From contig NC_015663.1 in assembly GCF_000215745.1 (NCBI RefSeq), positions 2,356,001 to 2,420,000 on the forward strand: a DNA stretch of 64,000 nt. The letters run 5' to 3'. How positions within the stretch are numbered: position 1 is the first letter of the stretch; every line of letters starts with the position of its first letter. Below are positions 1 through 64,000 of the stretch, piece by piece. The stretch is from Klebsiella aerogenes KCTC 2190. Its GTDB lineage: Bacteria > Pseudomonadota > Gammaproteobacteria > Enterobacterales > Enterobacteriaceae. The notes under the pieces are model-generated. The model saw nothing but the letters and a program-made list of their open reading frames with translations. It had not been told where the DNA came from and did not search any database. A program made the translations under genes and the position numbers.

Positions 1-321
1 GTTCTGTTTGGCGATGTTAGCGATGGCCTGATCAAGCTGATCGTCGCTGACTTTTACGCCCATTTTCTGCCCCATTTGCAGAACGATCTGGTCCATGATC
101 AATCTTTCGAGGATCTGATGACGCAGGGTTGCGTCATCCGGCAGCTGCTGTCCCGCCTGACCAGCGTTGAGCTTCACCGACTGCATCAGACCATCGACGT
201 CGCTTTCCAGAACAACGCCATTATTGACGACAGCCGCTACTTTATCGACCACCTGCGGGGCGGCGAAACTGGTATTCGCGATCATGGCGATACCGAGAAG
301 CAGCGTTTTCCAGTTCTTCAT
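1..321 (-). CDS. surA: SurA periplasmic chaperone / PPIase, N-terminal part only
   Basis: The first 107 codons of SurA; the rest lies beyond the left edge of the window. The product begins [20 protein letters not shown], a typical Sec signal peptide of about 20 residues. The mature N-terminal domain follows, containing [20 protein letters not shown], which matches E. coli SurA closely. SurA escorts unfolded outer-membrane proteins through the periplasm to the Bam complex. LptD, encoded immediately upstream on the same strand, is one of its best-known clients. The 54-bp gap to lptD suggests co-transcription, as in E. coli. The parvulin domains are not visible here. Confidence 0.95.
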
Positions 322-375
322 ACTTTTTCCATTTCAATTAACCGCAAATGCGGATTACGTTTTAAACCAGACGCC

Positions 376-2724
376 TTACAGGGAGCTCTGGTACGGCAAA
401 ATGTTCGAGCGCAGCATCTGCTGGGTGCCAAGTCCGTAGTTGGAGCTCAGACCACGCAGTTCGATGTTGATACCGAAGGTGTTATCGTATTTGCTCTCGC
501 CGCCGTTGCTGTTGTTATCCCAGCCGTTGAGCTTACGTTCGTAGCCAAGGCGGATAGCGTAGCAGCAAGAGTTGTACTGCACCCCTAACATCTGGTTAGC
601 CGCTTTTTTGGTATTGGTATCGAAGTAGTATGCGCCGACCACTGACCAACGATCGACAATCGGCCAACTGGCGGTCATACCTACCTGAGAAATACCTTCT
701 TTATACTGCTGAGCGGTGGAATACGAAGGCAGCGTCGCCTGAATATATTCCGGACTCGCATAACGGTAGTTCAGTTGCACTAAGCGGTTTTCGTCGCGGC
801 GGTATTCAATGGTTCCGTTGCCGGTTGCGACGTTATCCAGACGCGTATCATACTGGATCCCCCCGCGTAAACCCCAGTCATCGGAGATGCGCCAGTAAGT
901 GTCGCCGGCCCACACCAGTGAACCCGTGGTGTCGTTATTCTCCCAGTTGATGTTGTCCGCACCGGTCCGGGACTCGGTGAAATAGTAGATTTGACCAACG
1001 GAAATATTAAAACGTTCAACGGCCGCGTCATCATATACGCGAGATGTGACGCCGGTGGTGACCTGATTGGCTGATGCGATACGGTCCAAACCGCTGTAGG
1101 AGCGGTCGCGGAACAGGCCGCTATAGTCGGACTGCAGCAGGGTCGAGTCGTAGGCGCCGATGTGGCTCTGGTCGCGATACGGGATATACAGATACTGCAT
1201 GCGCGGTTCCAGGGTTTGGGTATAACCCTCCTGCATATCGCGCTCGAAGACCAATTTGCCGTCAATTTTGAACTCTGGCATCACGCGGTTAACGGAATCT
1301 TTGTAATCGGTACCGTTGGCCGCGTTGTACTTATCGAGATTGCTCTGCTGGTAATGCGTCGCCAGCAGCTTCGCCTCGGTATTGATGCTTCCCCAGCCGT
1401 TAGACAGCGGCAGGTTGATCGTCGGCTCTACGTGCAGACGCGTCGCTTCCGGCATATCGCCGTTGGTGTTGACGAAGTGCACCGCCTGCGCATACAGATG
1501 AGTATCGAATGGACCGACGTCATTCTGGTAGGCGTTAATATCCAGCTGCGGTTCGGCGCCGTAGGAGTTGCTTGAGCTACGGTCGAAGACCTGGAACTGT
1601 TTGGTCGACACGGTGGCGTCAAAATGCTGGTTAACGTAGCCGGCGCTGAATTTTTGCGTCGCGTAGCCGTCGGTACTGGAGCCGTACTTGGAGCTGAAAT
1701 CGTTAAAGTAATCCGGGTCGCTGACTTTGGTGTAGTCGGCGTTCAGGCGCCAGACCTGATCGATAACCGCGTTGTGGTTCCAGTAGAACATCCAGCGGCG
1801 GCTGTTGCTGTCGTTAGAATGATCGTCTTCGTACACTTTATCAGACGGCAGATAATCGAATTCAAATAAACCTGCGCCCGCCTGAGTCAGATAGCGGAAT
1901 TCGTTTTCCCACATCACGCCGCCGCGTTTATTCATGTAGTGCGGCGTAATCGTGGCGTCGAAGTTCGGCGCGATATTCCAGTAATAAGGCAGTGAGAATT
2001 CAACGCCATTTTTGGTGCTGTATTTGGCGTTAGGGATCAGAAAACCGGAACGGCGCTTATCGCCGACCGGTAGCTGCAAATACGGGCTATAAAAAATAGG
2101 GACGGAACCAAGCTTAAAGCGCGCGTTCCAGATTTCGGCAACCTGCTCTTCGCGGTCATGGATAACTTCGCTGCCGACGACGCTCCAGGTATCAGAGCCC
2201 GGCAGACAGGAGGTGAAGCTGCCGTTTTCAAGTATGGTATAGCGGTTTTCGCCGCGCTGCTTCATCAGGTCGGCAGTACCGCGCCCCTGACGGCCAACCA
2301 TCTGATAGTCGCCTTTCCAGACGTTGGTATCCTTGGTATTCAGGTTCGACCACGCCTTCGGGCCTTTCAGAATAACCTGGTTATCGTCGTAATGAACGTT
2401 GCCAAGCGCATCAACGGTACGCACCGGCTGCGGTTGTCCCGCCGGCTGCTGCTGATGCAACTGCACCTCGTCGGCCTGCAGGCGACTATTCCCCTGATTA
2501 ATATCAACGTTGCCGGTAAATACGGCATTATCAGGGTAGTTGCCTTTCGCATGATCGGCGTTAATCGTCACCGGCTGATCGTTAGGCTTCCCTTCAACGA
2601 GAGGGCGATTATAGCTTGGCACGCCAAGCATACATTGCGTGGCGAGATCGGCGGCCATGCCCTGTTGGCTATACAAGGCGCTGGCGATCATGGTGGCCAG
2701 GAGGCTGGGGATACGTTTTTTCAT
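376..2724 (-). CDS. lptD: LptD, LPS-assembly outer-membrane protein
   Basis: LptD (Imp/OstA) forms the outer-membrane barrel that, with the lipoprotein LptE, inserts lipopolysaccharide into the outer leaflet. The start was set at [12 protein letters not shown], eight codons inside the longest frame, because this gives a normal 24-residue signal peptide and matches the E. coli start. The product is 782 residues (E. coli 784). An N-terminal OstA-like domain, with the [10 protein letters not shown] and [15 protein letters not shown] segments, precedes a long barrel region. The cysteines needed for the interdomain disulfides are present: Cys31 of the precursor, the cysteine in [11 protein letters not shown], and a CC pair in the last quarter. 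Several barrel loops differ from my recollection of the K. pneumoniae protein, which argues against K. pneumoniae itself. Confidence 0.97.
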
Positions 2725-2965
2725 ACGTTTTATTTGTTGTTCCGTCATCTTGTGGCAGCGGCTTGCAAACGGTCAGAGCCTAACGTACTCATCTTAATCG
2801 CGCTAGTCTTAATCCGCTCGTTTCGTTTCTGAGCGTTAGGCACCGTGTAGAATGGCGAGTATGATAAAGCAAATTATAGGCGATGTCCCACATGACCGTG
2901 GCGTCAACGCTTGGTAACGTGCGGTCAGATATAGCTTAACTGGTAGCGGAAAGATTGGGGAGTCT

Positions 2966-3793
2966 ATGCAGTATTTGGGTAAAGTGATTGGTGTAGCGGT
3001 TGCATTATTGATGGGTGGCGGCTTCTGGGGCGTGGTGCTTGGCTTTTTAGTCGGCCATATGTTTGACCGGGCCCGTAGCCGTCGCCTGAATTTATTTGCC
3101 AACCAGCAGGAGCGGCAGTCGCTGTTCTTTTCCACCACTTTTGAAGTGATGGGGCATCTGACCAAATCGAAAGGTCGCGTCACGGAAGCCGATATTCATG
3201 TGGCGAATGTGCTGATGGATCGAATGAACCTGCACGGCGAGTCGCGCACCGCGGCGCAGCAGGCTTTTCGCGCCGGTAAGGCCGATAATTATCCGCTGCG
3301 CGAGAAAATGCGTCAGCTGCGCAGCGTCTGCTTTGGTCGCTTCGATTTAATTAGGATGTTTCTGGAAATTCAGCTGCAGGCGGCCTTCGCCGACGGCGAA
3401 TTACATCCCAATGAGCGCGAAGTATTGTTTGTTATCGCCGACGAGCTCGGTATCTCGCGTGCGCAGTTCGAGCAGTTCCTGCGTATGATGCAGGGCGGCG
3501 CGCAGTTCGGCGGCGGCTCGCAGCAGCAATCCTATGGTCAGCGCGGCGGCAATGGCGGCTGGCAACAGGCGCAGCGCGGCCCGACCCTTGAAGACGCTTG
3601 TAACGTGCTCGGCGTGAAACCGACCGATGATGCCACAACCGTCAAGCGCGCCTATCGTAAATTAATGAGCGAACATCATCCGGACAAGCTGGTGGCCAAA
3701 GGGCTGCCGCCGGAGATGATGGAAATGGCGAAGCAGAAAGCGCAGGAGATCCAGAAAGCCTGGGAGCTCATCAAAGAGCAGCGCGGCTTCTGA
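2966..3793 (+). CDS. djlA: DjlA, membrane-anchored DnaJ-like co-chaperone
   Basis: A 275-residue type III J-domain protein that works with DnaK and is linked to Rcs envelope-stress signalling. Residues 1 to about 32 form a Gly-rich transmembrane segment, which in this family dimerises. A TerB-like helical domain follows (about 55-175), then a Gly/Gln-rich linker (about 176-205) and a C-terminal J domain with the obligatory HPD motif at 238-240. E. coli DjlA is 271 residues, so the extra length lies mainly in the linker. It is transcribed divergently from lptD and converges on citZ. A hairpin occupies the 32-bp gap after its stop codon. Confidence 0.96.
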
Positions 3794-3801
3794 AACCCGT
3801 G

Positions 3802-3826
3802 AGGCTTCTCCTGCGGGGAGAAGCCT
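3802..3826. terminator. Hairpin between convergent djlA and citZ
   Basis: AGGCTTCTCC (3802-3811) pairs with GGAGAAGCCT (3817-3826) around a short loop. It fills the gap between the djlA stop and the citZ stop, whose codon begins at 3826. Neither side has a long T run, so if it terminates transcription it probably does so weakly and in both directions. Confidence 0.55.
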
Positions 3827-4524
3827 TAGTTCGCGCCCCGCGCGCGGCGATACATCCGCCGCGGGTGGCCAATCTTACCGTACAGCATTTCCACTTCCAG
3901 AAAACTCACTTCTACGCAGTGCTCGAGATAACGACGGGCTGTGGTCTTGCTCAGTCCGGTTTCGCTGACCACTTCGTCCACTGAAAAGCAGTGCGTTTCG
4001 CGGCCATGAAATAAATTTTGCACCAGCGCCAGGGTCTTTTCCTCGATGCCCTTGCTGCCGTTATCGGCGCGAAAATTTTTGGCCTGCAGCTGATACAGGG
4101 AATCAACGTTTTGCTGATCGACGATTTTCCATTCCCGCTGCTGGTCATAAAACTGAATAAAGCGCTCCAGCGACTGGCTCAGTCGTTTCCATGAGACCGG
4201 CTTGAGAATGTAGTCGAAGGCGCCATTGCGTATCGCCTGGCTGCAGGTTTCCATATCGCTGGCGGCGGTGATGAAAATGACCGAACAATTGGCGTTGGCC
4301 AGAAGCGGGTCGGTCATCAGCGTAACGCCTTTGCCGTCCGGCAGATAATTATCCAGCAGGACCAACTGCGGCGGTCTGGCGTTCAGCATCTGCCGTGCCT
4401 GGGAAAGCGAGGCGGCCGTTCCCGCCAGCCGCATGCGCGGGTGTTTCTGAATGAGCTCGGCGTGCAGGCGGGCCAGCTCGTTTTCATCTTCGATGATCAG
4501 CACATCGACCAGATCATGATGCAT
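3826..4524 (-). CDS. citZ: CitZ, CitB/DcuR-family response regulator
   Basis: A 232-residue response regulator of the CitB/DpiA/DcuR family. The receiver domain has acidic residues IEDE near 11-14, the phospho-acceptor Asp58 in LVLLDNYLPDGKG, Thr86 and Lys108 (LKP). The C-terminal winged-helix contains VDEVVSETGLSKTTARRYLEHC. The ATG at 4524 was preferred over the longer frame because MHHDLVDVLIIEDE is the family start; it overlaps the end of citY by 11 bp, so translation is probably coupled. The arrangement citYZ divergent from citWX matches the K. pneumoniae locus in which CitZ was named. There, a citZ mutant still grew anaerobically on citrate. Its DNA targets are not known from sequence alone. 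Confidence 0.88.
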   Translation of the reverse strand: MHHDLVDVLIIEDENELARLHAELIQKHPRMRLAGTAASLSQARQMLNARPPQLVLLDNYLPDGKGVTLMTDPLLANANCSVIFITAASDMETCSQAIRNGAFDYILKPVSWKRLSQSLERFIQFYDQQREWKIVDQQNVDSLYQLQAKNFRADNGSKGIEEKTLALVQNLFHGRETHCFSVDEVVSETGLSKTTARRYLEHCVEVSFLEVEMLYGKIGHPRRMYRRARGAN

Positions 4525-6139
4525 CGTTGGTCTCCGGTTGCGGATGGGCTGGCGGGTCGGCGGGAATAAACAGAGTAAATATTGTTCCGCGCGGCGCATT
4601 ATCGGCGACTTCAATCGTGCCGCCAGCCTGAGTCACATAATGTTCAATAAGATACAGACCAATACCGTGATCGCCACGGGTTTTCGTCGTCACTCCACGT
4701 TCAAAAATACGCTCGCGGATATCCGGGCGGATACCGACACCGCGGTCGGCCACCTCAATCATCAGCTCGCGGGCGTTGAGTTGAATCAGTACCTCGACCG
4801 GCTCGTGCGGTAGTTCGGCGCGTTGCGTGGCTTCAATGGCGTTATCCAGCAGATTGCCGATGATCGAAATAAGTTCAGACTCCATCAGCGACGACAGCGG
4901 GCGATCGATACGGCAGGCCGGATCAAAGCTCAGTTCAACGCCTTTTTCATAGGCGCGGGTGGCTTTACCCAGCAGCAGGCCGCATAGCGTCGGCGATCGG
5001 AAACGCGAGGAGATGAAGTCCAATAGTTCCTGGGCATGCTCCGATTGCGCCTGTATATAGCGAATGGCTTCGTCGTAGTGGCCCATATGCAGCAGGCCGG
5101 AGAGCGTGGTCATGCGGTTGAGCTGTTCGTGGCGCATAATGCGCAGGTTATCGACATAGCGTTTCACCTGGCTTAGCTGAGCGGTGAGGGCATTAATTTC
5201 ATCGCGGTCGCGGAAGGTGATCACCCAGCCCTGCAGCGAGTTTTCCAGCATGATGCGCACCCGGCTGGCGAGTACCGTCAACTGGTTAAAGCGACACAGT
5301 TCATCGTGAGTATCATTCGCCAGCATTGCGTCGCTGGCGAAGAACGGCTGCGGGGCGATCACGCTATCAATCGATTTGCCGCGCAGCAGATGCGCGGGCT
5401 GCTTAAGCCCCAGCAGGCTGCGGGCGGCGTGGTTAATCACTTCAATTCTTCGCTGGCTGTCGATAACGATAACTCCTTCGAAAATCGATTCCATCATCGC
5501 TTTTTGCTGGCGTACCAGCAGGCCAATTTCGCGCGGTTCCAGCGAAAAAATCTGTTTTTTAATACTGCGGGTAAAATACCAGGAGAAGATAAACAGGGCG
5601 ATCAGCAACAGAATGGCGGCGACAAAAATATTCACCACCTTTTGCACGGTAATGCTGTCGAGATAGCTGGTCAGATAGCCAACGGAGACGATGCCGATCA
5701 CCCGTCCGTTATCATCGACAATGGGCGTTTTACTGCGTAGCGAGACGCCTAAACCACCTTTACGGATGGTGGTGATAGTTTTGCCTTCCAGCACTGCCTG
5801 GTTATCGCCGCCCACTAAGCGGGTGCCGACCCATTCCGGGTGTACGGAATGAAACAGGTGCACGCCTTTATCATCACCGATGACGATAAAGCTGGCGTCG
5901 CTGTGGACGGCGATTTGCTTCATGAAAGCGCCGATAGCCTGCGGGTCGTTCAGGCTAACCTGCTGGCGCAGATTGGGCATCAGCGCAATCTCTTCGGCCT
6001 GAATTTTCGCCCTGGCGCTCATTTCCTGATACAGCTGGCGGCTGGCGTCGAGATAATAATAGACCCCAAGCAGAGCGAATAAGATGGAGAAAAAGGCCAC
6101 CAGGGAGATGAACAGCTTAAATTGAAATGAAACTTTCAT
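4514..6139 (-). CDS. citY: CitY, CitA/DcuS-family sensor histidine kinase
   Basis: A 541-residue membrane sensor kinase. Transmembrane helix 1 (about 8-30) and helix 2 (about 168-190) flank a periplasmic PAS-like sensor domain. A cytoplasmic PAS domain (about 210-310) and the kinase core follow. His337 in NLRIMRHEQLNR is the likely phosphorylation site. The N box (NLLDNAIEA, about 429-437), G1 (DRGVGI) and G2 (GDHGIGL) boxes are intact. In the sensor domain LRSK (134-137) keeps the Arg and Lys expected to bind citrate. The position corresponding to the Arg of the family R-x-x-H motif appears to be His94 (HLFH). The start is ATG 6139 or GTG 6151; neither has a good ribosome binding site. Confidence 0.88.
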   Translation of the reverse strand: MKVSFQFKLFISLVAFFSILFALLGVYYYLDASRQLYQEMSARAKIQAEEIALMPNLRQQVSLNDPQAIGAFMKQIAVHSDASFIVIGDDKGVHLFHSVHPEWVGTRLVGGDNQAVLEGKTITTIRKGGLGVSLRSKTPIVDDNGRVIGIVSVGYLTSYLDSITVQKVVNIFVAAILLLIALFIFSWYFTRSIKKQIFSLEPREIGLLVRQQKAMMESIFEGVIVIDSQRRIEVINHAARSLLGLKQPAHLLRGKSIDSVIAPQPFFASDAMLANDTHDELCRFNQLTVLASRVRIMLENSLQGWVITFRDRDEINALTAQLSQVKRYVDNLRIMRHEQLNRMTTLSGLLHMGHYDEAIRYIQAQSEHAQELLDFISSRFRSPTLCGLLLGKATRAYEKGVELSFDPACRIDRPLSSLMESELISIIGNLLDNAIEATQRAELPHEPVEVLIQLNARELMIEVADRGVGIRPDIRERIFERGVTTKTRGDHGIGLYLIEHYVTQAGGTIEVADNAPRGTIFTLFIPADPPAHPQPETNDAS

Positions 6140-6414
6140 AGTTATGCGCACAGTATTTGAGATGCGGCAACGATATCGTCAGCGGCCAGAAGGACAATTT
6201 ATCTACTGGCGCCTATTTATAAAGGGTAATTATCCGGTTATTAAAAAAACCATAAAAACCACGCTAAGAAATTAGATATATATCACTAGAGTCAATAGAA
6301 ACCATAAAAACCATAACGACCATTAAAACTTCTTTTTTAATCTGCCCCCTCTCACATTAACGCCGTGCTCCCCCCTCTACCCTGAACAGGAATAATAACT
6401 ACAGGGCTGAATTT
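6140..6414. promoter_or_regulatory. citY-citW divergent control region with 15-bp direct repeats
   Basis: AT-rich spacer between the divergent citYZ and citWX units. The 15-mer AAACCATAAAAACCA occurs twice in the same orientation, at 6247-6261 and 6299-6313. The spacing is 52 bp, about five helical turns. A weaker copy, ACCATTAAAA, follows near 6319. Repeats on the same face of the helix in the control region of a two-component locus are good candidates for CitZ or CitB binding sites. No experimental site is known to me, and I could not assign -35/-10 boxes with confidence. Confidence 0.55.
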
Positions 6415-7779
6415 ATGAGCACCACAGACAACGCATTCTCTGCAACCCTTGAACCTATTAACAAACCGAAAGCCTCGTTGAAGCAGCGCTGGTGGCATGT
6501 CATGGATAGCTGGAAAGTGGGGATTATCCCGCTGCCGCTATTTTTGCTGGCCGGCGGTCTTATCGCGCTGGACTGCCTTGGCGGCAAGCTGCCGAGCGAT
6601 ATCGTGGTAATGGTGGCGACGCTGGCCTTCTTCGGTTTTGCCTGCGGCGAGTTCGGCAAGCGCCTGCCGGTACTTGGTAAGCTTGGCGCGGCGGCGATTT
6701 GCGCCACCTTTATTCCTTCCGCGCTGGTCCATTACGGCCTGCTGCCGGATGTGGTGGTTGAATCCACCACCAAATTCTATAAATCGACCAATATTCTTTA
6801 TCTCTACATCTGCTGCATTATCGTTGGCAGCATTATGAGCATGAACCGCACCACGTTGATTCAGGGGTTCCTGAAGATCTTCCTGCCGATGCTGTGCGGC
6901 GAAGTTGTCGGTATGTTGGTCGGCGTGGGAGTTGGCAGTCTGTTGGGGATGGATCCGTTCCAGGTCTTCTTCTTTATCGTGCTGCCGATTATGGCCGGCG
7001 GCGTGGGCGAGGGGGCGATCCCGCTGTCGATTGGCTATGCGGCGCTGATGCATATGGATCAGGGCGTTGCGCTGGGACGCGTGCTGCCGATGGTGATGCT
7101 GGGCAGCCTGACGGCGATTGTCATCGCCGGCTGTCTGAACCAGCTTGGTAAACGCTTCCCGCATCTGACCGGCGAAGGCCAGCTAATGCCGAACCGCAGT
7201 AATGAAACCCGCAGCCTGAGCGAAAGCGAAGGATTTGGCGGTAAAACGGATGTGGCGACGCTGGCCTCTGGCGCGCTGCTGGCGGTGCTGCTGTATATGA
7301 TGGGCATGCTGGGACACAAATTGATTGGCCTGCCGGCGCCGGTTGGCATGTTGTTCCTCGCGGTGCTGTTGAAGCTGGCGAATGTCGTTTCGCCGCGTCT
7401 GCAGGAGGGCTCGCAGGTGGTGTATAAATTCTTCCGTACCGCGGTGACTTACCCGATTCTGTTTGCCGTTGGCGTGGCGATTACCCCGTGGCAGGAGCTG
7501 GTAAACGCCTTCACGCTGACCAACCTGCTGGTCATTGTTTGCACCGTGTCGGCGCTGGTGGCCACCGGGTTCTTCGTCGGCAAAAAAATGGGGATGCATC
7601 CGGTCGACGTGGCGATTGTCTCCTGTTGCCAGAGCGGGCAGGGCGGCACCGGCGACGTCGCCATCCTGACTTCCGGCAACCGTATGAACCTGATGCCCTT
7701 CGCCCAGATAGCCACCCGTATCGGCGGCGCGATTAATGTGTCGTTAGGGCTGCTGTTCTTAAGTCATTTCTTATCGTGA
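6415..7779 (+). CDS. citW: CitW, 2-hydroxycarboxylate-family citrate carrier
   Basis: A 454-residue inner-membrane carrier of the 2-hydroxycarboxylate transporter (2HCT) family, which includes CitS and malate carriers. It has many hydrophobic helices and the two Gly-rich re-entrant motifs typical of the family: GGVGEGAIPLS in the first half and CQSGQGGTGDVAIL in the second. The C-terminal RMNLMPFAQIATRIGG is also family-typical. In K. pneumoniae the citW gene next to citX was shown to encode a citrate carrier, so citrate is the expected substrate. It is transcribed away from citYZ and probably with citX, 169 bp downstream. Substrate assignment rests on synteny; a malate or citrate/acetate exchanger cannot be excluded from sequence. 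Confidence 0.88.
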   Translation: MSTTDNAFSATLEPINKPKASLKQRWWHVMDSWKVGIIPLPLFLLAGGLIALDCLGGKLPSDIVVMVATLAFFGFACGEFGKRLPVLGKLGAAAICATFIPSALVHYGLLPDVVVESTTKFYKSTNILYLYICCIIVGSIMSMNRTTLIQGFLKIFLPMLCGEVVGMLVGVGVGSLLGMDPFQVFFFIVLPIMAGGVGEGAIPLSIGYAALMHMDQGVALGRVLPMVMLGSLTAIVIAGCLNQLGKRFPHLTGEGQLMPNRSNETRSLSESEGFGGKTDVATLASGALLAVLLYMMGMLGHKLIGLPAPVGMLFLAVLLKLANVVSPRLQEGSQVVYKFFRTAVTYPILFAVGVAITPWQELVNAFTLTNLLVIVCTVSALVATGFFVGKKMGMHPVDVAIVSCCQSGQGGTGDVAILTSGNRMNLMPFAQIATRIGGAINVSLGLLFLSHFLS

Positions 7780-7819
7780 TTTAGTGCTGCGCTAATAGCA
7801 AAAACTGCCATTTCCCTCC

Positions 7820-7848
7820 GCAGGACGAAGAAAATTTCTTTGTCCTGC
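7820..7848. repeat. 29-bp palindrome between citW and citX
   Basis: GCAGGAC, a mismatch, AAGAAA, a central base, TTTCTT, a mismatch and GTCCTGC form a near-perfect inverted repeat. No T run follows, so it is a poor intrinsic terminator. It could be an operator, an mRNA-processing hairpin that sets the citW:citX ratio, or a weak terminator. Confidence 0.5.
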
Positions 7849-7948
7849 ATCCTAAATTCTGTGCAATTAGCGATACAATAGGCGGCGTTATCCGCGATAG
7901 CGACGGCAGCCCCGAGCTGTCTTTTTGATCATTAAAGGAGAGGAAAGA

Positions 7949-8488
7949 ATGTCAGTGCATACTCCCGCCCGGGCGGGCGTCAGCATGGAAAATCTGCTGG
8001 CGGCGAAAGAGCAGCGCGCAGCCCGTCAACAAGACTGGCTCAACCATTATCAACAACCGGTCATTTCTCTCACCCTGGTAACGCCAGGGGCGGTAAAAGA
8101 CAGTATTCGCTATCGCAATATGATGGGTGTTGCGCTGCAGGCCTGTGACCAACTTCTGTGGCAGCAGCGTTGGAAAACGCTCGACCGCCAGGTGTTGTGG
8201 CTGCCTACCGGCCCGGAAGCGATGTGGTGCGTTGAGCACTCCGCGGAAGAGATCAAAGCGCTATGCAGCGAACTGGAACAGAATCATCCGCTGGGTCGCC
8301 TGTGGGATATCGATGTCATTTGTCCGCAAGCGGGGCTGATTAGCCGCCAGGCGCAGGGCGAAGCGATGCGCCGCTGCCTGCTGTGCGATGAACCGGCCCA
8401 CGCCTGCGCGCGCAGCCGTCGTCACGACACCGGGCTGGTGGTCGCTCGCGTTGAACAGATGATTGATGCGTGGTTTGCCCGCGATTAA
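7949..8488 (+). CDS. citX: CitX, holo-citrate lyase synthase
   Basis: CitX transfers the phosphoribosyl-dephospho-CoA prosthetic group from its triphosphoribosyl precursor onto the acyl-carrier subunit (CitD) of citrate lyase. The 179-residue product carries the family segments GRLWDIDVI and RRCLLCDEPAHACARSRRH. ATG 7949 was chosen because AAAGGAGAGG lies just upstream; an in-frame TTG at 7925 lies upstream of that site and is unlikely. No citrate lyase subunit (citCDEF) or citG is present in the window, so CitX must serve a lyase encoded elsewhere. This is the K. pneumoniae situation, where citX is missing from the main cit operon. The pairing with citW and divergence from citYZ support the call. 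Confidence 0.9.
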   Translation: MSVHTPARAGVSMENLLAAKEQRAARQQDWLNHYQQPVISLTLVTPGAVKDSIRYRNMMGVALQACDQLLWQQRWKTLDRQVLWLPTGPEAMWCVEHSAEEIKALCSELEQNHPLGRLWDIDVICPQAGLISRQAQGEAMRRCLLCDEPAHACARSRRHDTGLVVARVEQMIDAWFARD

Positions 8489-8509
8489 TCGCGTTAGCGT
8501 TAGCGATTT

Positions 8510-8535
8510 CCCCGGCGGCGTAGCGCAACCGGGGC
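8510..8535. repeat. REP-like palindrome after citX
   Basis: CCCCGG (8510-8515) and CCGGGG (8529-8534) flank GCGGCGTAGCGCAA. The form resembles enterobacterial REP units. It lies between the convergent citX and rluA stops and may protect or end both transcripts. Confidence 0.5.
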
Positions 8536-8549
8536 GTCCGGATAATGAC

Positions 8550-9209
8550 TTAAAAGTCGATCGGCGCGCGGAAGGTCATCGCGTTGCCGTAGGCGGGATG
8601 GGTGATGGTTAACGTTTCTGCATGCAGTAGCAGGCGCGGGGCCATCGCCAGCGCCTCCGGCGTGGCGTAAAAGCGGTCGCCGAGGATCGGATGCCCTAAC
8701 GCCAGCATATGCACGCGAAGCTGATGCGAGCGCCCGGTAATCGGCTTCAGGCGCACGCGGGCGGTGTTGTCCTCCGCGTACTCCAGCACTTCATATTCGG
8801 TTTGCGCCGCTTTGCCGGTTTCATAACACACCTTCTGCTTTGGCCGGTTCGGCCAGTCGCAAATTAGCGGTAAATCCACCAGACCTTCCGCAGGCTGCGG
8901 ATGACCCCAGACGCGGGCGACGTACTGCTTTTTCGGCTCGCGCTCGCGGAACTGACGCTTGAGTTCACGCTCGGCGGCCTTATTCAGCGCCACCACAATC
9001 ACGCCGCTGGTAGCCATATCCAGGCGATGCACCGATTCGGCCTGCGGGAAATCGCGCTGGATACGCGTCATCACGCTATCCTTATGCTCCTCCAGCCTGC
9101 CGGGCACGGACAACAAGCCGCTCGGCTTGTTGACCACCATAATGTGCTCATCCTGATACAGAATCACCAGCCAGGGATCCTGCGGCGGATTGTAGTTTTC
9201 CATCGCCAT
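8550..9209 (-). CDS. rluA: RluA, dual 23S rRNA/tRNA pseudouridine synthase
   Basis: RluA converts U746 of 23S rRNA and U32 of several tRNAs to pseudouridine. The product is 219 residues, the same as E. coli. HRLD at 61-64 contains the catalytic Asp64, and PITGRSHQLRVHM is the conserved RluA-family block. It lies 12 bp downstream of rapA on the same strand, so the two are probably co-transcribed, as in E. coli. Nothing unusual was seen. Confidence 0.96.
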   Translation of the reverse strand: MAMENYNPPQDPWLVILYQDEHIMVVNKPSGLLSVPGRLEEHKDSVMTRIQRDFPQAESVHRLDMATSGVIVVALNKAAERELKRQFREREPKKQYVARVWGHPQPAEGLVDLPLICDWPNRPKQKVCYETGKAAQTEYEVLEYAEDNTARVRLKPITGRSHQLRVHMLALGHPILGDRFYATPEALAMAPRLLLHAETLTITHPAYGNAMTFRAPIDF

Positions 9210-9221
9210 TTTCGCGTTCCG

Positions 9222-12128
9222 TTACTGGTGAGTGACGACGATCAGACGCAGCGCGTCCAGACGCCATCCGGCCTGCGCCAGTGCATCCATCACCTGCTGG
9301 CGGTTGCTTTCGATAGCCGCCAGTTCGTCGTCACGGATGTTCGGGTTCACCGCCTTCAGCGCTTCGAGACGCGACAGTTCCGCCGTCAGTTTATCATCGG
9401 CTTCGTTACGTGCCGCGTCGATCAGCGCCTGCGCCGCTTTGGCTATCTGCGCTTCGCCCTGCTGCAGAATCGCGTGAACGTCCTGCTGCACCGCGTTGAC
9501 CAGTTTGCTACCGGTATGGCGGTTGACCGCGCTCAGCTGGCGGTTGAAGCTTTCGAACTCCACCTGCGCGGCGAGGTTGTTGCCGTTTTTATCCAGCAGC
9601 ATGCGAACCGGGGTCGCCGGCAGGAAGCGGTTAAGCTGTAATTGTTTCGGCGCCTGCGCTTCGACGACGTAGATCAGCTCCAGCAGCAGCGTGCCGACCG
9701 GCAGCGCCTTGTTCTTCAGCAGCGAAATGGTGCTGCTGCCGGTATCGCCGGAGAGGATCAGATCCAGACCGTTGCGAATCAGCGGGTGTTCCCAGGTGAT
9801 GAACTGCGCGTCTTCACGCGACAGCGCCACGTCACGCTCGAAGGTAATGGTGCAGCCATCTTCCGGCAGGCCCGGGAAATCCGGCACCAGCATATGATCG
9901 GATGGGGTCAGGACGATCAGGTTTTCGCCGCGGTCATCCTGGTTGATGCCGACGATATCGAACAGGTTCATCGAGAAGGCGATCAGGCTGGTATCGTCAT
10001 CCTGCTCTTCGATGCTCTCCGCCAGAGCCTGCGCTTTTTCACCGCCGTTGGAGTGGATCTCCAGCAGACGGTCGCGGCCCTGTTCCAGCTGCGCTTTCAG
10101 CGCTTCATGCTGCTGGCGGCAGGATTTGATCAGATCGTCGAAGCCATCGGTGGATTCTGGCGCGGCAAGGTAGTTTATCAGCTCATCATGGACGCTGTCG
10201 TAGACGGTACGGCCGGTCGGGCAGGTATGTTCGAAGGCGTCGAGCCCTTCGTGATACCAGCGCACCAGCACCGACTGCGCGGTTTTTTCCAGATACGGCA
10301 CGTGGATCTGGATATCGTGCGCCTGGCCGATACGGTCGAGACGGCCAATACGCTGCTCCAGCAGATCCGGGTTAAACGGCAGGTCGAACATCACCAGGTT
10401 GCTGGCGAACTGGAAGTTACGCCCTTCGGAGCCGATTTCGGAACACAGCAACACCTGCGCGCCGGTGTCTTCTTCGGCAAACCACGCCGCGGCGCGGTCG
10501 CGTTCGATAATCGACATCCCTTCATGGAATACCGCGGCGCGAATACCTTCGCGCTCGCGCAGTACCTGCTCCAGCTGCAGCGCGGTGGCGGCTTTGGCGC
10601 AAATCACCAGTACCTTCTGCGAACGGTGGCTGGTCAGGTAACCCATCAGCCATTCGACGCGCGGGTCGAAGTTCCACCAGGTGCCGGTATCGCCTTCAAA
10701 TTCCTGATAGATCTGCTCCGGATAGAGCATATCGCGCGCGCGCTCTTCCGCGGTTTTGCGCGCGCCCATAATACCGGAGACCTTGATGGCCGTCTGGTAC
10801 TGGGTCGGCAGCGGCAGGCGAATAGTGTGCAGCTCGCGTTTCGGGAAACCTTTCACGCCGTTACGGGTGTTACGGAACAGCACGCGGCTGGTGCCGTGGC
10901 GGTCCATCAGCATCGAAACCAGCTCCTGGCGCGCGGCCTGAGCATCTTCACGATCGCTGTTAGCGGCCTGCAGCAGCGGCTCGATATCCTGCTCGCCGAT
11001 CAGATCGCCAAGGGTATTGAGTTCATTATCGTTGAGCTTGTTGCCCGCCAGCAGCAGGGCGACGGCGTCGGCGACCGGGCGATAGTTTTGTTGTTCTTCA
11101 ACAAACTGTTCAAAATCGTGGAAGCGGTTTGGATCCAGCAGACGCAGGCGCGCAAAGTGGCTCTCCATGCCCAGCTGTTCCGGCGTCGCGGTCAACAACA
11201 GGATGCCCGGTACGCGTTCGGCCAGCTGTTCAATGGCCTGATATTCACGGCTCGGCGCCTCTTCGCTCCACACCAGGTGGTGCGCTTCATCGACCACCAT
11301 CAGGTCCCACTCGGCGTCGCACAGGTGCTCCAGGCGCTGCTTGCTGCGGCGTACGAAGTCTAAGGAACAGATCACCAGCTGTTCGGTTTCGAACGGGTTG
11401 TAGGCGTCGTGCTGCGCTTCGGCATAGCGTTCGTCGTCAAACAGCGAGAAGCGCAGGTTGAAGCGGCGCAGCATTTCCACCAGCCACTGGTGCTGGAGGG
11501 TTTCCGGGACCACGATCAGCACGCGCTCGGCGGCGCCGGAGAGCAGCTGCTGGTGGAGGATCATCCCGGCTTCGATGGTTTTACCTAAGCCCACTTCATC
11601 GGCCAGCAGAACGCGCGGCGCGTGACGACGGCCTACGTCGTGGGCAATATTTAACTGGTGCGGGATCAGGCTGGTGCGCTGGCCGCGCAGGCCGCTCCAC
11701 GGCATGCGGTACTGTTCGCTCTGGAACTTACGCGCGCGGTAGCGCAGGGCAAAGCGGTCCATCCGGTCGATTTGCCCGGCGAACAGGCGGTCCTGCGGCT
11801 TGCTGAAGGCGAGCTTACTATCGAGCAGGACTTCGCGCAGGGTAACATGTTCTTCTTGCGTATCCAGGCGGGTGCCGGTGTAGGACAGCAGCCCATTTTC
11901 TTCATTTACTTCGTCAACGTGGAGCTGCCAGCCTTCGTGGCTGGTAATGGTATCACCCGGGTTAAACATCACGCGGGTAATCGGGGAATCGTTGCGAGAG
12001 TACAGACGGTTTTCGCCGATGGCGGGGAAAAGGAGAGTGACCATGCGCGCATCCAGCGCTACCACTGTCCCTAGTCCTAGTTCGCTCTCTGTATCGCTAA
12101 TCCAGCGTTGACCAAGTGTAAAAGGCAT
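9222..12128 (-). CDS. rapA: RapA (HepA), RNA polymerase-associated SWI/SNF ATPase
   Basis: RapA binds RNA polymerase and recycles it from stalled or post-termination complexes using ATP. At 968 residues it has the same length as E. coli RapA. N-terminal Tudor-like domains are followed by an Snf2-type helicase core with DEVGLGKT at 177-184 (Walker A) and DEAH at 280-283. The second RecA lobe contains [13 protein letters not shown] and [11 protein letters not shown]. The C-terminal part matches the RapA-specific domains. The gap to polB holds a 22-bp palindrome (CCTCAGC at 12172-12178 with GCTGAGG at 12187-12193), which may be a weak polB terminator or a leader hairpin. Confidence 0.97.
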
Positions 12129-12259
12129 ATGTGTTCGGCTCTTTGTTCTTTAATTGCAGGCAATAGTGCATCCTCAGCATAGTTACGCTGAGGAATCAAA
12201 ATTGGGTCCAGGAATGGAAAGGGCGCTATGGTACTGGATGCCGCGGTGTTAGTCACCTG

Positions 12260-14617
12260 TCAAAATAGCCCCAGTTGCCCTGTCACTATTGTAGCAAAGT
12301 CGTCGTTGACGAAGGGAAGGATTCCTTCCGCCACCGGCTGCAATTGCTTTGACAGATAGTGATCGTAATCGAGCGGCGACTGCTGGTAATCCACCGGCTC
12401 CGGGCCGCCGGTAGTCCAGACATATTTAATGGTGCCGCGCTGCTGATACTGCTGCGCCCGTCCAAGCTTCACGTTGTGTTCATCCGCCAGTCTCGCGGCG
12501 CGCACGTGCGGCGGCACGTTGCGTTGATACTCCGCCAGCGGTCGGCGCAGGCGCTTGCGATAAACCAGCTGCTCATCGAGCTCGCCGCTCATCAGTCTGG
12601 CGATAGTCTCCCGCACATAATCCTGATACGGCTGATGGCGGAAGATGCGTAGATACAGCTCCTGTTGAAACTGCTGGGCCAGCGGCGTCCAGTCGGTGCG
12701 TACCGTCTCCAGCCCCTTGAACACCATGCGCTGAGCATCGCCTTCCTGAATCATCCCGGCATAACGTTTTTTACTGCCGGTATCGGCGCCGCGGATCGTC
12801 GGCATTAAAAAGCGGCAAAAGTGGGTTTCATACTCCAGCTCCAGCGCGCTGGTCAGTTGGCTTTTACCCAATTCCTGCGCCCACCAGTCGTTGACATAGG
12901 CAACCAGCTTGCGGCCGATTTCCGCTGCCTGCGCTTCGCTATGCGGGCGTTTGAGCCAGACGAAGGTGGAGTCGGTATCGCCGTAGATAACGTCATAGCC
13001 CTGGGCTTCAATCAGCGCTTTGGTCTGGCGCATGATCGCGTGGCCGCGCATGGTGATCGACGACGCCAGCCGTGGATCGAAAAAGCGGCAGGCGCTGGTC
13101 CCCAGCACGCCGTAAAAGGCGTTCATGATGATCTTCAGCGCCTGCGACAGCGGCTTATTATGCTGACGCTTGGCTTCATCGCGGCCGTGCCAGATCTGCC
13201 CGACGATGCCTGGCAGGCAGTGCTTTTCGCGCGAGAAGCGGGCGCCGAGAAATCCTTCGGTGCTGTGGCGGTCATCGGGCTGCGCCAGCCCTTCAACCAG
13301 GCCGACCGGATCGATTAAAAAGGTGCGGATGATCGACGGATACAGGCTTTTGTAGTCCAGCACCAGTACCGAGTCATACAGGCCGGGGCGGGAGTCCATG
13401 ACGTAGCCGCCGGGACTGGCCTGCGGGGGAATTTCGCCGAGATTCGGCGCCACGTAGCCCAGCCGGTGCATGCGTGGGAAATAGAGATGGCTGAAGGCGG
13501 CGACCGATCCGCCGTGGCGATCGGCGGGCAGACCGTTGACCGTCGCCCGTTCGAGCAGAAACGGCATGATCTCCGTCTTGTGAAAGATCCGTGTCACCAG
13601 CTCGCAATCCTGTAGGTTATAGGTCGCCAGCGCCGGTTTATCTTCATGGAAGCGGCGATCGATTTCGTCCATCCGATCCCACGGATTGTCGATAGCTTTG
13701 CCTTCGCCCAACAGCTCACGGGCGACGGCCTCGAGTGAAAATGAGGAGAAGTTCCAGAACGCCGATTTTAGCGCTTCGATACCGTCGATAATCAGCCGGC
13801 CGTTGGCTTGGGCGAAAAAGACGCCGTTCTTAAAACCGTGCTCGCGCCACTCCAGCTCGCTATTGCCGCGGCCGAGCAGCAGCGGGATGCGGTAGCGCTC
13901 GGCGTGTTTTTGCAGGACCCGCAGATCGAACTGCACCACATTCCAGCCGATCAGCACGTCGGGATCGTGTTCGGCAAACCAGGCGTTGAGCTTTTCCAGC
14001 AGCAGCGGGCGGCTGGCGACATAGACCAGGCTGAAGCCCACATCCGGCGGCGTGGCGGGCTCGGGGCCTAACATGTAGACCACCCGCTGGCCGCAGCCTT
14101 CCAGGCCGATGCAGTAGAGCTCGCCGTGGCGGCTGGTTTCGATATCCAGCGAGACCCATTTCAGCGGCGGGCGGTAATCCGGATTAGGTTTCATGCGCGC
14201 GTTAACCAGCTGCGAACCGCGCGTTTCGCCTTCTACCCACACCGGGGCGGTGATAAAGCGCTCCATCAGGTAGCGCTCCGGCGGGCGGATATCGCCTTCG
14301 TAAACGGTGACGCCGTTTTCACGCAGCTTTTTTTCCAGCCGCATCAGCTGGCGATGGCCGCGGCAGTACAGGCCGAAAACCGGCTGGCGATGGAAATCTA
14401 TTAGCGCGAGCTGGGCCAGACGATAGCCGTTTTCACCCTGCAGCAGACGTTCAGCCTGCGAGCGCTGCGCTTCAGGAATAAACGCGACGGATTCCTGCGG
14501 CGGCAGCGTGACCAGCAGCGGGCCGTTATCGGTCGCCAGCCAGAAGGCCAGTTCCGTTCCCTGCGGGGTATCCCGCCAGTGACGGGTGAGTAAAAATCCT
14601 GCTTGCGGCTGCGTCAC
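12260..14617 (-). CDS. polB: DNA polymerase II
   Basis: Family B, SOS-induced polymerase with 3'-5' proofreading, used in replication restart and lesion bypass. The product is 785 residues from the GTG at 14617 (E. coli 783). GTG was preferred over the upstream TTG at 14629 because a GAGAG sequence lies at ribosome-binding distance and TQPQAGF aligns with the E. coli start MAQAGF. DIETS near 158 is the ExoI motif. [10 protein letters not shown] is polymerase motif [13 protein letters not shown] is motif B and YGDTDST is motif C, all intact. A LexA box lies about 60 bp upstream, beyond the araBAD terminator hairpin, so polB is expected to be SOS-controlled. Confidence 0.96.
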
Positions 14618-14633
14618 GCGTGCTCTCAACGAT

Positions 14634-14663
14634 AAAAAACCAGGCCTGATTATAGCCTGGTTT
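14634..14663 (-). terminator. Rho-independent terminator of araBAD
   Basis: On the minus strand AAACCAGGC, a short loop and GCCTGGTT form a hairpin followed by TTTTTTATC. It lies about 35 bp after the araD stop codon and ends just before polB, which is read in the same direction. The polB LexA box lies between araD and this hairpin, so the polB transcript may also begin upstream of it. Confidence 0.85.
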
Positions 14664-14674
14664 CACGATGGGTG

Positions 14675-14690
14675 CTGGGGTTTTATACAG
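14675..14690 (-). promoter_or_regulatory. LexA (SOS) box of polB
   Basis: The minus strand reads CTGTATAAAACCCCAG, which fits the LexA pattern CTG-N10-CAG. It differs at one base from the recalled E. coli polB (dinA) operator core CTGTATAAAACCACAG. The position immediately upstream of polB supports SOS induction. Confidence 0.82.
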
Positions 14691-14696
14691 GGGTGA

Positions 14697-15392
14697 TTAC
14701 TGGCCGTAGTAGGCTTTGGCCCCGTGCTTACGCAGATAGTGCTTATCGAGCAGCGTCTGCTGCATATCCGGCAACTGCGGCGCCAGCTGGCGGCAGAAGA
14801 TCCCCATATAGGCGATCTCCTCCAGCACGATGGCATTGTGTACCGCGTCTTCGGCGTTTTTACCCCAGGCAAACGGGCCGTGGGAATGCACCAGCACGCC
14901 GGGCATTTGCGCCGGATCGATTCCCTGCTGACGGAAGGTTGCGACAATCACATTGCCGGTTTCCCACTCATATTCGCCGTTGATCTCCGCATCGGTCATC
15001 AACCGGGTGCAGGGGACCGGGCCATAAAAATAGTCTGCGTGGGTGGTGCCGGTCGCCGGAATAGATTGTCCGGCCTGCGCCCAGATGGTGGCGTGGCGCG
15101 AATGGGTATGCACAATCCCGCCAAGCGTCGGAAACGCCTGGTAGAGCAGGCGATGGGTCGGCGTATCGGAAGAGGGCTTTTTGTTGCCTTCCACCACTTC
15201 ACCGGTTTCCAGGCTGACGACGACCATGTCGTCAGCGGTCATCAGGCCGTAATCTACGCCGGAGGGTTTAATAACCAATACCCCTTTGTCACGATCGACG
15301 GCGCTGACGTTACCCCAGGTTAAGGTCACCAGATTATGCTGCGGTAGCGCTAAGTTGGCCTCCAGCACCTGGCGTTTGAGATCTTCTAACAT
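14697..15392 (-). CDS. araD: L-ribulose-5-phosphate 4-epimerase
   Basis: AraD makes D-xylulose 5-phosphate, the last step linking arabinose to the pentose phosphate pathway. The product is 231 residues from ATG 15392 ([16 protein letters not shown]); the longer frame adds 11 non-conserved codons. The class II aldolase/epimerase metal ligands His95 and His97 (HTHS) and His171 (HSHGPF) are present, as is Asp76. It is the last gene of araBAD, 53 bp after araA, and a strong terminator follows. Confidence 0.97.
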
Positions 15393-15445
15393 CTTGTTCT
15401 CCCTGCCCGATGAGCGGATTGTCATCGGGCATTATGCTTGTGCGC

Positions 15446-16948
15446 TTAGCGTTTTGAACCGTAATAGACTTCATTCCAGCGCAGCGCGTCTTTGAACGAC
15501 GGCAGGCGGGTGTCGTTGTCGATGACGGTCAGCTCAATATCCTGCAGCTCGGCAAACTGGCGCATATCGTCGAGGGTTAGCGCATGGCTGAAGACGGTAT
15601 GGTGCGCGCCGCCGGCGATGATCCAGGCTTCCGAGGCGGTACGTAGATCCGGTTGCGCCTGCCACAACGCGTTGGCCACCGGCAGCTTCGGCAGATCGTG
15701 CGGCGTCGCGACGGTTTCGATGGTGTTGACCAGCAGGCGGAAGCGATCGCCTAAATCAATCAGGCTGGCGACGATCGCTGGGCCGGTTTGGGTGTTGAAG
15801 ATCAGACGGGCCGGATCGGCCTTGCCGCCAATGCCCAGCGGCTGGACGTCGAGGATCGGCTTCTCGGCGGTAGCGATAGTTGGGCACACTTCCAGCATGT
15901 GCGAGCCCAGCACCAGATCGTTGCCGTTGTCGAAGTGATAGGTGTAATCCTCCATAAAAGAGGTGCCGCCCTGCAGACCGGTCGACATCACTTTCATGAT
16001 GCGTAGCAGAGCGGCGGTTTTCCAGTCGCCTTCGCCGGCAAAGCCGTAGCCCTGTTGCATCAGGCGCTGTACGGCGAGACCCGGCAGCTGTTTCAGGCCG
16101 TGAAGGTCTTCAAAGGTGGTGGTAAAGGCGTGGAAACCGCCTTGCTCAAGGAAGCGTTTCATCCCCAGTTCGATGCGCGCGGCGTCCAGCACGTTCTGGC
16201 GCTTATCGCCGTGCACCTGCGCTGCTGGCGTCAGGCGGTAGCTGCTTTCGTATTCATCGACCAGCGCGTTGATATCGCCGTCGCTGATGCTATTCACCAC
16301 CTGCACCAGATCGCCGACCGCCCAGGTGTTGACCGAGAAGCCGAACTTAATCTGCGCCGCCACTTTATCACCGTCGGTTACCGCCACTTCGCGCATGTTA
16401 TCGCCAAAGCGGCACACTTTCAGATGACGGGTATCCTGCTTAGAAACCGCCTGGCGCATCCACGCGCCGATGCGCTGGTGCGCTTCTTTATCCTGCCAGT
16501 GGCCGGTGACGACGCTGTGCTGCTGACGCATGCGCGCGCCGATAAAGCCGAATTCGCGGCCGCCGTGCGCGGTCTGGTTGAGGTTCATAAAGTCCATATC
16601 AATGCTGTCCCATGGCAGGGAGGCGTTGAATTGGGTATGGAATTGCAGAAGCGGCTTGTTGAGGAGCGTCAGGCCGTTAATCCACATTTTCGCCGGCGAG
16701 AAGGTGTGCAGCCAGACCACTAATCCGGCGCATTTATCATCGTAGTTGGCGTCGCGGCAAATATGCGTGATTTCATCCGGCGTGGTGCCGAGCGGTTTCA
16801 GTACCAGCTTGCACGGCAGTTTTGCTTCCGCATTCAGGCTATTCACCACATGTTCGGCATGTTTCGTCACCTGGCGCAGGGTCTCCTGGCCATACAGGTG
16901 CTGGCTGCCAATTACGAACCATACTTCATAGTTATCAAAAATCGTCAT
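15446..16948 (-). CDS. araA: L-arabinose isomerase
   Basis: AraA converts L-arabinose to L-ribulose using Mn2+. At 500 residues it has the family's usual length. It starts [20 protein letters not shown] and carries the conserved [20 protein letters not shown] and FMEDYTYHF blocks around the metal-binding glutamates. It is the second gene of the operon, 10 bp after araB. No truncation or unusual feature was seen. Confidence 0.97.
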
Positions 16949-16958
16949 TTTCGTATCC

Positions 16959-18668
16959 TTAATGGGTGAGCGCTGCCGGAGATTGCGGGGCGTTTTCCGC
17001 CTTTGCAGCCGAAGGGAGATAGTGTTGTTCCGCGCTAGCCGACCACTGCTGGTAGCGCTGATACAGTTGTTCGAAACGTTGCGCCTGTTGCGCGCGCGGC
17101 TGCAGGGTGTTTTCCACCTCGCTTGCCATGTTGCGCTGCGCGGCAGGGATATCCGGATAGACGCCCGCGGCGACGGCGGCGAAGATGGCGGCGCCCAACG
17201 CGCAGCATTGATCGGAGGCGACGATTTGCAGCGGGCGGTTCAGGACGTCGCAGCAGGCCTGCATGATGACCTGGTTCTTGCGCGCGATGCCGCCGAGCGC
17301 CATCACGTTATTCACCGGAATGCCCTGCCCGGTGAAGCACTCCATAATGGCGCGAGCGCCGAAGGCGCTGGCGGCAATCAATCCGCCGAACAATGCCGGG
17401 GCGTCGGTGGCCAGATTTAAATCGGTAATGACACCTTTCAGCCGCTGGTTGGCGTTTGGCGTGCGGCGGCCGTTGAACCAGTCCAGCACCACCGGCAGGT
17501 GATCGAGGGAGGGATTATTGGCCCAGGCTTCGGTGAGCGCAGGCAGCAGCTGTTTTTGACTGGCTTTGATTGGCTCGCGCAATTCCGGGTGCTGTTGGGC
17601 CAGCTGTTCCAGCGGCCAGCCGAGAATGCGGCCAAACCAGGCATAGATATCGCCGAATGCCGACTGACCGGCCTCCATACCGATGAAATCCGGCACCACG
17701 CTGCCGTCCACCTGGCCGCAGATACCTTTCACCGTGCGGTTGCCCACGCTCTGTTTATCGGCGATCAGAATGTCGCAGGTGGAGGTGCCGATCACTTTAA
17801 CCAACGCGTTAGGCTGCGCGCCGGCGCCGACCGCGCCCATATGGCAATCGAAGGCGCCGCCGGAAATGACCACCGTTTCCGGCAGACCGAGGCGCTGCGC
17901 CCATTCGGCGGTCAGGTTGCCGACGGGGAGATCCGCAGTCCAGGTGTCGCGGAACAGCGGCCAGGCAAGGTGGCGGTTAATAATCGGGTCGAGTTCGTCG
18001 AAGAAGCTGGCGGGCGGCAGTCCACCCCAGCTTTCGTGCCACAACGATTTGTGGCCGGCGCTACAGCGACCGCGACGGATATCCTGCGGACGGGTGGTGC
18101 CGGAAAGCAGGGCGGGTACCCAGTCACAAAGCTCAATCCACGACGCCGCGGCCTGTGCGACGGCGCTATCTTCGCGAGTGACGTGAAGGATCTTGGCCCA
18201 GAACCATTCGCTGGAGTAGATGCCGCCGATATAGCGCGAGTAGTCTTCTTTACCCGGCGCGTGGCACAGGCGGGTGATGGCCTCCGCCTCTTCCACCGCG
18301 GTGTGATCTTTCCACAGCACGAACATGGCATTCGGGTTGTCAGCGAATTCTTCGCGCAGCGCCAGCACGTTTCCGTCCGCATCAATCGGCGCCGGGGTTG
18401 AGCCGGTGCTGTCGACGCCGATACCGACCACCATCGCCCGTTGTTCAGCGCTTAATGCCGCCAGGACGCTTTTCAGCGCTGATTCCATGGATTCAATGTA
18501 ATCACGCGGGTGATGGCGGAAGCGGTTATTCGGCCCATCGCAGAACAGCCCTTCCTGCCAGCGTGGATACCACTCTACGCTCGCGGCCAGTTCCGCGCCG
18601 GTAGCGCATTCCACCGCCAGCGCGCGTACTGAGTCACTACCAAAATCGAGGCCAATCGCAATTGCCAT
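16959..18668 (-). CDS. araB: L-ribulokinase
   Basis: AraB phosphorylates L-ribulose to L-ribulose 5-phosphate. It belongs to the FGGY carbohydrate kinase family: [14 protein letters not shown] at the N-terminus is the phosphate-binding motif, GVDSTGSTP follows, and [12 protein letters not shown] lies in the C-terminal lobe. The start is ATG 18668 ([11 protein letters not shown]), eight codons inside the longest frame, giving 569 residues (E. coli 566). It is the first gene of araBAD, directly downstream of the CRP/AraC-controlled promoter. Confidence 0.97.
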
Positions 18669-19002
18669 CTTGTTACTCCATGCTGAAATCATTCATGCAG
18701 CAACAGTAGATATCCCCGGCTAAATCCGTCAGGCCGTATTCGCTAATCTTATGGATTATATTGCTGTCACCTTGCAAAGTGTGACGCCGTGCAAATATTC
18801 GATGTGGACTTTCCTGCCGTATTTATAGACACTTTTGTTATGCGCTGGATCAACGCGGAATGCGTGCTGGTAGCGCTTTTTTCGCTAGCCGTGCGGGTTT
18901 TTGTCTAAATTCCCACCGGTATCGCAGTCGAAACGGCGTGGATGGCGATAAAATGATGAATATGGACAATTGGTGTCAAAAAACTCGTGGAGAACGACGC
19001 TT
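18669..19002. promoter_or_regulatory. araB-araC divergent control region (CRP, araI, araO2)
   Basis: This 334-bp spacer keeps the E. coli ara architecture. TGTGACGCCGTGCAAATA at 18780-18797 is the CRP site and closely matches E. coli. On the minus strand ATCCATAAGATTAGCG, within 18741-18760, matches the araI1 core, with CCTGACGG of araI2 just downstream. TATCTACTGTT near 18700 is the araBAD -10 region. Upstream of araC, ATATGGACAATTGGT (about 18960-18974) matches the distal araO2 half-site, about 200 bp from araI, so the AraC repression loop should be possible. The middle of the spacer has drifted, and I could not place araO1 exactly. Confidence 0.85.
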
Positions 19003-19848
19003 ATGGCCGAAACGCAAAACGATCCGCTGCTGCCGGGCTACTCCTTTAATGCCCATCTGGTCACCGGCCTGACGCCGATTGAGGCGCAGGGATATCTCGA
19101 TTTCTTTATCGACCGCCCGCTGGGCATGAAAGGCTATATTCTCAACCTGACGATCCGCGGCGAGGGGGTGATCAACAACCACGGCGAACAGTTCGTCTGT
19201 CGCCCCGGCGATATGCTGCTGTTTCCGCCGGGGGAGATTCACCACTATGGCCGCCATCCCGACGCCAGCGAGTGGTATCACCAGTGGGTCTATTTCCGCC
19301 CACGCGCCTACTGGCATGAATGGCTCAACTGGCCGACGATCTTCGCCCATACCGGTTTTTTCCGCCCGGATGAGCAATGGCAGGCGCGGTTTGGCGAACT
19401 GTTCGGGCAGATCGTTGACGCCGGGCAGGGGGCGGGGCGCTATTCCGAACTGCTGGCGATTAACCTGCTGGAACAGTTGCTACTGCGGCGCATGGAGGCG
19501 ATTAACGAATCGCTGCATCCGCCGCTGGATAACCGGGTGCGCGACGCCTGTCAGTACATCAGCGACCATCTGGCGGACAGCCATTTCGATATCGCCAGCG
19601 TCGCCCAGCACGTCTGTTTGTCGCCTTCTCGTTTGTCGCATCTGTTTCGCCAGCAGTTGGGGATAAGCGTACTTGGCTGGCGGGAAGACCAGCGAATTAG
19701 CCAGGCCAAACTGCTGTTGAGTACCACCCGGATGCCGATTGCCAGCGTCGGCCGCAACGTTGGCTTCGAAGATCAGCTCTATTTTTCGCGAGTCTTTAAA
19801 AAATGCACCGGCGCCAGCCCCAGTGAATTCCGCGCAGGATGTGAATAA
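19003..19848 (+). CDS. araC: AraC, arabinose operon regulator
   Basis: A 281-residue AraC protein. The N-terminal cupin domain (to about 170) binds arabinose and dimerises: [27 protein letters not shown] and [14 protein letters not shown] are conserved. The C-terminal domain has the two helix-turn-helix motifs ([22 protein letters not shown] and [22 protein letters not shown]). The start is ATG 19003 ([15 protein letters not shown]); the TTG/GTG region upstream is not conserved. The C-terminus ends at RAGCE, about 11 residues shorter than E. coli AraC, whose tail is not part of the DNA-binding fold. Confidence 0.97.
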
Positions 19849-19976
19849 AAAGTAAAGAAAGTGAAATGATGACCCGCTTAAATGTCACAGCCAGTAAACT
19901 ATTAAGACAATTGGTGGCTTGACGACGACGTGACGGCTCCGGAGAATCCGGGCTTCGTTTTTTAACCGGGTACATT

Positions 19977-20744
19977 ATGCAGGCATTGCTGGAACACTTT
20001 ATCACCCAATCCACGGTCTACTCGTTGATAGCCGTGATGCTGGTGGCATTTCTTGAGTCGCTAGCGCTGGTGGGGCTTATCTTACCCGGCACGGTCATGA
20101 TGGCTGGTCTGGGGGCGCTTATCGGCAGCGGCGAAGTTAACTTCTGGCAGGCGTGGCTGGCGGGGATTGTCGGCTGCCTGTTGGGAGACTGGATCTCATT
20201 CTGGCTCGGCTGGCGCTTTAAAAAGCCGTTACACCGCTGGTCGTTTATGAAAAAAAATCGCGCGTTGCTGGAGAAAACCGAACACGCGCTGCACCAGCAC
20301 AGCATGGTGACGATTCTGATTGGCCGCTTTGTCGGACCGACGCGGCCATTGGTGCCGATGGTCGCCGGGATGCTCGACCTGCCGGTAGCGAAGTTCGTGC
20401 TGCCGAATATTATTGGCTGCCTGCTCTGGCCGCCGCTCTATTTCCTCCCCGGCATTCTGGCGGGGGCGGCGATAGATATTCCTGCCGATGAAAACAGCGC
20501 CAGCTTCAAGTGGCTGCTACTGGGCGCGGCGCTGCTGGCGTGGCTGGCGGGCTGGCTGTGCTGGCGGCTGTGGCGGAGCGCGAAAACTTCCGGAGATCGT
20601 CTGACCCGTTGGTTACCGCGTGGACGCCTGCTGTGGCTGACGCCGTTGATGGTGACGCTGGCGGTAGCGGCGCTAACGTTTGTCTTCCGCCATCCCCTGA
20701 TGCCGGTCTACCTTGAGATACTGCATAAGGTCATTTCGCGCTAA
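19977..20744 (+). CDS. yabI: YabI, DedA-family inner-membrane protein
   Basis: A 255-residue polytopic membrane protein of the DedA (SNARE-associated/VTT) family, members of which are implicated in lipid flipping and membrane energetics. Diagnostic segments include [16 protein letters not shown] near the N-terminus and [18 protein letters not shown] in the middle. Several hydrophobic helices are evident. It sits between araC and the thi operon as in E. coli, and its last 14 bp overlap the 3' end of the convergent thiQ. Its specific role is not established. Confidence 0.94.
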
Positions 20745-21432
20745 TTCCCAACAGCGCCGAGGCGCTGCTGTTGCCGCTTAGCAGGTCGTCAGTGGCGCCG
20801 TCCCAGGCAATGCGCCCTTCGGCGACCACGATGGAGCGAGGCGCAATGCGCGCCGCATCCTCCACGCTGTGCGATACCATTAACAGCGTCAACTGCTGCC
20901 GCTGACAGACATCGGCGACCAGCGTTAGCATCTCCTGGCGCAGCGCCGGATCGAGCGCCGAGAAGGGTTCATCAAGCAGCAGCACCGGCTGTTGGCGTAC
21001 CAGACAGCGGGCCAGCGCCGCCCGCTGCCGCTGGCCGCCGGATAGCTCGCCAGGCAGGCGATCCAGCAGCGTATCCATTCCCATCTGTCCGGCTATCGCC
21101 GTGACCTGTGCGCGCTGCTCGCGGTTCAGCTTCAGGCCGGGGTGAATGCCGAGGCCAATATTCTGCCGGACGGTGAGATGGTTAAACAGGTTGTTCTCCT
21201 GAAACAGCATAGAAACCGGACGCTGTGCCGGCGGCGTGGCGTTATGCTTCTCGCCGTCGATCAGCAGGCTACCGCTGGCGGGGGGCAGAAACCCGGCAAT
21301 CAGATTCAGCAGCGTGCTCTTTCCGGCGCCGCTGGGACCGAGCACGGCGATGCGCTCTCCGCACTCGACGCTGAGCGTAAAGCGCATCGGCAAGTGCTGA
21401 TACAGCCAGGTGACATCATTGAGTTTTAGCAT
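20731..21432 (-). CDS. thiQ: ThiQ, thiamine ABC transporter ATPase
   Basis: ATP-binding subunit of the thiamine/TPP importer ThiBPQ. The 233-residue protein has Walker [10 protein letters not shown] (32-40), Q-loop Gln78, signature LSGGQ (130-134) and Walker B LLLDEP (151-156). It is the last gene of thiBPQ, overlapping thiP by 17 bp. Its stop codon lies inside the convergent yabI coding region. Confidence 0.96.
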
Positions 21433-23026
21433 CGCGTCCCGGTAGTTTCTCGATCAAAGTAAAAAGGATAAAGCACAGCAACAGGAGCAGGAGCGCGGTG
21501 ACCGCGCCGTCCTGGCTGCGGTAGGAGCCGATCTGCTGATACAGATAGAACGGCAGCGTGCGGAAAGATTCATTGCCGAATAGCGCCACCACGCCGAAGT
21601 CGCCGATTGACAGCACGCAGGCGAAAGCCAGGGCCTGCGCCAGCGGCCGTTTCAGCGCCCGCACCTCCACCACCCGCAGCCGGTTAAAACCTTGTAGCCC
21701 CAACGACTGACACAAAGCGCCATAGCGGGCGGCAATATCGCGCATTGGATTTTCCAGCACTTTCAGGGCATAGGGGATAGCCATCAGCGCGTTGGTAAAG
21801 ATGACAATCCCGTCGGCGGATTCCGGCAGGCCGACGCTGTTATTGAGCAGCAGGAAGAAACCGGTCGCCAGCACAATCCCCGGCATGGCGAGGATGAGCA
21901 TACCGCTGAGCTCCAGCGTCTGCCCGGCCAGCGGCAGGTTGCGGGCACGCAGTTCGCGACTGCTCCACAGCAGCATCATGGTCAGAATGACGCTGAGCAC
22001 ACCGGCGGCGAGGGCGATACGCAGCGAGGTCCACAGCGCCTGCCATAGTGCGGCTTGGCCCAGCACCTTCGGCAGATTGACGTTGAGACCATCGACGATC
22101 ACCGCCAGTAGCGGCGGAAGCAGCAGCAGCAGAGCGAGCGCGATTAGCGCGTAATCACACAGGCGACTATGCAGACGGTCGTCGGGGTCGCGCCAGCCTT
22201 GTAACTGACTGGCGCCGATAGCCACGGCTTTGCTCAGGCGCTGGCTCAGCAGCACCAGCCCAAGGCAGCAGATCATTTGAATAATCGCTAACAGCGCCGC
22301 CCGTGCCGGGTCGTAATCAAAGCTCAGCGCCTGATAGATAGCCAGCTCAATGGTGGTGGCCCGCGGCCCGCCGCCTAGTGACAGCACGGTGGCAAAACTT
22401 GCGAAGCACAGCATAAAGATCAGCGCGGCCACCGGTGGGATCTGTCGACGCAGCCACGGCCATTCCACAAGACGGAAGAAGACGAAACCGCGCATGCCGA
22501 GCTGAGCGGCGATTTGCCGCTGTTCGCCGGGGATGTTTTCCAGCGCCTGCAGCAGCAGGCGGGTCGCCATTGGCATATTAAAGAACACATGGGCCAGCAG
22601 GATGCCCTGTAAGCCATACGGCGAGAAATCCCACTGCCAGCCGAGCGCGTGGAACAGCGCGGCGAGCCACCCCTGGCGGCCATAGACGCTGAGGATGCCG
22701 AACACCGCCACCAGTACCGGCAGGATCAACGTCATCGCGCACAGGCGCAGCAGCAGCGTGCGCCCCGGAAAGCGGCGGCGATACAGGGCGCGGGCGAGGA
22801 ATATCGCCGGCACTACCGAAAATAGCGCCGACAAAAACGCCTGCCAGAAAGAGAAGCGTACGACGTGCCAGAGATAGCTATCGCTGAGGATCGTCTGCCA
22901 GGGCGCCAGCGGCGCCTCCAGCCACAGCGCCAGAAACGCCGCCAGCGCTACGATGACCAGTAAGCAGGCCGCGGCGCCGCCGGGGATCAGCCAGCCGAAA
23001 CTTAGCGGCTGACGGCGCGTTGCCAT
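21416..23026 (-). CDS. thiP: ThiP, thiamine ABC transporter permease
   Basis: A 536-residue permease made of two fused MetI-like halves, as in other iron/thiamine-type importers. About twelve transmembrane helices are expected. An EAA-type loop is visible in each half ([18 protein letters not shown] and [19 protein letters not shown]). It starts [16 protein letters not shown], overlaps the end of thiB by 25 bp, and is co-transcribed under the TPP riboswitch. Confidence 0.96.
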
Positions 23027-23985
23027 GAACCGATCCAGTTTTGACGTTCAGCGGCGACCTGCTGCGGGGTGAACTGCAGCGTGGTTTGCGGTTTGGTTAG
23101 CGTATTGAAGCCGGCCGGCAGCGCCACCTGGGTCACCGGGTACATCCAGTTGCCGGTGGGGATGGCGTTCTGGAAGCCTGGCGAGACCATAAATTTCAGG
23201 AACTTCTCAGCCAGTTCCGGCTGCTTGCTGGCGGCGGTACGCGCGGCGACTTCAACCTGCAGATAGTGGCCTTCGGTAAAGTCCGCCGCGGCATAATTAT
23301 CTTTTTTCTCTTCGATGAGGTGATAAGCCGGCGAGGTGGTATAGCTCAACACCAGGTCGCTTTCGCCTTTCAGGAACAGGCCGTAGGCTTCGCTCCAGCC
23401 CTTGGTGACGGTGACGGTTTTGGCCGCCAGCTTCTGCCAGGCTTCCGGCGCCTTATCGCCATACACCTTTTGCATCCACAGCAGCAGGCCGAGCCCCGGC
23501 GTACTGGTGCGCGGGTCTTCGTAAATCACGCGCCATTTCTGCGGGCTCTCGACCAGCTCTTTCAGGCTTTTCGGCGGATTTTTCAGCTTGTTTTTGTCAT
23601 ACACGAAGGCGAAGTAGCCGTAGTCGTAAGGTACAAAAGTGTCATTATCCCAGCCGCCGGGTACGGTGACTGCGCTGGCCGGCACGCCGCTTTTGGCAAA
23701 CAGTTTGCTCTGCGCCGCCGCTGCCAGCAAATTGTTATCAAGGCCGAGCACGACATCGGCTTTGCTGTTTTTGCCTTCCATTCGCAGCCGGTTAAGCAGC
23801 GAGACGCCATCTTCGAGGGCGACATATTTCAGTTCGCAGCCGCAATCGGCCTCAAAGGCCTTTTTCACCGCCGGGCCAGGACCCCAGTCGGCGGAGAATG
23901 AATCGTAGGTGTAAACGGTCAGGACCGGTTTAGCAAAGACCGGGGCGGCGACCAGCGCCAGCAGGGGAAGCAGTTTTTTCAACAC
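23002..23985 (-). CDS. thiB: ThiB (TbpA), thiamine-binding periplasmic protein
   Basis: Substrate-binding protein for thiamine, TMP and TPP. The GTG at 23985 was chosen because it gives a regular 18-residue signal peptide (LKKLLPLLALVAAPVFA, then KPVLTVYTYDSF), has AGGTG just upstream, and yields 327 residues as in E. coli. The longer frame would run into the riboswitch expression platform. Conserved ligand-region segments include GLDNNLL, FDYGYFAFVYD-like YDYGYFAFVYD, and GNWMYPV. It is the first gene of thiBPQ. Confidence 0.96.
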   Translation of the reverse strand: MLKKLLPLLALVAAPVFAKPVLTVYTYDSFSADWGPGPAVKKAFEADCGCELKYVALEDGVSLLNRLRMEGKNSKADVVLGLDNNLLAAAAQSKLFAKSGVPASAVTVPGGWDNDTFVPYDYGYFAFVYDKNKLKNPPKSLKELVESPQKWRVIYEDPRTSTPGLGLLLWMQKVYGDKAPEAWQKLAAKTVTVTKGWSEAYGLFLKGESDLVLSYTTSPAYHLIEEKKDNYAAADFTEGHYLQVEVAARTAASKQPELAEKFLKFMVSPGFQNAIPTGNWMYPVTQVALPAGFNTLTKPQTTLQFTPQQVAAERQNWIGSWQRAVSR

Positions 23986-24026
23986 TTTGCACCTCAGTAT
24001 ATGGGGAGGCAAAGGATTTTGAGTAG

Positions 24027-24236
24027 GCCTCAAATCCCTTCGCCGGCGTTATCCGGATCAGGTTCGACGGGTATTTTCTCAGCCCATACGCTTCATCCTT
24101 CAAGCCGCATCTGGGTTAGCTTCGCGCGTTCACCCCAGTCACATAGTTATCTATGCTCCAGGGGATTCACCCGCTTGCTGCCTTGATGCAACTTGAATGA
24201 TATTGCGTATGTTTATTAGCACCCCGTTGAGAACGG
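24027..24236 (-). promoter_or_regulatory. TPP riboswitch of thiBPQ, interrupted by an ERIC element
   Basis: Read on the minus strand, all conserved THI-box parts are present. P1 is CTCAA (24232-24228) with TTGAG (24033-24029). The 5' core GGGGTGC (24226-24220), CTGAGA (24082-24077), ATACCC, GAACCTGATCCGGAT (24065-24051), GCCGGCG and AAGGGA follow. TPP binding represses expression of thiamine genes in this family. The core is split: about 137 nt separate GGGGTGC from GCTGAGA, compared with a short P3 arm in the usual E. coli form. A complete ERIC element (24086-24210) fills that arm. Because ERIC is itself a long hairpin, the TPP pocket may still fold. Confidence 0.92.
24086..24210. repeat. 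ERIC element inside the TPP riboswitch P3 arm
   Basis: A 125-bp enterobacterial repetitive intergenic consensus. Its core contains TTCACCCCAGTCAC (24129-24142) and GGGGATTCAC (24161-24170), and both classic ERIC primer sites are present back to back (24127-24148 and 24149-24170), each matching at 19 of 22 positions by eye. Outer arms pair ATACGC (24086-24091) with GCGTAT (24205-24210), and CTTCAAGCCGCAT with ATGCAACTTGAA. Full length and termini argue for a single insertion event. Confidence 0.9.
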
Positions 24237-24273
24237 CGATAGTGTAATGATTTTGTTAGATGACGCAAAGCAT

Positions 24274-25929
24274 TCAGGGCTCCGGCGGGGCGAACCACGC
24301 CGATTTAAAGTCGAACCAGCCGAGGGTGTTCATGCGCACGCCGCGCATACTGCGCTGGCCCTGAATCATTAGCCAGTGGTGGATCAGCGGTACAATATGC
24401 TGCTTCTCCAGCAGTTGCTGGCTCCAGGTCGCCGGGTTGAACTCGCCTGCGCGCCAGCGGTTGGCGTCTGCCTCCCAGTCGATGGGAATGCAGTGATGCA
24501 TCAGCGGCACTTCATATAAATAGGCGAACAGGGAAAAATCGATCGGCAACGTGAAATTGACGCTGTTGAGCCAGATATCGCTCACCGTTTCGCCGCGATG
24601 CCAGTCGTCGTACTCCAGCTCCTGAATGTTCAGCCTCACCTGATGTTCCGCCAGCAGCGCCCGCATGATCCCGCCAATGACCCGATGTTCCACATGATCG
24701 CGATAGTAGGTGAGGGTAACTGACTCCAGGCCGGCTGGTTTATCGCAGGCGTGACTGCGGGCGTGGTGCCAGCGCGGCAGCAAGCCGTAGGCCGGGAACC
24801 AGTTGCCTTGATAGTGCTCGCCGGCGTGATACAGCAGGTTGGCGGGCTGGAACAGATAACTTAACCAGCGGCGCACGTCATCATTGCCGCCCAGCGGGCT
24901 TCGACTATCAAAGAGCAGGTAATAGCACCCCTCTTCCAGGCGGCTCTCTACGGCTTTTTCGCTCTCGGTATTGCCCTGCAGGGTTAAGCCGCCGTTGGGT
25001 TCTTCGCTAATTTCCGGCAGCACCCAGACGTTAACCTCATCGATCAGCGCCCGATAGCCGAAGTACTCTTCGAAGGCATGGATTTTCAACTGATTTTGAT
25101 TATTGCGCGCGACCGCGTAAGGGCCGGTACCGATAGGCATACTGGAAAAGTTCTCCATCGTCCGCCATTCCTGCGGCAGCGCCATCGCCGGGACCTGGCC
25201 TAACAGCCAGGGCAGCCAACGATCCGGCTGGCTAAGGTGAATATCCAGCGTCCAGGCGGTCGGCGAGACGATGCGCTCGATATGGGAAAATAGCGGCAGT
25301 TCGCTGCTGCGCTGTAGCGAGGAGATAACGTCGGCCATCTCCAGCTCCCGGCCATGATGGAAATGAATGCCGGGACGCAGGAAAAAGCGCCAGTGGTTAG
25401 GCGAAATTTGCTGCCAGTGGTGGGCGATATCGGCCTCCAGTTCCCCATTTTCCTCATTTACCCGCGTCAGCGCGCTAAAAATTTGCCGTGCGATGTGGGT
25501 CTCCGAACGGCGCAACGCGCTGCCGGGCAGCAGATTCTTCATCGGCCGATAGTAGAGCACGCGCAGGATGTGGCGCCCCTGGCGGAAGCTGCGGCCAAGA
25601 TGGGAGATCAACATCTGTCTGACCGCGGTTTTATCGCCAACCAGTTGCACCAGCTGATCGATGCGATCCTGCTCCAGTAGATCCTCGGCGCGCTGCTGCT
25701 GCAGCGCCAGACCGGTATAAAGGAAGGTCAGTCGGGAACGCTTGCCGCGCCCGGCTTCGGATTCCCAGGCAAGCCAGCCGCGCGCTTCCATCAGATTAAG
25801 CAAGGTGCGCATATGGCGGCGCGAACAGCTGAGCATTTCCGCCAGTTCGTTGAGGGTGGTCTGCTGCGACCTGCCGTCGCAGCATTGCCACAGGCGGATG
25901 AACTGTTGTTGCAGACGACTGGAAGGCAT
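24274..25929 (-). CDS. sgrR: SgrR, transcriptional activator of sgrS
   Basis: A 551-residue regulator, the same length as E. coli SgrR. The N-terminal winged-helix ([27 protein letters not shown], about 25-51) is fused to a solute-binding-protein-like domain (about 160-551) that is thought to sense the sugar-phosphate stress signal. It starts [17 protein letters not shown] and ends [13 protein letters not shown], as in E. coli. It is divergent from sgrS, 67 bp between the start codon and the predicted RNA 5' end, and expected to activate sgrS and repress itself. Confidence 0.96.
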
Positions 25930-26016
25930 AAAAGAGGAACTCCTGACGAAAACTCAGCAATTTATCAGTTCCTATATTAAGCCAATAATGGACCTCGATG
26001 AAGTAAGGAGATGAAT

Positions 26017-26169
26017 ATGACGAGGTCAACCACTAAGCAGTTCTATCAACGGTACTTTTCTGCGACGCAGGGAGCGTCCTGGCTGGCCCGCCAGTTAGCA
26101 GGTAGGCAGCAGAAAATGCTGGAGGAATTGATGCAGTGGGGAGTTACGTCGCCGACCTCCGATCGTTGA
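26017..26169 (+). CDS. sgrT: SgrT small protein, inhibitor of PtsG
   Basis: A 50-residue ORF inside SgrS. KQFYQRYFSATQ and KMLEELMQW align with RQFYQHYFTAT and TMLEGLMQW of E. coli SgrT (43 residues) without gaps over about 35 positions. AAGGAG (26005-26010) sits six bases before ATG 26017; the in-frame ATG at 26011 abuts that site and is unlikely. SgrT blocks glucose transport through PtsG directly. The N-terminus has about five extra residues (MTRSTT) and the C-terminal tail TSPTSDR also differs. Confidence 0.9.
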   Translation: MTRSTTKQFYQRYFSATQGASWLARQLAGRQQKMLEELMQWGVTSPTSDR

Positions 26170-26203
26170 CTTGCCGACATCATGTGTGACTGAGTATTGG
26201 TGT

Positions 26204-26260
26204 TATACTCGCCATCTTCAGGCTGCAAGCGCATTGGCTGCAACTCGAAATCCAGAGTAT
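26204..26260. repeat. Internally deleted ERIC-like palindrome within SgrS
   Basis: ATACTC (26205-26210) pairs with GAGTAT (26255-26260), and TTCAGGCTGCA (26217-26227) pairs imperfectly with TGCAACTCGAA (26239-26249). The left arm up to TTGGCTGC (26234-26241) resembles the left arm of ERIC. The ERIC core with GTCAC and GGGGATTCAC is missing, so this looks like an ERIC that lost about 70 internal bases. Confidence 0.72.
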
Positions 26261-26329
26261 TGAATCACCCGCCAGCAGATTGCTTCTGCTGGCTTTTTTC
26301 GTTTACTTCGCGTGTGTTAAGGATATTTC

Positions 26330-27514
26330 ATGCTGTGGTTGATGACGATGGGGCGACGGCTAAACGGCGTCTACGCCGCCTTTATGCTGGTGGCTTTTAT
26401 GATGGGGGTGGCCGGGGCGCTGCAGGCGCCGACGCTTAGCCTGTTTCTCAGCCGCGAAGTCGGCGCGCAGCCGTTCTGGGTTGGCCTGTTTTATACGGTG
26501 AATGCGATTGCCGGTATCCTGGTGAGCCTGGCGCTGGCCAAACGATCCGATAGCCGCGGCGATCGTCGGCGGTTAATTATGTTCTGCTGCCTGATGGCAG
26601 TGGGTAACGCGCTGCTGTTCGCTTTCAACCGCCATTATCTGACGCTTATTACCTGCGGTGTCATGCTGGCTTCGGTCGCTAATGCGGCAATGCCGCAGCT
26701 GTTTGCCCTCGCCCGCGAATACGCCGATAGCTCTGCCCGCGAAGTGGTGATGTTCAGCTCGGTGATGCGCGCCCAGCTGTCGCTGGCGTGGGTCATTGGC
26801 CCACCGCTGGCTTTTATGCTGGCGTTGAATTATGGCTTTACGACCATGTTCTCCATTGCCGCCGGGATTTTTGTCATCAGCCTGGCGCTGATTGCCTTTA
26901 AGCTGCCTTCGGTGGCGCGAGTGACGCAACTGCAGGAAGGCAGCAGCCTGCCGGAGCTGGAAGGCGGCTGGCGCGATAAAAACGTGCGCATGCTGTTTAT
27001 CGCTTCTACGCTGATGTGGACCTGCAACACGATGTATATCATCGATATGCCGTTGTGGATCAGTAGCGATCTTGGCCTGCCGGATAGTCTGGCGGGGATA
27101 CTGATGGGCACGGCTGCCGGTCTTGAAATTCCGGCGATGATCCTGGCCGGCTACTACGTTAAGCGTTGGGGTAAACGCAAAATGATGGTGGCGGCAGTCG
27201 CCGCCGGCGTGCTGTTCTATGTGGGGCTGATTATGTTCCATGGCCGCACGGCGCTGCTGGCGCTGCAGCTATTCAATGCTATTTTCATCGGTATTATCGC
27301 CGGGATCGGCATGTTGTGGTTCCAGGATCTGATGCCGGGGCGCGCCGGGGCGGCGACCACGCTGTTTACCAATAGTATCTCCACCGGAGTTATTCTGGCC
27401 GGAGTGATTCAGGGAGCGCTGTCGCAAAGCTATGGTCACGGTAGTGTGTACTGGACAATCGCGGCGATTTCTCTGCTGACGCTGTTTTTGACCAGCCGGG
27501 TTAAAGATATTTAA
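26330..27514 (+). CDS. setA: SetA, sugar efflux transporter
   Basis: A 394-residue, 12-helix MFS exporter of sugars and non-metabolisable glucose analogues. It is closely similar to E. coli SetA throughout (RRLNGVYAAFMLVAFMMGVAGALQAP near the N-terminus; GMLWFQDLMPGRAGAATTLFTNS in the C-terminal half). It lies 30 bp after the SgrS terminator and in E. coli is co-transcribed with sgrS by read-through, so it is probably part of the same stress response. A 10-bp-arm hairpin follows the stop. Confidence 0.96.
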   Translation: MLWLMTMGRRLNGVYAAFMLVAFMMGVAGALQAPTLSLFLSREVGAQPFWVGLFYTVNAIAGILVSLALAKRSDSRGDRRRLIMFCCLMAVGNALLFAFNRHYLTLITCGVMLASVANAAMPQLFALAREYADSSAREVVMFSSVMRAQLSLAWVIGPPLAFMLALNYGFTTMFSIAAGIFVISLALIAFKLPSVARVTQLQEGSSLPELEGGWRDKNVRMLFIASTLMWTCNTMYIIDMPLWISSDLGLPDSLAGILMGTAAGLEIPAMILAGYYVKRWGKRKMMVAAVAAGVLFYVGLIMFHGRTALLALQLFNAIFIGIIAGIGMLWFQDLMPGRAGAATTLFTNSISTGVILAGVIQGALSQSYGHGSVYWTIAAISLLTLFLTSRVKDI

Positions 27515-27521
27515 GTCATCT

Positions 27522-27551
27522 CCCGCGCCGGCCATGCTGGCCCGGCGCGGG
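27522..27551. terminator. Bidirectional hairpin between setA and the MFS gene
   Basis: CCCGCGCCGG (27522-27531) and CCGGCGCGGG (27542-27551) form a perfect 10-bp stem between two converging genes. T tracts are weak on both sides, so it may act as a transcript-end stabiliser as much as a terminator. Confidence 0.6.
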
Positions 27552-27557
27552 ATAGCG

Positions 27558-28868
27558 TTACTTCAGTACGATTCGCTTGATGTCGCCGATAATAAAGATG
27601 TAGGCAATCACCCCGATCAGCGCGGTCACGCCAACGTAAATGAGGGCGTAAAAGAAGTTACCGGTGGCTGATATAATCACGCCAATGATGAGTGGCGCAA
27701 TAATTGATGCCAGGTTGGCGCAGAAGTTAAATATACCGCCGGTCAATCCAGCCATATTATCCGGGGCAATATCAGATATTAACGTCCAGCCCAGACCGAC
27801 CATTCCCTGACCAAAGAAAGCGATCGACATAATAATAATCACCGTCGAATTCGCGCTGACCCAATTGGCGGCGATAATGCAGCTGGAAAGGAGTAATCCA
27901 GAAATTATTGGAAGTTTTCGGCTTATATTTGCCGAGCCGGTACGCTTAAGTAGCCTGTCGGAAAGCCAGCCGCCGAAGATGATGCCAACCGCGGCGGCCA
28001 GGAAGGGCCAGGTGGCGAAAAAACCTACATGAAGCCACGGTAGATGGCGTTCGTTGGCCAGATAGGTTGGAAACCAGGTGAGGAAAAAGACCAGCGTGGT
28101 GTTACCGGCAAACTGCCCCAGGCTGGCGCCGATAATTTGTCGGCAGCACACTAGCCGCCTGGCATCACGCCAGTTAAATGGAATGTTTTCACTCTTATTG
28201 GCAATCTGGTTGGCGCCAATATAATCCAGTTCTGCTTTATTTGCTGTTTTCGATTCATGTGGCTCATGATAAAAACGCCACCATACGAAAGTGAATAAAA
28301 TTCCAAGCCCGCCGGTCAGAAAAAATAAGGTGCGCCAGCCGTGGTGTTCGAGGATTAAAAATAACAATGGCGAGAAGGCGGCTAACCCAATGTATTCACC
28401 AACCGTATAAGTTGCGGTAGCCCTGGCCCGTTCATGCTGGGGAAACCATTTGCTGACGATGCGGCTATTGGCCGGAAAGCAGGGGGCTTCACTGACGCCC
28501 AGGCCCAGACGCAAAAGGAGCAAAGATTTCAGCCCCAGAGAGAAGCTTTGCAGCAGCGTAAACAGAGACCAAAAGAAGATGGAGAGGGCGTAGGTCAATT
28601 TATTACCGAATCGGTCTAAAAACATGCCGCCAGGAATTTGCGCCAGCGCATAAGTCCAGGCAAAAGCGGAAAAAACAATGCCCATCATCGCCGGATCAAT
28701 ATGGATTTCAGTGGTTAATTTTGGAGCAACGATTCCAAGAATGGTACGATCGAGATAATTAATCATCGTACCCAGCGATAACAGCGATAAAATAAAAATA
28801 CGCGTTCTGCTTCTTTTTAGCGTGCCGGGCGATGATGCCAGACTCCCTTGAGCGTCAGGTATGCACAT
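27558..28868 (-). CDS. MFS transporter, ACS (anion:cation symporter) family
   Basis: A 436-residue, 12-helix major facilitator. The N-terminal motif NYLDRTILGIVAPKL and loop 2-3 motif GGMFLDRFGNK are those of the anion:cation symporter family, which carries sugar acids (hexuronates, glucarate, galactonate) and aromatic acids. The GLGVSEAPCFPANSRIVSKWFP segment supports that family. Loop 6-7 is hydrophilic. The gene is divergent from the LysR regulator at 29099, and the space between contains two perfect palindromes. The substrate is unknown; the neighbouring quinate/shikimate genes make a hydroxylated cyclic acid plausible, but this is inference. It is more AT-rich than the flanking core genes, suggesting acquisition. 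Confidence 0.82.
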   Translation of the reverse strand: MCIPDAQGSLASSPGTLKRSRTRIFILSLLSLGTMINYLDRTILGIVAPKLTTEIHIDPAMMGIVFSAFAWTYALAQIPGGMFLDRFGNKLTYALSIFFWSLFTLLQSFSLGLKSLLLLRLGLGVSEAPCFPANSRIVSKWFPQHERARATATYTVGEYIGLAAFSPLLFLILEHHGWRTLFFLTGGLGILFTFVWWRFYHEPHESKTANKAELDYIGANQIANKSENIPFNWRDARRLVCCRQIIGASLGQFAGNTTLVFFLTWFPTYLANERHLPWLHVGFFATWPFLAAAVGIIFGGWLSDRLLKRTGSANISRKLPIISGLLLSSCIIAANWVSANSTVIIIMSIAFFGQGMVGLGWTLISDIAPDNMAGLTGGIFNFCANLASIIAPLIIGVIISATGNFFYALIYVGVTALIGVIAYIFIIGDIKRIVLK

Positions 28869-29098
28869 AAAGATTTCCTTTAAAGTTTAAAATATTTTTG
28901 CATGTATTTATGCATGCAGAAATACTCTAAGGATTCATAGACTGGGTCTATGAATGGCAACGCTTTGTTACGCACAAAAGGAAATATCAAATAATATTTG
29001 ATGTGAATCTGATATTGACTCGTTGTAGCGTATTATCAACCTGCCGCATGGTATATTAAACGCAGTGGTCTTATTCTTATATTATACGGACAAAAATA
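28869..29098. promoter_or_regulatory. Divergent control region with two perfect palindromes
   Basis: ATTCATAGAC-TGG-GTCTATGAAT (28933-28955) has 10-bp perfect arms and contains TAGACTGGGTCTA, a T-N11-A LysR-type core. ATCAAAT-AAT-ATTTGAT (28986-29002) is a second perfect palindrome. They are 65 and 97 bp from the MFS and lysR start codons respectively, a normal range for LysR recognition and activation sites. Confidence 0.6.
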
Positions 29099-29995
29099 AT
29101 GAACCTGAAGCAACTTTATTATTTTAAGCGATTGAGCGAGACGGAGCATTACACCGAAGCAGCATCCAGTCTGTTCATTACTCAACCCTCGCTAAGCCAC
29201 GCCATATCTGAGCTGGAGAAGGAACTTGGCGTGGCGCTGTTCGCCAGAAAAGGACGCAACGTCAAAATTACGCAAAACGGTAAACGTTTTTTGCCCTATG
29301 TGGAGGATGCGCTCGCTTCTCTGGAGAACGGGCGTCTGACGCTGCAAAACAATGATAGTGAAAAGAAAGAGAATATTCGTATCGCCTTTATTTATACGAT
29401 GGGTGAATCTGTTGTTCCGCAGTTAATTAATAAATACACTAATTCACCTTCCAGTCACAAGGTGACTTTTTCCTTTACGCAAGGCACTTCGCTTTCGTTA
29501 TTACAAGCGTTAAAGGCAGGAAAAACCGATCTGGCGATTTGTTCATATATTGCCGATGAACCCGAAATCGACTTTATTCCTATTATTCAGCAGGAGTTGG
29601 TGGTGGTAACCGCGAAAGATCATCCGCTTGCCCGGCTGTATGATAATGAGGTCGATTTGGTTGAGACGATTCACTATCCCTATATCTATTTTTCAGAGAA
29701 CAGCGGTCTGCGGCCTTTTATTGATAATGTCTTTATGCAACAAAAACTGGTACCGGATATCGCCTGCTACGTCGATGAAGATACTGCGATGGCGGGGCTG
29801 GTTAGCATCGACTATGGCATTGCGATTATGCCGAGGATCTCCGCACTGGCAAATTATAACGTGCGCATTCTGAAGATTAAAAATGCGATCCCACCTCGTT
29901 ATATTTACCTCGCAACAATGAAGGAAAGGGTACTTTCCTCAGCGATTCAATCGTTTAAAAACGTCATCATTAACGATAGCCAGAGAATCAACTGA
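29099..29995 (+). CDS. LysR-family transcriptional regulator
   Basis: A 298-residue LysR-type regulator. Residues 1-60 form the winged helix (MNLKQLYYFKRLSETEHYTEAASSLFITQPSLSHAISELEKELG, quoted in parts: LKQLYYFKRLSE, HYTEAASSLF, SLSHAISELEKELG). The co-inducer domain follows from about 90. It resembles the CynR/GltC-type subgroup in the N-terminal half. It is divergent from the MFS gene and converges on the quinate/shikimate-type operon, so it probably controls one or both. Low GC compared with neighbouring core genes. Confidence 0.85.
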   Translation: MNLKQLYYFKRLSETEHYTEAASSLFITQPSLSHAISELEKELGVALFARKGRNVKITQNGKRFLPYVEDALASLENGRLTLQNNDSEKKENIRIAFIYTMGESVVPQLINKYTNSPSSHKVTFSFTQGTSLSLLQALKAGKTDLAICSYIADEPEIDFIPIIQQELVVVTAKDHPLARLYDNEVDLVETIHYPYIYFSENSGLRPFIDNVFMQQKLVPDIACYVDEDTAMAGLVSIDYGIAIMPRISALANYNVRILKIKNAIPPRYIYLATMKERVLSSAIQSFKNVIINDSQRIN

Positions 29996-30001
29996 GCAAG
30001 C

Positions 30002-30022
30002 GCCCGGAGACTGGCTCCGGGC
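30002..30022. terminator. Hairpin between lysR and the dehydroquinase gene
   Basis: GCCCGGAG (30002-30009) pairs with CTCCGGGC (30015-30022) between two convergent genes. The T-rich sequence after it is weak; a bidirectional terminator is likely but not certain. Confidence 0.55.
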
Positions 30023-30032
30023 AGCCTGTTTA

Positions 30033-30788
30033 TCAGGACAAAATGTCCATTAGTTCGCGCAGCTTAGCGATGGCTATTTGGCCCGGCGCGGAGGCCTGGC
30101 CGACGGTGCCAAAGGTCATCGCTGAACCGAACAAGCGACCGGTTACCCGGCTCACGCCGCCGGATTTGCCCATCGACATGGTGATCAGCGGGCGCGTCGC
30201 ATACTTCTCTTTCATGGTCAGCGTCGCGGAAAGCAGAGTGAGAACGTCCTGAGGCGTCTGCGGCATCACCGCGATCTTCGGCAGATCGGCACCCAGATCC
30301 TGCATTCGACGCAGTCGATAGATGATATCTTCCTGCGCCGGTGTTTTATGGAAATCATGATTGCTCATGATCACTTTTACGCCGGCCTGATGGGCGTCGT
30401 TCACCAGCGCGCGAATTTGCGCTTCATCGTTAAACAACTCGATGTCGATAACATCGACTAATCCGCTTAGGGCCGCCTGGCGGTTAAGTTCAAAATACGC
30501 TTCGTCGCTGATTTCCGTTTCGCCGCCTTCTTTCTTACTGCGGAAGGTGAACAGCAGCGGGAGTGCTTTCAGGGTATGACGGATTTCCGCCAGTGCGGCC
30601 AGCACCTGGGGGATTTCCCGGACGTGAGTAAAATGGTCAACGCGCCATTCGATAATATCAGCGCCCGCGTCAACCAGGCCCTGAGCATTAGTCAGCAGTT
30701 CATCCAGCGTTTTTCCGATCAGCGGTACGCAAATTAAGGTTTCGCCTTCCTTGAAGGTGATGTTCTTTACGGTTACTGCAGTTGTCAT
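30033..30788 (-). CDS. aroD: Type I 3-dehydroquinate dehydratase (AroD-like)
   Basis: Catalyses the reversible dehydration of 3-dehydroquinate to 3-dehydroshikimate through a Schiff base. The 251-residue product matches E. coli AroD along its length: DIIEWRVDHF, PLLFTFRSKKEGGE, MSNHDFHKTP (catalytic His) and PKIAVMPQ (Schiff-base Lys). ATG 30788 was preferred because MTTAVTVKNITF aligns with the E. coli start; ATG 30800 is possible. It is the last gene of a four-gene operon. Whether it is the housekeeping AroD or an additional catabolic copy cannot be told from this window. E. coli has ydiN-ydiB-aroD adjacent, in the same functional grouping. Confidence 0.92.
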   Translation of the reverse strand: MTTAVTVKNITFKEGETLICVPLIGKTLDELLTNAQGLVDAGADIIEWRVDHFTHVREIPQVLAALAEIRHTLKALPLLFTFRSKKEGGETEISDEAYFELNRQAALSGLVDVIDIELFNDEAQIRALVNDAHQAGVKVIMSNHDFHKTPAQEDIIYRLRRMQDLGADLPKIAVMPQTPQDVLTLLSATLTMKEKYATRPLITMSMGKSGGVSRVTGRLFGSAMTFGTVGQASAPGQIAIAKLRELMDILS

Positions 30789-30818
30789 GTAGGTATCCAT
30801 TATTGTTGTCGTTGAACC

Positions 30819-32033
30819 TCAGGCGGTGACGGTGGTGCGAGACACTCTTTGCGCCGCGCGAGCCTGAAGTTGACGATAGCCGATGTACAGGGCGATCACA
30901 AAGCCGATGACGGCGATCAGGAAATCAAACCACATAATGCTGGCAATGCTAATCTGCGAAAGCTTTGCGGTGATAAGCGGGATCGTGAAGCTCGCGATGC
31001 TGCCTGCGGTGTAGAAGATCCCCGTTGCCTTGCCTTTGCCGTTCGGAAAGCTCATTGCCATGATGGTCGCCCCCAGCTGCAGTACCCCGCCGGCGGCGGA
31101 AAAGCCGATGACGAAGGCAAAACCGGTAACCATCACCGGTGTCGGGAATAAGCACACTAACAGCAGTGAGACCATCGACAGACAGGTGTAGATGATCATG
31201 GCTACCGCGGAACTGAACACCTCTTTGACGAAGGCGGCGGTCACGAAGACGCAGACCAGTGAACCGACGGTATAGATACTCAGCAGCTTGATCGCCGAGG
31301 CATAAGGCATACCGACCACGAACTGGCCATATTGCGCCAGCCACTGGCTTACCAGGTAAAAGGTCGCCATGCCGATATAGCCGTACAGGGTAAAGATTAC
31401 CATGTCCAGTTTGTTGGCTTGCGGTTTAGCGGAAGCCGCTGCCTGCGCCGCTGGGATCTCTTCTTTTTTGGCCGCCTGGCTATCGGGGAACGGCATCTTG
31501 AGCAGATAGATTGCGCTCAAGATAAACAGAGCCGCCGCAATCACAAACGACCAGCCAAACCACAGATTTGCCCATATTAGCAGGCTGATAATGAACGGCA
31601 GCAGGAACTGCCCTGCGGAAACGAAAGCTTTGATGAGCACGTTAGCGCGGCTGGCGGAGTGCGGGAAAGACTCCATCAGCGCCGGATAGGTTCCGGAGTC
31701 GAGGAAGCTGTTCGCCAGACCAGCCATGATGCCGAACACGTAGGCCAGATAGATATTTTTGGTCAGCAGAATGCCGACGAAGAAGATCAGATAACTCAGG
31801 ATCCCTAGATAGATAAAAGGCTTACGACCAAAGCGATCCGACAAAAAGCCGGTCACGATCGTCGCCAGCTTACCGATACCTAATGAGGAGATAACGATCG
31901 ATACGCCAGCAGCGTCTGTTCCCCACTGTTCCTGAAGATGGGCCATGTTGAGGGTGATTAACAGCACCCCCATGCCGTGGATCAGGTAGTTGAGATACAG
32001 CCCTGCCGCAGTAGGGATGTATTTATTTTTCAT
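30819..32033 (-). CDS. MFS transporter, YdiN/YdiM-like
   Basis: A 404-residue, 12-helix major facilitator. It resembles E. coli YdiN, which lies beside ydiB and aroD: compare SFLDSGTYPALMESFP, VLIKAFVSAGQFLLP, and AFVIGFSAAGGVLQLG in both. The start is ATG 32033 with AGAGG eight bases upstream; the longer frame runs into the preceding gene. Loop 6-7 is long and Ala/Lys/Glu-rich. Placement between a quinate/shikimate dehydrogenase and dehydroquinase makes a quinate or shikimate importer the simplest guess. YdiN-type proteins have no proven substrate that I know. Confidence 0.85.
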   Translation of the reverse strand: MKNKYIPTAAGLYLNYLIHGMGVLLITLNMAHLQEQWGTDAAGVSIVISSLGIGKLATIVTGFLSDRFGRKPFIYLGILSYLIFFVGILLTKNIYLAYVFGIMAGLANSFLDSGTYPALMESFPHSASRANVLIKAFVSAGQFLLPFIISLLIWANLWFGWSFVIAAALFILSAIYLLKMPFPDSQAAKKEEIPAAQAAASAKPQANKLDMVIFTLYGYIGMATFYLVSQWLAQYGQFVVGMPYASAIKLLSIYTVGSLVCVFVTAAFVKEVFSSAVAMIIYTCLSMVSLLLVCLFPTPVMVTGFAFVIGFSAAGGVLQLGATIMAMSFPNGKGKATGIFYTAGSIASFTIPLITAKLSQISIASIMWFDFLIAVIGFVIALYIGYRQLQARAAQRVSRTTVTA

Positions 32034-32043
32034 CTCTGGCCTC

Positions 32044-32907
32044 TTAGAACAGAATGCTCTTGACGTATTCAACCGGCATCTCTTTGCCCGTCCAGATTTC
32101 GAACGCGCGCGCGCCTTGCCACAGCATCATTCCCAGGCCGTTGAGGGTCCGGCAGCCTTTTTTCTCCGCCACTTCCAGCAGATAGGTTTTACGCGGGTTA
32201 TAGACGACGTCGGAGACAATCAGATCCGGGCGCAGGAAGCTGTCGTTTGGCAGCAGCATTTGGCCTTCGAAAGGCTTCATACCGACGCCGGTGGCGTTGG
32301 TGAGGATCACGCTGCTGTCGATTTCGGCGCGCAGCTTGTCATGATCGTCGAGATCGAAAAGGTGGATCTCGCAGTCGGTGTTATCGCGGATCTTGGCCAC
32401 GGTCTGCTCGGCATTGGCGAAGAACTTGTCTTTGCGGTTGAAGATCGAGATGGCCTTCACGCCGTCGAGCGCGGCCTGTACGCTGATGGCGGTAGCCGCG
32501 CCGCCTGCGCCGAGGATGGTCATCTTTTTGCCGATGATATCGATACCAGCCTCCGACAGCGCGCGCATATAGCCGGTGCCGTCGGTAATGTGGCCGGTTA
32601 ACACGCCATTATCGTTGACCACGGTATTGACCGCGCCGACCAGCTGCGCCGCCGGCGAGAGCTTATCGAGATACTGGCAAATTTCGGTTTTATTCGGCAT
32701 TGAGACGTTGTAACCGCGCAGCTTCAGCGCGCGGAAACCCTGCACGACATCTTTTAGCTCCTGGTTATCGACTTCGAACGCCAGGTAGGCGTAATCCAGG
32801 CCAAGATGCGCAAAGGCTTCGTTGTGCATAGTCGGCGACATGCTATGACGAATCGGGGTAGCGATTAAGCCAATCAGTTCGGTATGACCGGTAAGACGTT
32901 CTGCCAT
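32044..32907 (-). CDS. ydiB: Quinate/shikimate dehydrogenase, YdiB-like
   Basis: NAD(P)-dependent interconversion of shikimate/3-dehydroshikimate and quinate/3-dehydroquinate. The 287-residue product has the SKL-binding N-terminal domain with IRHSMSP, catalytic Lys73 (SMPNK) and Asp109 (HITDGTGYMRAL). The Rossmann domain has GAGGA (133-137) and FNRKDKFF. The acidic residue Asp160 in NRKD corresponds to YdiB (NRRD) and not to the basic NADP pocket of AroE, so NAD(H) use is likely. The start is ATG 32907 with GAGGA upstream overlapping the stop region of the preceding gene, so translation is probably coupled. Confidence 0.9.
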   Translation of the reverse strand: MAERLTGHTELIGLIATPIRHSMSPTMHNEAFAHLGLDYAYLAFEVDNQELKDVVQGFRALKLRGYNVSMPNKTEICQYLDKLSPAAQLVGAVNTVVNDNGVLTGHITDGTGYMRALSEAGIDIIGKKMTILGAGGAATAISVQAALDGVKAISIFNRKDKFFANAEQTVAKIRDNTDCEIHLFDLDDHDKLRAEIDSSVILTNATGVGMKPFEGQMLLPNDSFLRPDLIVSDVVYNPRKTYLLEVAEKKGCRTLNGLGMMLWQGARAFEIWTGKEMPVEYVKSILF

Positions 32908-32918
32908 GATAAATATCC

Positions 32919-34952
32919 TCAATATGTTAAAAATGGAATCTGTTGCGCTTCGCGATTGCCGAGTACGCCCATGTCTTCGAGTATCTCCAGCACGTTGCGG
33001 CCTTCGCGCACGCCGTCGATAATTCGCCGGGCCGACAGGCTGTCACCGATATTCATGATTTTTACGTTGTTGGCGGCGGCCCACTGGGCGATGTCGTCGA
33101 GACCAGCACGGTTGGCGCGCATTCCCAGGCAGACAAAGCCGTAGTCGAAGGGAATATCGAACGTGCCGCTGGCGGTACTCACGGTGAAATGGTCTGGCGC
33201 TACGGCGGTTAATCGGGTCCGCATGTGTTGTTCCACCTGGTGTTCTTCCAGCATGGTCAACATCGCGTTTTTGGTAATAATGTCGAGGTCCTGTCCCGGC
33301 GCGTCTTGCATTTCAATTAGCACCGTCTCGGCGCCGCGCGCGGAGAAGTATTCAATGACGTCCAGGCCGACGGCGCCGCCGCCAACCACCACGATGCGTT
33401 TACCTGCGGCATCGGCAAAGGTGTCCAGATGGTTAATCATTCCGGTTATCGAGAACAGGCGACCACCTTCGGCGTCAATGTTCTCGCGCAGGCCGTCGAT
33501 AGGCGGCAGCAGAGGAACCGATCCGGTGGCATTGACGATGAGCTGTGGATGCAGCGCGGCGACTGAAGCGACATCGGCGCGTTTACCGACCTGCAGCATC
33601 AGATTGCTTAGCCCGGAAAGGCGGTTTTTCATAAACTGCGGGAAATCAGCGATCCGTTTTTTCTCCGGCAGCAGCGCAATGGTGCTGGCCAGGCCGCCGA
33701 CGTGGCTTTTCTCTTCCAGCAGCCAGGTGTTGCAGCCGACTTCCGCGGCGGTACAGGCGGCTTCCATTCCGGCCGTGCCGGCGCCGATCACCACGACGTT
33801 GGTTTCTCGTGAGACTCGCTGCTGCTTGTAAGCGTCGCCGTGGATAATGTCCGGATTGATCGAGCAGCGCAGCGGGCGAGAGCGGGCGATACGGTGATCC
33901 GCACAGCCGATATTGCAGGAGATGCATTTGCGCATCAGACGCTCATTGCCGCTTTGTACTTTCTGCACCCATTCTGGCTCGGCAATCAACCCACGACCAA
34001 TGGCGATCAGATCGGCATCGCCGGTAGCGAGGATATCTTCGGCGATTTTTGGCGAACGAATGTTGCCGGCGATCACCGTCGGCTTATGGAATTTGTCGCG
34101 TACCGCGCGGGAGAGGTAGCGCTTCCAGCCGTCTTCCAGCGACATCTGGTCGATTTGCAGGTTCAGGTTATCGTTCTGCGCGGCAGAGACGTTAATGATG
34201 TCGACTTTGTCCTGGCACAGTTCGAGGATGCGCAGCGAATCTTCCAGCGTGTTGCCGCCCTTTAAGAAATCGTCGGCGCTGATGCGCAGGCTGATTGGGA
34301 AACGCGGCCCGACGCAGGCGCGAACCTTATCGATAATCAGGCTTAATATGCGGGTGCGGTTTTCGATACTGCCGCCAAATTCGTCGGTACGTTTATTAAA
34401 TAACGGTGACAAAAACTGGCTAATTAAATAGGAATGGCCGCCATGAATTTCTACACAGTCAAATCCGGCGCGGCGCACGCGCTCCGCGGCGTCGCCGAAT
34501 TTGTCCACCGCGTGATAAATTTCCTCATGGGTCATTGGCCGCGGAATATTACCGTGCTTTTTCGACGGCGTGCAGGAAGCGGATAACGGCGTCTGCCCAT
34601 TCAGGCGATAAGCATAAGCCGAAGCGCCCGCGTGGTTCAGCTGAATCGCTACGCAAGCGCCGTGTTTATGAAGGGTTTCGGTTAATTTAAACAGGCGTGG
34701 GATATATTGATCGTTATCGATGCGTAACTGCGTTGTACCATTGGAGGCGAAGGGAAAATCGATGCAGATATTTTCCACGGTAATGAGCCCGGTGCCGCCT
34801 TTCGCCCGCAGCTCGTAGTATTCAAGCTGTTCCTGCGAGACCTCGCCGTTGAGGGTAGCCATATTGGTGCCCATCGGCGGCATAATAATACGGTTTTTTA
34901 TGGTCATCCCGTTGATGGTCAGCGGGCTGAATAGGTGAGGATAGTGGCTCAT
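32919..34952 (-). CDS. OYE-family flavin/Fe-S enoate reductase-like enzyme
   Basis: A 677-residue multidomain oxidoreductase with the architecture of 2,4-dienoyl-CoA reductase and enoate reductases. Residues 1-335 form the FMN-binding TIM barrel (RIIMPPMGTNMA; DCVEIHGGHSYLISQFLSP; AIGRGLIAEPEW). Cys343, Cys346, Cys350 and Cys363 are placed for a 4Fe-4S cluster. VVVIGAGTAGMEAA (386-399) and VVVGGGAVGLDVIEYF (521-536) are the FAD and NAD(P)H dinucleotide folds. His170, His173 and Tyr175 are candidate active-site residues. It is the first gene of the operon with ydiB-like, ydiN-like and aroD-like genes. Such enzymes reduce C=C bonds conjugated to a carbonyl or carboxylate; the real substrate is not known. 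Confidence 0.85.
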   Translation of the reverse strand: MSHYPHLFSPLTINGMTIKNRIIMPPMGTNMATLNGEVSQEQLEYYELRAKGGTGLITVENICIDFPFASNGTTQLRIDNDQYIPRLFKLTETLHKHGACVAIQLNHAGASAYAYRLNGQTPLSASCTPSKKHGNIPRPMTHEEIYHAVDKFGDAAERVRRAGFDCVEIHGGHSYLISQFLSPLFNKRTDEFGGSIENRTRILSLIIDKVRACVGPRFPISLRISADDFLKGGNTLEDSLRILELCQDKVDIINVSAAQNDNLNLQIDQMSLEDGWKRYLSRAVRDKFHKPTVIAGNIRSPKIAEDILATGDADLIAIGRGLIAEPEWVQKVQSGNERLMRKCISCNIGCADHRIARSRPLRCSINPDIIHGDAYKQQRVSRETNVVVIGAGTAGMEAACTAAEVGCNTWLLEEKSHVGGLASTIALLPEKKRIADFPQFMKNRLSGLSNLMLQVGKRADVASVAALHPQLIVNATGSVPLLPPIDGLRENIDAEGGRLFSITGMINHLDTFADAAGKRIVVVGGGAVGLDVIEYFSARGAETVLIEMQDAPGQDLDIITKNAMLTMLEEHQVEQHMRTRLTAVAPDHFTVSTASGTFDIPFDYGFVCLGMRANRAGLDDIAQWAAANNVKIMNIGDSLSARRIIDGVREGRNVLEILEDMGVLGNREAQQIPFLTY

Positions 34953-35321
34953 TTAGGCTCTCCACAAGAACGCCCGGCGACCCACGAGGTGATGTAGGCG
35001 GCGTGGCGTATCTAAAGTTAATATTTCTCTGTCTGGAAAGATAACGAGCCGGGGAGGGGAAAAATAATGCTTTTTTTTGCGCTGAGCTATAGGGGTTTTC
35101 TATGGAGTTAACCGTTAATTCACATATTGCTCGGTTTGTTTTAAATACTTCCGTTGATTATTTACTTGTCATTGTGGATATATACAAAAATAGCCTGCTA
35201 ATGCCGGTATAAATGCACGATGAGGGATGGGAAGGATAAAATTATCTATTAATTATACGTATTAATATGCGCCTGAGAGGGGCAAAAAGAGAAAGCCCGG
35301 CTTGTTCACCGGGCTTGAAGA
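34953..35321. other. AT-rich 369-bp spacer upstream of the OYE operon
   Basis: Holds the promoter region of the leftward OYE operon (not resolved to -35/-10 boxes) and the leu operon terminator at its right end. A 36-codon frame (35102-35212, MELTVNSHIARFVLNTSV...) with a fair AGGGG upstream is present, but I regard it as unproven. No palindrome like those beside the LysR gene was seen here. The base composition is much richer in AT than the flanking leu genes. Confidence 0.6.
35284..35316 (-). terminator. Rho-independent terminator of leuABCD
   Basis: Minus strand: AAGCCCGG, an 8-nt loop, CCGGGCTT, then TCTCTTTTT. It directly follows the leuD stop codon and ends the leu transcript. Confidence 0.88.
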
Positions 35322-35927
35322 TTAGTTCATAAAGGCGGGCTGTTGGCGTTCGTAGGCGGAAATCGCCTCTTCATGCTGCAGCGTCAGGCCGATGCTATCC
35401 AGGCCGTTGAGCATACAGTGGCGGCGGAAGTCGTCGATTTTAAAGCTGTAGGTTTTATCCCCGGCTTTAACCACCTGCGCTTCAAGGTCAACTTCAAAGC
35501 TGATGCCCGGGTTCGCCTGTACCAGCTTGAACAGCTCGTCCACCTGCTCATCGCTGAGCGTCACCGGCAGCAGTTGGTTATTAAAGCTGTTGCCGTAAAA
35601 GATATCGGCAAAGCTTGGCGCAATCACCACTTTGAAACCGTAATCGGTCAACGCCCACGGCGCGTGCTCGCGCGAGGAGCCGCAGCCGAAGTTTTCACGC
35701 GCCAGCAGGATAGACGCCCCTTTATATTGCGGGAAGTTCAGCACGAACTCCGGGTTCGGTTGCTGCCCCTGGTCGTCGAGGAAACGCCAGTCGTTAAACA
35801 GGTGCGCGCCAAAGCCGGTACGCGTCACTTTCTGCAGGAACTGCTTTGGAATGATCGCATCGGTATCAACGTTTGCGGCATCCAGCGGAACCACCAGGCC
35901 AGTATGTTGGGTAAATTTCTCTGCCAT
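35322..35927 (-). CDS. leuD: Isopropylmalate isomerase small subunit
   Basis: LeuD forms the heterodimer with LeuC that converts 2-isopropylmalate to 3-isopropylmalate. The product is 201 residues, as in E. coli. It begins [27 protein letters not shown] and contains the swivel-domain segment [16 protein letters not shown]. It is the last gene of leuLABCD, 10 bp after leuC. Confidence 0.97.
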
Positions 35928-35937
35928 GATGGTCTCC

Positions 35938-37338
35938 TTATTTCAAGTTACGGATATCGGCGAAATGGCCGGTAACCGCTGCTGCCGCGGCCATCGCCGG
36001 GCTGACTAAATGGGTGCGTCCGCCGCGGCCTTGACGGCCTTCAAAGTTACGGTTGCTGGTAGAGGCGCAACGTTCGCCGGGATTCAGGCGGTCGTTGTTC
36101 ATCGCCAGACACATGGAGCAGCCCGGTAAACGCCACTCAAAACCGGCGTCGATGAAAATCTTATCCAAACCTTCGGCTTCCGCCTGCGCTTTCACCGGGC
36201 CGGAGCCGGGAACCACCAGTGCCTGTACGCCCGGCGCCACTTTACGCCCTTTGGCGATTTCCGCCGCCGCGCGTAAATCTTCGATTCGCGAGTTAGTACA
36301 GGAACCGATAAAGACTTTGTCGATCGCGACCTCGGTCAACGGTACGCCGGATTTCAGGCCCATATAGGCCAGCGCTTTTTCGGCGCTGGCGCGCTCGACC
36401 GGATCGCTGAACGACGCCGGATCCGGGATAATATCGGTAACCGAGATGACCTGGCCTGGATTGGTGCCCCAGGTGACCTGCGGCGCAATCTCTTCCGCCT
36501 GCAGCGTCACCACGGTATCGAAGGTGGCGTCATCATCGGTTTTCAGCGTTTTCCAGTATTCCACCGCGTCGGCGAAATCCTGGCCCTTCGGCGCGTGCAG
36601 GCGGCCCTGCACGTAATTGAATGTCGTCTCGTCAGGCGCGACCAGACCCGCTTTGGCGCCCATCTCGATTGCCATATTGCACAGAGTCATACGGCCTTCC
36701 ATGCTCAGATCGCGAATGGCTTCGCCGCAGAATTCGACGACATGGCCGGTACCGCCGGCGCTACCGGTTTTACCAATGATTGCCAGCACAATGTCTTTCG
36801 CGGTAATGCCCGGCGCCGCTTTGCCACGGACTTCGATTTTCATGGTCTTCGCGCGCCCCTGTTTCAGGGTCTGAGTCGCCAGCACATGTTCAACTTCAGA
36901 GGTGCCGATACCGAATGCCAGCGCGCCGAATGCGCCATGGGTCGCGGTATGGGAATCGCCGCACACGATGGTCATCCCCGGCAGGGTGACGCCCTGTTCC
37001 GGGCCCATCACGTGTACGATGCCCTGGAACGGGTGATTTAAGTCATACAGCTCAACGCCAAATTCTTTGCAGTTCTTAATCAGTTCCTGCATCTGGATGC
37101 GGGCCATTTCGCCGGAGGCGTTGATATCTTTGGTCTGCGTCGAGACGTTGTGATCCATGGTGGCGAATGTTTTACCCGGCTGACGCACCTGGCGGCCATG
37201 GGCGCGCAGCCCGTCAAACGCCTGCGGAGAGGTGACTTCGTGCACCAGATGGCGGTCGATATACAGCAGCGGTGTTTCGTTCTGCGCTTCGTACACCACG
37301 TGCGCATCAAATAATTTCTCGTATAACGTCTTCGCCAT
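35938..37338 (-). CDS. leuC: Isopropylmalate isomerase large subunit
   Basis: LeuC carries the 4Fe-4S cluster of the aconitase-family isomerase. The 466-residue product has the cluster cysteines in FIGSCTNSR and GCSMCLAMN, and the [12 protein letters not shown] and [15 protein letters not shown] blocks. Normal length. It lies 2 bp after leuB in the leu operon. Confidence 0.97.
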
Positions 37339-37340
37339 GA

Positions 37341-40003
<2,663 letters not shown>

Positions 40004-40046
40004 GGTTGAGATCCTTAATCTGTTGCCTGGCGCCTTGCTTCGAGCA

Positions 40047-40075
40047 TAAAAAAACCCGCGCAATGGCGCGGGTTT
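40047..40075 (-). terminator. leu operon attenuator terminator
   Basis: Minus strand: AACCCGCGCC, loop, and GCGCGGGTTTTTTT. It lies between leuL and leuA and is the attenuator hairpin released when ribosomes stall at the leuL leucine codons. Confidence 0.9.
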
Positions 40076-40096
40076 AGTGTCTTGCTGGAAGATGAC

Positions 40097-40183
40097 TTAA
40101 CGCTGAACGTCGCCCAACAGCCTACCGCGCACAATGGATGCGTTTAGTAGTAGTAGGCTGGTGAAGCGAGTGGTGCGAATCAT
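40097..40183 (-). CDS. leuL: leu operon leader peptide
   Basis: A 28-codon leader, MIRTTRFTSLLLLNASIVRG, followed by eight more residues. Residues 10-13 are four consecutive leucines, all CTA, a rare codon that sharpens the response to charged tRNA-Leu. E. coli leuL also has 28 residues and four leucines. The frame is too short to appear in ordinary ORF lists. Position between the leu promoter and the attenuator confirms its role. Confidence 0.92.
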   Translation of the reverse strand: MIRTTRFTSLLLLNASIVRGRLLGDVQR

Positions 40184-40217
40184 GCGTCATACTCCAGTTG
40201 AAATCGATATGCTTTTA

Positions 40218-40246
40218 GAGTTACTGGATAGCGGTTTTGATGTCAA
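40218..40246 (-). promoter_or_regulatory. leuLABCD promoter
   Basis: Minus strand TTGACA (40246-40241), a 17-bp spacer and TAACTC (40223-40218). It is about 35 bp upstream of leuL, a good sigma-70 match. Confidence 0.75.
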
Positions 40247-40786
40247 CCCCAGGCAAGATAAAAACTGTTTTTTACCTGTCAGGTGAATTAGCTAATTGTG
40301 CTGGATTATCCCTCATTTCGCCGACGATCCTATTTGAGACATTCATCGACTGCTGGAAAAATAAAACAATTAGAAAAAATAATTTTCATTCAAGGACTCA
40401 ATGTCAATGGGGGATGCCTGGTTGATAAGGTAATGAAACATAAAGTGTTATATGCCTTTTACCTTTATGCGCTGCCGCATTGAGTCGTTCGAAAGGATAA
40501 CGAAGTGTTAATTTTAATCAGGTAAAAAATAGATAGTTAATTAATACTTAAATTGCAATTAACTATTGGTGGTGTTGTTTATTCCTGTGATCTATGGGTA
40601 CACTTTATATCATCAAGTAAATGATATGTTTTAGGCGGGTTCCGGTGATATCCAGTGAGGTTTTTCGTCGCTACTCATAACCTTGATATATTCCTAAAAT
40701 TCCATTTTGCCCTTTTGCAGATTTAATATGCATGATAAATGATATTGTCTTAATTAATTACTGCACTTTGGTAAAAGGAATTTAGC
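40247..40786. promoter_or_regulatory. AT-rich leuO regulatory region
   Basis: About 540 bp of AT-rich DNA upstream of leuO, the kind of sequence silenced by H-NS and relieved by LeuO or BglJ-RcsB in E. coli. A perfect 10-bp inverted repeat, ATAGTTAATT (40533-40542) and AATTAACTAT (40557-40566), is the strongest structure. AAAGGAA before GTG 40787 is the leuO ribosome binding site. A 62-codon frame in the region shows no recognisable feature and is not called. Confidence 0.55.
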
Positions 40787-41755
40787 GTGACGGTGGAGTT
40801 AGATATGTTAATTGAAAATACTGAATATAAATCAGCCCCGGGACAGGAAGTCGTCAAACCACAACTGCGGATGGTGGATCTCAACCTGCTGACCGTCTTT
40901 GATGCGGTGATGCAGGAACAAAATATTACCCGTGCGGCCCACACTCTCGGCATGTCTCAACCGGCGGTGAGTAACGCGGTATCTCGTCTCAAGGTGATGT
41001 TTAATGATGAACTGTTTGTTCGCTATGGGCGTGGCATTCAGCCAACGGCGCGGGCCTATCAGCTGTTCGGCTCAGTACGCCAGGCATTGCAACTGGTGCA
41101 AAATGAGTTGCCGGGTTCCGGTTTTGAACCGCTGAGCAGTGAGCGCGTATTTAACCTCTGCGTTTGTAGCCCATTGGATAATTACTTAACCTCGCTAATA
41201 TTTAATAAAGTTGGTGAAATCGCGCCAAATATTCATCTGGTCTTTAAATCAGCGCTACATCAAAACACCGAACATCAGCTGCGTTATCAGGAAATTGAAT
41301 TCGTTATCGGTTATGAAGAGTTCCGTCGCCCGGAGTTTGCCTGCATACCTTTATTCAAAGATGAAATGGTTCTGGTGGCCAACCGTAAACATCCGCGTAT
41401 TTCCGGGCCGCTAACGGAAGCGGATATTTATCAGGAAGAGCACGCGGTCGTCGCATTGGATCGTTATGCTTCATTTAGCCAGCCGTGGTATGACTCCGTG
41501 GATAAACAATCCTGTATTGCTTATCAGGGTAATGCCATGGTTAGCGTATTAAACGTGGTGTCGCAAACCCACATGGTGGCAATAGCGCCACGTTGGTTGG
41601 CCAATGAATTCGCTGATAAATTAGATTTGCAGATCTTACCGTTGCCGCTGAAGGTCAACAGCCGTACCTGCTTCCTCTCCTGGCACGAAGCGGCCGGTCG
41701 TGATAAAGGCCATCAATGGATGGAAGAGTTATTGGCGAATATCTGTCAGCGCTAA
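40787..41755 (+). CDS. leuO: LeuO, LysR-family global regulator
   Basis: LeuO antagonises H-NS at many silenced loci. The 322-residue product is closely similar to E. coli LeuO from [20 protein letters not shown] onward. Helix-turn-helix: [23 protein letters not shown]. The start is taken at GTG 40787 because AAGGAA lies eight bases upstream; E. coli leuO also starts with GTG. ATG 40805 is an alternative. The first 25 residues are not conserved. It is divergent from leuLABCD, as in E. coli. Confidence 0.94.
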
Positions 41756-42144
41756 TCGACGTTATCGACCAACGGCGGCGAAAGCGCCAGCTTATCTGAG
41801 TAAACTTTAAAAAAGCAGAATATTATTCTGTTTATCACCGCGGGTTCTCGCAACCCGACGGTGAAAAATGGATGATTTTCTGCCATAAGCCTTTTCTCCC
41901 GAGTATTGGCTATCTCATTTTGTTATTCCTGAAGCAATCCTCCATATATTTCTCCAGATGCTTTCTTTTCTACTTTTAAGAGGCGCGCTATACGCTCTCA
42001 GGCGAATTGCCTGCCTGTTGGCGAGCAGTTATGTTAATGCACAGCAAGTCGTTCACCTCAATGCGCTGTCTTGACGGCGCATCATACGACGCGCGCGGAA
42101 AATGACTTCCGCCGTCGTGAAAACAATAAGCCTGGAGGCAAACC
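41756..42144. promoter_or_regulatory. ilvIH upstream region with a consensus Lrp box
   Basis: CAGAATATTATTCTG (41816-41830) is a perfect odd palindrome and fits the Lrp consensus YAGHAWATTWTDCTR at all 15 positions. It lies about 315 bp upstream of ilvI, where E. coli ilvIH has upstream Lrp sites needed for activation. A hairpin follows (TCACCG-C-GGGTT with AACCCGACGGTGA, 41835-41864) without a T tract and may mark the leuO transcript end. Other Lrp sites and the promoter boxes were not resolved. Confidence 0.7.
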
Positions 42145-43869
42145 ATGGAGATGTTGTCAGGAGCCGAGATGGTCGTCCAATCGCTTGTCGATCAGGGCGT
42201 CAAGCAAGTATTCGGCTATCCCGGAGGCGCGGTCCTCGATATCTATGATGCATTACATACCCTCGGCGGCATTGACCATGTGCTGGTCCGCCATGAGCAG
42301 GCGGCGGTGCATATGGCCGACGGACTGGCGCGCGCAACCGGCGAAGTCGGGGTGGTGCTGGTGACCTCCGGCCCGGGAGCGACTAACGCTATTACCGGCA
42401 TCGCAACGGCTTACATGGATTCTATTCCGCTGGTCATTCTTTCCGGGCAGGTCGCCACCTCGCTGATTGGCTACGATGCCTTCCAGGAGTGCGATATGGT
42501 CGGTATCTCGCGCCCGGTGGTCAAACACAGCTTCCTCGTGAAACAGACTGAAGATATCCCCGGGATTTTAAAGAAAGCCTTCTGGCTGGCGGCCAGCGGC
42601 CGACCGGGGCCGGTAGTGGTCGATTTGCCGAAGGATATTCTCAATCCGGCGAAAAAGCTGCCTTATGTTTGGCCGGATGCGGTCAGCATGCGTTCCTATA
42701 ACCCGACAACCAGCGGTCATAAAGGGCAGATCAAACGTGCGTTGCAAACGCTGGTGGCGGCGAAAAAACCGGTCGTGTACGTTGGCGGCGGGGCAATCAA
42801 TTCGCAGTGCGAAGCACAGCTGCGTACGCTGGTCGAAAAGCTGAAGCTACCGGTGGTCTCTTCATTAATGGGTTTAGGCGCTTTTCCGGCGACTCATCAG
42901 CAGGCGCTTGGCATGCTGGGGATGCATGGCACCTATGAAGCCAACATGACCATGCATCATTCCGACGTTATTTTTGCAGTCGGCGTCCGCTTTGACGATC
43001 GTACCACCAACAATTTGGCTAAGTATTGCCCGAACGCCACGGTGCTGCATATTGATATCGATCCCACGTCGATCTCCAAGACCGTCCCGGCAGATGTGCC
43101 GATCGTCGGCGACGCGCGCCAGGTGCTTGACCAGATGTTTGATCTGCTTGAGCAGGAAGAGAGCCAGCAACCGCTGGATGAGATCCGCGACTGGTGGCAG
43201 CAGATCGAACAGTGGCGTTCCCGTCACTGTCTGCAATACGACACGCAAAGCGGCAAGATCAAACCGCAGGCGGTGATTGAGGCTATCTGGCGCCTGACCA
43301 ATGGTGATGCTTACGTGACTTCCGACGTTGGACAGCATCAGATGTTCGCCGCGCTCTATTATCCATTCGATAAACCACGGCGTTGGATTAACTCCGGCGG
43401 CCTCGGCACGATGGGCTTTGGCCTGCCAGCGGCACTGGGCGTGAAGATGGCGCTACCGCAAGAAACCGTTATCTGCGTGACCGGCGATGGCAGCATCCAG
43501 ATGAACATTCAGGAGCTTTCCACCGCCCTGCAGTATGAACTGCCGGTGCTGGTGCTGAACCTGAATAACCGCTACCTCGGAATGGTAAAGCAGTGGCAGG
43601 ATATGCTCTATTCTGGCCGCCATTCGCAGTCCTATATGGAATCGCTGCCGGACTTCGTTCGCGTCGCCGAGGCTTATGGCCACGTTGGTATTCGTATCAG
43701 CGAGCCGCAAGAGCTGGAAGCGAAGCTGGCGGATGCCCTGGAGCAGGTGCGTAATAATCGTCTGGTGTTCGTTGATGTTACGGTTGATGGTAGCGAGCAT
43801 GTTTATCCCATGCAGATCCGCGGCGGCGGCATGGACGAAATGTGGTTGAGCAAAACGGAGAGAACCTGA
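42145..43869 (+). CDS. ilvI: Acetolactate synthase III, large subunit
   Basis: ThDP-, FAD- and Mg-dependent synthase of acetolactate and acetohydroxybutyrate (isoleucine/valine pathway). The 574-residue product has [14 protein letters not shown] and the catalytic Glu51 ([12 protein letters not shown]), and the ThDP motif beginning [12 protein letters not shown] in the C-terminal third. Length matches E. coli IlvI. It is followed by ilvH three bases later, and Lrp probably activates the pair. Confidence 0.97.
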
Positions 43870-43871
43870 TT

Positions 43872-44363
43872 ATGCGCCGGATATTATCTGTATTACTGGA
43901 GAACGAATCGGGAGCATTATCCCGGGTGATCGGCCTCTTTTCGCAGCGCGGCTACAATATTGAAAGCCTGACGGTAGCGCCAACCGACGATCCGACGTTG
44001 TCCCGCATGACCATCCAGACGGTGGGCGACGAAAAAGCCATTGAGCAGATTGAAAAGCAATTACATAAGCTGGTGGACGTGCTGCGGGTCAGCGAACTGG
44101 GTCAAGGCTCCCACGTCGAACGTGAAATCATGCTGGTGAAAGTGCAAGCCAGCGGTTATGGCCGCGAAGAGGTGAAACGCAACACCGAGATCTTCCGCGG
44201 GCAGATTATTGACGTCACGCCATCTATTTATACCGTGCAGTTGGCCGGAACCAGCGATAAGCTGGATGCGTTCCTGGCTTCTTTACGCGATGTCGCGCGC
44301 ATTGTTGAAGTGGCGCGATCCGGAGTAGTCGGCCTGTCGCGCGGCGATAAAATCATGCGCTAA
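43872..44363 (+). CDS. ilvH: Acetolactate synthase III, regulatory subunit
   Basis: A 163-residue ACT-domain subunit that activates IlvI and confers valine inhibition. It starts [21 protein letters not shown]; Asn11 and Gly14, at the valine-binding site, are wild type. The longer frame upstream reads through the end of ilvI and was rejected. A terminator follows. Confidence 0.97.
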
Positions 44364-44387
44364 CCCCTGACAAACTGACGTAAAAAC

Positions 44388-44418
44388 AGCCCGACACGAA
44401 CTGTCGGGTTATTTTTTT
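44388..44418 (+). terminator. Rho-independent terminator of ilvIH
   Basis: CCCGACA (44390-44396), a short loop, TGTCGGG (44402-44408), then TTATTTTTTTG. Placed 25 bp after ilvH. Confidence 0.9.
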
Positions 44419-44560
44419 GCGAATTCCGTAGGAACTGTGGACGAAAGCGGTTGCCGCGCTATCTATTCTGCGTTTAGATGTTATAAAAATGGAACTCTAT
44501 ACTCTAATGAGTATGTCTATTTAATGGTTGTTTTTTGTACTTCTTACCCAAGGGGCAATT

Positions 44561-45565
44561 GTGAAACTGGATGAAATCGCCCGGCTGGCCGGTGTTTCAA
44601 GAACCACCGCGAGCTATGTGATTAATGGCAAAGCGAAGCAGTATCGCGTCAGCGATAAAACGGTCGAGAAGGTGATGGCGGTGGTGCGCGAGCACAACTA
44701 CCACCCGAATGCGGTCGCTGCTGGCCTGCGCGCAGGACGCACGCGTTCAATCGGTCTGGTGATCCCGGATCTCGAAAATACCAGTTATACCCGTATTGCG
44801 AACTATCTGGAGCGCCAGGCGCGTCAGCGCGGCTACCAGTTGCTGATCGCCTGCTCGGAAGATCAGCCGGATAACGAAATGCGCTGTATTGAGCATCTGC
44901 TGCAGCGTCAGGTGGATGCAATTATCGTTTCGACTTCGCTGCCGCCGGAGCACCCGTTCTATCAGCGCTGGGCGAACGATCCTTTCCCGATTGTCGCGCT
45001 CGACCGCGCGCTCGATCGTGAACACTTTACCAGCGTCGTCGGCGCCGATCAGGACGACGCCGAGATGCTTGCCGCCGAGCTGCGCAAATTTCCCGGTGAC
45101 CGAGTGCTCTATCTGGGAGCGCTGCCGGAGCTGTCAGTGAGCTTCCTGCGCGAGCAGGGGTTCCGTTCAGCCTGGAAAGACGACCCGCGCGAGGTGAACT
45201 TCCTCTATGCCAACAGCTATGAACGCGAAGCTGCGGCCCAGCTGTTTGAACGGTGGCTGGAAACGCATCCAATGCCGCAACTGCTGTTTACCACCTCTTT
45301 CCCGCTGCTGCAGGGGGTGATGGATGTCACGCTGCGCCGTGAGGGCAAACTGCCATCTGAGCTGGCCATCGCCACCTTCGGTGATAACGAACTGCTCGAC
45401 TTCCTGCAGTGCCCGGTGCTGGCGGTCGCGCAGCGTCATCGCGACGTTGCCGAGCGCGTTTTAGAGATTGTACTGGCAAGCCTGGATGAACCACGTAAGC
45501 CGAAACCGGGCTTAAGTCGTATACGTCGTAACCTCTATCATCGCGGAAGTTTGAATCGTCGCTGA
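44561..45565 (+). CDS. cra: Cra (FruR), catabolite repressor/activator
   Basis: LacI-family regulator of carbon flux that responds to fructose 1-phosphate/fructose 1,6-bisphosphate. The GTG at 44561 is the start: it has AGGGGC upstream, yields 334 residues as in E. coli, and begins [24 protein letters not shown], the DNA-binding domain. The ligand domain runs from about 60. It is nearly identical to E. coli Cra until the last residues. Confidence 0.97.
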
Positions 45566-46122
45566 TTCATTTGCGAAAAAAGGTTAAGATTCTTCGTAGG
45601 TTATTCGCCAGATGGATCAGCATCTGGCGATATTCCATACAATTTACGTAGAGATTCGTAAATCTATTCGCTTTCAGACAAATCCCTAAACTTCTTTACG
45701 CCTTATTTTGTTTTATTCTGGAGCAGGCTTTTCTTGTATCCAAATGGTGCAAGAAAAAGCGCAGCGGCATTAATTTGAATTGTTTTGTTACATTCTTCGT
45801 AATAATTGCTGAATTAACAATCGCTTTATCCCACCTTCCCCGCCGCTGAGAGCGTCAGGCCGCGGCACAAGTGCTTCTCCGTCCACAACAGGCACTGTTA
45901 ACGGACATCAGAATGACCTAAAATGCCGCTCGCGTCGCAAACTGACACTTTATATTTTCCCGCTGAAGATATTTTGTCGTTTTTAACTGTTACGGGTTTG
46001 TTGGTTATTTTCTTACACGTATTCATAACGTTAATTTGCCTCGTTTGTTGGTGATTTATTCATCAGGGCTAATATCGGCTGTAAATAATGGGTTTTTGCG
46101 CTCCGTTGGCATTAGTGCTGGC
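45566..46122. other. Gene-free spacer between cra and the mra promoter
   Basis: No convincing gene. CGCCAGATG (45606-45614) and CATCTGGCG (45621-45629) form a perfect 9-bp stem 41 bp after cra and may end its transcript, although the T tract is weak. TTTTCTTG (45729-45736) and CAAGAAAA (45750-45757) form a second, AT-rich stem. The rest is moderately AT-rich with no repeat or RNA signature that I can recognise. Confidence 0.6.
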
Positions 46123-46190
46123 TTGACAAGCTTTTCCTCCGCTCCGTAAACTCCTTTAGGTGGGAATTTGTGGGGTAAAGTGGCGAAAAG
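46123..46190 (+). promoter_or_regulatory. Pmra promoter and MraZ operator
   Basis: TTGACA (46123-46128), an 18-bp spacer and TAAACT (46147-46152) are the mra promoter driving the dcw cluster. Downstream, TGGGA (46161-46165), TGGGG (46171-46175) and TGGCG (46181-46185) are spaced exactly 10 bp apart, the layout of MraZ-binding TGGGN boxes. The third box has drifted from the consensus. Confidence 0.85.
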
Positions 46191-46203
46191 GGGTGAGGCT
46201 GGC

Positions 46204-46662
46204 ATGTTCCGTGGAGCAACGTTAGTCAATCTCGACAGTAAAGGCCGTTTGGCCGTACCGACGCGCTACCGCGACGGGCTGATCGAGGATGCTTCTGGTC
46301 AAATGGTATGCACCATTGACATTCATCACCCGTGCCTGCTGCTTTATCCTTTGCCTGAATGGGAAATCATCGAGCAAAAATTGTCGCGTTTGTCGAGCAT
46401 GAATCCCGTTGAGCGGCGCGTACAGCGCCTGCTTTTGGGGCATGCCAGCGAATGTCAGATGGATAGCGCCGGACGATTGCTAATCGCGCCGGTGCTGCGG
46501 CAACATGCCGGGCTGACAAAAGAAGTGATGCTGGTCGGACAGTTTAATAAATTTGAACTGTGGGATGAAACGACCTGGTATCAACGGGTCAAGGAAGATA
46601 TCGACGCTGAGCAGTCCGCTACCGGTGAACTGTCGGAGCGCCTGCAGGATTTGTCTTTATAA
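46204..46662 (+). CDS. mraZ: MraZ, dcw cluster regulator
   Basis: A 152-residue AbrB/SpoVT-fold protein that binds the mra promoter and represses the cluster. Two repeat DxxGRL motifs (DSKGRLAV and DSAGRLLI) mark the duplicated domain. The start is ATG 46204 ([11 protein letters not shown]); the frame continues upstream without conserved residues. It is the first gene of the dcw cluster. Confidence 0.96.
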
Positions 46663-46663
46663 A

Positions 46664-47605
46664 ATGATGGAAAATTTTAAACATACTACGGTACTTCTGG
46701 ATGAAGCCGTTAACGGCCTGAATATTCGTCCAAATGGTATCTACATTGATGGAACCTTTGGCCGCGGTGGTCACTCGCGTCTGATCCTCTCCCAACTGGG
46801 GGCGGAAGGGCGCCTGCTGGCAATCGATCGCGACCCGACGGCTATTGCCGTTGCGCAAACCATCGATGACCCACGCTTTTCCATCGTACATGGTCCTTTC
46901 TCGCAGCTGGCTGACTACGTCGCCGAGCGCAATCTTACCGGCAAGATCGACGGTATTCTTCTCGATCTTGGCGTTTCTTCACCGCAGCTGGACGACGCGG
47001 AACGCGGGTTCTCCTTTATGCGCGATGGTCCGCTGGACATGCGCATGGATCCGACTCGCGGTCAGTCCGCCGCCGAATGGTTACAGACCGCCGAAGAAGC
47101 CGACATCGCCTGGGTAATCAAAACCTTTGGCGAGGAGCGTTTCGGTAAACGTATCGCGCGCGCGATCGTTGAGCGTAACCGCATTGAGCCGATGACCCGT
47201 ACCAAAGAGCTGGCGGAAGTTATCGCGGCGGCAACGCCGGTGAAAGATAAGCACAAACATCCCGCGACCCGTACCTTCCAGGCGGTGCGCATCTGGGTGA
47301 ACAGTGAACTGGAGGAGATAGAGCAGGCGCTAAAAAGCTCGCTCGGCGTGCTGGCCCCCGGTGGTCGGCTGTCGATTATCAGTTTCCATTCGCTGGAAGA
47401 CCGCATTGTGAAGCGCTTTATGCGTGAGCAAAGCCGCGGTCCGCAGGTTCCAGCAGGGATCCCGATGACTGAAGAGCAGCTCAGGAAACTGGGCGGCCGT
47501 CAGTTGCGAGCACTAGGCAAGTTGATGCCGGGCGAAGAAGAGGTGGCAGAGAATCCACGCGCCCGTAGTTCAGTGCTGCGTATCGCAGAGAGGACGAACG
47601 CATGA
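46664..47605 (+). CDS. rsmH: RsmH, 16S rRNA m4C1402 methyltransferase
   Basis: SAM-dependent methyltransferase acting on C1402 of 16S rRNA. The 313-residue product, as in E. coli, starts [19 protein letters not shown] right after the mraZ stop and has the SAM motif GTFGRGGHS. The upstream extension of the frame overlaps mraZ and was rejected. It overlaps ftsL by 4 bp. Confidence 0.97.
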
Positions 47606-47967
47606 TCGGCAGAGTGACAGTAGCCTTAAGCAAAGTTAAAGGATCGTTAGGAAGCAACGAGCGCCATGCCTTGCCTGGCGTTATCGGGGACGATCTTCTG
47701 CGGTTTGGGAAGCTGCCACTCTGCCTGTTCATTTGCATCATCATAACGGCAGTGACCGTGGTGACGACGGCGCACCATACCCGTCTGTTAACCGCGCAGC
47801 GTGAACAATTGGTTCTGGAGCGTGACGCTCTGGATATTGAATGGCGCAACCTGATCCTCGAAGAGAACGCCCTTGGCGATCACAGTCGGGTTGAGCGGAT
47901 CGCGACAGAGAAGTTGCAGATGCAACACGTTGATCCATCACAAGAAAATATAGTGGTACAGAAATAA
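47602..47967 (+). CDS. ftsL: FtsL, division protein
   Basis: A 121-residue bitopic membrane protein that forms the FtsQLB complex and activates septal synthesis by FtsWI. A cytoplasmic N-terminus (about 1-35) precedes a transmembrane helix (about 36-57) and a periplasmic leucine-zipper-like coiled coil. It is almost identical to E. coli FtsL. Starts ATGA with the rsmH stop. Confidence 0.97.
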
Positions 47968-47982
47968 GGATTATTGCGACGC

Positions 47983-49749
47983 ATGAAAGCAGCGCCGAAA
48001 ACGCCAAAAGCAAAACGTCAGGAAGAACAGGCCAACTTTATTAGTTGGCGTTTTGCGTTGCTGTGCGGATGTATTTTAATCGCTCTCGCCTTCCTGCTTG
48101 GCCGCGTCGCGTGGCTGCAGGTGGTGAGCCCGGATATGCTGGTGCGTCAGGGAGATATGCGTTCCCTTCGTGTGCAGGAAGTGTCAACCGCGCGCGGCAT
48201 GATTACCGACCGCTCCGGCCGCCCGCTGGCGGTCAGCGTGCCGGTAAAAGCCATCTGGGCCGACCCGAAAGAGCTGCATGATGCCGGAGGCGTGACGCTC
48301 GATAACCGCTGGAAAGCGTTAGCCGATGCGCTGAACATGCCGCTGGACCAGCTGGCATCGCGCATCAACAGCAACCCGCGGATGCGTTTTATCTATCTGG
48401 CGCGTCAGGTGAACCCTGACATGGCTGACTACATCAAAAAACTGAAGCTGCCGGGGATTCATCTGCGTGAGGAGTCTCGCCGTTACTATCCGTCAGGCGA
48501 AGTAACCGCTCACCTCATTGGCTTCACCAACGTCGATAGCCAGGGGATTGAAGGGGTTGAGAAAAGCTTTGATAAGTGGCTGACCGGCCAGCCGGGCGAG
48601 CGTATCGTGCGTAAAGACCGCTATGGTCGCGTGATCGAAGACATTTCTTCCACCGACAGCCAGGCGGCGCATAACCTCGCGCTGAGCATCGACGAGCGCC
48701 TGCAGGCGCTGGTATATCGCGAACTGAATAATGCGGTGGCGTTCAACAAAGCGGAATCAGGCACCGCCGTTTTGGTTGACGTCAACACCGGTGAAGTGCT
48801 GGCGATGGCGAATAGCCCGTCGTACAACCCGAATAATTTCGCGGGTACGTCCAAAGATACCATGCGTAACCGCGCCATCACCGACGTATTCGAACCGGGT
48901 TCAACGGTCAAACCGATGGTGGTGATGACGGCGCTGCAGCGCGGCATCGTCAATGAAAATACCGTGCTGAACACCATTCCATATCGAATTAACGGCCACG
49001 AAATCAAAGACGTGGCGCGCTATAGCGAATTAACCCTGACCGGGGTGCTACAGAAGTCGAGTAACGTCGGCGTTTCTAAGCTGGCGTTAGCGATGCCGTC
49101 CTCAGCGTTAGTAGATACTTACTCACGTTTTGGGCTTGGAAAGGCGACCAATTTGGGGTTGGTCGGAGAACGCAGTGGCTTATATCCTCAAAAACAACGG
49201 TGGTCTGACATAGAGAGGGCCACCTTTTCTTTCGGCTACGGGCTAATGGTAACTCCGTTACAGTTAGCGCGAGTCTACGCAACGATTGGCAGCTACGGCA
49301 TCTATCGCCCGCTGTCGATTACCAAAGTTGATCCACCGGTTCCGGGCGAGCGCGTGTTCCCGGAATCACTGGTTCGTACCGTCGTTCATATGATGGAAAG
49401 CGTGGCGCTGCCCGGCGGCGGCGGCGTGAAAGCGGCGATCAAAGGCTATCGCATCGCGATTAAAACCGGTACGGCGAAAAAAGTGGGGCCGGATGGCCGC
49501 TACATCAACAAATATATTGCTTACACCGCAGGCGTTGCGCCCGCCAGCCATCCGCGTTTCGCGCTGGTGGTGGTGATCAACGACCCGCAGGCAGGTAAAT
49601 ACTACGGTGGCGCCGTTTCCGCGCCGGTATTCGGTGCCATCATGGGCGGCGTATTACGCACCATGAACGTCGAACCGGATGCGCTGGCAACGGGCGAAAA
49701 AAGTGAATTTGTGATTAATCAAGGCGAGGGAACAGGTGGCAGATCGTAA
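47983..49749 (+). CDS. ftsI: FtsI (PBP3), septal transpeptidase
   Basis: Class B PBP that cross-links septal peptidoglycan with FtsW. The 588-residue product has an N-terminal anchor, a pedestal domain and the transpeptidase domain with STVKP (active-site Ser), SSN and KTGTA. ATG 47983 was chosen because [14 protein letters not shown] aligns with the E. coli start; the frame could begin three codons earlier. The YRIN segment near 333 is single, without the insertion linked to aztreonam resistance. Confidence 0.97.
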
Positions 49750-51223
49750 TTTGCGCGACCTTCTCGCTCCGTGGGTGCCAAATGCGCCGGAGCGAATTCT
49801 GCGAGAGATGACGCTGGACAGCCGCGTGGCGGCGTCCGGCGACCTCTTTGTCGCGGTACAGGGTCATCAGGCGGACGGGCGTCGTTATATCCCGCAGGCG
49901 ATAGCGCAAGGTGTTGCTGCCATTATTGCTGAGGCGCAGGGCGAGGCCGCAGACGGCGAAGTTCGCGAGATGCACGGCGTGCCGGTCATCTACCTGAGCC
50001 AACTGAACGAGCGGTTATCCGCGCTGGCCGGGCGTTTTTACCAACAACCTTCGCAGCAGATGCGTCTGGTGGGCGTCACTGGTACTAACGGTAAAACCAC
50101 GACTACGCAGCTGTTGGCGCAGTGGGCAAAGCTGCTCGGCGAAACCAGCGCGGTGATGGGTACCGTCGGTAACGGCCTGCTGGATAAAGTGGTGCCGACC
50201 GAAAACACCACCGGCTCTGCGGTCGATGTTCAGCACGTGCTTTCCGGCCTGGTAGGGCAGGGGGCGACTTTCGGCGCGATGGAAGTCTCTTCTCACGGGC
50301 TGGTTCAGCATCGCGTGGCGGCGCTGCAGTTTGCCGCCTCGGTGTTTACCAACCTGAGCCGTGACCACCTCGACTACCATGGCGACATGGAACATTACGA
50401 AGCGGCGAAATGGCTGCTCTATTCCACCCACCATTGCGGCCAGGCCATTGTTAACGCTGACGATGAAGTCGGGCGTCGCTGGCTGGCGAAACTGCCGGAT
50501 GCGGTGGCGGTGTCGATGGAAGATCATATCAATCCGAACTGCCACGGCCGCTGGCTGAAGGCGACCGCGGTCAACTATCACGACAGCGGCGCGACCATTC
50601 AGTTTGACTCGAGCTGGGGCAAGGGCGAAATCGAAAGCCGCCTGATGGGCGCCTTTAACGTCAGCAACCTGCTGCTGGCGCTGGCGACGCTGCTGGCGCT
50701 GGGCTATCCGTTGGCGGATCTGCTGAAAACCTCTTCGCGTTTACAGCCGGTGTGCGGCCGTATGGAAGTGTTCAGCGCGCCGGGCAAACCGACCGTGGTG
50801 GTTGATTACGCCCATACGCCTGACGCGCTGGAAAAAGCGCTGCAGGCCGCGCGTCTGCACTGCAGCGGCAAGCTGTGGTGCGTCTTCGGCTGCGGCGGCG
50901 ACCGCGACAAAGGTAAACGCCCGCTGATGGGCGCTATCGCGGAAGAGTTTGCCGATATCGTGGTCGTGACTGACGATAACCCACGTACCGAAGAACCGCG
51001 GGCGATTATCAATGACATTCTGACTGGCATGCTTGATGCCGGGCAGGTGAAGGTGATGGAAGGCCGCGCGGAAGCGGTGACCGGCGCGGTGATGCAGGCG
51101 AAAGCGAACGACGTTGTGCTGGTAGCGGGCAAAGGCCACGAAGACTATCAGATCGTCGGTAACCGCCGTCTGGATTATTCCGACCGCGTTACCGTTGCGC
51201 GTCTGCTGGGAGCGGTAGCATGA
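49736..51223 (+). CDS. murE: MurE, UDP-MurNAc-tripeptide synthetase
   Basis: Adds meso-diaminopimelate to UDP-MurNAc-L-Ala-D-Glu. The 495-residue product has the ATP site GTNGKTT (116-122) and the DAP-specificity motif DNPR in [11 protein letters not shown]. The GTG start overlaps ftsI by 14 bp. The length equals E. coli MurE. Confidence 0.97.
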
Positions 51224-52578
51224 TTCGCTTTACATTAAGCCAGCTCGCCGAGATCACCCGCGGCGAACTGCAGGGTAGCGATATCGCTATCGATGACGTG
51301 ACGTCCGATACCCGCAAAGTCACGGCAGGTTGCCTGTTTGTGGCGCTGAAGGGCGAGCGATTCGACGCGCATGATTTTGCCGAACAAGCGAAAGCGGCGG
51401 GCGCAGGCGCGCTGCTGGTTAGCCGCCCGCTGGCCTGCGATTTACCGCAGGTGGTGGTGAAAGATACCCGTCTGGCTTTCGGCGAGTTAGCGGCCTGGGT
51501 GCGTCAGCAGGTGCCGACCCGCGTCGTTGCGCTCACCGGTTCGTCCGGTAAGACCTCGGTGAAAGAGATGACCGCGGCGATCCTCAGTCAGTGCGGCAAC
51601 ACGCTGTATACCGCCGGTAATCTGAACAACGATATCGGGGTTCCGATGACGTTGCTGCGTCTGAATAAAGATCACCAGTATGCGGTGATTGAACTCGGCG
51701 CCAACCATCAGGGCGAAATCGCCTGGACCGTCAGCCTGACGCGTCCGGAAGCAGCGCTGGTCAACAACCTCGCCGCCGCGCACCTCGAAGGGTTCGGCTC
51801 GCTGGCGGGCGTGGCTAAGGCGAAGGGCGAAATCTTTACCGGTCTGCCGCAAAACGGCATCGCGATTTTGAATGCCGACAACAATGACTGGCTGAACTGG
51901 CAGAGCGTGATTGGCGATCGCAAAGTGTGGCGCTTCTCGCCGAACGCGGCGAACAGCGACTTCACGGCGACCAACGTGCATATCACCAGTCATGGTACCG
52001 AATTTACGCTGCAGACCCCGTTCGGCAACATCGACGTACTGCTGCCGCTGCCGGGGCGCCATAACATCGCTAACGCGCTGGCGGCAACATCGCTGGCGAT
52101 GGCGGTCGGCGCCGATATGGCCGCGGTGAAAACCGGGCTGGCGCAGCTGCAAGCGGTGCCGGGACGTCTGTTCCCGATTCAACTGGCGGAAAACCAGCTG
52201 TTGCTGGATGACTCCTACAACGCCAACGTCGGTTCGATGACCGCCGCGGTACAGGTGCTGGCGGAAATGCCGGGCTTCCGGGCGATGGTGGTCGGCGATA
52301 TGGCGGAGCTCGGCGCGGAAAGCGCGGCCTGTCATCGCGAAGTGGGCGAAGCGGCGAAAGCGGCGGGGCTGGATTGCGTCCTCAGCGTCGGTTCCCTGAG
52401 CGCGGATATCAGCAGCGCCAGCGGCGTGGGCGAACATTTTAACGATAAAGCCGCCGTGGTAGCTCGCCTGCGCGAGCTGCTGGCAGAGCATAAAATCATG
52501 ACCATTTTAGTGAAGGGTTCACGTAGTGCCGCTATGGAAGAGGTAGTACGCGCATTACAGGAGATTGCGACATGTTAG
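51220..52578 (+). CDS. murF: MurF, UDP-MurNAc-pentapeptide synthetase
   Basis: Adds D-Ala-D-Ala to complete the UDP-MurNAc-pentapeptide. The 452-residue product has GSSGKTS (107-113) and the Mur ligase blocks [10 protein letters not shown] and [13 protein letters not shown]. Overlaps murE by 4 bp (ATGA) and mraY by 7 bp. Confidence 0.97.
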
Positions 52579-53654
52579 TATGGCTGGCCGAACATCTGGT
52601 CAAATATTATTCCGGCTTTAACGTCTTTTCCTATCTGACGTTTCGCGCCATCGTCAGCCTGCTGACCGCGCTGTTCATCTCTCTGTGGATGGGCCCGCGC
52701 ATGATCGCCCGTCTGCAAAAACTGTCCTTTGGTCAGGTCGTTCGTAACGACGGCCCGGAGTCCCACTTCAGCAAACGCGGTACCCCAACCATGGGCGGGA
52801 TCATGATCCTCACCGCGATTACCGTTTCCGTCCTGCTGTGGGCTTATCCGTCCAATCCATACGTCTGGTGCGTGCTGACGGTATTAATCGGCTACGGCAT
52901 CATCGGGTTTGTCGATGATTACCGTAAAGTCGTGCGCAAAGACACCAAGGGCCTGATTGCCCGCTGGAAGTATTTCTGGATGTCGGTGATTGCGCTGGGC
53001 GTAGCGTTCGCGCTGTATCTGGCGGGGAAAGACACCCCGGCGACCGAGCTGGTAGTGCCGTTCTTTAAAGACGTGATGCCGCAGCTGGGACTGTTTTACA
53101 TCCTGCTGGCTTACTTCGTCATCGTCGGCACCGGCAATGCGGTCAACCTGACCGACGGCCTCGACGGCCTGGCGATTATGCCGACCGTCTTCGTCGCCGC
53201 CGGCTTTGCGCTGGTGGCGTGGGCCACCGGGAACATGAACTTCGCCAACTACCTGCATATTCCTTATCTGCGTCACGCCGGCGAGCTGGTTATCGTCTGC
53301 ACGGCGATTGTCGGCGCGGGCCTGGGTTTCCTGTGGTTCAACACCTACCCGGCGCAGGTCTTTATGGGGGACGTCGGTTCGCTGGCGCTCGGCGGCGCGC
53401 TGGGCATTATCGCCGTACTGCTGCGCCAGGAATTCCTGCTGGTGATTATGGGCGGCGTTTTCGTCGTGGAAACCCTGTCGGTTATCCTGCAGGTCGGCTC
53501 GTTCAAGCTGCGCGGCCAGCGCATCTTCCGTATGGCGCCGATTCACCACCACTATGAACTGAAAGGCTGGCCGGAACCGCGCGTTATCGTGCGCTTCTGG
53601 ATTATTTCGCTGATGCTGGTGCTGATTGGCCTGGCGACGCTGAAGGTACGTTAA
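52572..53654 (+). CDS. mraY: MraY, phospho-MurNAc-pentapeptide translocase
   Basis: Transfers phospho-MurNAc-pentapeptide to undecaprenyl phosphate, making lipid I. The 360-residue, ten-helix protein has the Mg-binding [22 protein letters not shown] and [10 protein letters not shown] motifs, with the HHH-containing [12 protein letters not shown] near the C-terminus. Identical length to E. coli MraY. Confidence 0.97.
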
Positions 53655-53656
53655 TC

Positions 53657-54973
53657 ATGGCAGATTATCAGGGTAAAAAAGTCGTCATTATTGGGCTGGG
53701 TATGACCGGCCTGTCATGCGTGGACTTTTTCATGGCGCGCGGCGTAACCCCGCGCGTGATGGATACCCGCGTCGCCCCAGCCGGGCTTGATAAGCTGCCG
53801 GAAGCCGTTGAGCGCCACGTGGGCGGTCTTAACGACGATTGGCTGCTGGCGGCGGATCTGATCGTCGCAAGCCCCGGGATTGCCCTTGCGCACCCTTCAC
53901 TGAGCGCCGCGGCCGACGCTGGCGTGGAAATCGTCGGCGATATCGAGCTGTTTTGCCGCGAGGCGCAGGCGCCGATTATCGCCATTACCGGCTCTAACGG
54001 AAAAAGCACCGTCACTACCCTGGTGGGCGAGATGGCGAAGGCGGCGGGCGTGAACGTCGGCGTTGGCGGCAATATCGGCCTGCCGGCGCTGATGCTGCTG
54101 GATCCGGCGCGCGAACTGTACGTGCTTGAACTTTCCAGCTTCCAGCTGGAGACGACCTCCAGCCTGAAAGCCGTCGCGGCAACCATCCTCAACGTGACTG
54201 AGGACCATATGGACCGCTATCCGCTGGGGCTGCAGCAGTATCGCGCGGCGAAACTGCGGGTCTATGAAAATGCTAAAACCTGCGTGGTGAATGCCGATGA
54301 CGCGCTGACTATGCCGGTACGCGGCGCTGACGAACGCTGCGTCAGCTTCGGCGTCGATGTTGGCGACTATCACCTTAACCGCCAGCAGGGCGAAACCTGG
54401 CTGCGGGTGAAGGGTGAGAAAGTGCTGAACGTGAAGGAAATGACCATCAGCGGTCAGCACAACTACAGCAATGCCCTGGCGGCGCTGGCGCTGGCGGATG
54501 CCGCGGGCTTGCCGCGCGCCAGTAGCCTGAAGGCGCTGACCACCTTCACCGGCCTGGCCCACCGTTTCCAGCTGGCGCTGGAGCATAACGGCGTGCGTTG
54601 GATCAATGACTCCAAGGCGACCAACGTCGGCAGTACCGAGGCGGCGCTGAACGGCCTGCATCTCGACGGCACGCTGTATCTGCTGTTGGGCGGCGACGGT
54701 AAATCCGCCGACTTCACGCCGCTGAAACGCTATCTTGGCGGCGATAACGTTCGTCTGTACTGCTTCGGCCGCGACGGCGCTCAACTGGCGGCGCTGCGTC
54801 CGGAAATCGCGGTGCAAACCGAAACCATGGAACAGGCGATGCGGCAGATCGCTTCGCAGGTCAAATCAGGCGATATGGTCTTACTGTCGCCAGCCTGCGC
54901 GAGCCTGGACCAGTTTAAAAACTTTGAACAACGGGGTGATGTCTTTACCCGTCTGGCGAAGGAGTTAGGTTGA
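53657..54973 (+). CDS. murD: MurD, UDP-MurNAc-L-Ala-D-Glu ligase
   Basis: Adds D-glutamate to UDP-MurNAc-L-Ala. The 438-residue product has GSNGKS (112-117), the DHMDRY segment and the [17 protein letters not shown] block. It is 2 bp after mraY, and its stop codon overlaps the ftsW start (TGATG). Confidence 0.97.
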
Positions 54974-56247
54974 TGCGTTTCTCTCTCCCACGCCTGAAAA
55001 TGCCACAGCTGGGCCTGCCCCGGTTGAAGCTGCCGCGACTGCCGGGGATGTTTATTTTTGCCTGGCTGTTCGCCGCGCTGAAAGGTTGGGTGATGGGCTC
55101 GCGCCCGAAAGATAACGATAGCCTGGTCATGTATGACCGGATGCTGCTGTGGCTGACCTTCGGCCTGGCGGCGATCGGTTTTATCATGGTGACCTCGGCA
55201 TCAATGCCGGTCGGACAGCGTCTGGCGAACGATCCGTTCCTGTTTGCTAAGCGTGATGGTCTGTACATTGTGCTGGCCTTCGCGCTGGCGATGATTACGC
55301 TCCGTCTGCCGATGGAGTTCTGGCAGCGCCACAGTACCGCGATGCTGATCGCCTCGATTGTGATGCTGCTAATCGTCCTGGTGGTGGGGAGCTCGGTTAA
55401 CGGCGCCTCGCGTTGGATCGCGCTCGGGCCGCTGCGTATTCAGCCAGCGGAGTTCACCAAGCTATCGCTGTTCTGCTACATCGCCAACTATCTGGTGCGT
55501 AAAGCGGATGAGGTGCGTAACAACCTGCGCGGCTTCTTAAAGCCGATGGGCGTGATTTTTGTGCTGGCGATTCTGCTGCTGGCGCAGCCTGACCTCGGTA
55601 CGGTGGTTGTGTTGTTCGTGACCACGCTGGCGATGTTGTTCCTGGCCGGCGCCAAGCTCTGGCAGTTTATCGCCATTATCGGCATGGGGATCTCGGCGGT
55701 GGTGCTGCTGATCCTCGCCGAACCGTATCGTATTCGCCGCGTCACTTCCTTCTGGAACCCGTGGGAAGACCCGTTTGGCAGCGGCTATCAGCTGACCCAA
55801 TCGCTGATGGCCTTTGGTCGCGGCGAGATGTGGGGACAGGGCCTCGGCAACTCGGTGCAGAAACTGGAGTATTTACCTGAAGCGCACACCGACTTTATCT
55901 TCGCCATTATCGGCGAAGAACTCGGTTATATCGGTGTGGTACTCGCGCTTTTAATGGTATTCTTCGTCGCCTTTCGCGCCATGTCGATTGGTCGCAAAGC
56001 GCTGGAGATTGACCACCGCTTCTCCGGCTTCCTGGCCTGTGCAATCGGCGTGTGGTTTAGCTTCCAGGCGTTGGTTAACGTCGGGGCGGCGGCGGGGATG
56101 CTGCCGACCAAAGGTCTGACCCTGCCATTGATTAGTTATGGTGGTTCCAGTCTGCTGATTATGTCGACGGCCATTATGTTTTTATTGCGAATTGATTATG
56201 AAACGCGCCTCGAGAAAGCGCAGGCGTTTACACGGGGTGTTCGATGA
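54973..56247 (+). CDS. ftsW: FtsW, septal peptidoglycan glycosyltransferase
   Basis: SEDS-family lipid II polymerase partnered with FtsI. The 424-residue, ten-helix protein keeps the catalytic-region segment [22 protein letters not shown] and [23 protein letters not shown]. The start is ATG 54973; the TTG just before it lies inside the murD stop region. The cytoplasmic N-terminus is about ten residues longer than in E. coli (414): [10 protein letters not shown] is followed by [11 protein letters not shown], an imperfect duplication. The core is unaffected. Confidence 0.96.
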
Positions 56248-57314
56248 GCGGTCAGGAAAAGCGGTTAATGGTGATGGCGGGCGGCACTGGCGGACACGTG
56301 TTCCCGGGGCTGGCGGTCGCGCACCATTTAATGGACCAGGGCTGGCAGGTTCGCTGGCTGGGCACCGCCGATCGTATGGAAGCGGATTTAGTGCCGAAAC
56401 ACGGCATTGATATCGATTTTATCCGCATCTCCGGCCTGCGTGGCAAAGGGCTAAAAGCGCAACTGTTAGCGCCGGTGCGGATCTTCAACGCCTGGCGGCA
56501 GGCGCGGGCGATCATGAAGCGTTTCCAGCCGGATGTGGTGCTGGGCATGGGCGGTTATGTTTCCGGGCCTGGCGGTCTGGCGGCATGGTCGCTCGGGATC
56601 CCTGTGGTGCTGCATGAACAAAACGGCATTGCAGGCCTGACCAATAAATGGCTGGCGAAGATTGCGAAGAAAGTGATGCAGGCGTTTCCCGGCGCCTTCC
56701 CGCATGCAGATGTCGTCGGGAATCCGGTGCGTACTGACGTTCTCGCGCTACCGCTGCCGGGACAGCGTCTGGTGGGGCGGCAGGGGCCGATTCGCGTGCT
56801 GGTGGTTGGCGGCTCCCAAGGCGCGCGCGTACTGAACCAGACTATGCCGCAGGTGGCCGCGAAGCTTGGCGATGCGGTGACTATCTGGCATCAGAGCGGG
56901 AAAGGCGGCATGGATACCGTGCGCCAGGCGTACGCCGCCGCCGGTCAGCCGCAGCATAAAGTGACTGAGTTTATTGATGATATGGCGGCAGCCTATGCCT
57001 GGGCCGATGTAGTTGTTTGTCGTTCCGGCGCGCTGACGGTCAGCGAAATCGCCGCCGCAGGTTTACCGGCATTGTTCGTCCCGTTCCAGCACAAAGATCG
57101 TCAGCAGTACTGGAATGCGCTGCCGCTGGAAAAAGCCGGCGCGGCGAAAATTCTCGAACAACCCGAGTTCACGGCGGATGCTGTGGCGGCCACCCTGGCC
57201 GGTTGGGATCGGGAAACCCTGATGGATATGGCGGAACGAGCGCGTGGCGCTTCGATTCCGGATGCTACCGAGCGGGTAGCGGAAGAGGTCAGCGCCGTAG
57301 CTTTGGCGCGCTAA
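56244..57314 (+). CDS. murG: MurG, lipid II synthase
   Basis: Peripheral glycosyltransferase that adds GlcNAc to lipid I. The 356-residue GT-B fold has the Gly-rich loop GGTGGHVFP (13-21), [10 protein letters not shown], and [23 protein letters not shown]. Overlaps ftsW by 4 bp (ATGA). One residue longer than E. coli MurG. Confidence 0.97.
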
Positions 57315-57361
57315 TCGCGGTGATTTTCACCGCCCGAATAAAGAAGTTGATGGCGTAAAGA

Positions 57362-58837
57362 ATGAATACACAAGATTTGGCAAAACTGCGTTCCATAGTG
57401 CCCGAGATGCGTCGCGTCCGGCACATTCACTTTGTCGGCATCGGCGGTGCCGGTATGGGCGGTATTGCCGAAGTGTTGGCGAATGAAGGCTACCAGATTA
57501 GCGGCTCCGATCTCGCGCCGAATCCGGTAACTCAGCAATTGTCGCAGCTTGGCGCCACCATTTATTTCAACCATCGCCCGGAAAACGTGCGCGATGCCAG
57601 CGTTGTCGTGGTGTCCAGCGCGATCTCCGCGGATAACCCGGAAATCGTCGCCGCGCACGAAGCGCGCATTCCGGTGATCCGCCGCGCGGAAATGCTGGCG
57701 GAACTCATGCGTTTCCGTCACGGGATTGCGATTGCCGGTACGCACGGCAAAACCACGACCACTGCGATGGTATCCAGCATTTACGCCGAAGCCGGCCTCG
57801 ATCCGACCTTCGTCAACGGTGGGCTGGTGAAGGCGGCGGGCGTACATGCCCGTCTTGGCCATAGCCGCTACCTGATTGCGGAAGCGGATGAGAGCGATGC
57901 GTCGTTCCTGCATCTGCAGCCGATGGTCGCCATTGTGACCAACATCGAAGCCGATCATATGGATACCTATCATGGCGACTTCGAGAACCTGAAGCAGACC
58001 TTTATTAACTTCCTGCACAATCTGCCGTTCTACGGGCGCGCGGTGATGTGCGTGGATGACCCGGTGATTCGTGAACTGCTGCCGCGCGTCGGCCGCCAAA
58101 TCACCACCTATGGTTTTAGCGATGACGCCGACGTACGCATTGAAGAGTATCGTCAGGTCGGCGCGCAGGGCCATTTCCGCCTGGTACGCCAGGATAAAGA
58201 GGTCATGCAGGTGATGCTGAACGCGCCGGGTCGCCACAATGCGCTCAACGCTGCCGCGGCCGTTGCCGTCGCGACGGAAGAGGGCATTGAAGACGAGGCG
58301 ATTCTGCGCGCGCTGGAGAGTTTCCAGGGCACCGGCCGCCGTTTCGACTTCCTTGGCGAATATCCGCTGGCGGAAGTCAACGGCAAGAGCGGTAGCGCGA
58401 TGCTAATTGACGATTACGGCCATCATCCGACGGAAGTTGACGCCACTATCAAAGCGGCGCGTGCCGGCTGGCCGGATAAAAATCTGGTGATGGTATTCCA
58501 GCCGCACCGTTATACCCGTACTCGCGATCTGTACGATGATTTCGCCAACGTGCTGACCCAGGTTGATGCGCTGCTGATGCTGGATGTGTATCCGGCGGGC
58601 GAAGCGCCGATCCCAGGCGCCGATAGCCGCTCGCTGTGCCGCACGATCCGCGGTCGCGGCAAAGTTGACCCGATTCTGGTTTCCGATCCGGCGCAGGCCG
58701 CGGAGATGCTGGCATCGGTATTGACCGGCGACGATCTGGTGCTGGTGCAGGGCGCCGGCAACATAGGAAAAATCGCACGTCACCTGGCTGAAATCAAACT
58801 GGTACCGCAAAAAACGGAGGAGGACCGACATGGCTGA
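57362..58837 (+). CDS. murC: MurC, UDP-MurNAc-L-alanine ligase
   Basis: First of the Mur amino-acid ligases. The 491-residue product has the N-terminal UDP-binding loop [17 protein letters not shown] site GTHGKTTT (126-133), and C-terminal [13 protein letters not shown]. Overlaps ddlB by 8 bp. Confidence 0.97.
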
Positions 58838-59750
58838 TAAAATCGCGGTTCTCTTCGGCGGAACCTCCGCTGAACGTGAAGTCTCGCTGAATTCAGGCGC
58901 TGCGGTGTTGGCCGGGCTGCGTGAAGGCGGGGTGGATGCTCACCCGGTCGATCCGCGCGACGTTGATATCACCCAGTTGAAGAACATGGGCTTTAAGAAA
59001 GCGTTTATTGCCCTGCACGGGCGCGGCGGCGAAGATGGCACGCTGCAAGGCCTTCTGGAGCTCATTCAACTGCCGTACACCGGCAGCGGCGTAATGGCTT
59101 CCGCTATTTCTATGGATAAGCTGCGCAGTAAATTACTGTGGCAGGGAGCGGGATTACCGGTCGCGCCGTGGGTTGCATTGACCCGCGCGCAGTTCAACGC
59201 AGGACTTTCTGCTGGCGTTTCTGAGCAGATTGCGGCGCTGGGGCTGCCGGTTATCATCAAGCCGAGCCGCGAAGGGTCCAGCGTCGGCATGTCGAAAGTT
59301 AGCGAAAGTTGTGCAATGCAGGATGCATTGGCGCTGGCTTTTCAGCATGATGATGAAGTTCTGATTGAGAAATGGCTCAGTGGCCCGGAATTTACCGTCG
59401 CTATCGTCGGTGAAGAAATTTTACCGTCAATTCGTATCCAGGCGGCTGGAACCTTCTATGATTATGAGGCGAAGTATCTCTCTGATGAGACGCAATATTT
59501 CTGCCCTGGTTTTGAGGAACCCGCCCGCGAGTCAGAAATCCAGAGCCTGGTGCTTAAAGCCTGGAATGTTCTGGGTTGCAAAGGATGGGGACGTATTGAT
59601 GTGATGCTGGACAGCGATGGCCAGTTTTATCTGCTGGAAGCGAACACCTCACCGGGGATGACCAGCCATAGTCTGGTGCCGATGGCGGCCCGTCAGGCGG
59701 GGATGAGCTTCTCGCAGCTTGTTGTACGAATTCTGGACCTGGCGGGGTGA
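58830..59750 (+). CDS. ddlB: DdlB, D-alanine--D-alanine ligase
   Basis: Makes the D-Ala-D-Ala dipeptide used by MurF. The 306-residue ATP-grasp enzyme has Glu15 ([11 protein letters not shown]), [10 protein letters not shown] around Ser150, and the metal-binding [16 protein letters not shown]-terminal motif. A strong GGAGGAGG lies upstream of ATG 58830. E. coli DdlB is also 306 residues. Confidence 0.97.
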
Positions 59751-59751
59751 T

Positions 59752-60585
59752 ATGTCGCAGGCGGCGCTGAATACGCGGAACCAGGAAGAAGAATCGATTG
59801 CTTCTTCGCGTCGGAATAATGGAACCCGGCTGGCAGGGATCGTTTTCCTGCTGGCGGTGTTGTGTACCGTGTTGGTCAGCGGATGGATGGTTCTTGGTTG
59901 GATGGAAGATGCGCAGCGTCTGCCGTTGTCGAAAATGGTCGTCACCGGCGAACGTCACTACACGCGTAACGATGATATCCGTCAGGCTATTCTGGCGTTG
60001 GGCTCGCCGGGCACCTTTATGACTCAGGATGTCAACATCATCCAGAGCCAAATTGAGCGCCTGCCGTGGATTAAACAGGCGAGCGTAAGAAAACAATGGC
60101 CCGATGAATTGAAGATTCATCTGGTTGAATATGTGCCGATTGCGCGCTGGAATGATCAACATATGGTAGACGTCGAAGGAAATTCTTTCAGCGTGCCGGC
60201 GGATCGTACCAGCAAACAGAACTTACCGATGTTATACGGCCCGGAAGGCAGCGAAAATGAAGTGCTGCAGGGATACCGCGACATGGGACAGGTGCTGGCA
60301 AAGAATAAGTTCACGTTGAAAGTGGCGGCAATGACCGCGCGTCGCTCCTGGCAGTTGACGCTTAATAACGATATTAAGCTCAACCTTGGCCGCGGCGACA
60401 CCATGAAACGGCTTCAGCGCTTTATGGAACTCTACCCGGTTCTTCAGCAGCAGGCACAGACCGACGGCAAACGGATAAGCTACGTTGATTTGCGCTATGA
60501 CTCGGGTGCGGCGGTAGGTTGGGTACCTGCTCCCGTAGAGGAAAATAATCAACAACAGAATCAGGCACAGGCAGAACAACGATGA
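59752..60585 (+). CDS. ftsQ: FtsQ, division protein
   Basis: Bitopic division protein linking FtsL/FtsB to the divisome. The 277-residue product starts [14 protein letters not shown] at ATG 59752, one base after the ddlB stop. A transmembrane helix (about 25-49) is followed by the POTRA domain ([24 protein letters not shown]) and the beta domain. E. coli FtsQ is 276. The Gln-rich C-terminal tail is typical. Confidence 0.96.
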
Positions 60586-61844
60586 TCAAGGCGACGGACA
60601 GAAAACTGGTAGTTGGACTGGAGATTGGCACCGCGAAGGTTGCCGCTTTAGTAGGGGAAGTTCTGCCCGACGGTATGATTAATATCATTGGCGTGGGCAG
60701 TTGCCCATCGCGCGGCATGGATAAAGGCGGGGTGAATGACCTCGAGTCGGTAGTGAAATGCGTACAGCGCGCTATCGACCAGGCTGAACTGATGGCCGAT
60801 TGCCAGATCTCATCAGTGTATCTGGCGCTTTCAGGTAAGCATATTAGCTGTCAAAATGAGATTGGCATGGTGCCTATCTCCGAAGAAGAGGTGACGCAGG
60901 ATGACGTGGAAAACGTCGTTCATACCGCGAAATCGGTACGCGTACGCGACGAACATCGCGTACTGCACGTCATCCCGCAGGAATACGCCATCGACTACCA
61001 GGAAGGTATTAAAAACCCGGTAGGGTTATCCGGCGTGCGTATGCAGGCGAAGGTACATCTGATTACCTGCCATAACGATATGGCGAAAAACATTGTTAAA
61101 GCGGTTGAACGTTGTGGTCTGAAAGTTGACCAACTTATTTTCGCCGGTTTAGCGGCCAGTTATTCCGTATTAACGGAAGACGAACGTGAGCTGGGTGTCT
61201 GCGTAGTGGACATCGGCGGTGGTACAATGGATATCGCCGTGTATACCGGCGGCGCGCTGCGTCACACCAAAGTGATCCCTTACGCGGGCAACGTGGTGAC
61301 CAGCGACATCGCCTATGCCTTCGGTACGCCGCCGAGCGACGCCGAAGCCATCAAGGTTCGTCACGGTTGCGCATTAGGTTCAATCGTCGGTAAAGACGAA
61401 AACGTGGAAGTACCGAGCGTGGGCGGACGTCCGCCGCGTAGCCTGCAGCGTCAGACGCTGGCGGAGGTGATTGAACCGCGTTATACCGAACTGCTCAATC
61501 TGGTTAATGAAGAAATCCTGCAGCTGCAGGAACAGCTCCGTCAGCAAGGGGTCAAACACCATCTGGCGGCGGGGATTGTTTTAACCGGCGGCGCCGCGCA
61601 AATCGAAGGCCTGGCGGCCTGCGCGCAGCGCGTGTTCCATACGCAGGTGCGCATTGGCGCGCCGCTGAACATTACCGGTTTAACGGATTACGCTCAGGAG
61701 CCGTATTATTCGACGGCGGTTGGGCTGCTGCACTACGGAAAAGAGTCACATCTCAGTGGTGAAGCAGAAGTCGAAAAACGCGTGACGGCGTCAGTGGGCT
61801 CGTGGATTAAGCGACTCAACAGCTGGCTGCGAAAAGAGTTTTAA
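60582..61844 (+). CDS. ftsA: FtsA, actin-like division protein
   Basis: Actin-fold ATPase that tethers FtsZ to the membrane. The 420-residue product has the phosphate loops [11 protein letters not shown] and [14 protein letters not shown], the 1C domain, and the C-terminal amphipathic membrane-targeting helix [14 protein letters not shown]. The same length as E. coli FtsA. Overlaps ftsQ by 4 bp. Confidence 0.97.
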
Positions 61845-61906
61845 TTTTTTAAGAGAACGCAGACAATTAGCGTTCTCAGGCGACAGGCACAAGACGGAGA
61901 GAAACT

Positions 61907-63058
61907 ATGTTTGAACCTATGGAACTGACCAACGACGCGGTGATTAAAGTCATCGGCGTCGGTGGCGGCGGCGGTAATGCCGTTGAACACATGGTGCGCG
62001 AGCGCATTGAGGGTGTTGAATTCTTCGCGGTGAACACCGATGCGCAGGCGCTGCGTAAAACGGCTGTTGGCCAGACTATCCAGATCGGTAGCGGTATTAC
62101 CAAAGGTCTGGGTGCAGGCGCGAACCCGGAAGTTGGCCGTAATGCGGCTGACGAAGACCGTGAAGCGCTGCGCGCTGCGCTTGATGGCGCGGACATGGTC
62201 TTTATCGCGGCGGGTATGGGCGGCGGTACCGGTACCGGTGCGGCGCCAGTGGTCGCGGAAGTGGCGAAGGATCTGGGTATCCTGACCGTTGCGGTCGTCA
62301 CTAAGCCATTTAATTTCGAAGGCAAGAAGCGCATGGCGTTTGCTGAGCAGGGGATCACCGAGCTGTCCAAGCACGTTGACTCACTGATCACCATCCCGAA
62401 CGACAAGCTGCTGAAAGTACTGGGTCGCGGTATCTCTCTGCTCGACGCTTTTGGCGCGGCAAACGACGTACTGAAAGGCGCGGTGCAGGGTATTGCCGAA
62501 CTGATTACCCGTCCAGGTCTGATGAACGTCGACTTCGCGGACGTTCGTACCGTGATGTCGGAAATGGGCTACGCAATGATGGGCTCCGGCGTGGCGAGCG
62601 GTGAAGACCGTGCGGAAGAAGCGGCTGAAATGGCTATCTCTTCTCCGCTGCTGGAAGATATCGATCTGTCCGGCGCGCGTGGCGTTCTGGTCAACATCAC
62701 CGCTGGCTTCGACCTGCGTCTGGATGAGTTCGAAACCGTTGGTAACACTATCCGCGCCTTTGCTTCGGATAACGCGACCGTGGTTATCGGTACCTCTCTG
62801 GACCCGGATATGAACGACGAGCTGCGCGTAACCGTTGTTGCGACCGGTATCGGTATGGACAAGCGTCCGGAAATTACCCTGGTGACCAACAAACAGGTAC
62901 AGCAGCCGGTAATGGATCGCTACCAGCAGCACGGTATGGCTCCATTAACTCAAGAGCAGAAACCGGTCGCGAAAGTGGTGAACGACAATACGCCGCAAAC
63001 CGCGAAAGAGCCGGATTATCTGGATATTCCAGCTTTCCTGCGTAAGCAAGCCGATTAA
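61907..63058 (+). CDS. ftsZ: FtsZ, tubulin-like division GTPase
   Basis: Forms the Z ring. The 383-residue product has the tubulin signature GGGTGTG near 106-112, the T7 loop [11 protein letters not shown], and the C-terminal peptide [14 protein letters not shown], which binds FtsA, ZipA and MinC. It lies 62 bp downstream of ftsA and is the last division gene of the dcw cluster. Confidence 0.98.
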
Positions 63059-63072
63059 GAATTGGCTGGAAG

Positions 63073-63129
63073 TTGGGCATCTGCGCTCTTTGTGCTAAAC
63101 TGCCCTGCCGAATGTATAGTACACTTCGG
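63073..63129 (+). promoter_or_regulatory. lpxC promoter and leader hairpin
   Basis: TTGGGC (63073-63078), 17-bp spacer, TAAACT (63096-63101) form a plausible promoter. In the leader CCGAATGTA (63108-63116) can pair with TACACTTCGG (63120-63129). The leader stretch GAATGTATAGTACACTTCGG is the same as in E. coli as I recall it. Confidence 0.65.
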
Positions 63130-63137
63130 TTGGATAG

Positions 63138-64000
<863 letters not shown>

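Follow-up and report, generated by a model that had tools for sequence, protein, structure and literature searches.

The closest described system is the TPP riboswitch (RF00059) of thiBPQ/tbpA in Escherichia coli and Salmonella. It occupies the same place as the element analysed here, ahead of thiB and downstream of sgrR, and has the same core bases, the same P1, P2, P4 and P5, and a Shine-Dalgarno sequence near the platform. There P3 is a short hairpin, whereas here it consists of a 125-nt ERIC element and its junction. In the thiC riboswitch Kp04 of Klebsiella pneumoniae, P3 length likewise varies while the TPP response stays, and P3 changes altered the response to an analogue; however, the P3 piece is 24 nt long, the operon is another one, and the available text of the paper names no mobile element (PMC12632268). 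A mobile repeat is also transcribed within a riboswitch leader in Streptococcus pneumoniae, where a BOX element lies between two T-boxes ahead of trp (PMC3049150, text in part). That element sits between two aptamers, whereas the ERIC described here lies within the folded body of a single one. In Yersinia, ERIC is known as an mRNA-stability element, a transcribed hairpin whose RNase E effect depends on orientation; as cited in the accessible parts of PMC3049150 and PMC10969869, it is described at gene ends or within operons, not in a ligand-binding RNA. The latter source, as far as its text was available, also remarks that MITEs might form riboswitches. A full-text literature search, with most subscription journals outside its coverage, returned no report of ERIC in a riboswitch. 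What is new here is that a MITE forms the P3 arm of a TPP riboswitch. This is clearly an instance of a bacterial mobile repeat being incorporated into the fold of a ligand-binding RNA, and a selfish element has apparently turned into a component of a functional gene switch.

The DNA analysed is a 64-kb stretch of Klebsiella aerogenes KCTC 2190 (contig NC_015663.1, positions 2,356,001 to 2,420,000), called the window hereafter, and all coordinates refer to it. A complete TPP aptamer was read on the minus strand at 24029-24231, upstream of thiBPQ. The ORF list places thiB at 23002-23985 (minus strand, GTG start), followed downstream by thiP (21416-23026) and then thiQ (20731-21432), both on the minus strand, and places sgrR (24274-25929) upstream of the leader; the four names are those that we take these ORFs to bear. 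That the aptamer precedes a thiamine gene was established from ORF order and from thiB homologues. From 24231 downwards the leader runs through CTCAA (P1), CGGGGTG, a 137-nt insert, CTGAGA, the remainder of the aptamer and TTGAG, which ends at 24029. Sequence and folding together place the P1 5′ strand CTCAA at 24227-24231 and the P2 5′ strand with the P3 root at 24218-24226 (CGGG 24223-24226; GCT 24218-24220). The insert comprises the nine-base junction CTAATAAAC, the 125-nt ERIC (24086-24210) and GGG (24083-24085). The junction (24211-24219), located between GGGGTG and ERIC and identical in several genera, overlaps the P3 root, which falls within the bases flanking ERIC. On the other side of the element, again from sequence and folding, 24077-24085 carries the 3′ junction GG, the 3′ strand of the P3 root (24082-24084) and J3-2 (TGAGA); it is followed by the P2 3′ strand CCCG (24068-24071), the P4/P5 arm (24037-24062) and the P1 3′ strand TTGAG (24029-24033), common to the aptamer and the expression platform. 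All elements of the TPP core are present, namely P1, P2 with GGGGTG, J3-2 CTGAGA, and P4/P5 with GAACCTGAT...CCGG. A preliminary description had reported a core split into GGGGTGC and GCTGAGA by ERIC, and the two halves are indeed found at 24219-24225 and 24077-24083 with the element between them.

The predicted expression platform (23986-24028) was placed by folding, and its Shine-Dalgarno sequence GAGG (23992-23995) was read from the sequence. A probable -10 box, TACACT, was likewise read at 24241-24246 on the minus strand; a consensus promoter scan returned no promoter-like site in this region. Transcription would start near 24234 on the same strand, as deduced from the 5′ RACE site of S. 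Typhimurium, reported 129 bases before the tbpA start codon in the available text of PMC3511261, and from the distance of 126 nt between CTCAA and GTG in S. arizonae.

The element itself is 125 bp long (the ERIC type measures about 127 bp), is bounded by the terminal inverted repeats ATACGC/GCGTAT and forms a single long hairpin that makes up the distal part of P3 as a long extension. With the element as BLAST query, it is the sole ERIC of the window at E≤1e-5. Seven other copies fetched from the same genome, where copies are dispersed, are 76-83% identical to it. Its bases and ends are those first described, and the BLAST matches and genomic copies agree with its identity. A repeat other than ERIC was ruled out by BLAST and copy number. 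A census with an ERIC-core pattern gave matches in 214/392 genomes. The ERIC core holds GGGGTG (24131-24136, minus strand), the same six bases as the TPP P2/J2-3 strand, and this internal motif could act as a decoy strand competing for P2.

In the covariance-model search, the Rfam TPP model (RF00059) matched 24018-24147 with 48.6 bits, below the gathering threshold of 54.3, and the match is misplaced on its 5′ side, where the P2 strand is set on the ERIC GGGGTG (24131-24136) instead of the true strand at 24220-24225. At the gathering level Rfam finds no TPP element in the 64-kb window; only SgrS (25997-26300, plus strand), a leucine leader (Leu_leader; 40048-40197, minus strand) and a PssrA-like RNA (61824-61915, plus strand) reach it. 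Thirty-three orthologous loci were then scored. All nine with a full ERIC, one of them tandem, fell below gathering (42.8-51.1 bits), whereas all fifteen with a shortened ERIC (55.9-68.1 bits) and all nine without ERIC (63.1-69.2 bits) lay above it. Since the 24/24 shortened or ERIC-less orthologues pass with the same core, the low score is due to insert length and not to loss of the core, which by sequence is whole. Rfam thus has a blind spot, its gathering level missing the riboswitch with full-length ERIC, for example that of the K. pneumoniae type strain, the insert of which is identical to L008.

The 5′ core strand CTCAACGGGGTG is identical in 40/40 distinct inserts of at least 25 nt, a few of which are not ERIC (e.g. 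L160, L161), and in 38/39 shorter ones. This count admitted only rows with a near-exact core; as these comprise 20/20 loci of the genus and 79/80 named loci, the selection bias is small there. The core is constant among genomes that are widely diverged elsewhere, with thiB/sgrR identities to the window of 79-90%. A thiB leader of another genus (L215; G333, g22) has the variant core strand CAACGGGTG (CGGGTG), which is one G shorter, and its long P3 is not clearly an ERIC; this variant was excluded from the counts. These data bear on the view that ERIC broke the switch and that the core of a dead or dying riboswitch persists through recent common descent. Rejection of the aptamer at the Rfam cut-off, possible competition of the decoy GGGGTG (24131-24136) for P2 and the occurrence of two genomes of the genus without ERIC would fit such a decay. 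However, the core is unchanged across widely diverged genomes, the folding cost is unchanged and the K. pneumoniae orthologue responds to thiamine (PMC12632268, text in part), which makes a dead switch very improbable.

P3 is derived from ERIC in 18 of the 20 genomes of the genus. Six carry a full ERIC (the window genome G000, G011, G012, G013, G016 and G019), one a tandem (G008) and eleven an internally shortened element; G001 and G003 have none. Besides the window genome, ERIC, whole or shortened, thus occupies the same place in the same orientation in 17/19 genomes, a recurrence that excludes chance. Named thiB loci (the best 80 of 369) were classed by insert length and then checked by eye. 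A full or shortened ERIC was present in 22, a short P3 in 57, and one (L043) is without the 5′ part of the leader. Records of K. pneumoniae, K. oxytoca, K. michiganensis, Raoultella, Citrobacter and Kluyvera are among the 22. The nearest named row to the window on the sgrR+thiB tree is K. pneumoniae, with 85% identity. The comparison of related genomes that had been proposed thus yielded both ERIC-bearing and ERIC-less loci, with the core unchanged. In L043, from a Pluralibacter MAG, the 3′ end of the leader alone remains and the upstream sequence is replaced, which could reflect an assembly join. One record titled Chryseobacterium sp. (L053, CACSKA010000010.1) holds an enterobacterial thiB locus with a full P3-ERIC and 89% best-segment identity; its label is probably wrong.

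In the wider family, a pattern consisting of an ERIC-type end beside GCTGAGA matched 44/391 genomes. Thirty loci from the pattern matches, six further stretches and a further set of loci were read, and ERIC or its remains were found in the thiB P3 of eight genus codes (g1, g23, g41, g61, g125, g134, g140 and g142). An order-wide search with an over-strict pattern matched 7/180 genomes, all of the window's family, and is uninformative on other families. Among the other TPP riboswitches read, ERIC was found in P3 of 0/5 thiC-type (L146-L149, L168) and 0/5 tenA-type loci (L162-L166); these types are our own reading, and the loci came from a non-exhaustive pattern requiring GTAT beside GCTGAGA.

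The arm takes several forms beyond the single full copy. Two tandem ERICs, in a 262-nt insert with the core unchanged, are present in P3 of L041 (R. ornithinolytica) and L019 (G008). In L159 (G079, g61) the P3 ERIC is interrupted by a nested G+C-rich hairpin insert, and the whole P3 insert measures 218 nt. A different hairpin lies between retained ERIC ends in L157 (g125) and in the middle of L015. In L217 (G038:C1:789550-790050; g20), the insert in the thiB P3 (145-261, minus strand) is 117 nt long and is no ERIC; a segment of about 57-63 nt has seven other matches of 79-86% in the same genome, and therefore a second repeat family has entered P3. Citrobacter sp. wls619 (L055, 1360-1484, minus strand) has another ERIC-like element, oppositely oriented, between its aptamer and thiB. 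The loci form a natural gradation, with ERIC absent, shortened, full or doubled in tandem, by which the load of foreign RNA that an aptamer can bear, the gain and loss of arm length, and the tuning of switches by mobile hairpins become testable.

The RNA folding suggested in the preliminary description gave -89 kcal/mol for the minus strand of 24020-24245 (z -5.46), a value that 0/200 shuffles reached. Forcing the aptamer core with the native ERIC costs 4.61 kcal/mol in silico for the aptamer alone, close to the cost in relatives with a short P3. Among distinct inserts, the median cost was 3.97 kcal/mol for short ones (n=37), 4.64 for inserts of 25-109 nt (n=25) and 4.61 for those of at least 110 nt (n=14, up to 262 nt), after 3/79 inserts (L061, L085, L161) had been dropped because a core strand could not be placed. 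The difference between short inserts and those of at least 110 nt gave p=0.11, and that between short and all long inserts p=0.0014, for a difference of about 0.6 kcal/mol. When ERIC was replaced in the same frame by 300 dinucleotide shuffles of itself, the mean cost rose to 9.58 and only 2/300 were as low as the native 4.61. The native cost is well under that of the shuffles, and the window ERIC therefore folds as a self-contained domain. For the whole leader the cost of the aptamer is 9.8 kcal/mol, owing to competition between the platform and P1, and the unconstrained fold differs from the aptamer fold. At most of its positions the Shine-Dalgarno sequence is predicted, for the whole leader, to be less open in the aptamer-bound than in the free fold, which matches the expectation for a translational off-switch.

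Pairing was also compared among 12 full-ERIC aptamers. In these, 94.0% of the paired cells hold (92.5% when shuffled) and 17 cells changed on both sides (shuffled mean 6.9), all of them inside ERIC; further pair types were not above shuffles (21 vs 20.1, 196/500). The covariation in the ERIC arms may have arisen before the insertion, as these end pairs also vary among ERIC subtypes at other places. For the 22 shortened inserts, a full donor was given the real deletion and, for comparison, deletions of equal size at other positions. The proportion of placements with equal or greater stability was at most 0.36 in 18/22, the exceptions being L012 (0.43), L155 (0.53), L158 (0.95) and L157 (1.0). 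Since some rows go back to a common event, the L157 insert is a replacement and the deletion is broken up in some alignments, no statistic was drawn.

The folding costs bear on what ERIC does in this arm. It is probable, if by no great measure, that P3 tolerates any self-folding insert and that ERIC is a passenger without effect on regulation. The folding cost is equal for inserts of 3 to 262 nt, ERIC has been shortened internally, it has been replaced by other hairpins in L157 and L015, and a different repeat family occupies P3 in G038. In the preliminary description, ERIC was suggested as a possible influence on folding time, ligand response or RNase sensitivity of the leader.

Published work on orthologues provides evidence of activity. 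Kp01, the K. pneumoniae thiBPQ riboswitch under its native promoter, gave a thiamine response in an E. coli reporter, according to the available text of PMC12632268. Because the K. pneumoniae type strain (L037) carries a full ERIC at the same place, the Kp01 construct, judged from sequence, probably contained the element; the main text of that paper does not mention ERIC. It cites a reference (39) for an extended P3 in K. aerogenes and Serratia, and the main text of that reference names neither the genus of K. aerogenes nor Serratia. SroA is a short RNA of the thiBPQ/tbpA leader, and an SroA probe detects two transcripts in K. pneumoniae (PMC3511261, text in part); the main text of that report contains neither the word "ERIC" nor the word "repetitive". 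In both the window and the K. pneumoniae type strain, the probe is an exact match to the aptamer 3′ of ERIC; the three other TPP elements of the window's genome (L001-L003) differ from the probe by 4, 7 and 6 bases. K. pneumoniae has 247 nt between CTCAA and GTG and S. arizonae has 126 nt, so that the greater leader length is due to ERIC. The element could thereby explain the larger SroA transcript and larger intergenic region of K. pneumoniae that the available text of PMC3511261 describes. The smaller SroA band may stem from another TPP leader or from cleavage.

The proposal that ERIC is a giant extension of P3 which removed no conserved TPP base is borne out by the sequence, by the loci with and without ERIC, by the folding cost and by the published response of the K. 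pneumoniae orthologue. We consider it probable that the ERIC-carrying P3 belongs to a working TPP riboswitch, with an old insertion in which the core and the closed hairpin are under selection. ERIC would have inserted at the distal end of P3, clear of the ligand contacts. Pairing between its inverted repeats would extend the short P3 root and make the 125 nt a self-folded unit, with no change to the binding core, the P1 switching strand or the expression platform relative to ERIC-less relatives. Binding of TPP would then close P1 and hide the thiB ribosome-binding site, as in ordinary translational TPP switches. Selection seems to keep the core and the closed P3 hairpin, not the ERIC sequence, which many species have shortened internally. 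The anatomy, the distribution, the shortening and the low in-silico folding cost are direct results of this analysis; the order in which the parts fold, how this genome's leader switches and what kind of selection acts are our inference. A further, unlikely reading makes the ERIC arm a functional module: it would delay completion of the aptamer during transcription and give RNases a cutting site, the resulting intact and ERIC-cut leader forms, held by the core, being the two SroA bands of K. pneumoniae, and the thiB P3 would be a standing landing pad for ERIC and at least one other repeat family (L217).

As to the origin of the arm, we lean towards one old insertion passed on by descent or exchange, with loss. 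The working riboswitch could also have received several independent ERIC insertions at one tolerated spot, a possibility that we hold to be the lesser but a real one. On the sgrR+thiB tree the ERIC rows form four separated clades, and the 6 changes equal four gains plus two losses, whereas a single origin would take about a dozen losses (counted by eye). In the free tree, five non-P3 ERICs fall inside the clade of 19 that contains the P3 copies (98/94), and in G079, with its shortened and split P3 copy, another ERIC is closer to the window's than the P3 copy is; most of the non-P3 copies had been chosen from rankings of similarity to the ERIC of the window, and some mixing is therefore expected. 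Against repeated insertion, every P3 ERIC that was read has the identical orientation, and Klebsiella, g125 and g140 share an identical junction CTAATAAAC. Moreover, the single full P3-ERIC is the best match to the window's in 3/3 genomes (G418, G274 and G378, among 26, 34 and 11 matches respectively), narrowly so in G378 (83 vs 82%). Finally, a single clade of the 14 P3 copies was not rejected (p-AU 0.443); these include the first tandem copy of R. ornithinolytica, and p-AU is 0.039 with that copy labelled outside P3. The ERIC-less sites (G001, G003 and 57 named loci) include none in which the CTAATAAAC/GGG flanks are joined with one target copy.

As a control for retention at P3, five of the seven other ERICs fetched from G000, not picked for conservation, were followed at their orthologous sites. 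In the 19 other genomes, a whole or partial ERIC match was found in one at the first site (G001), in two at the second (G004, G001), a weaker control with flanks not adjacent in several genomes, and in two at the third (G016, G017). The fourth site retains a match in at least 10/19 (nine unbroken plus G013), nine further genomes having 18-230 unmatched bases there, and the fifth in 4/19 (G012, G013, G019, G001), as compared with 17/19 for the thiB P3. The fourth site shows that an ERIC can be retained for long outside P3 as well, and the higher retention at P3 could be explained simply by its greater age.
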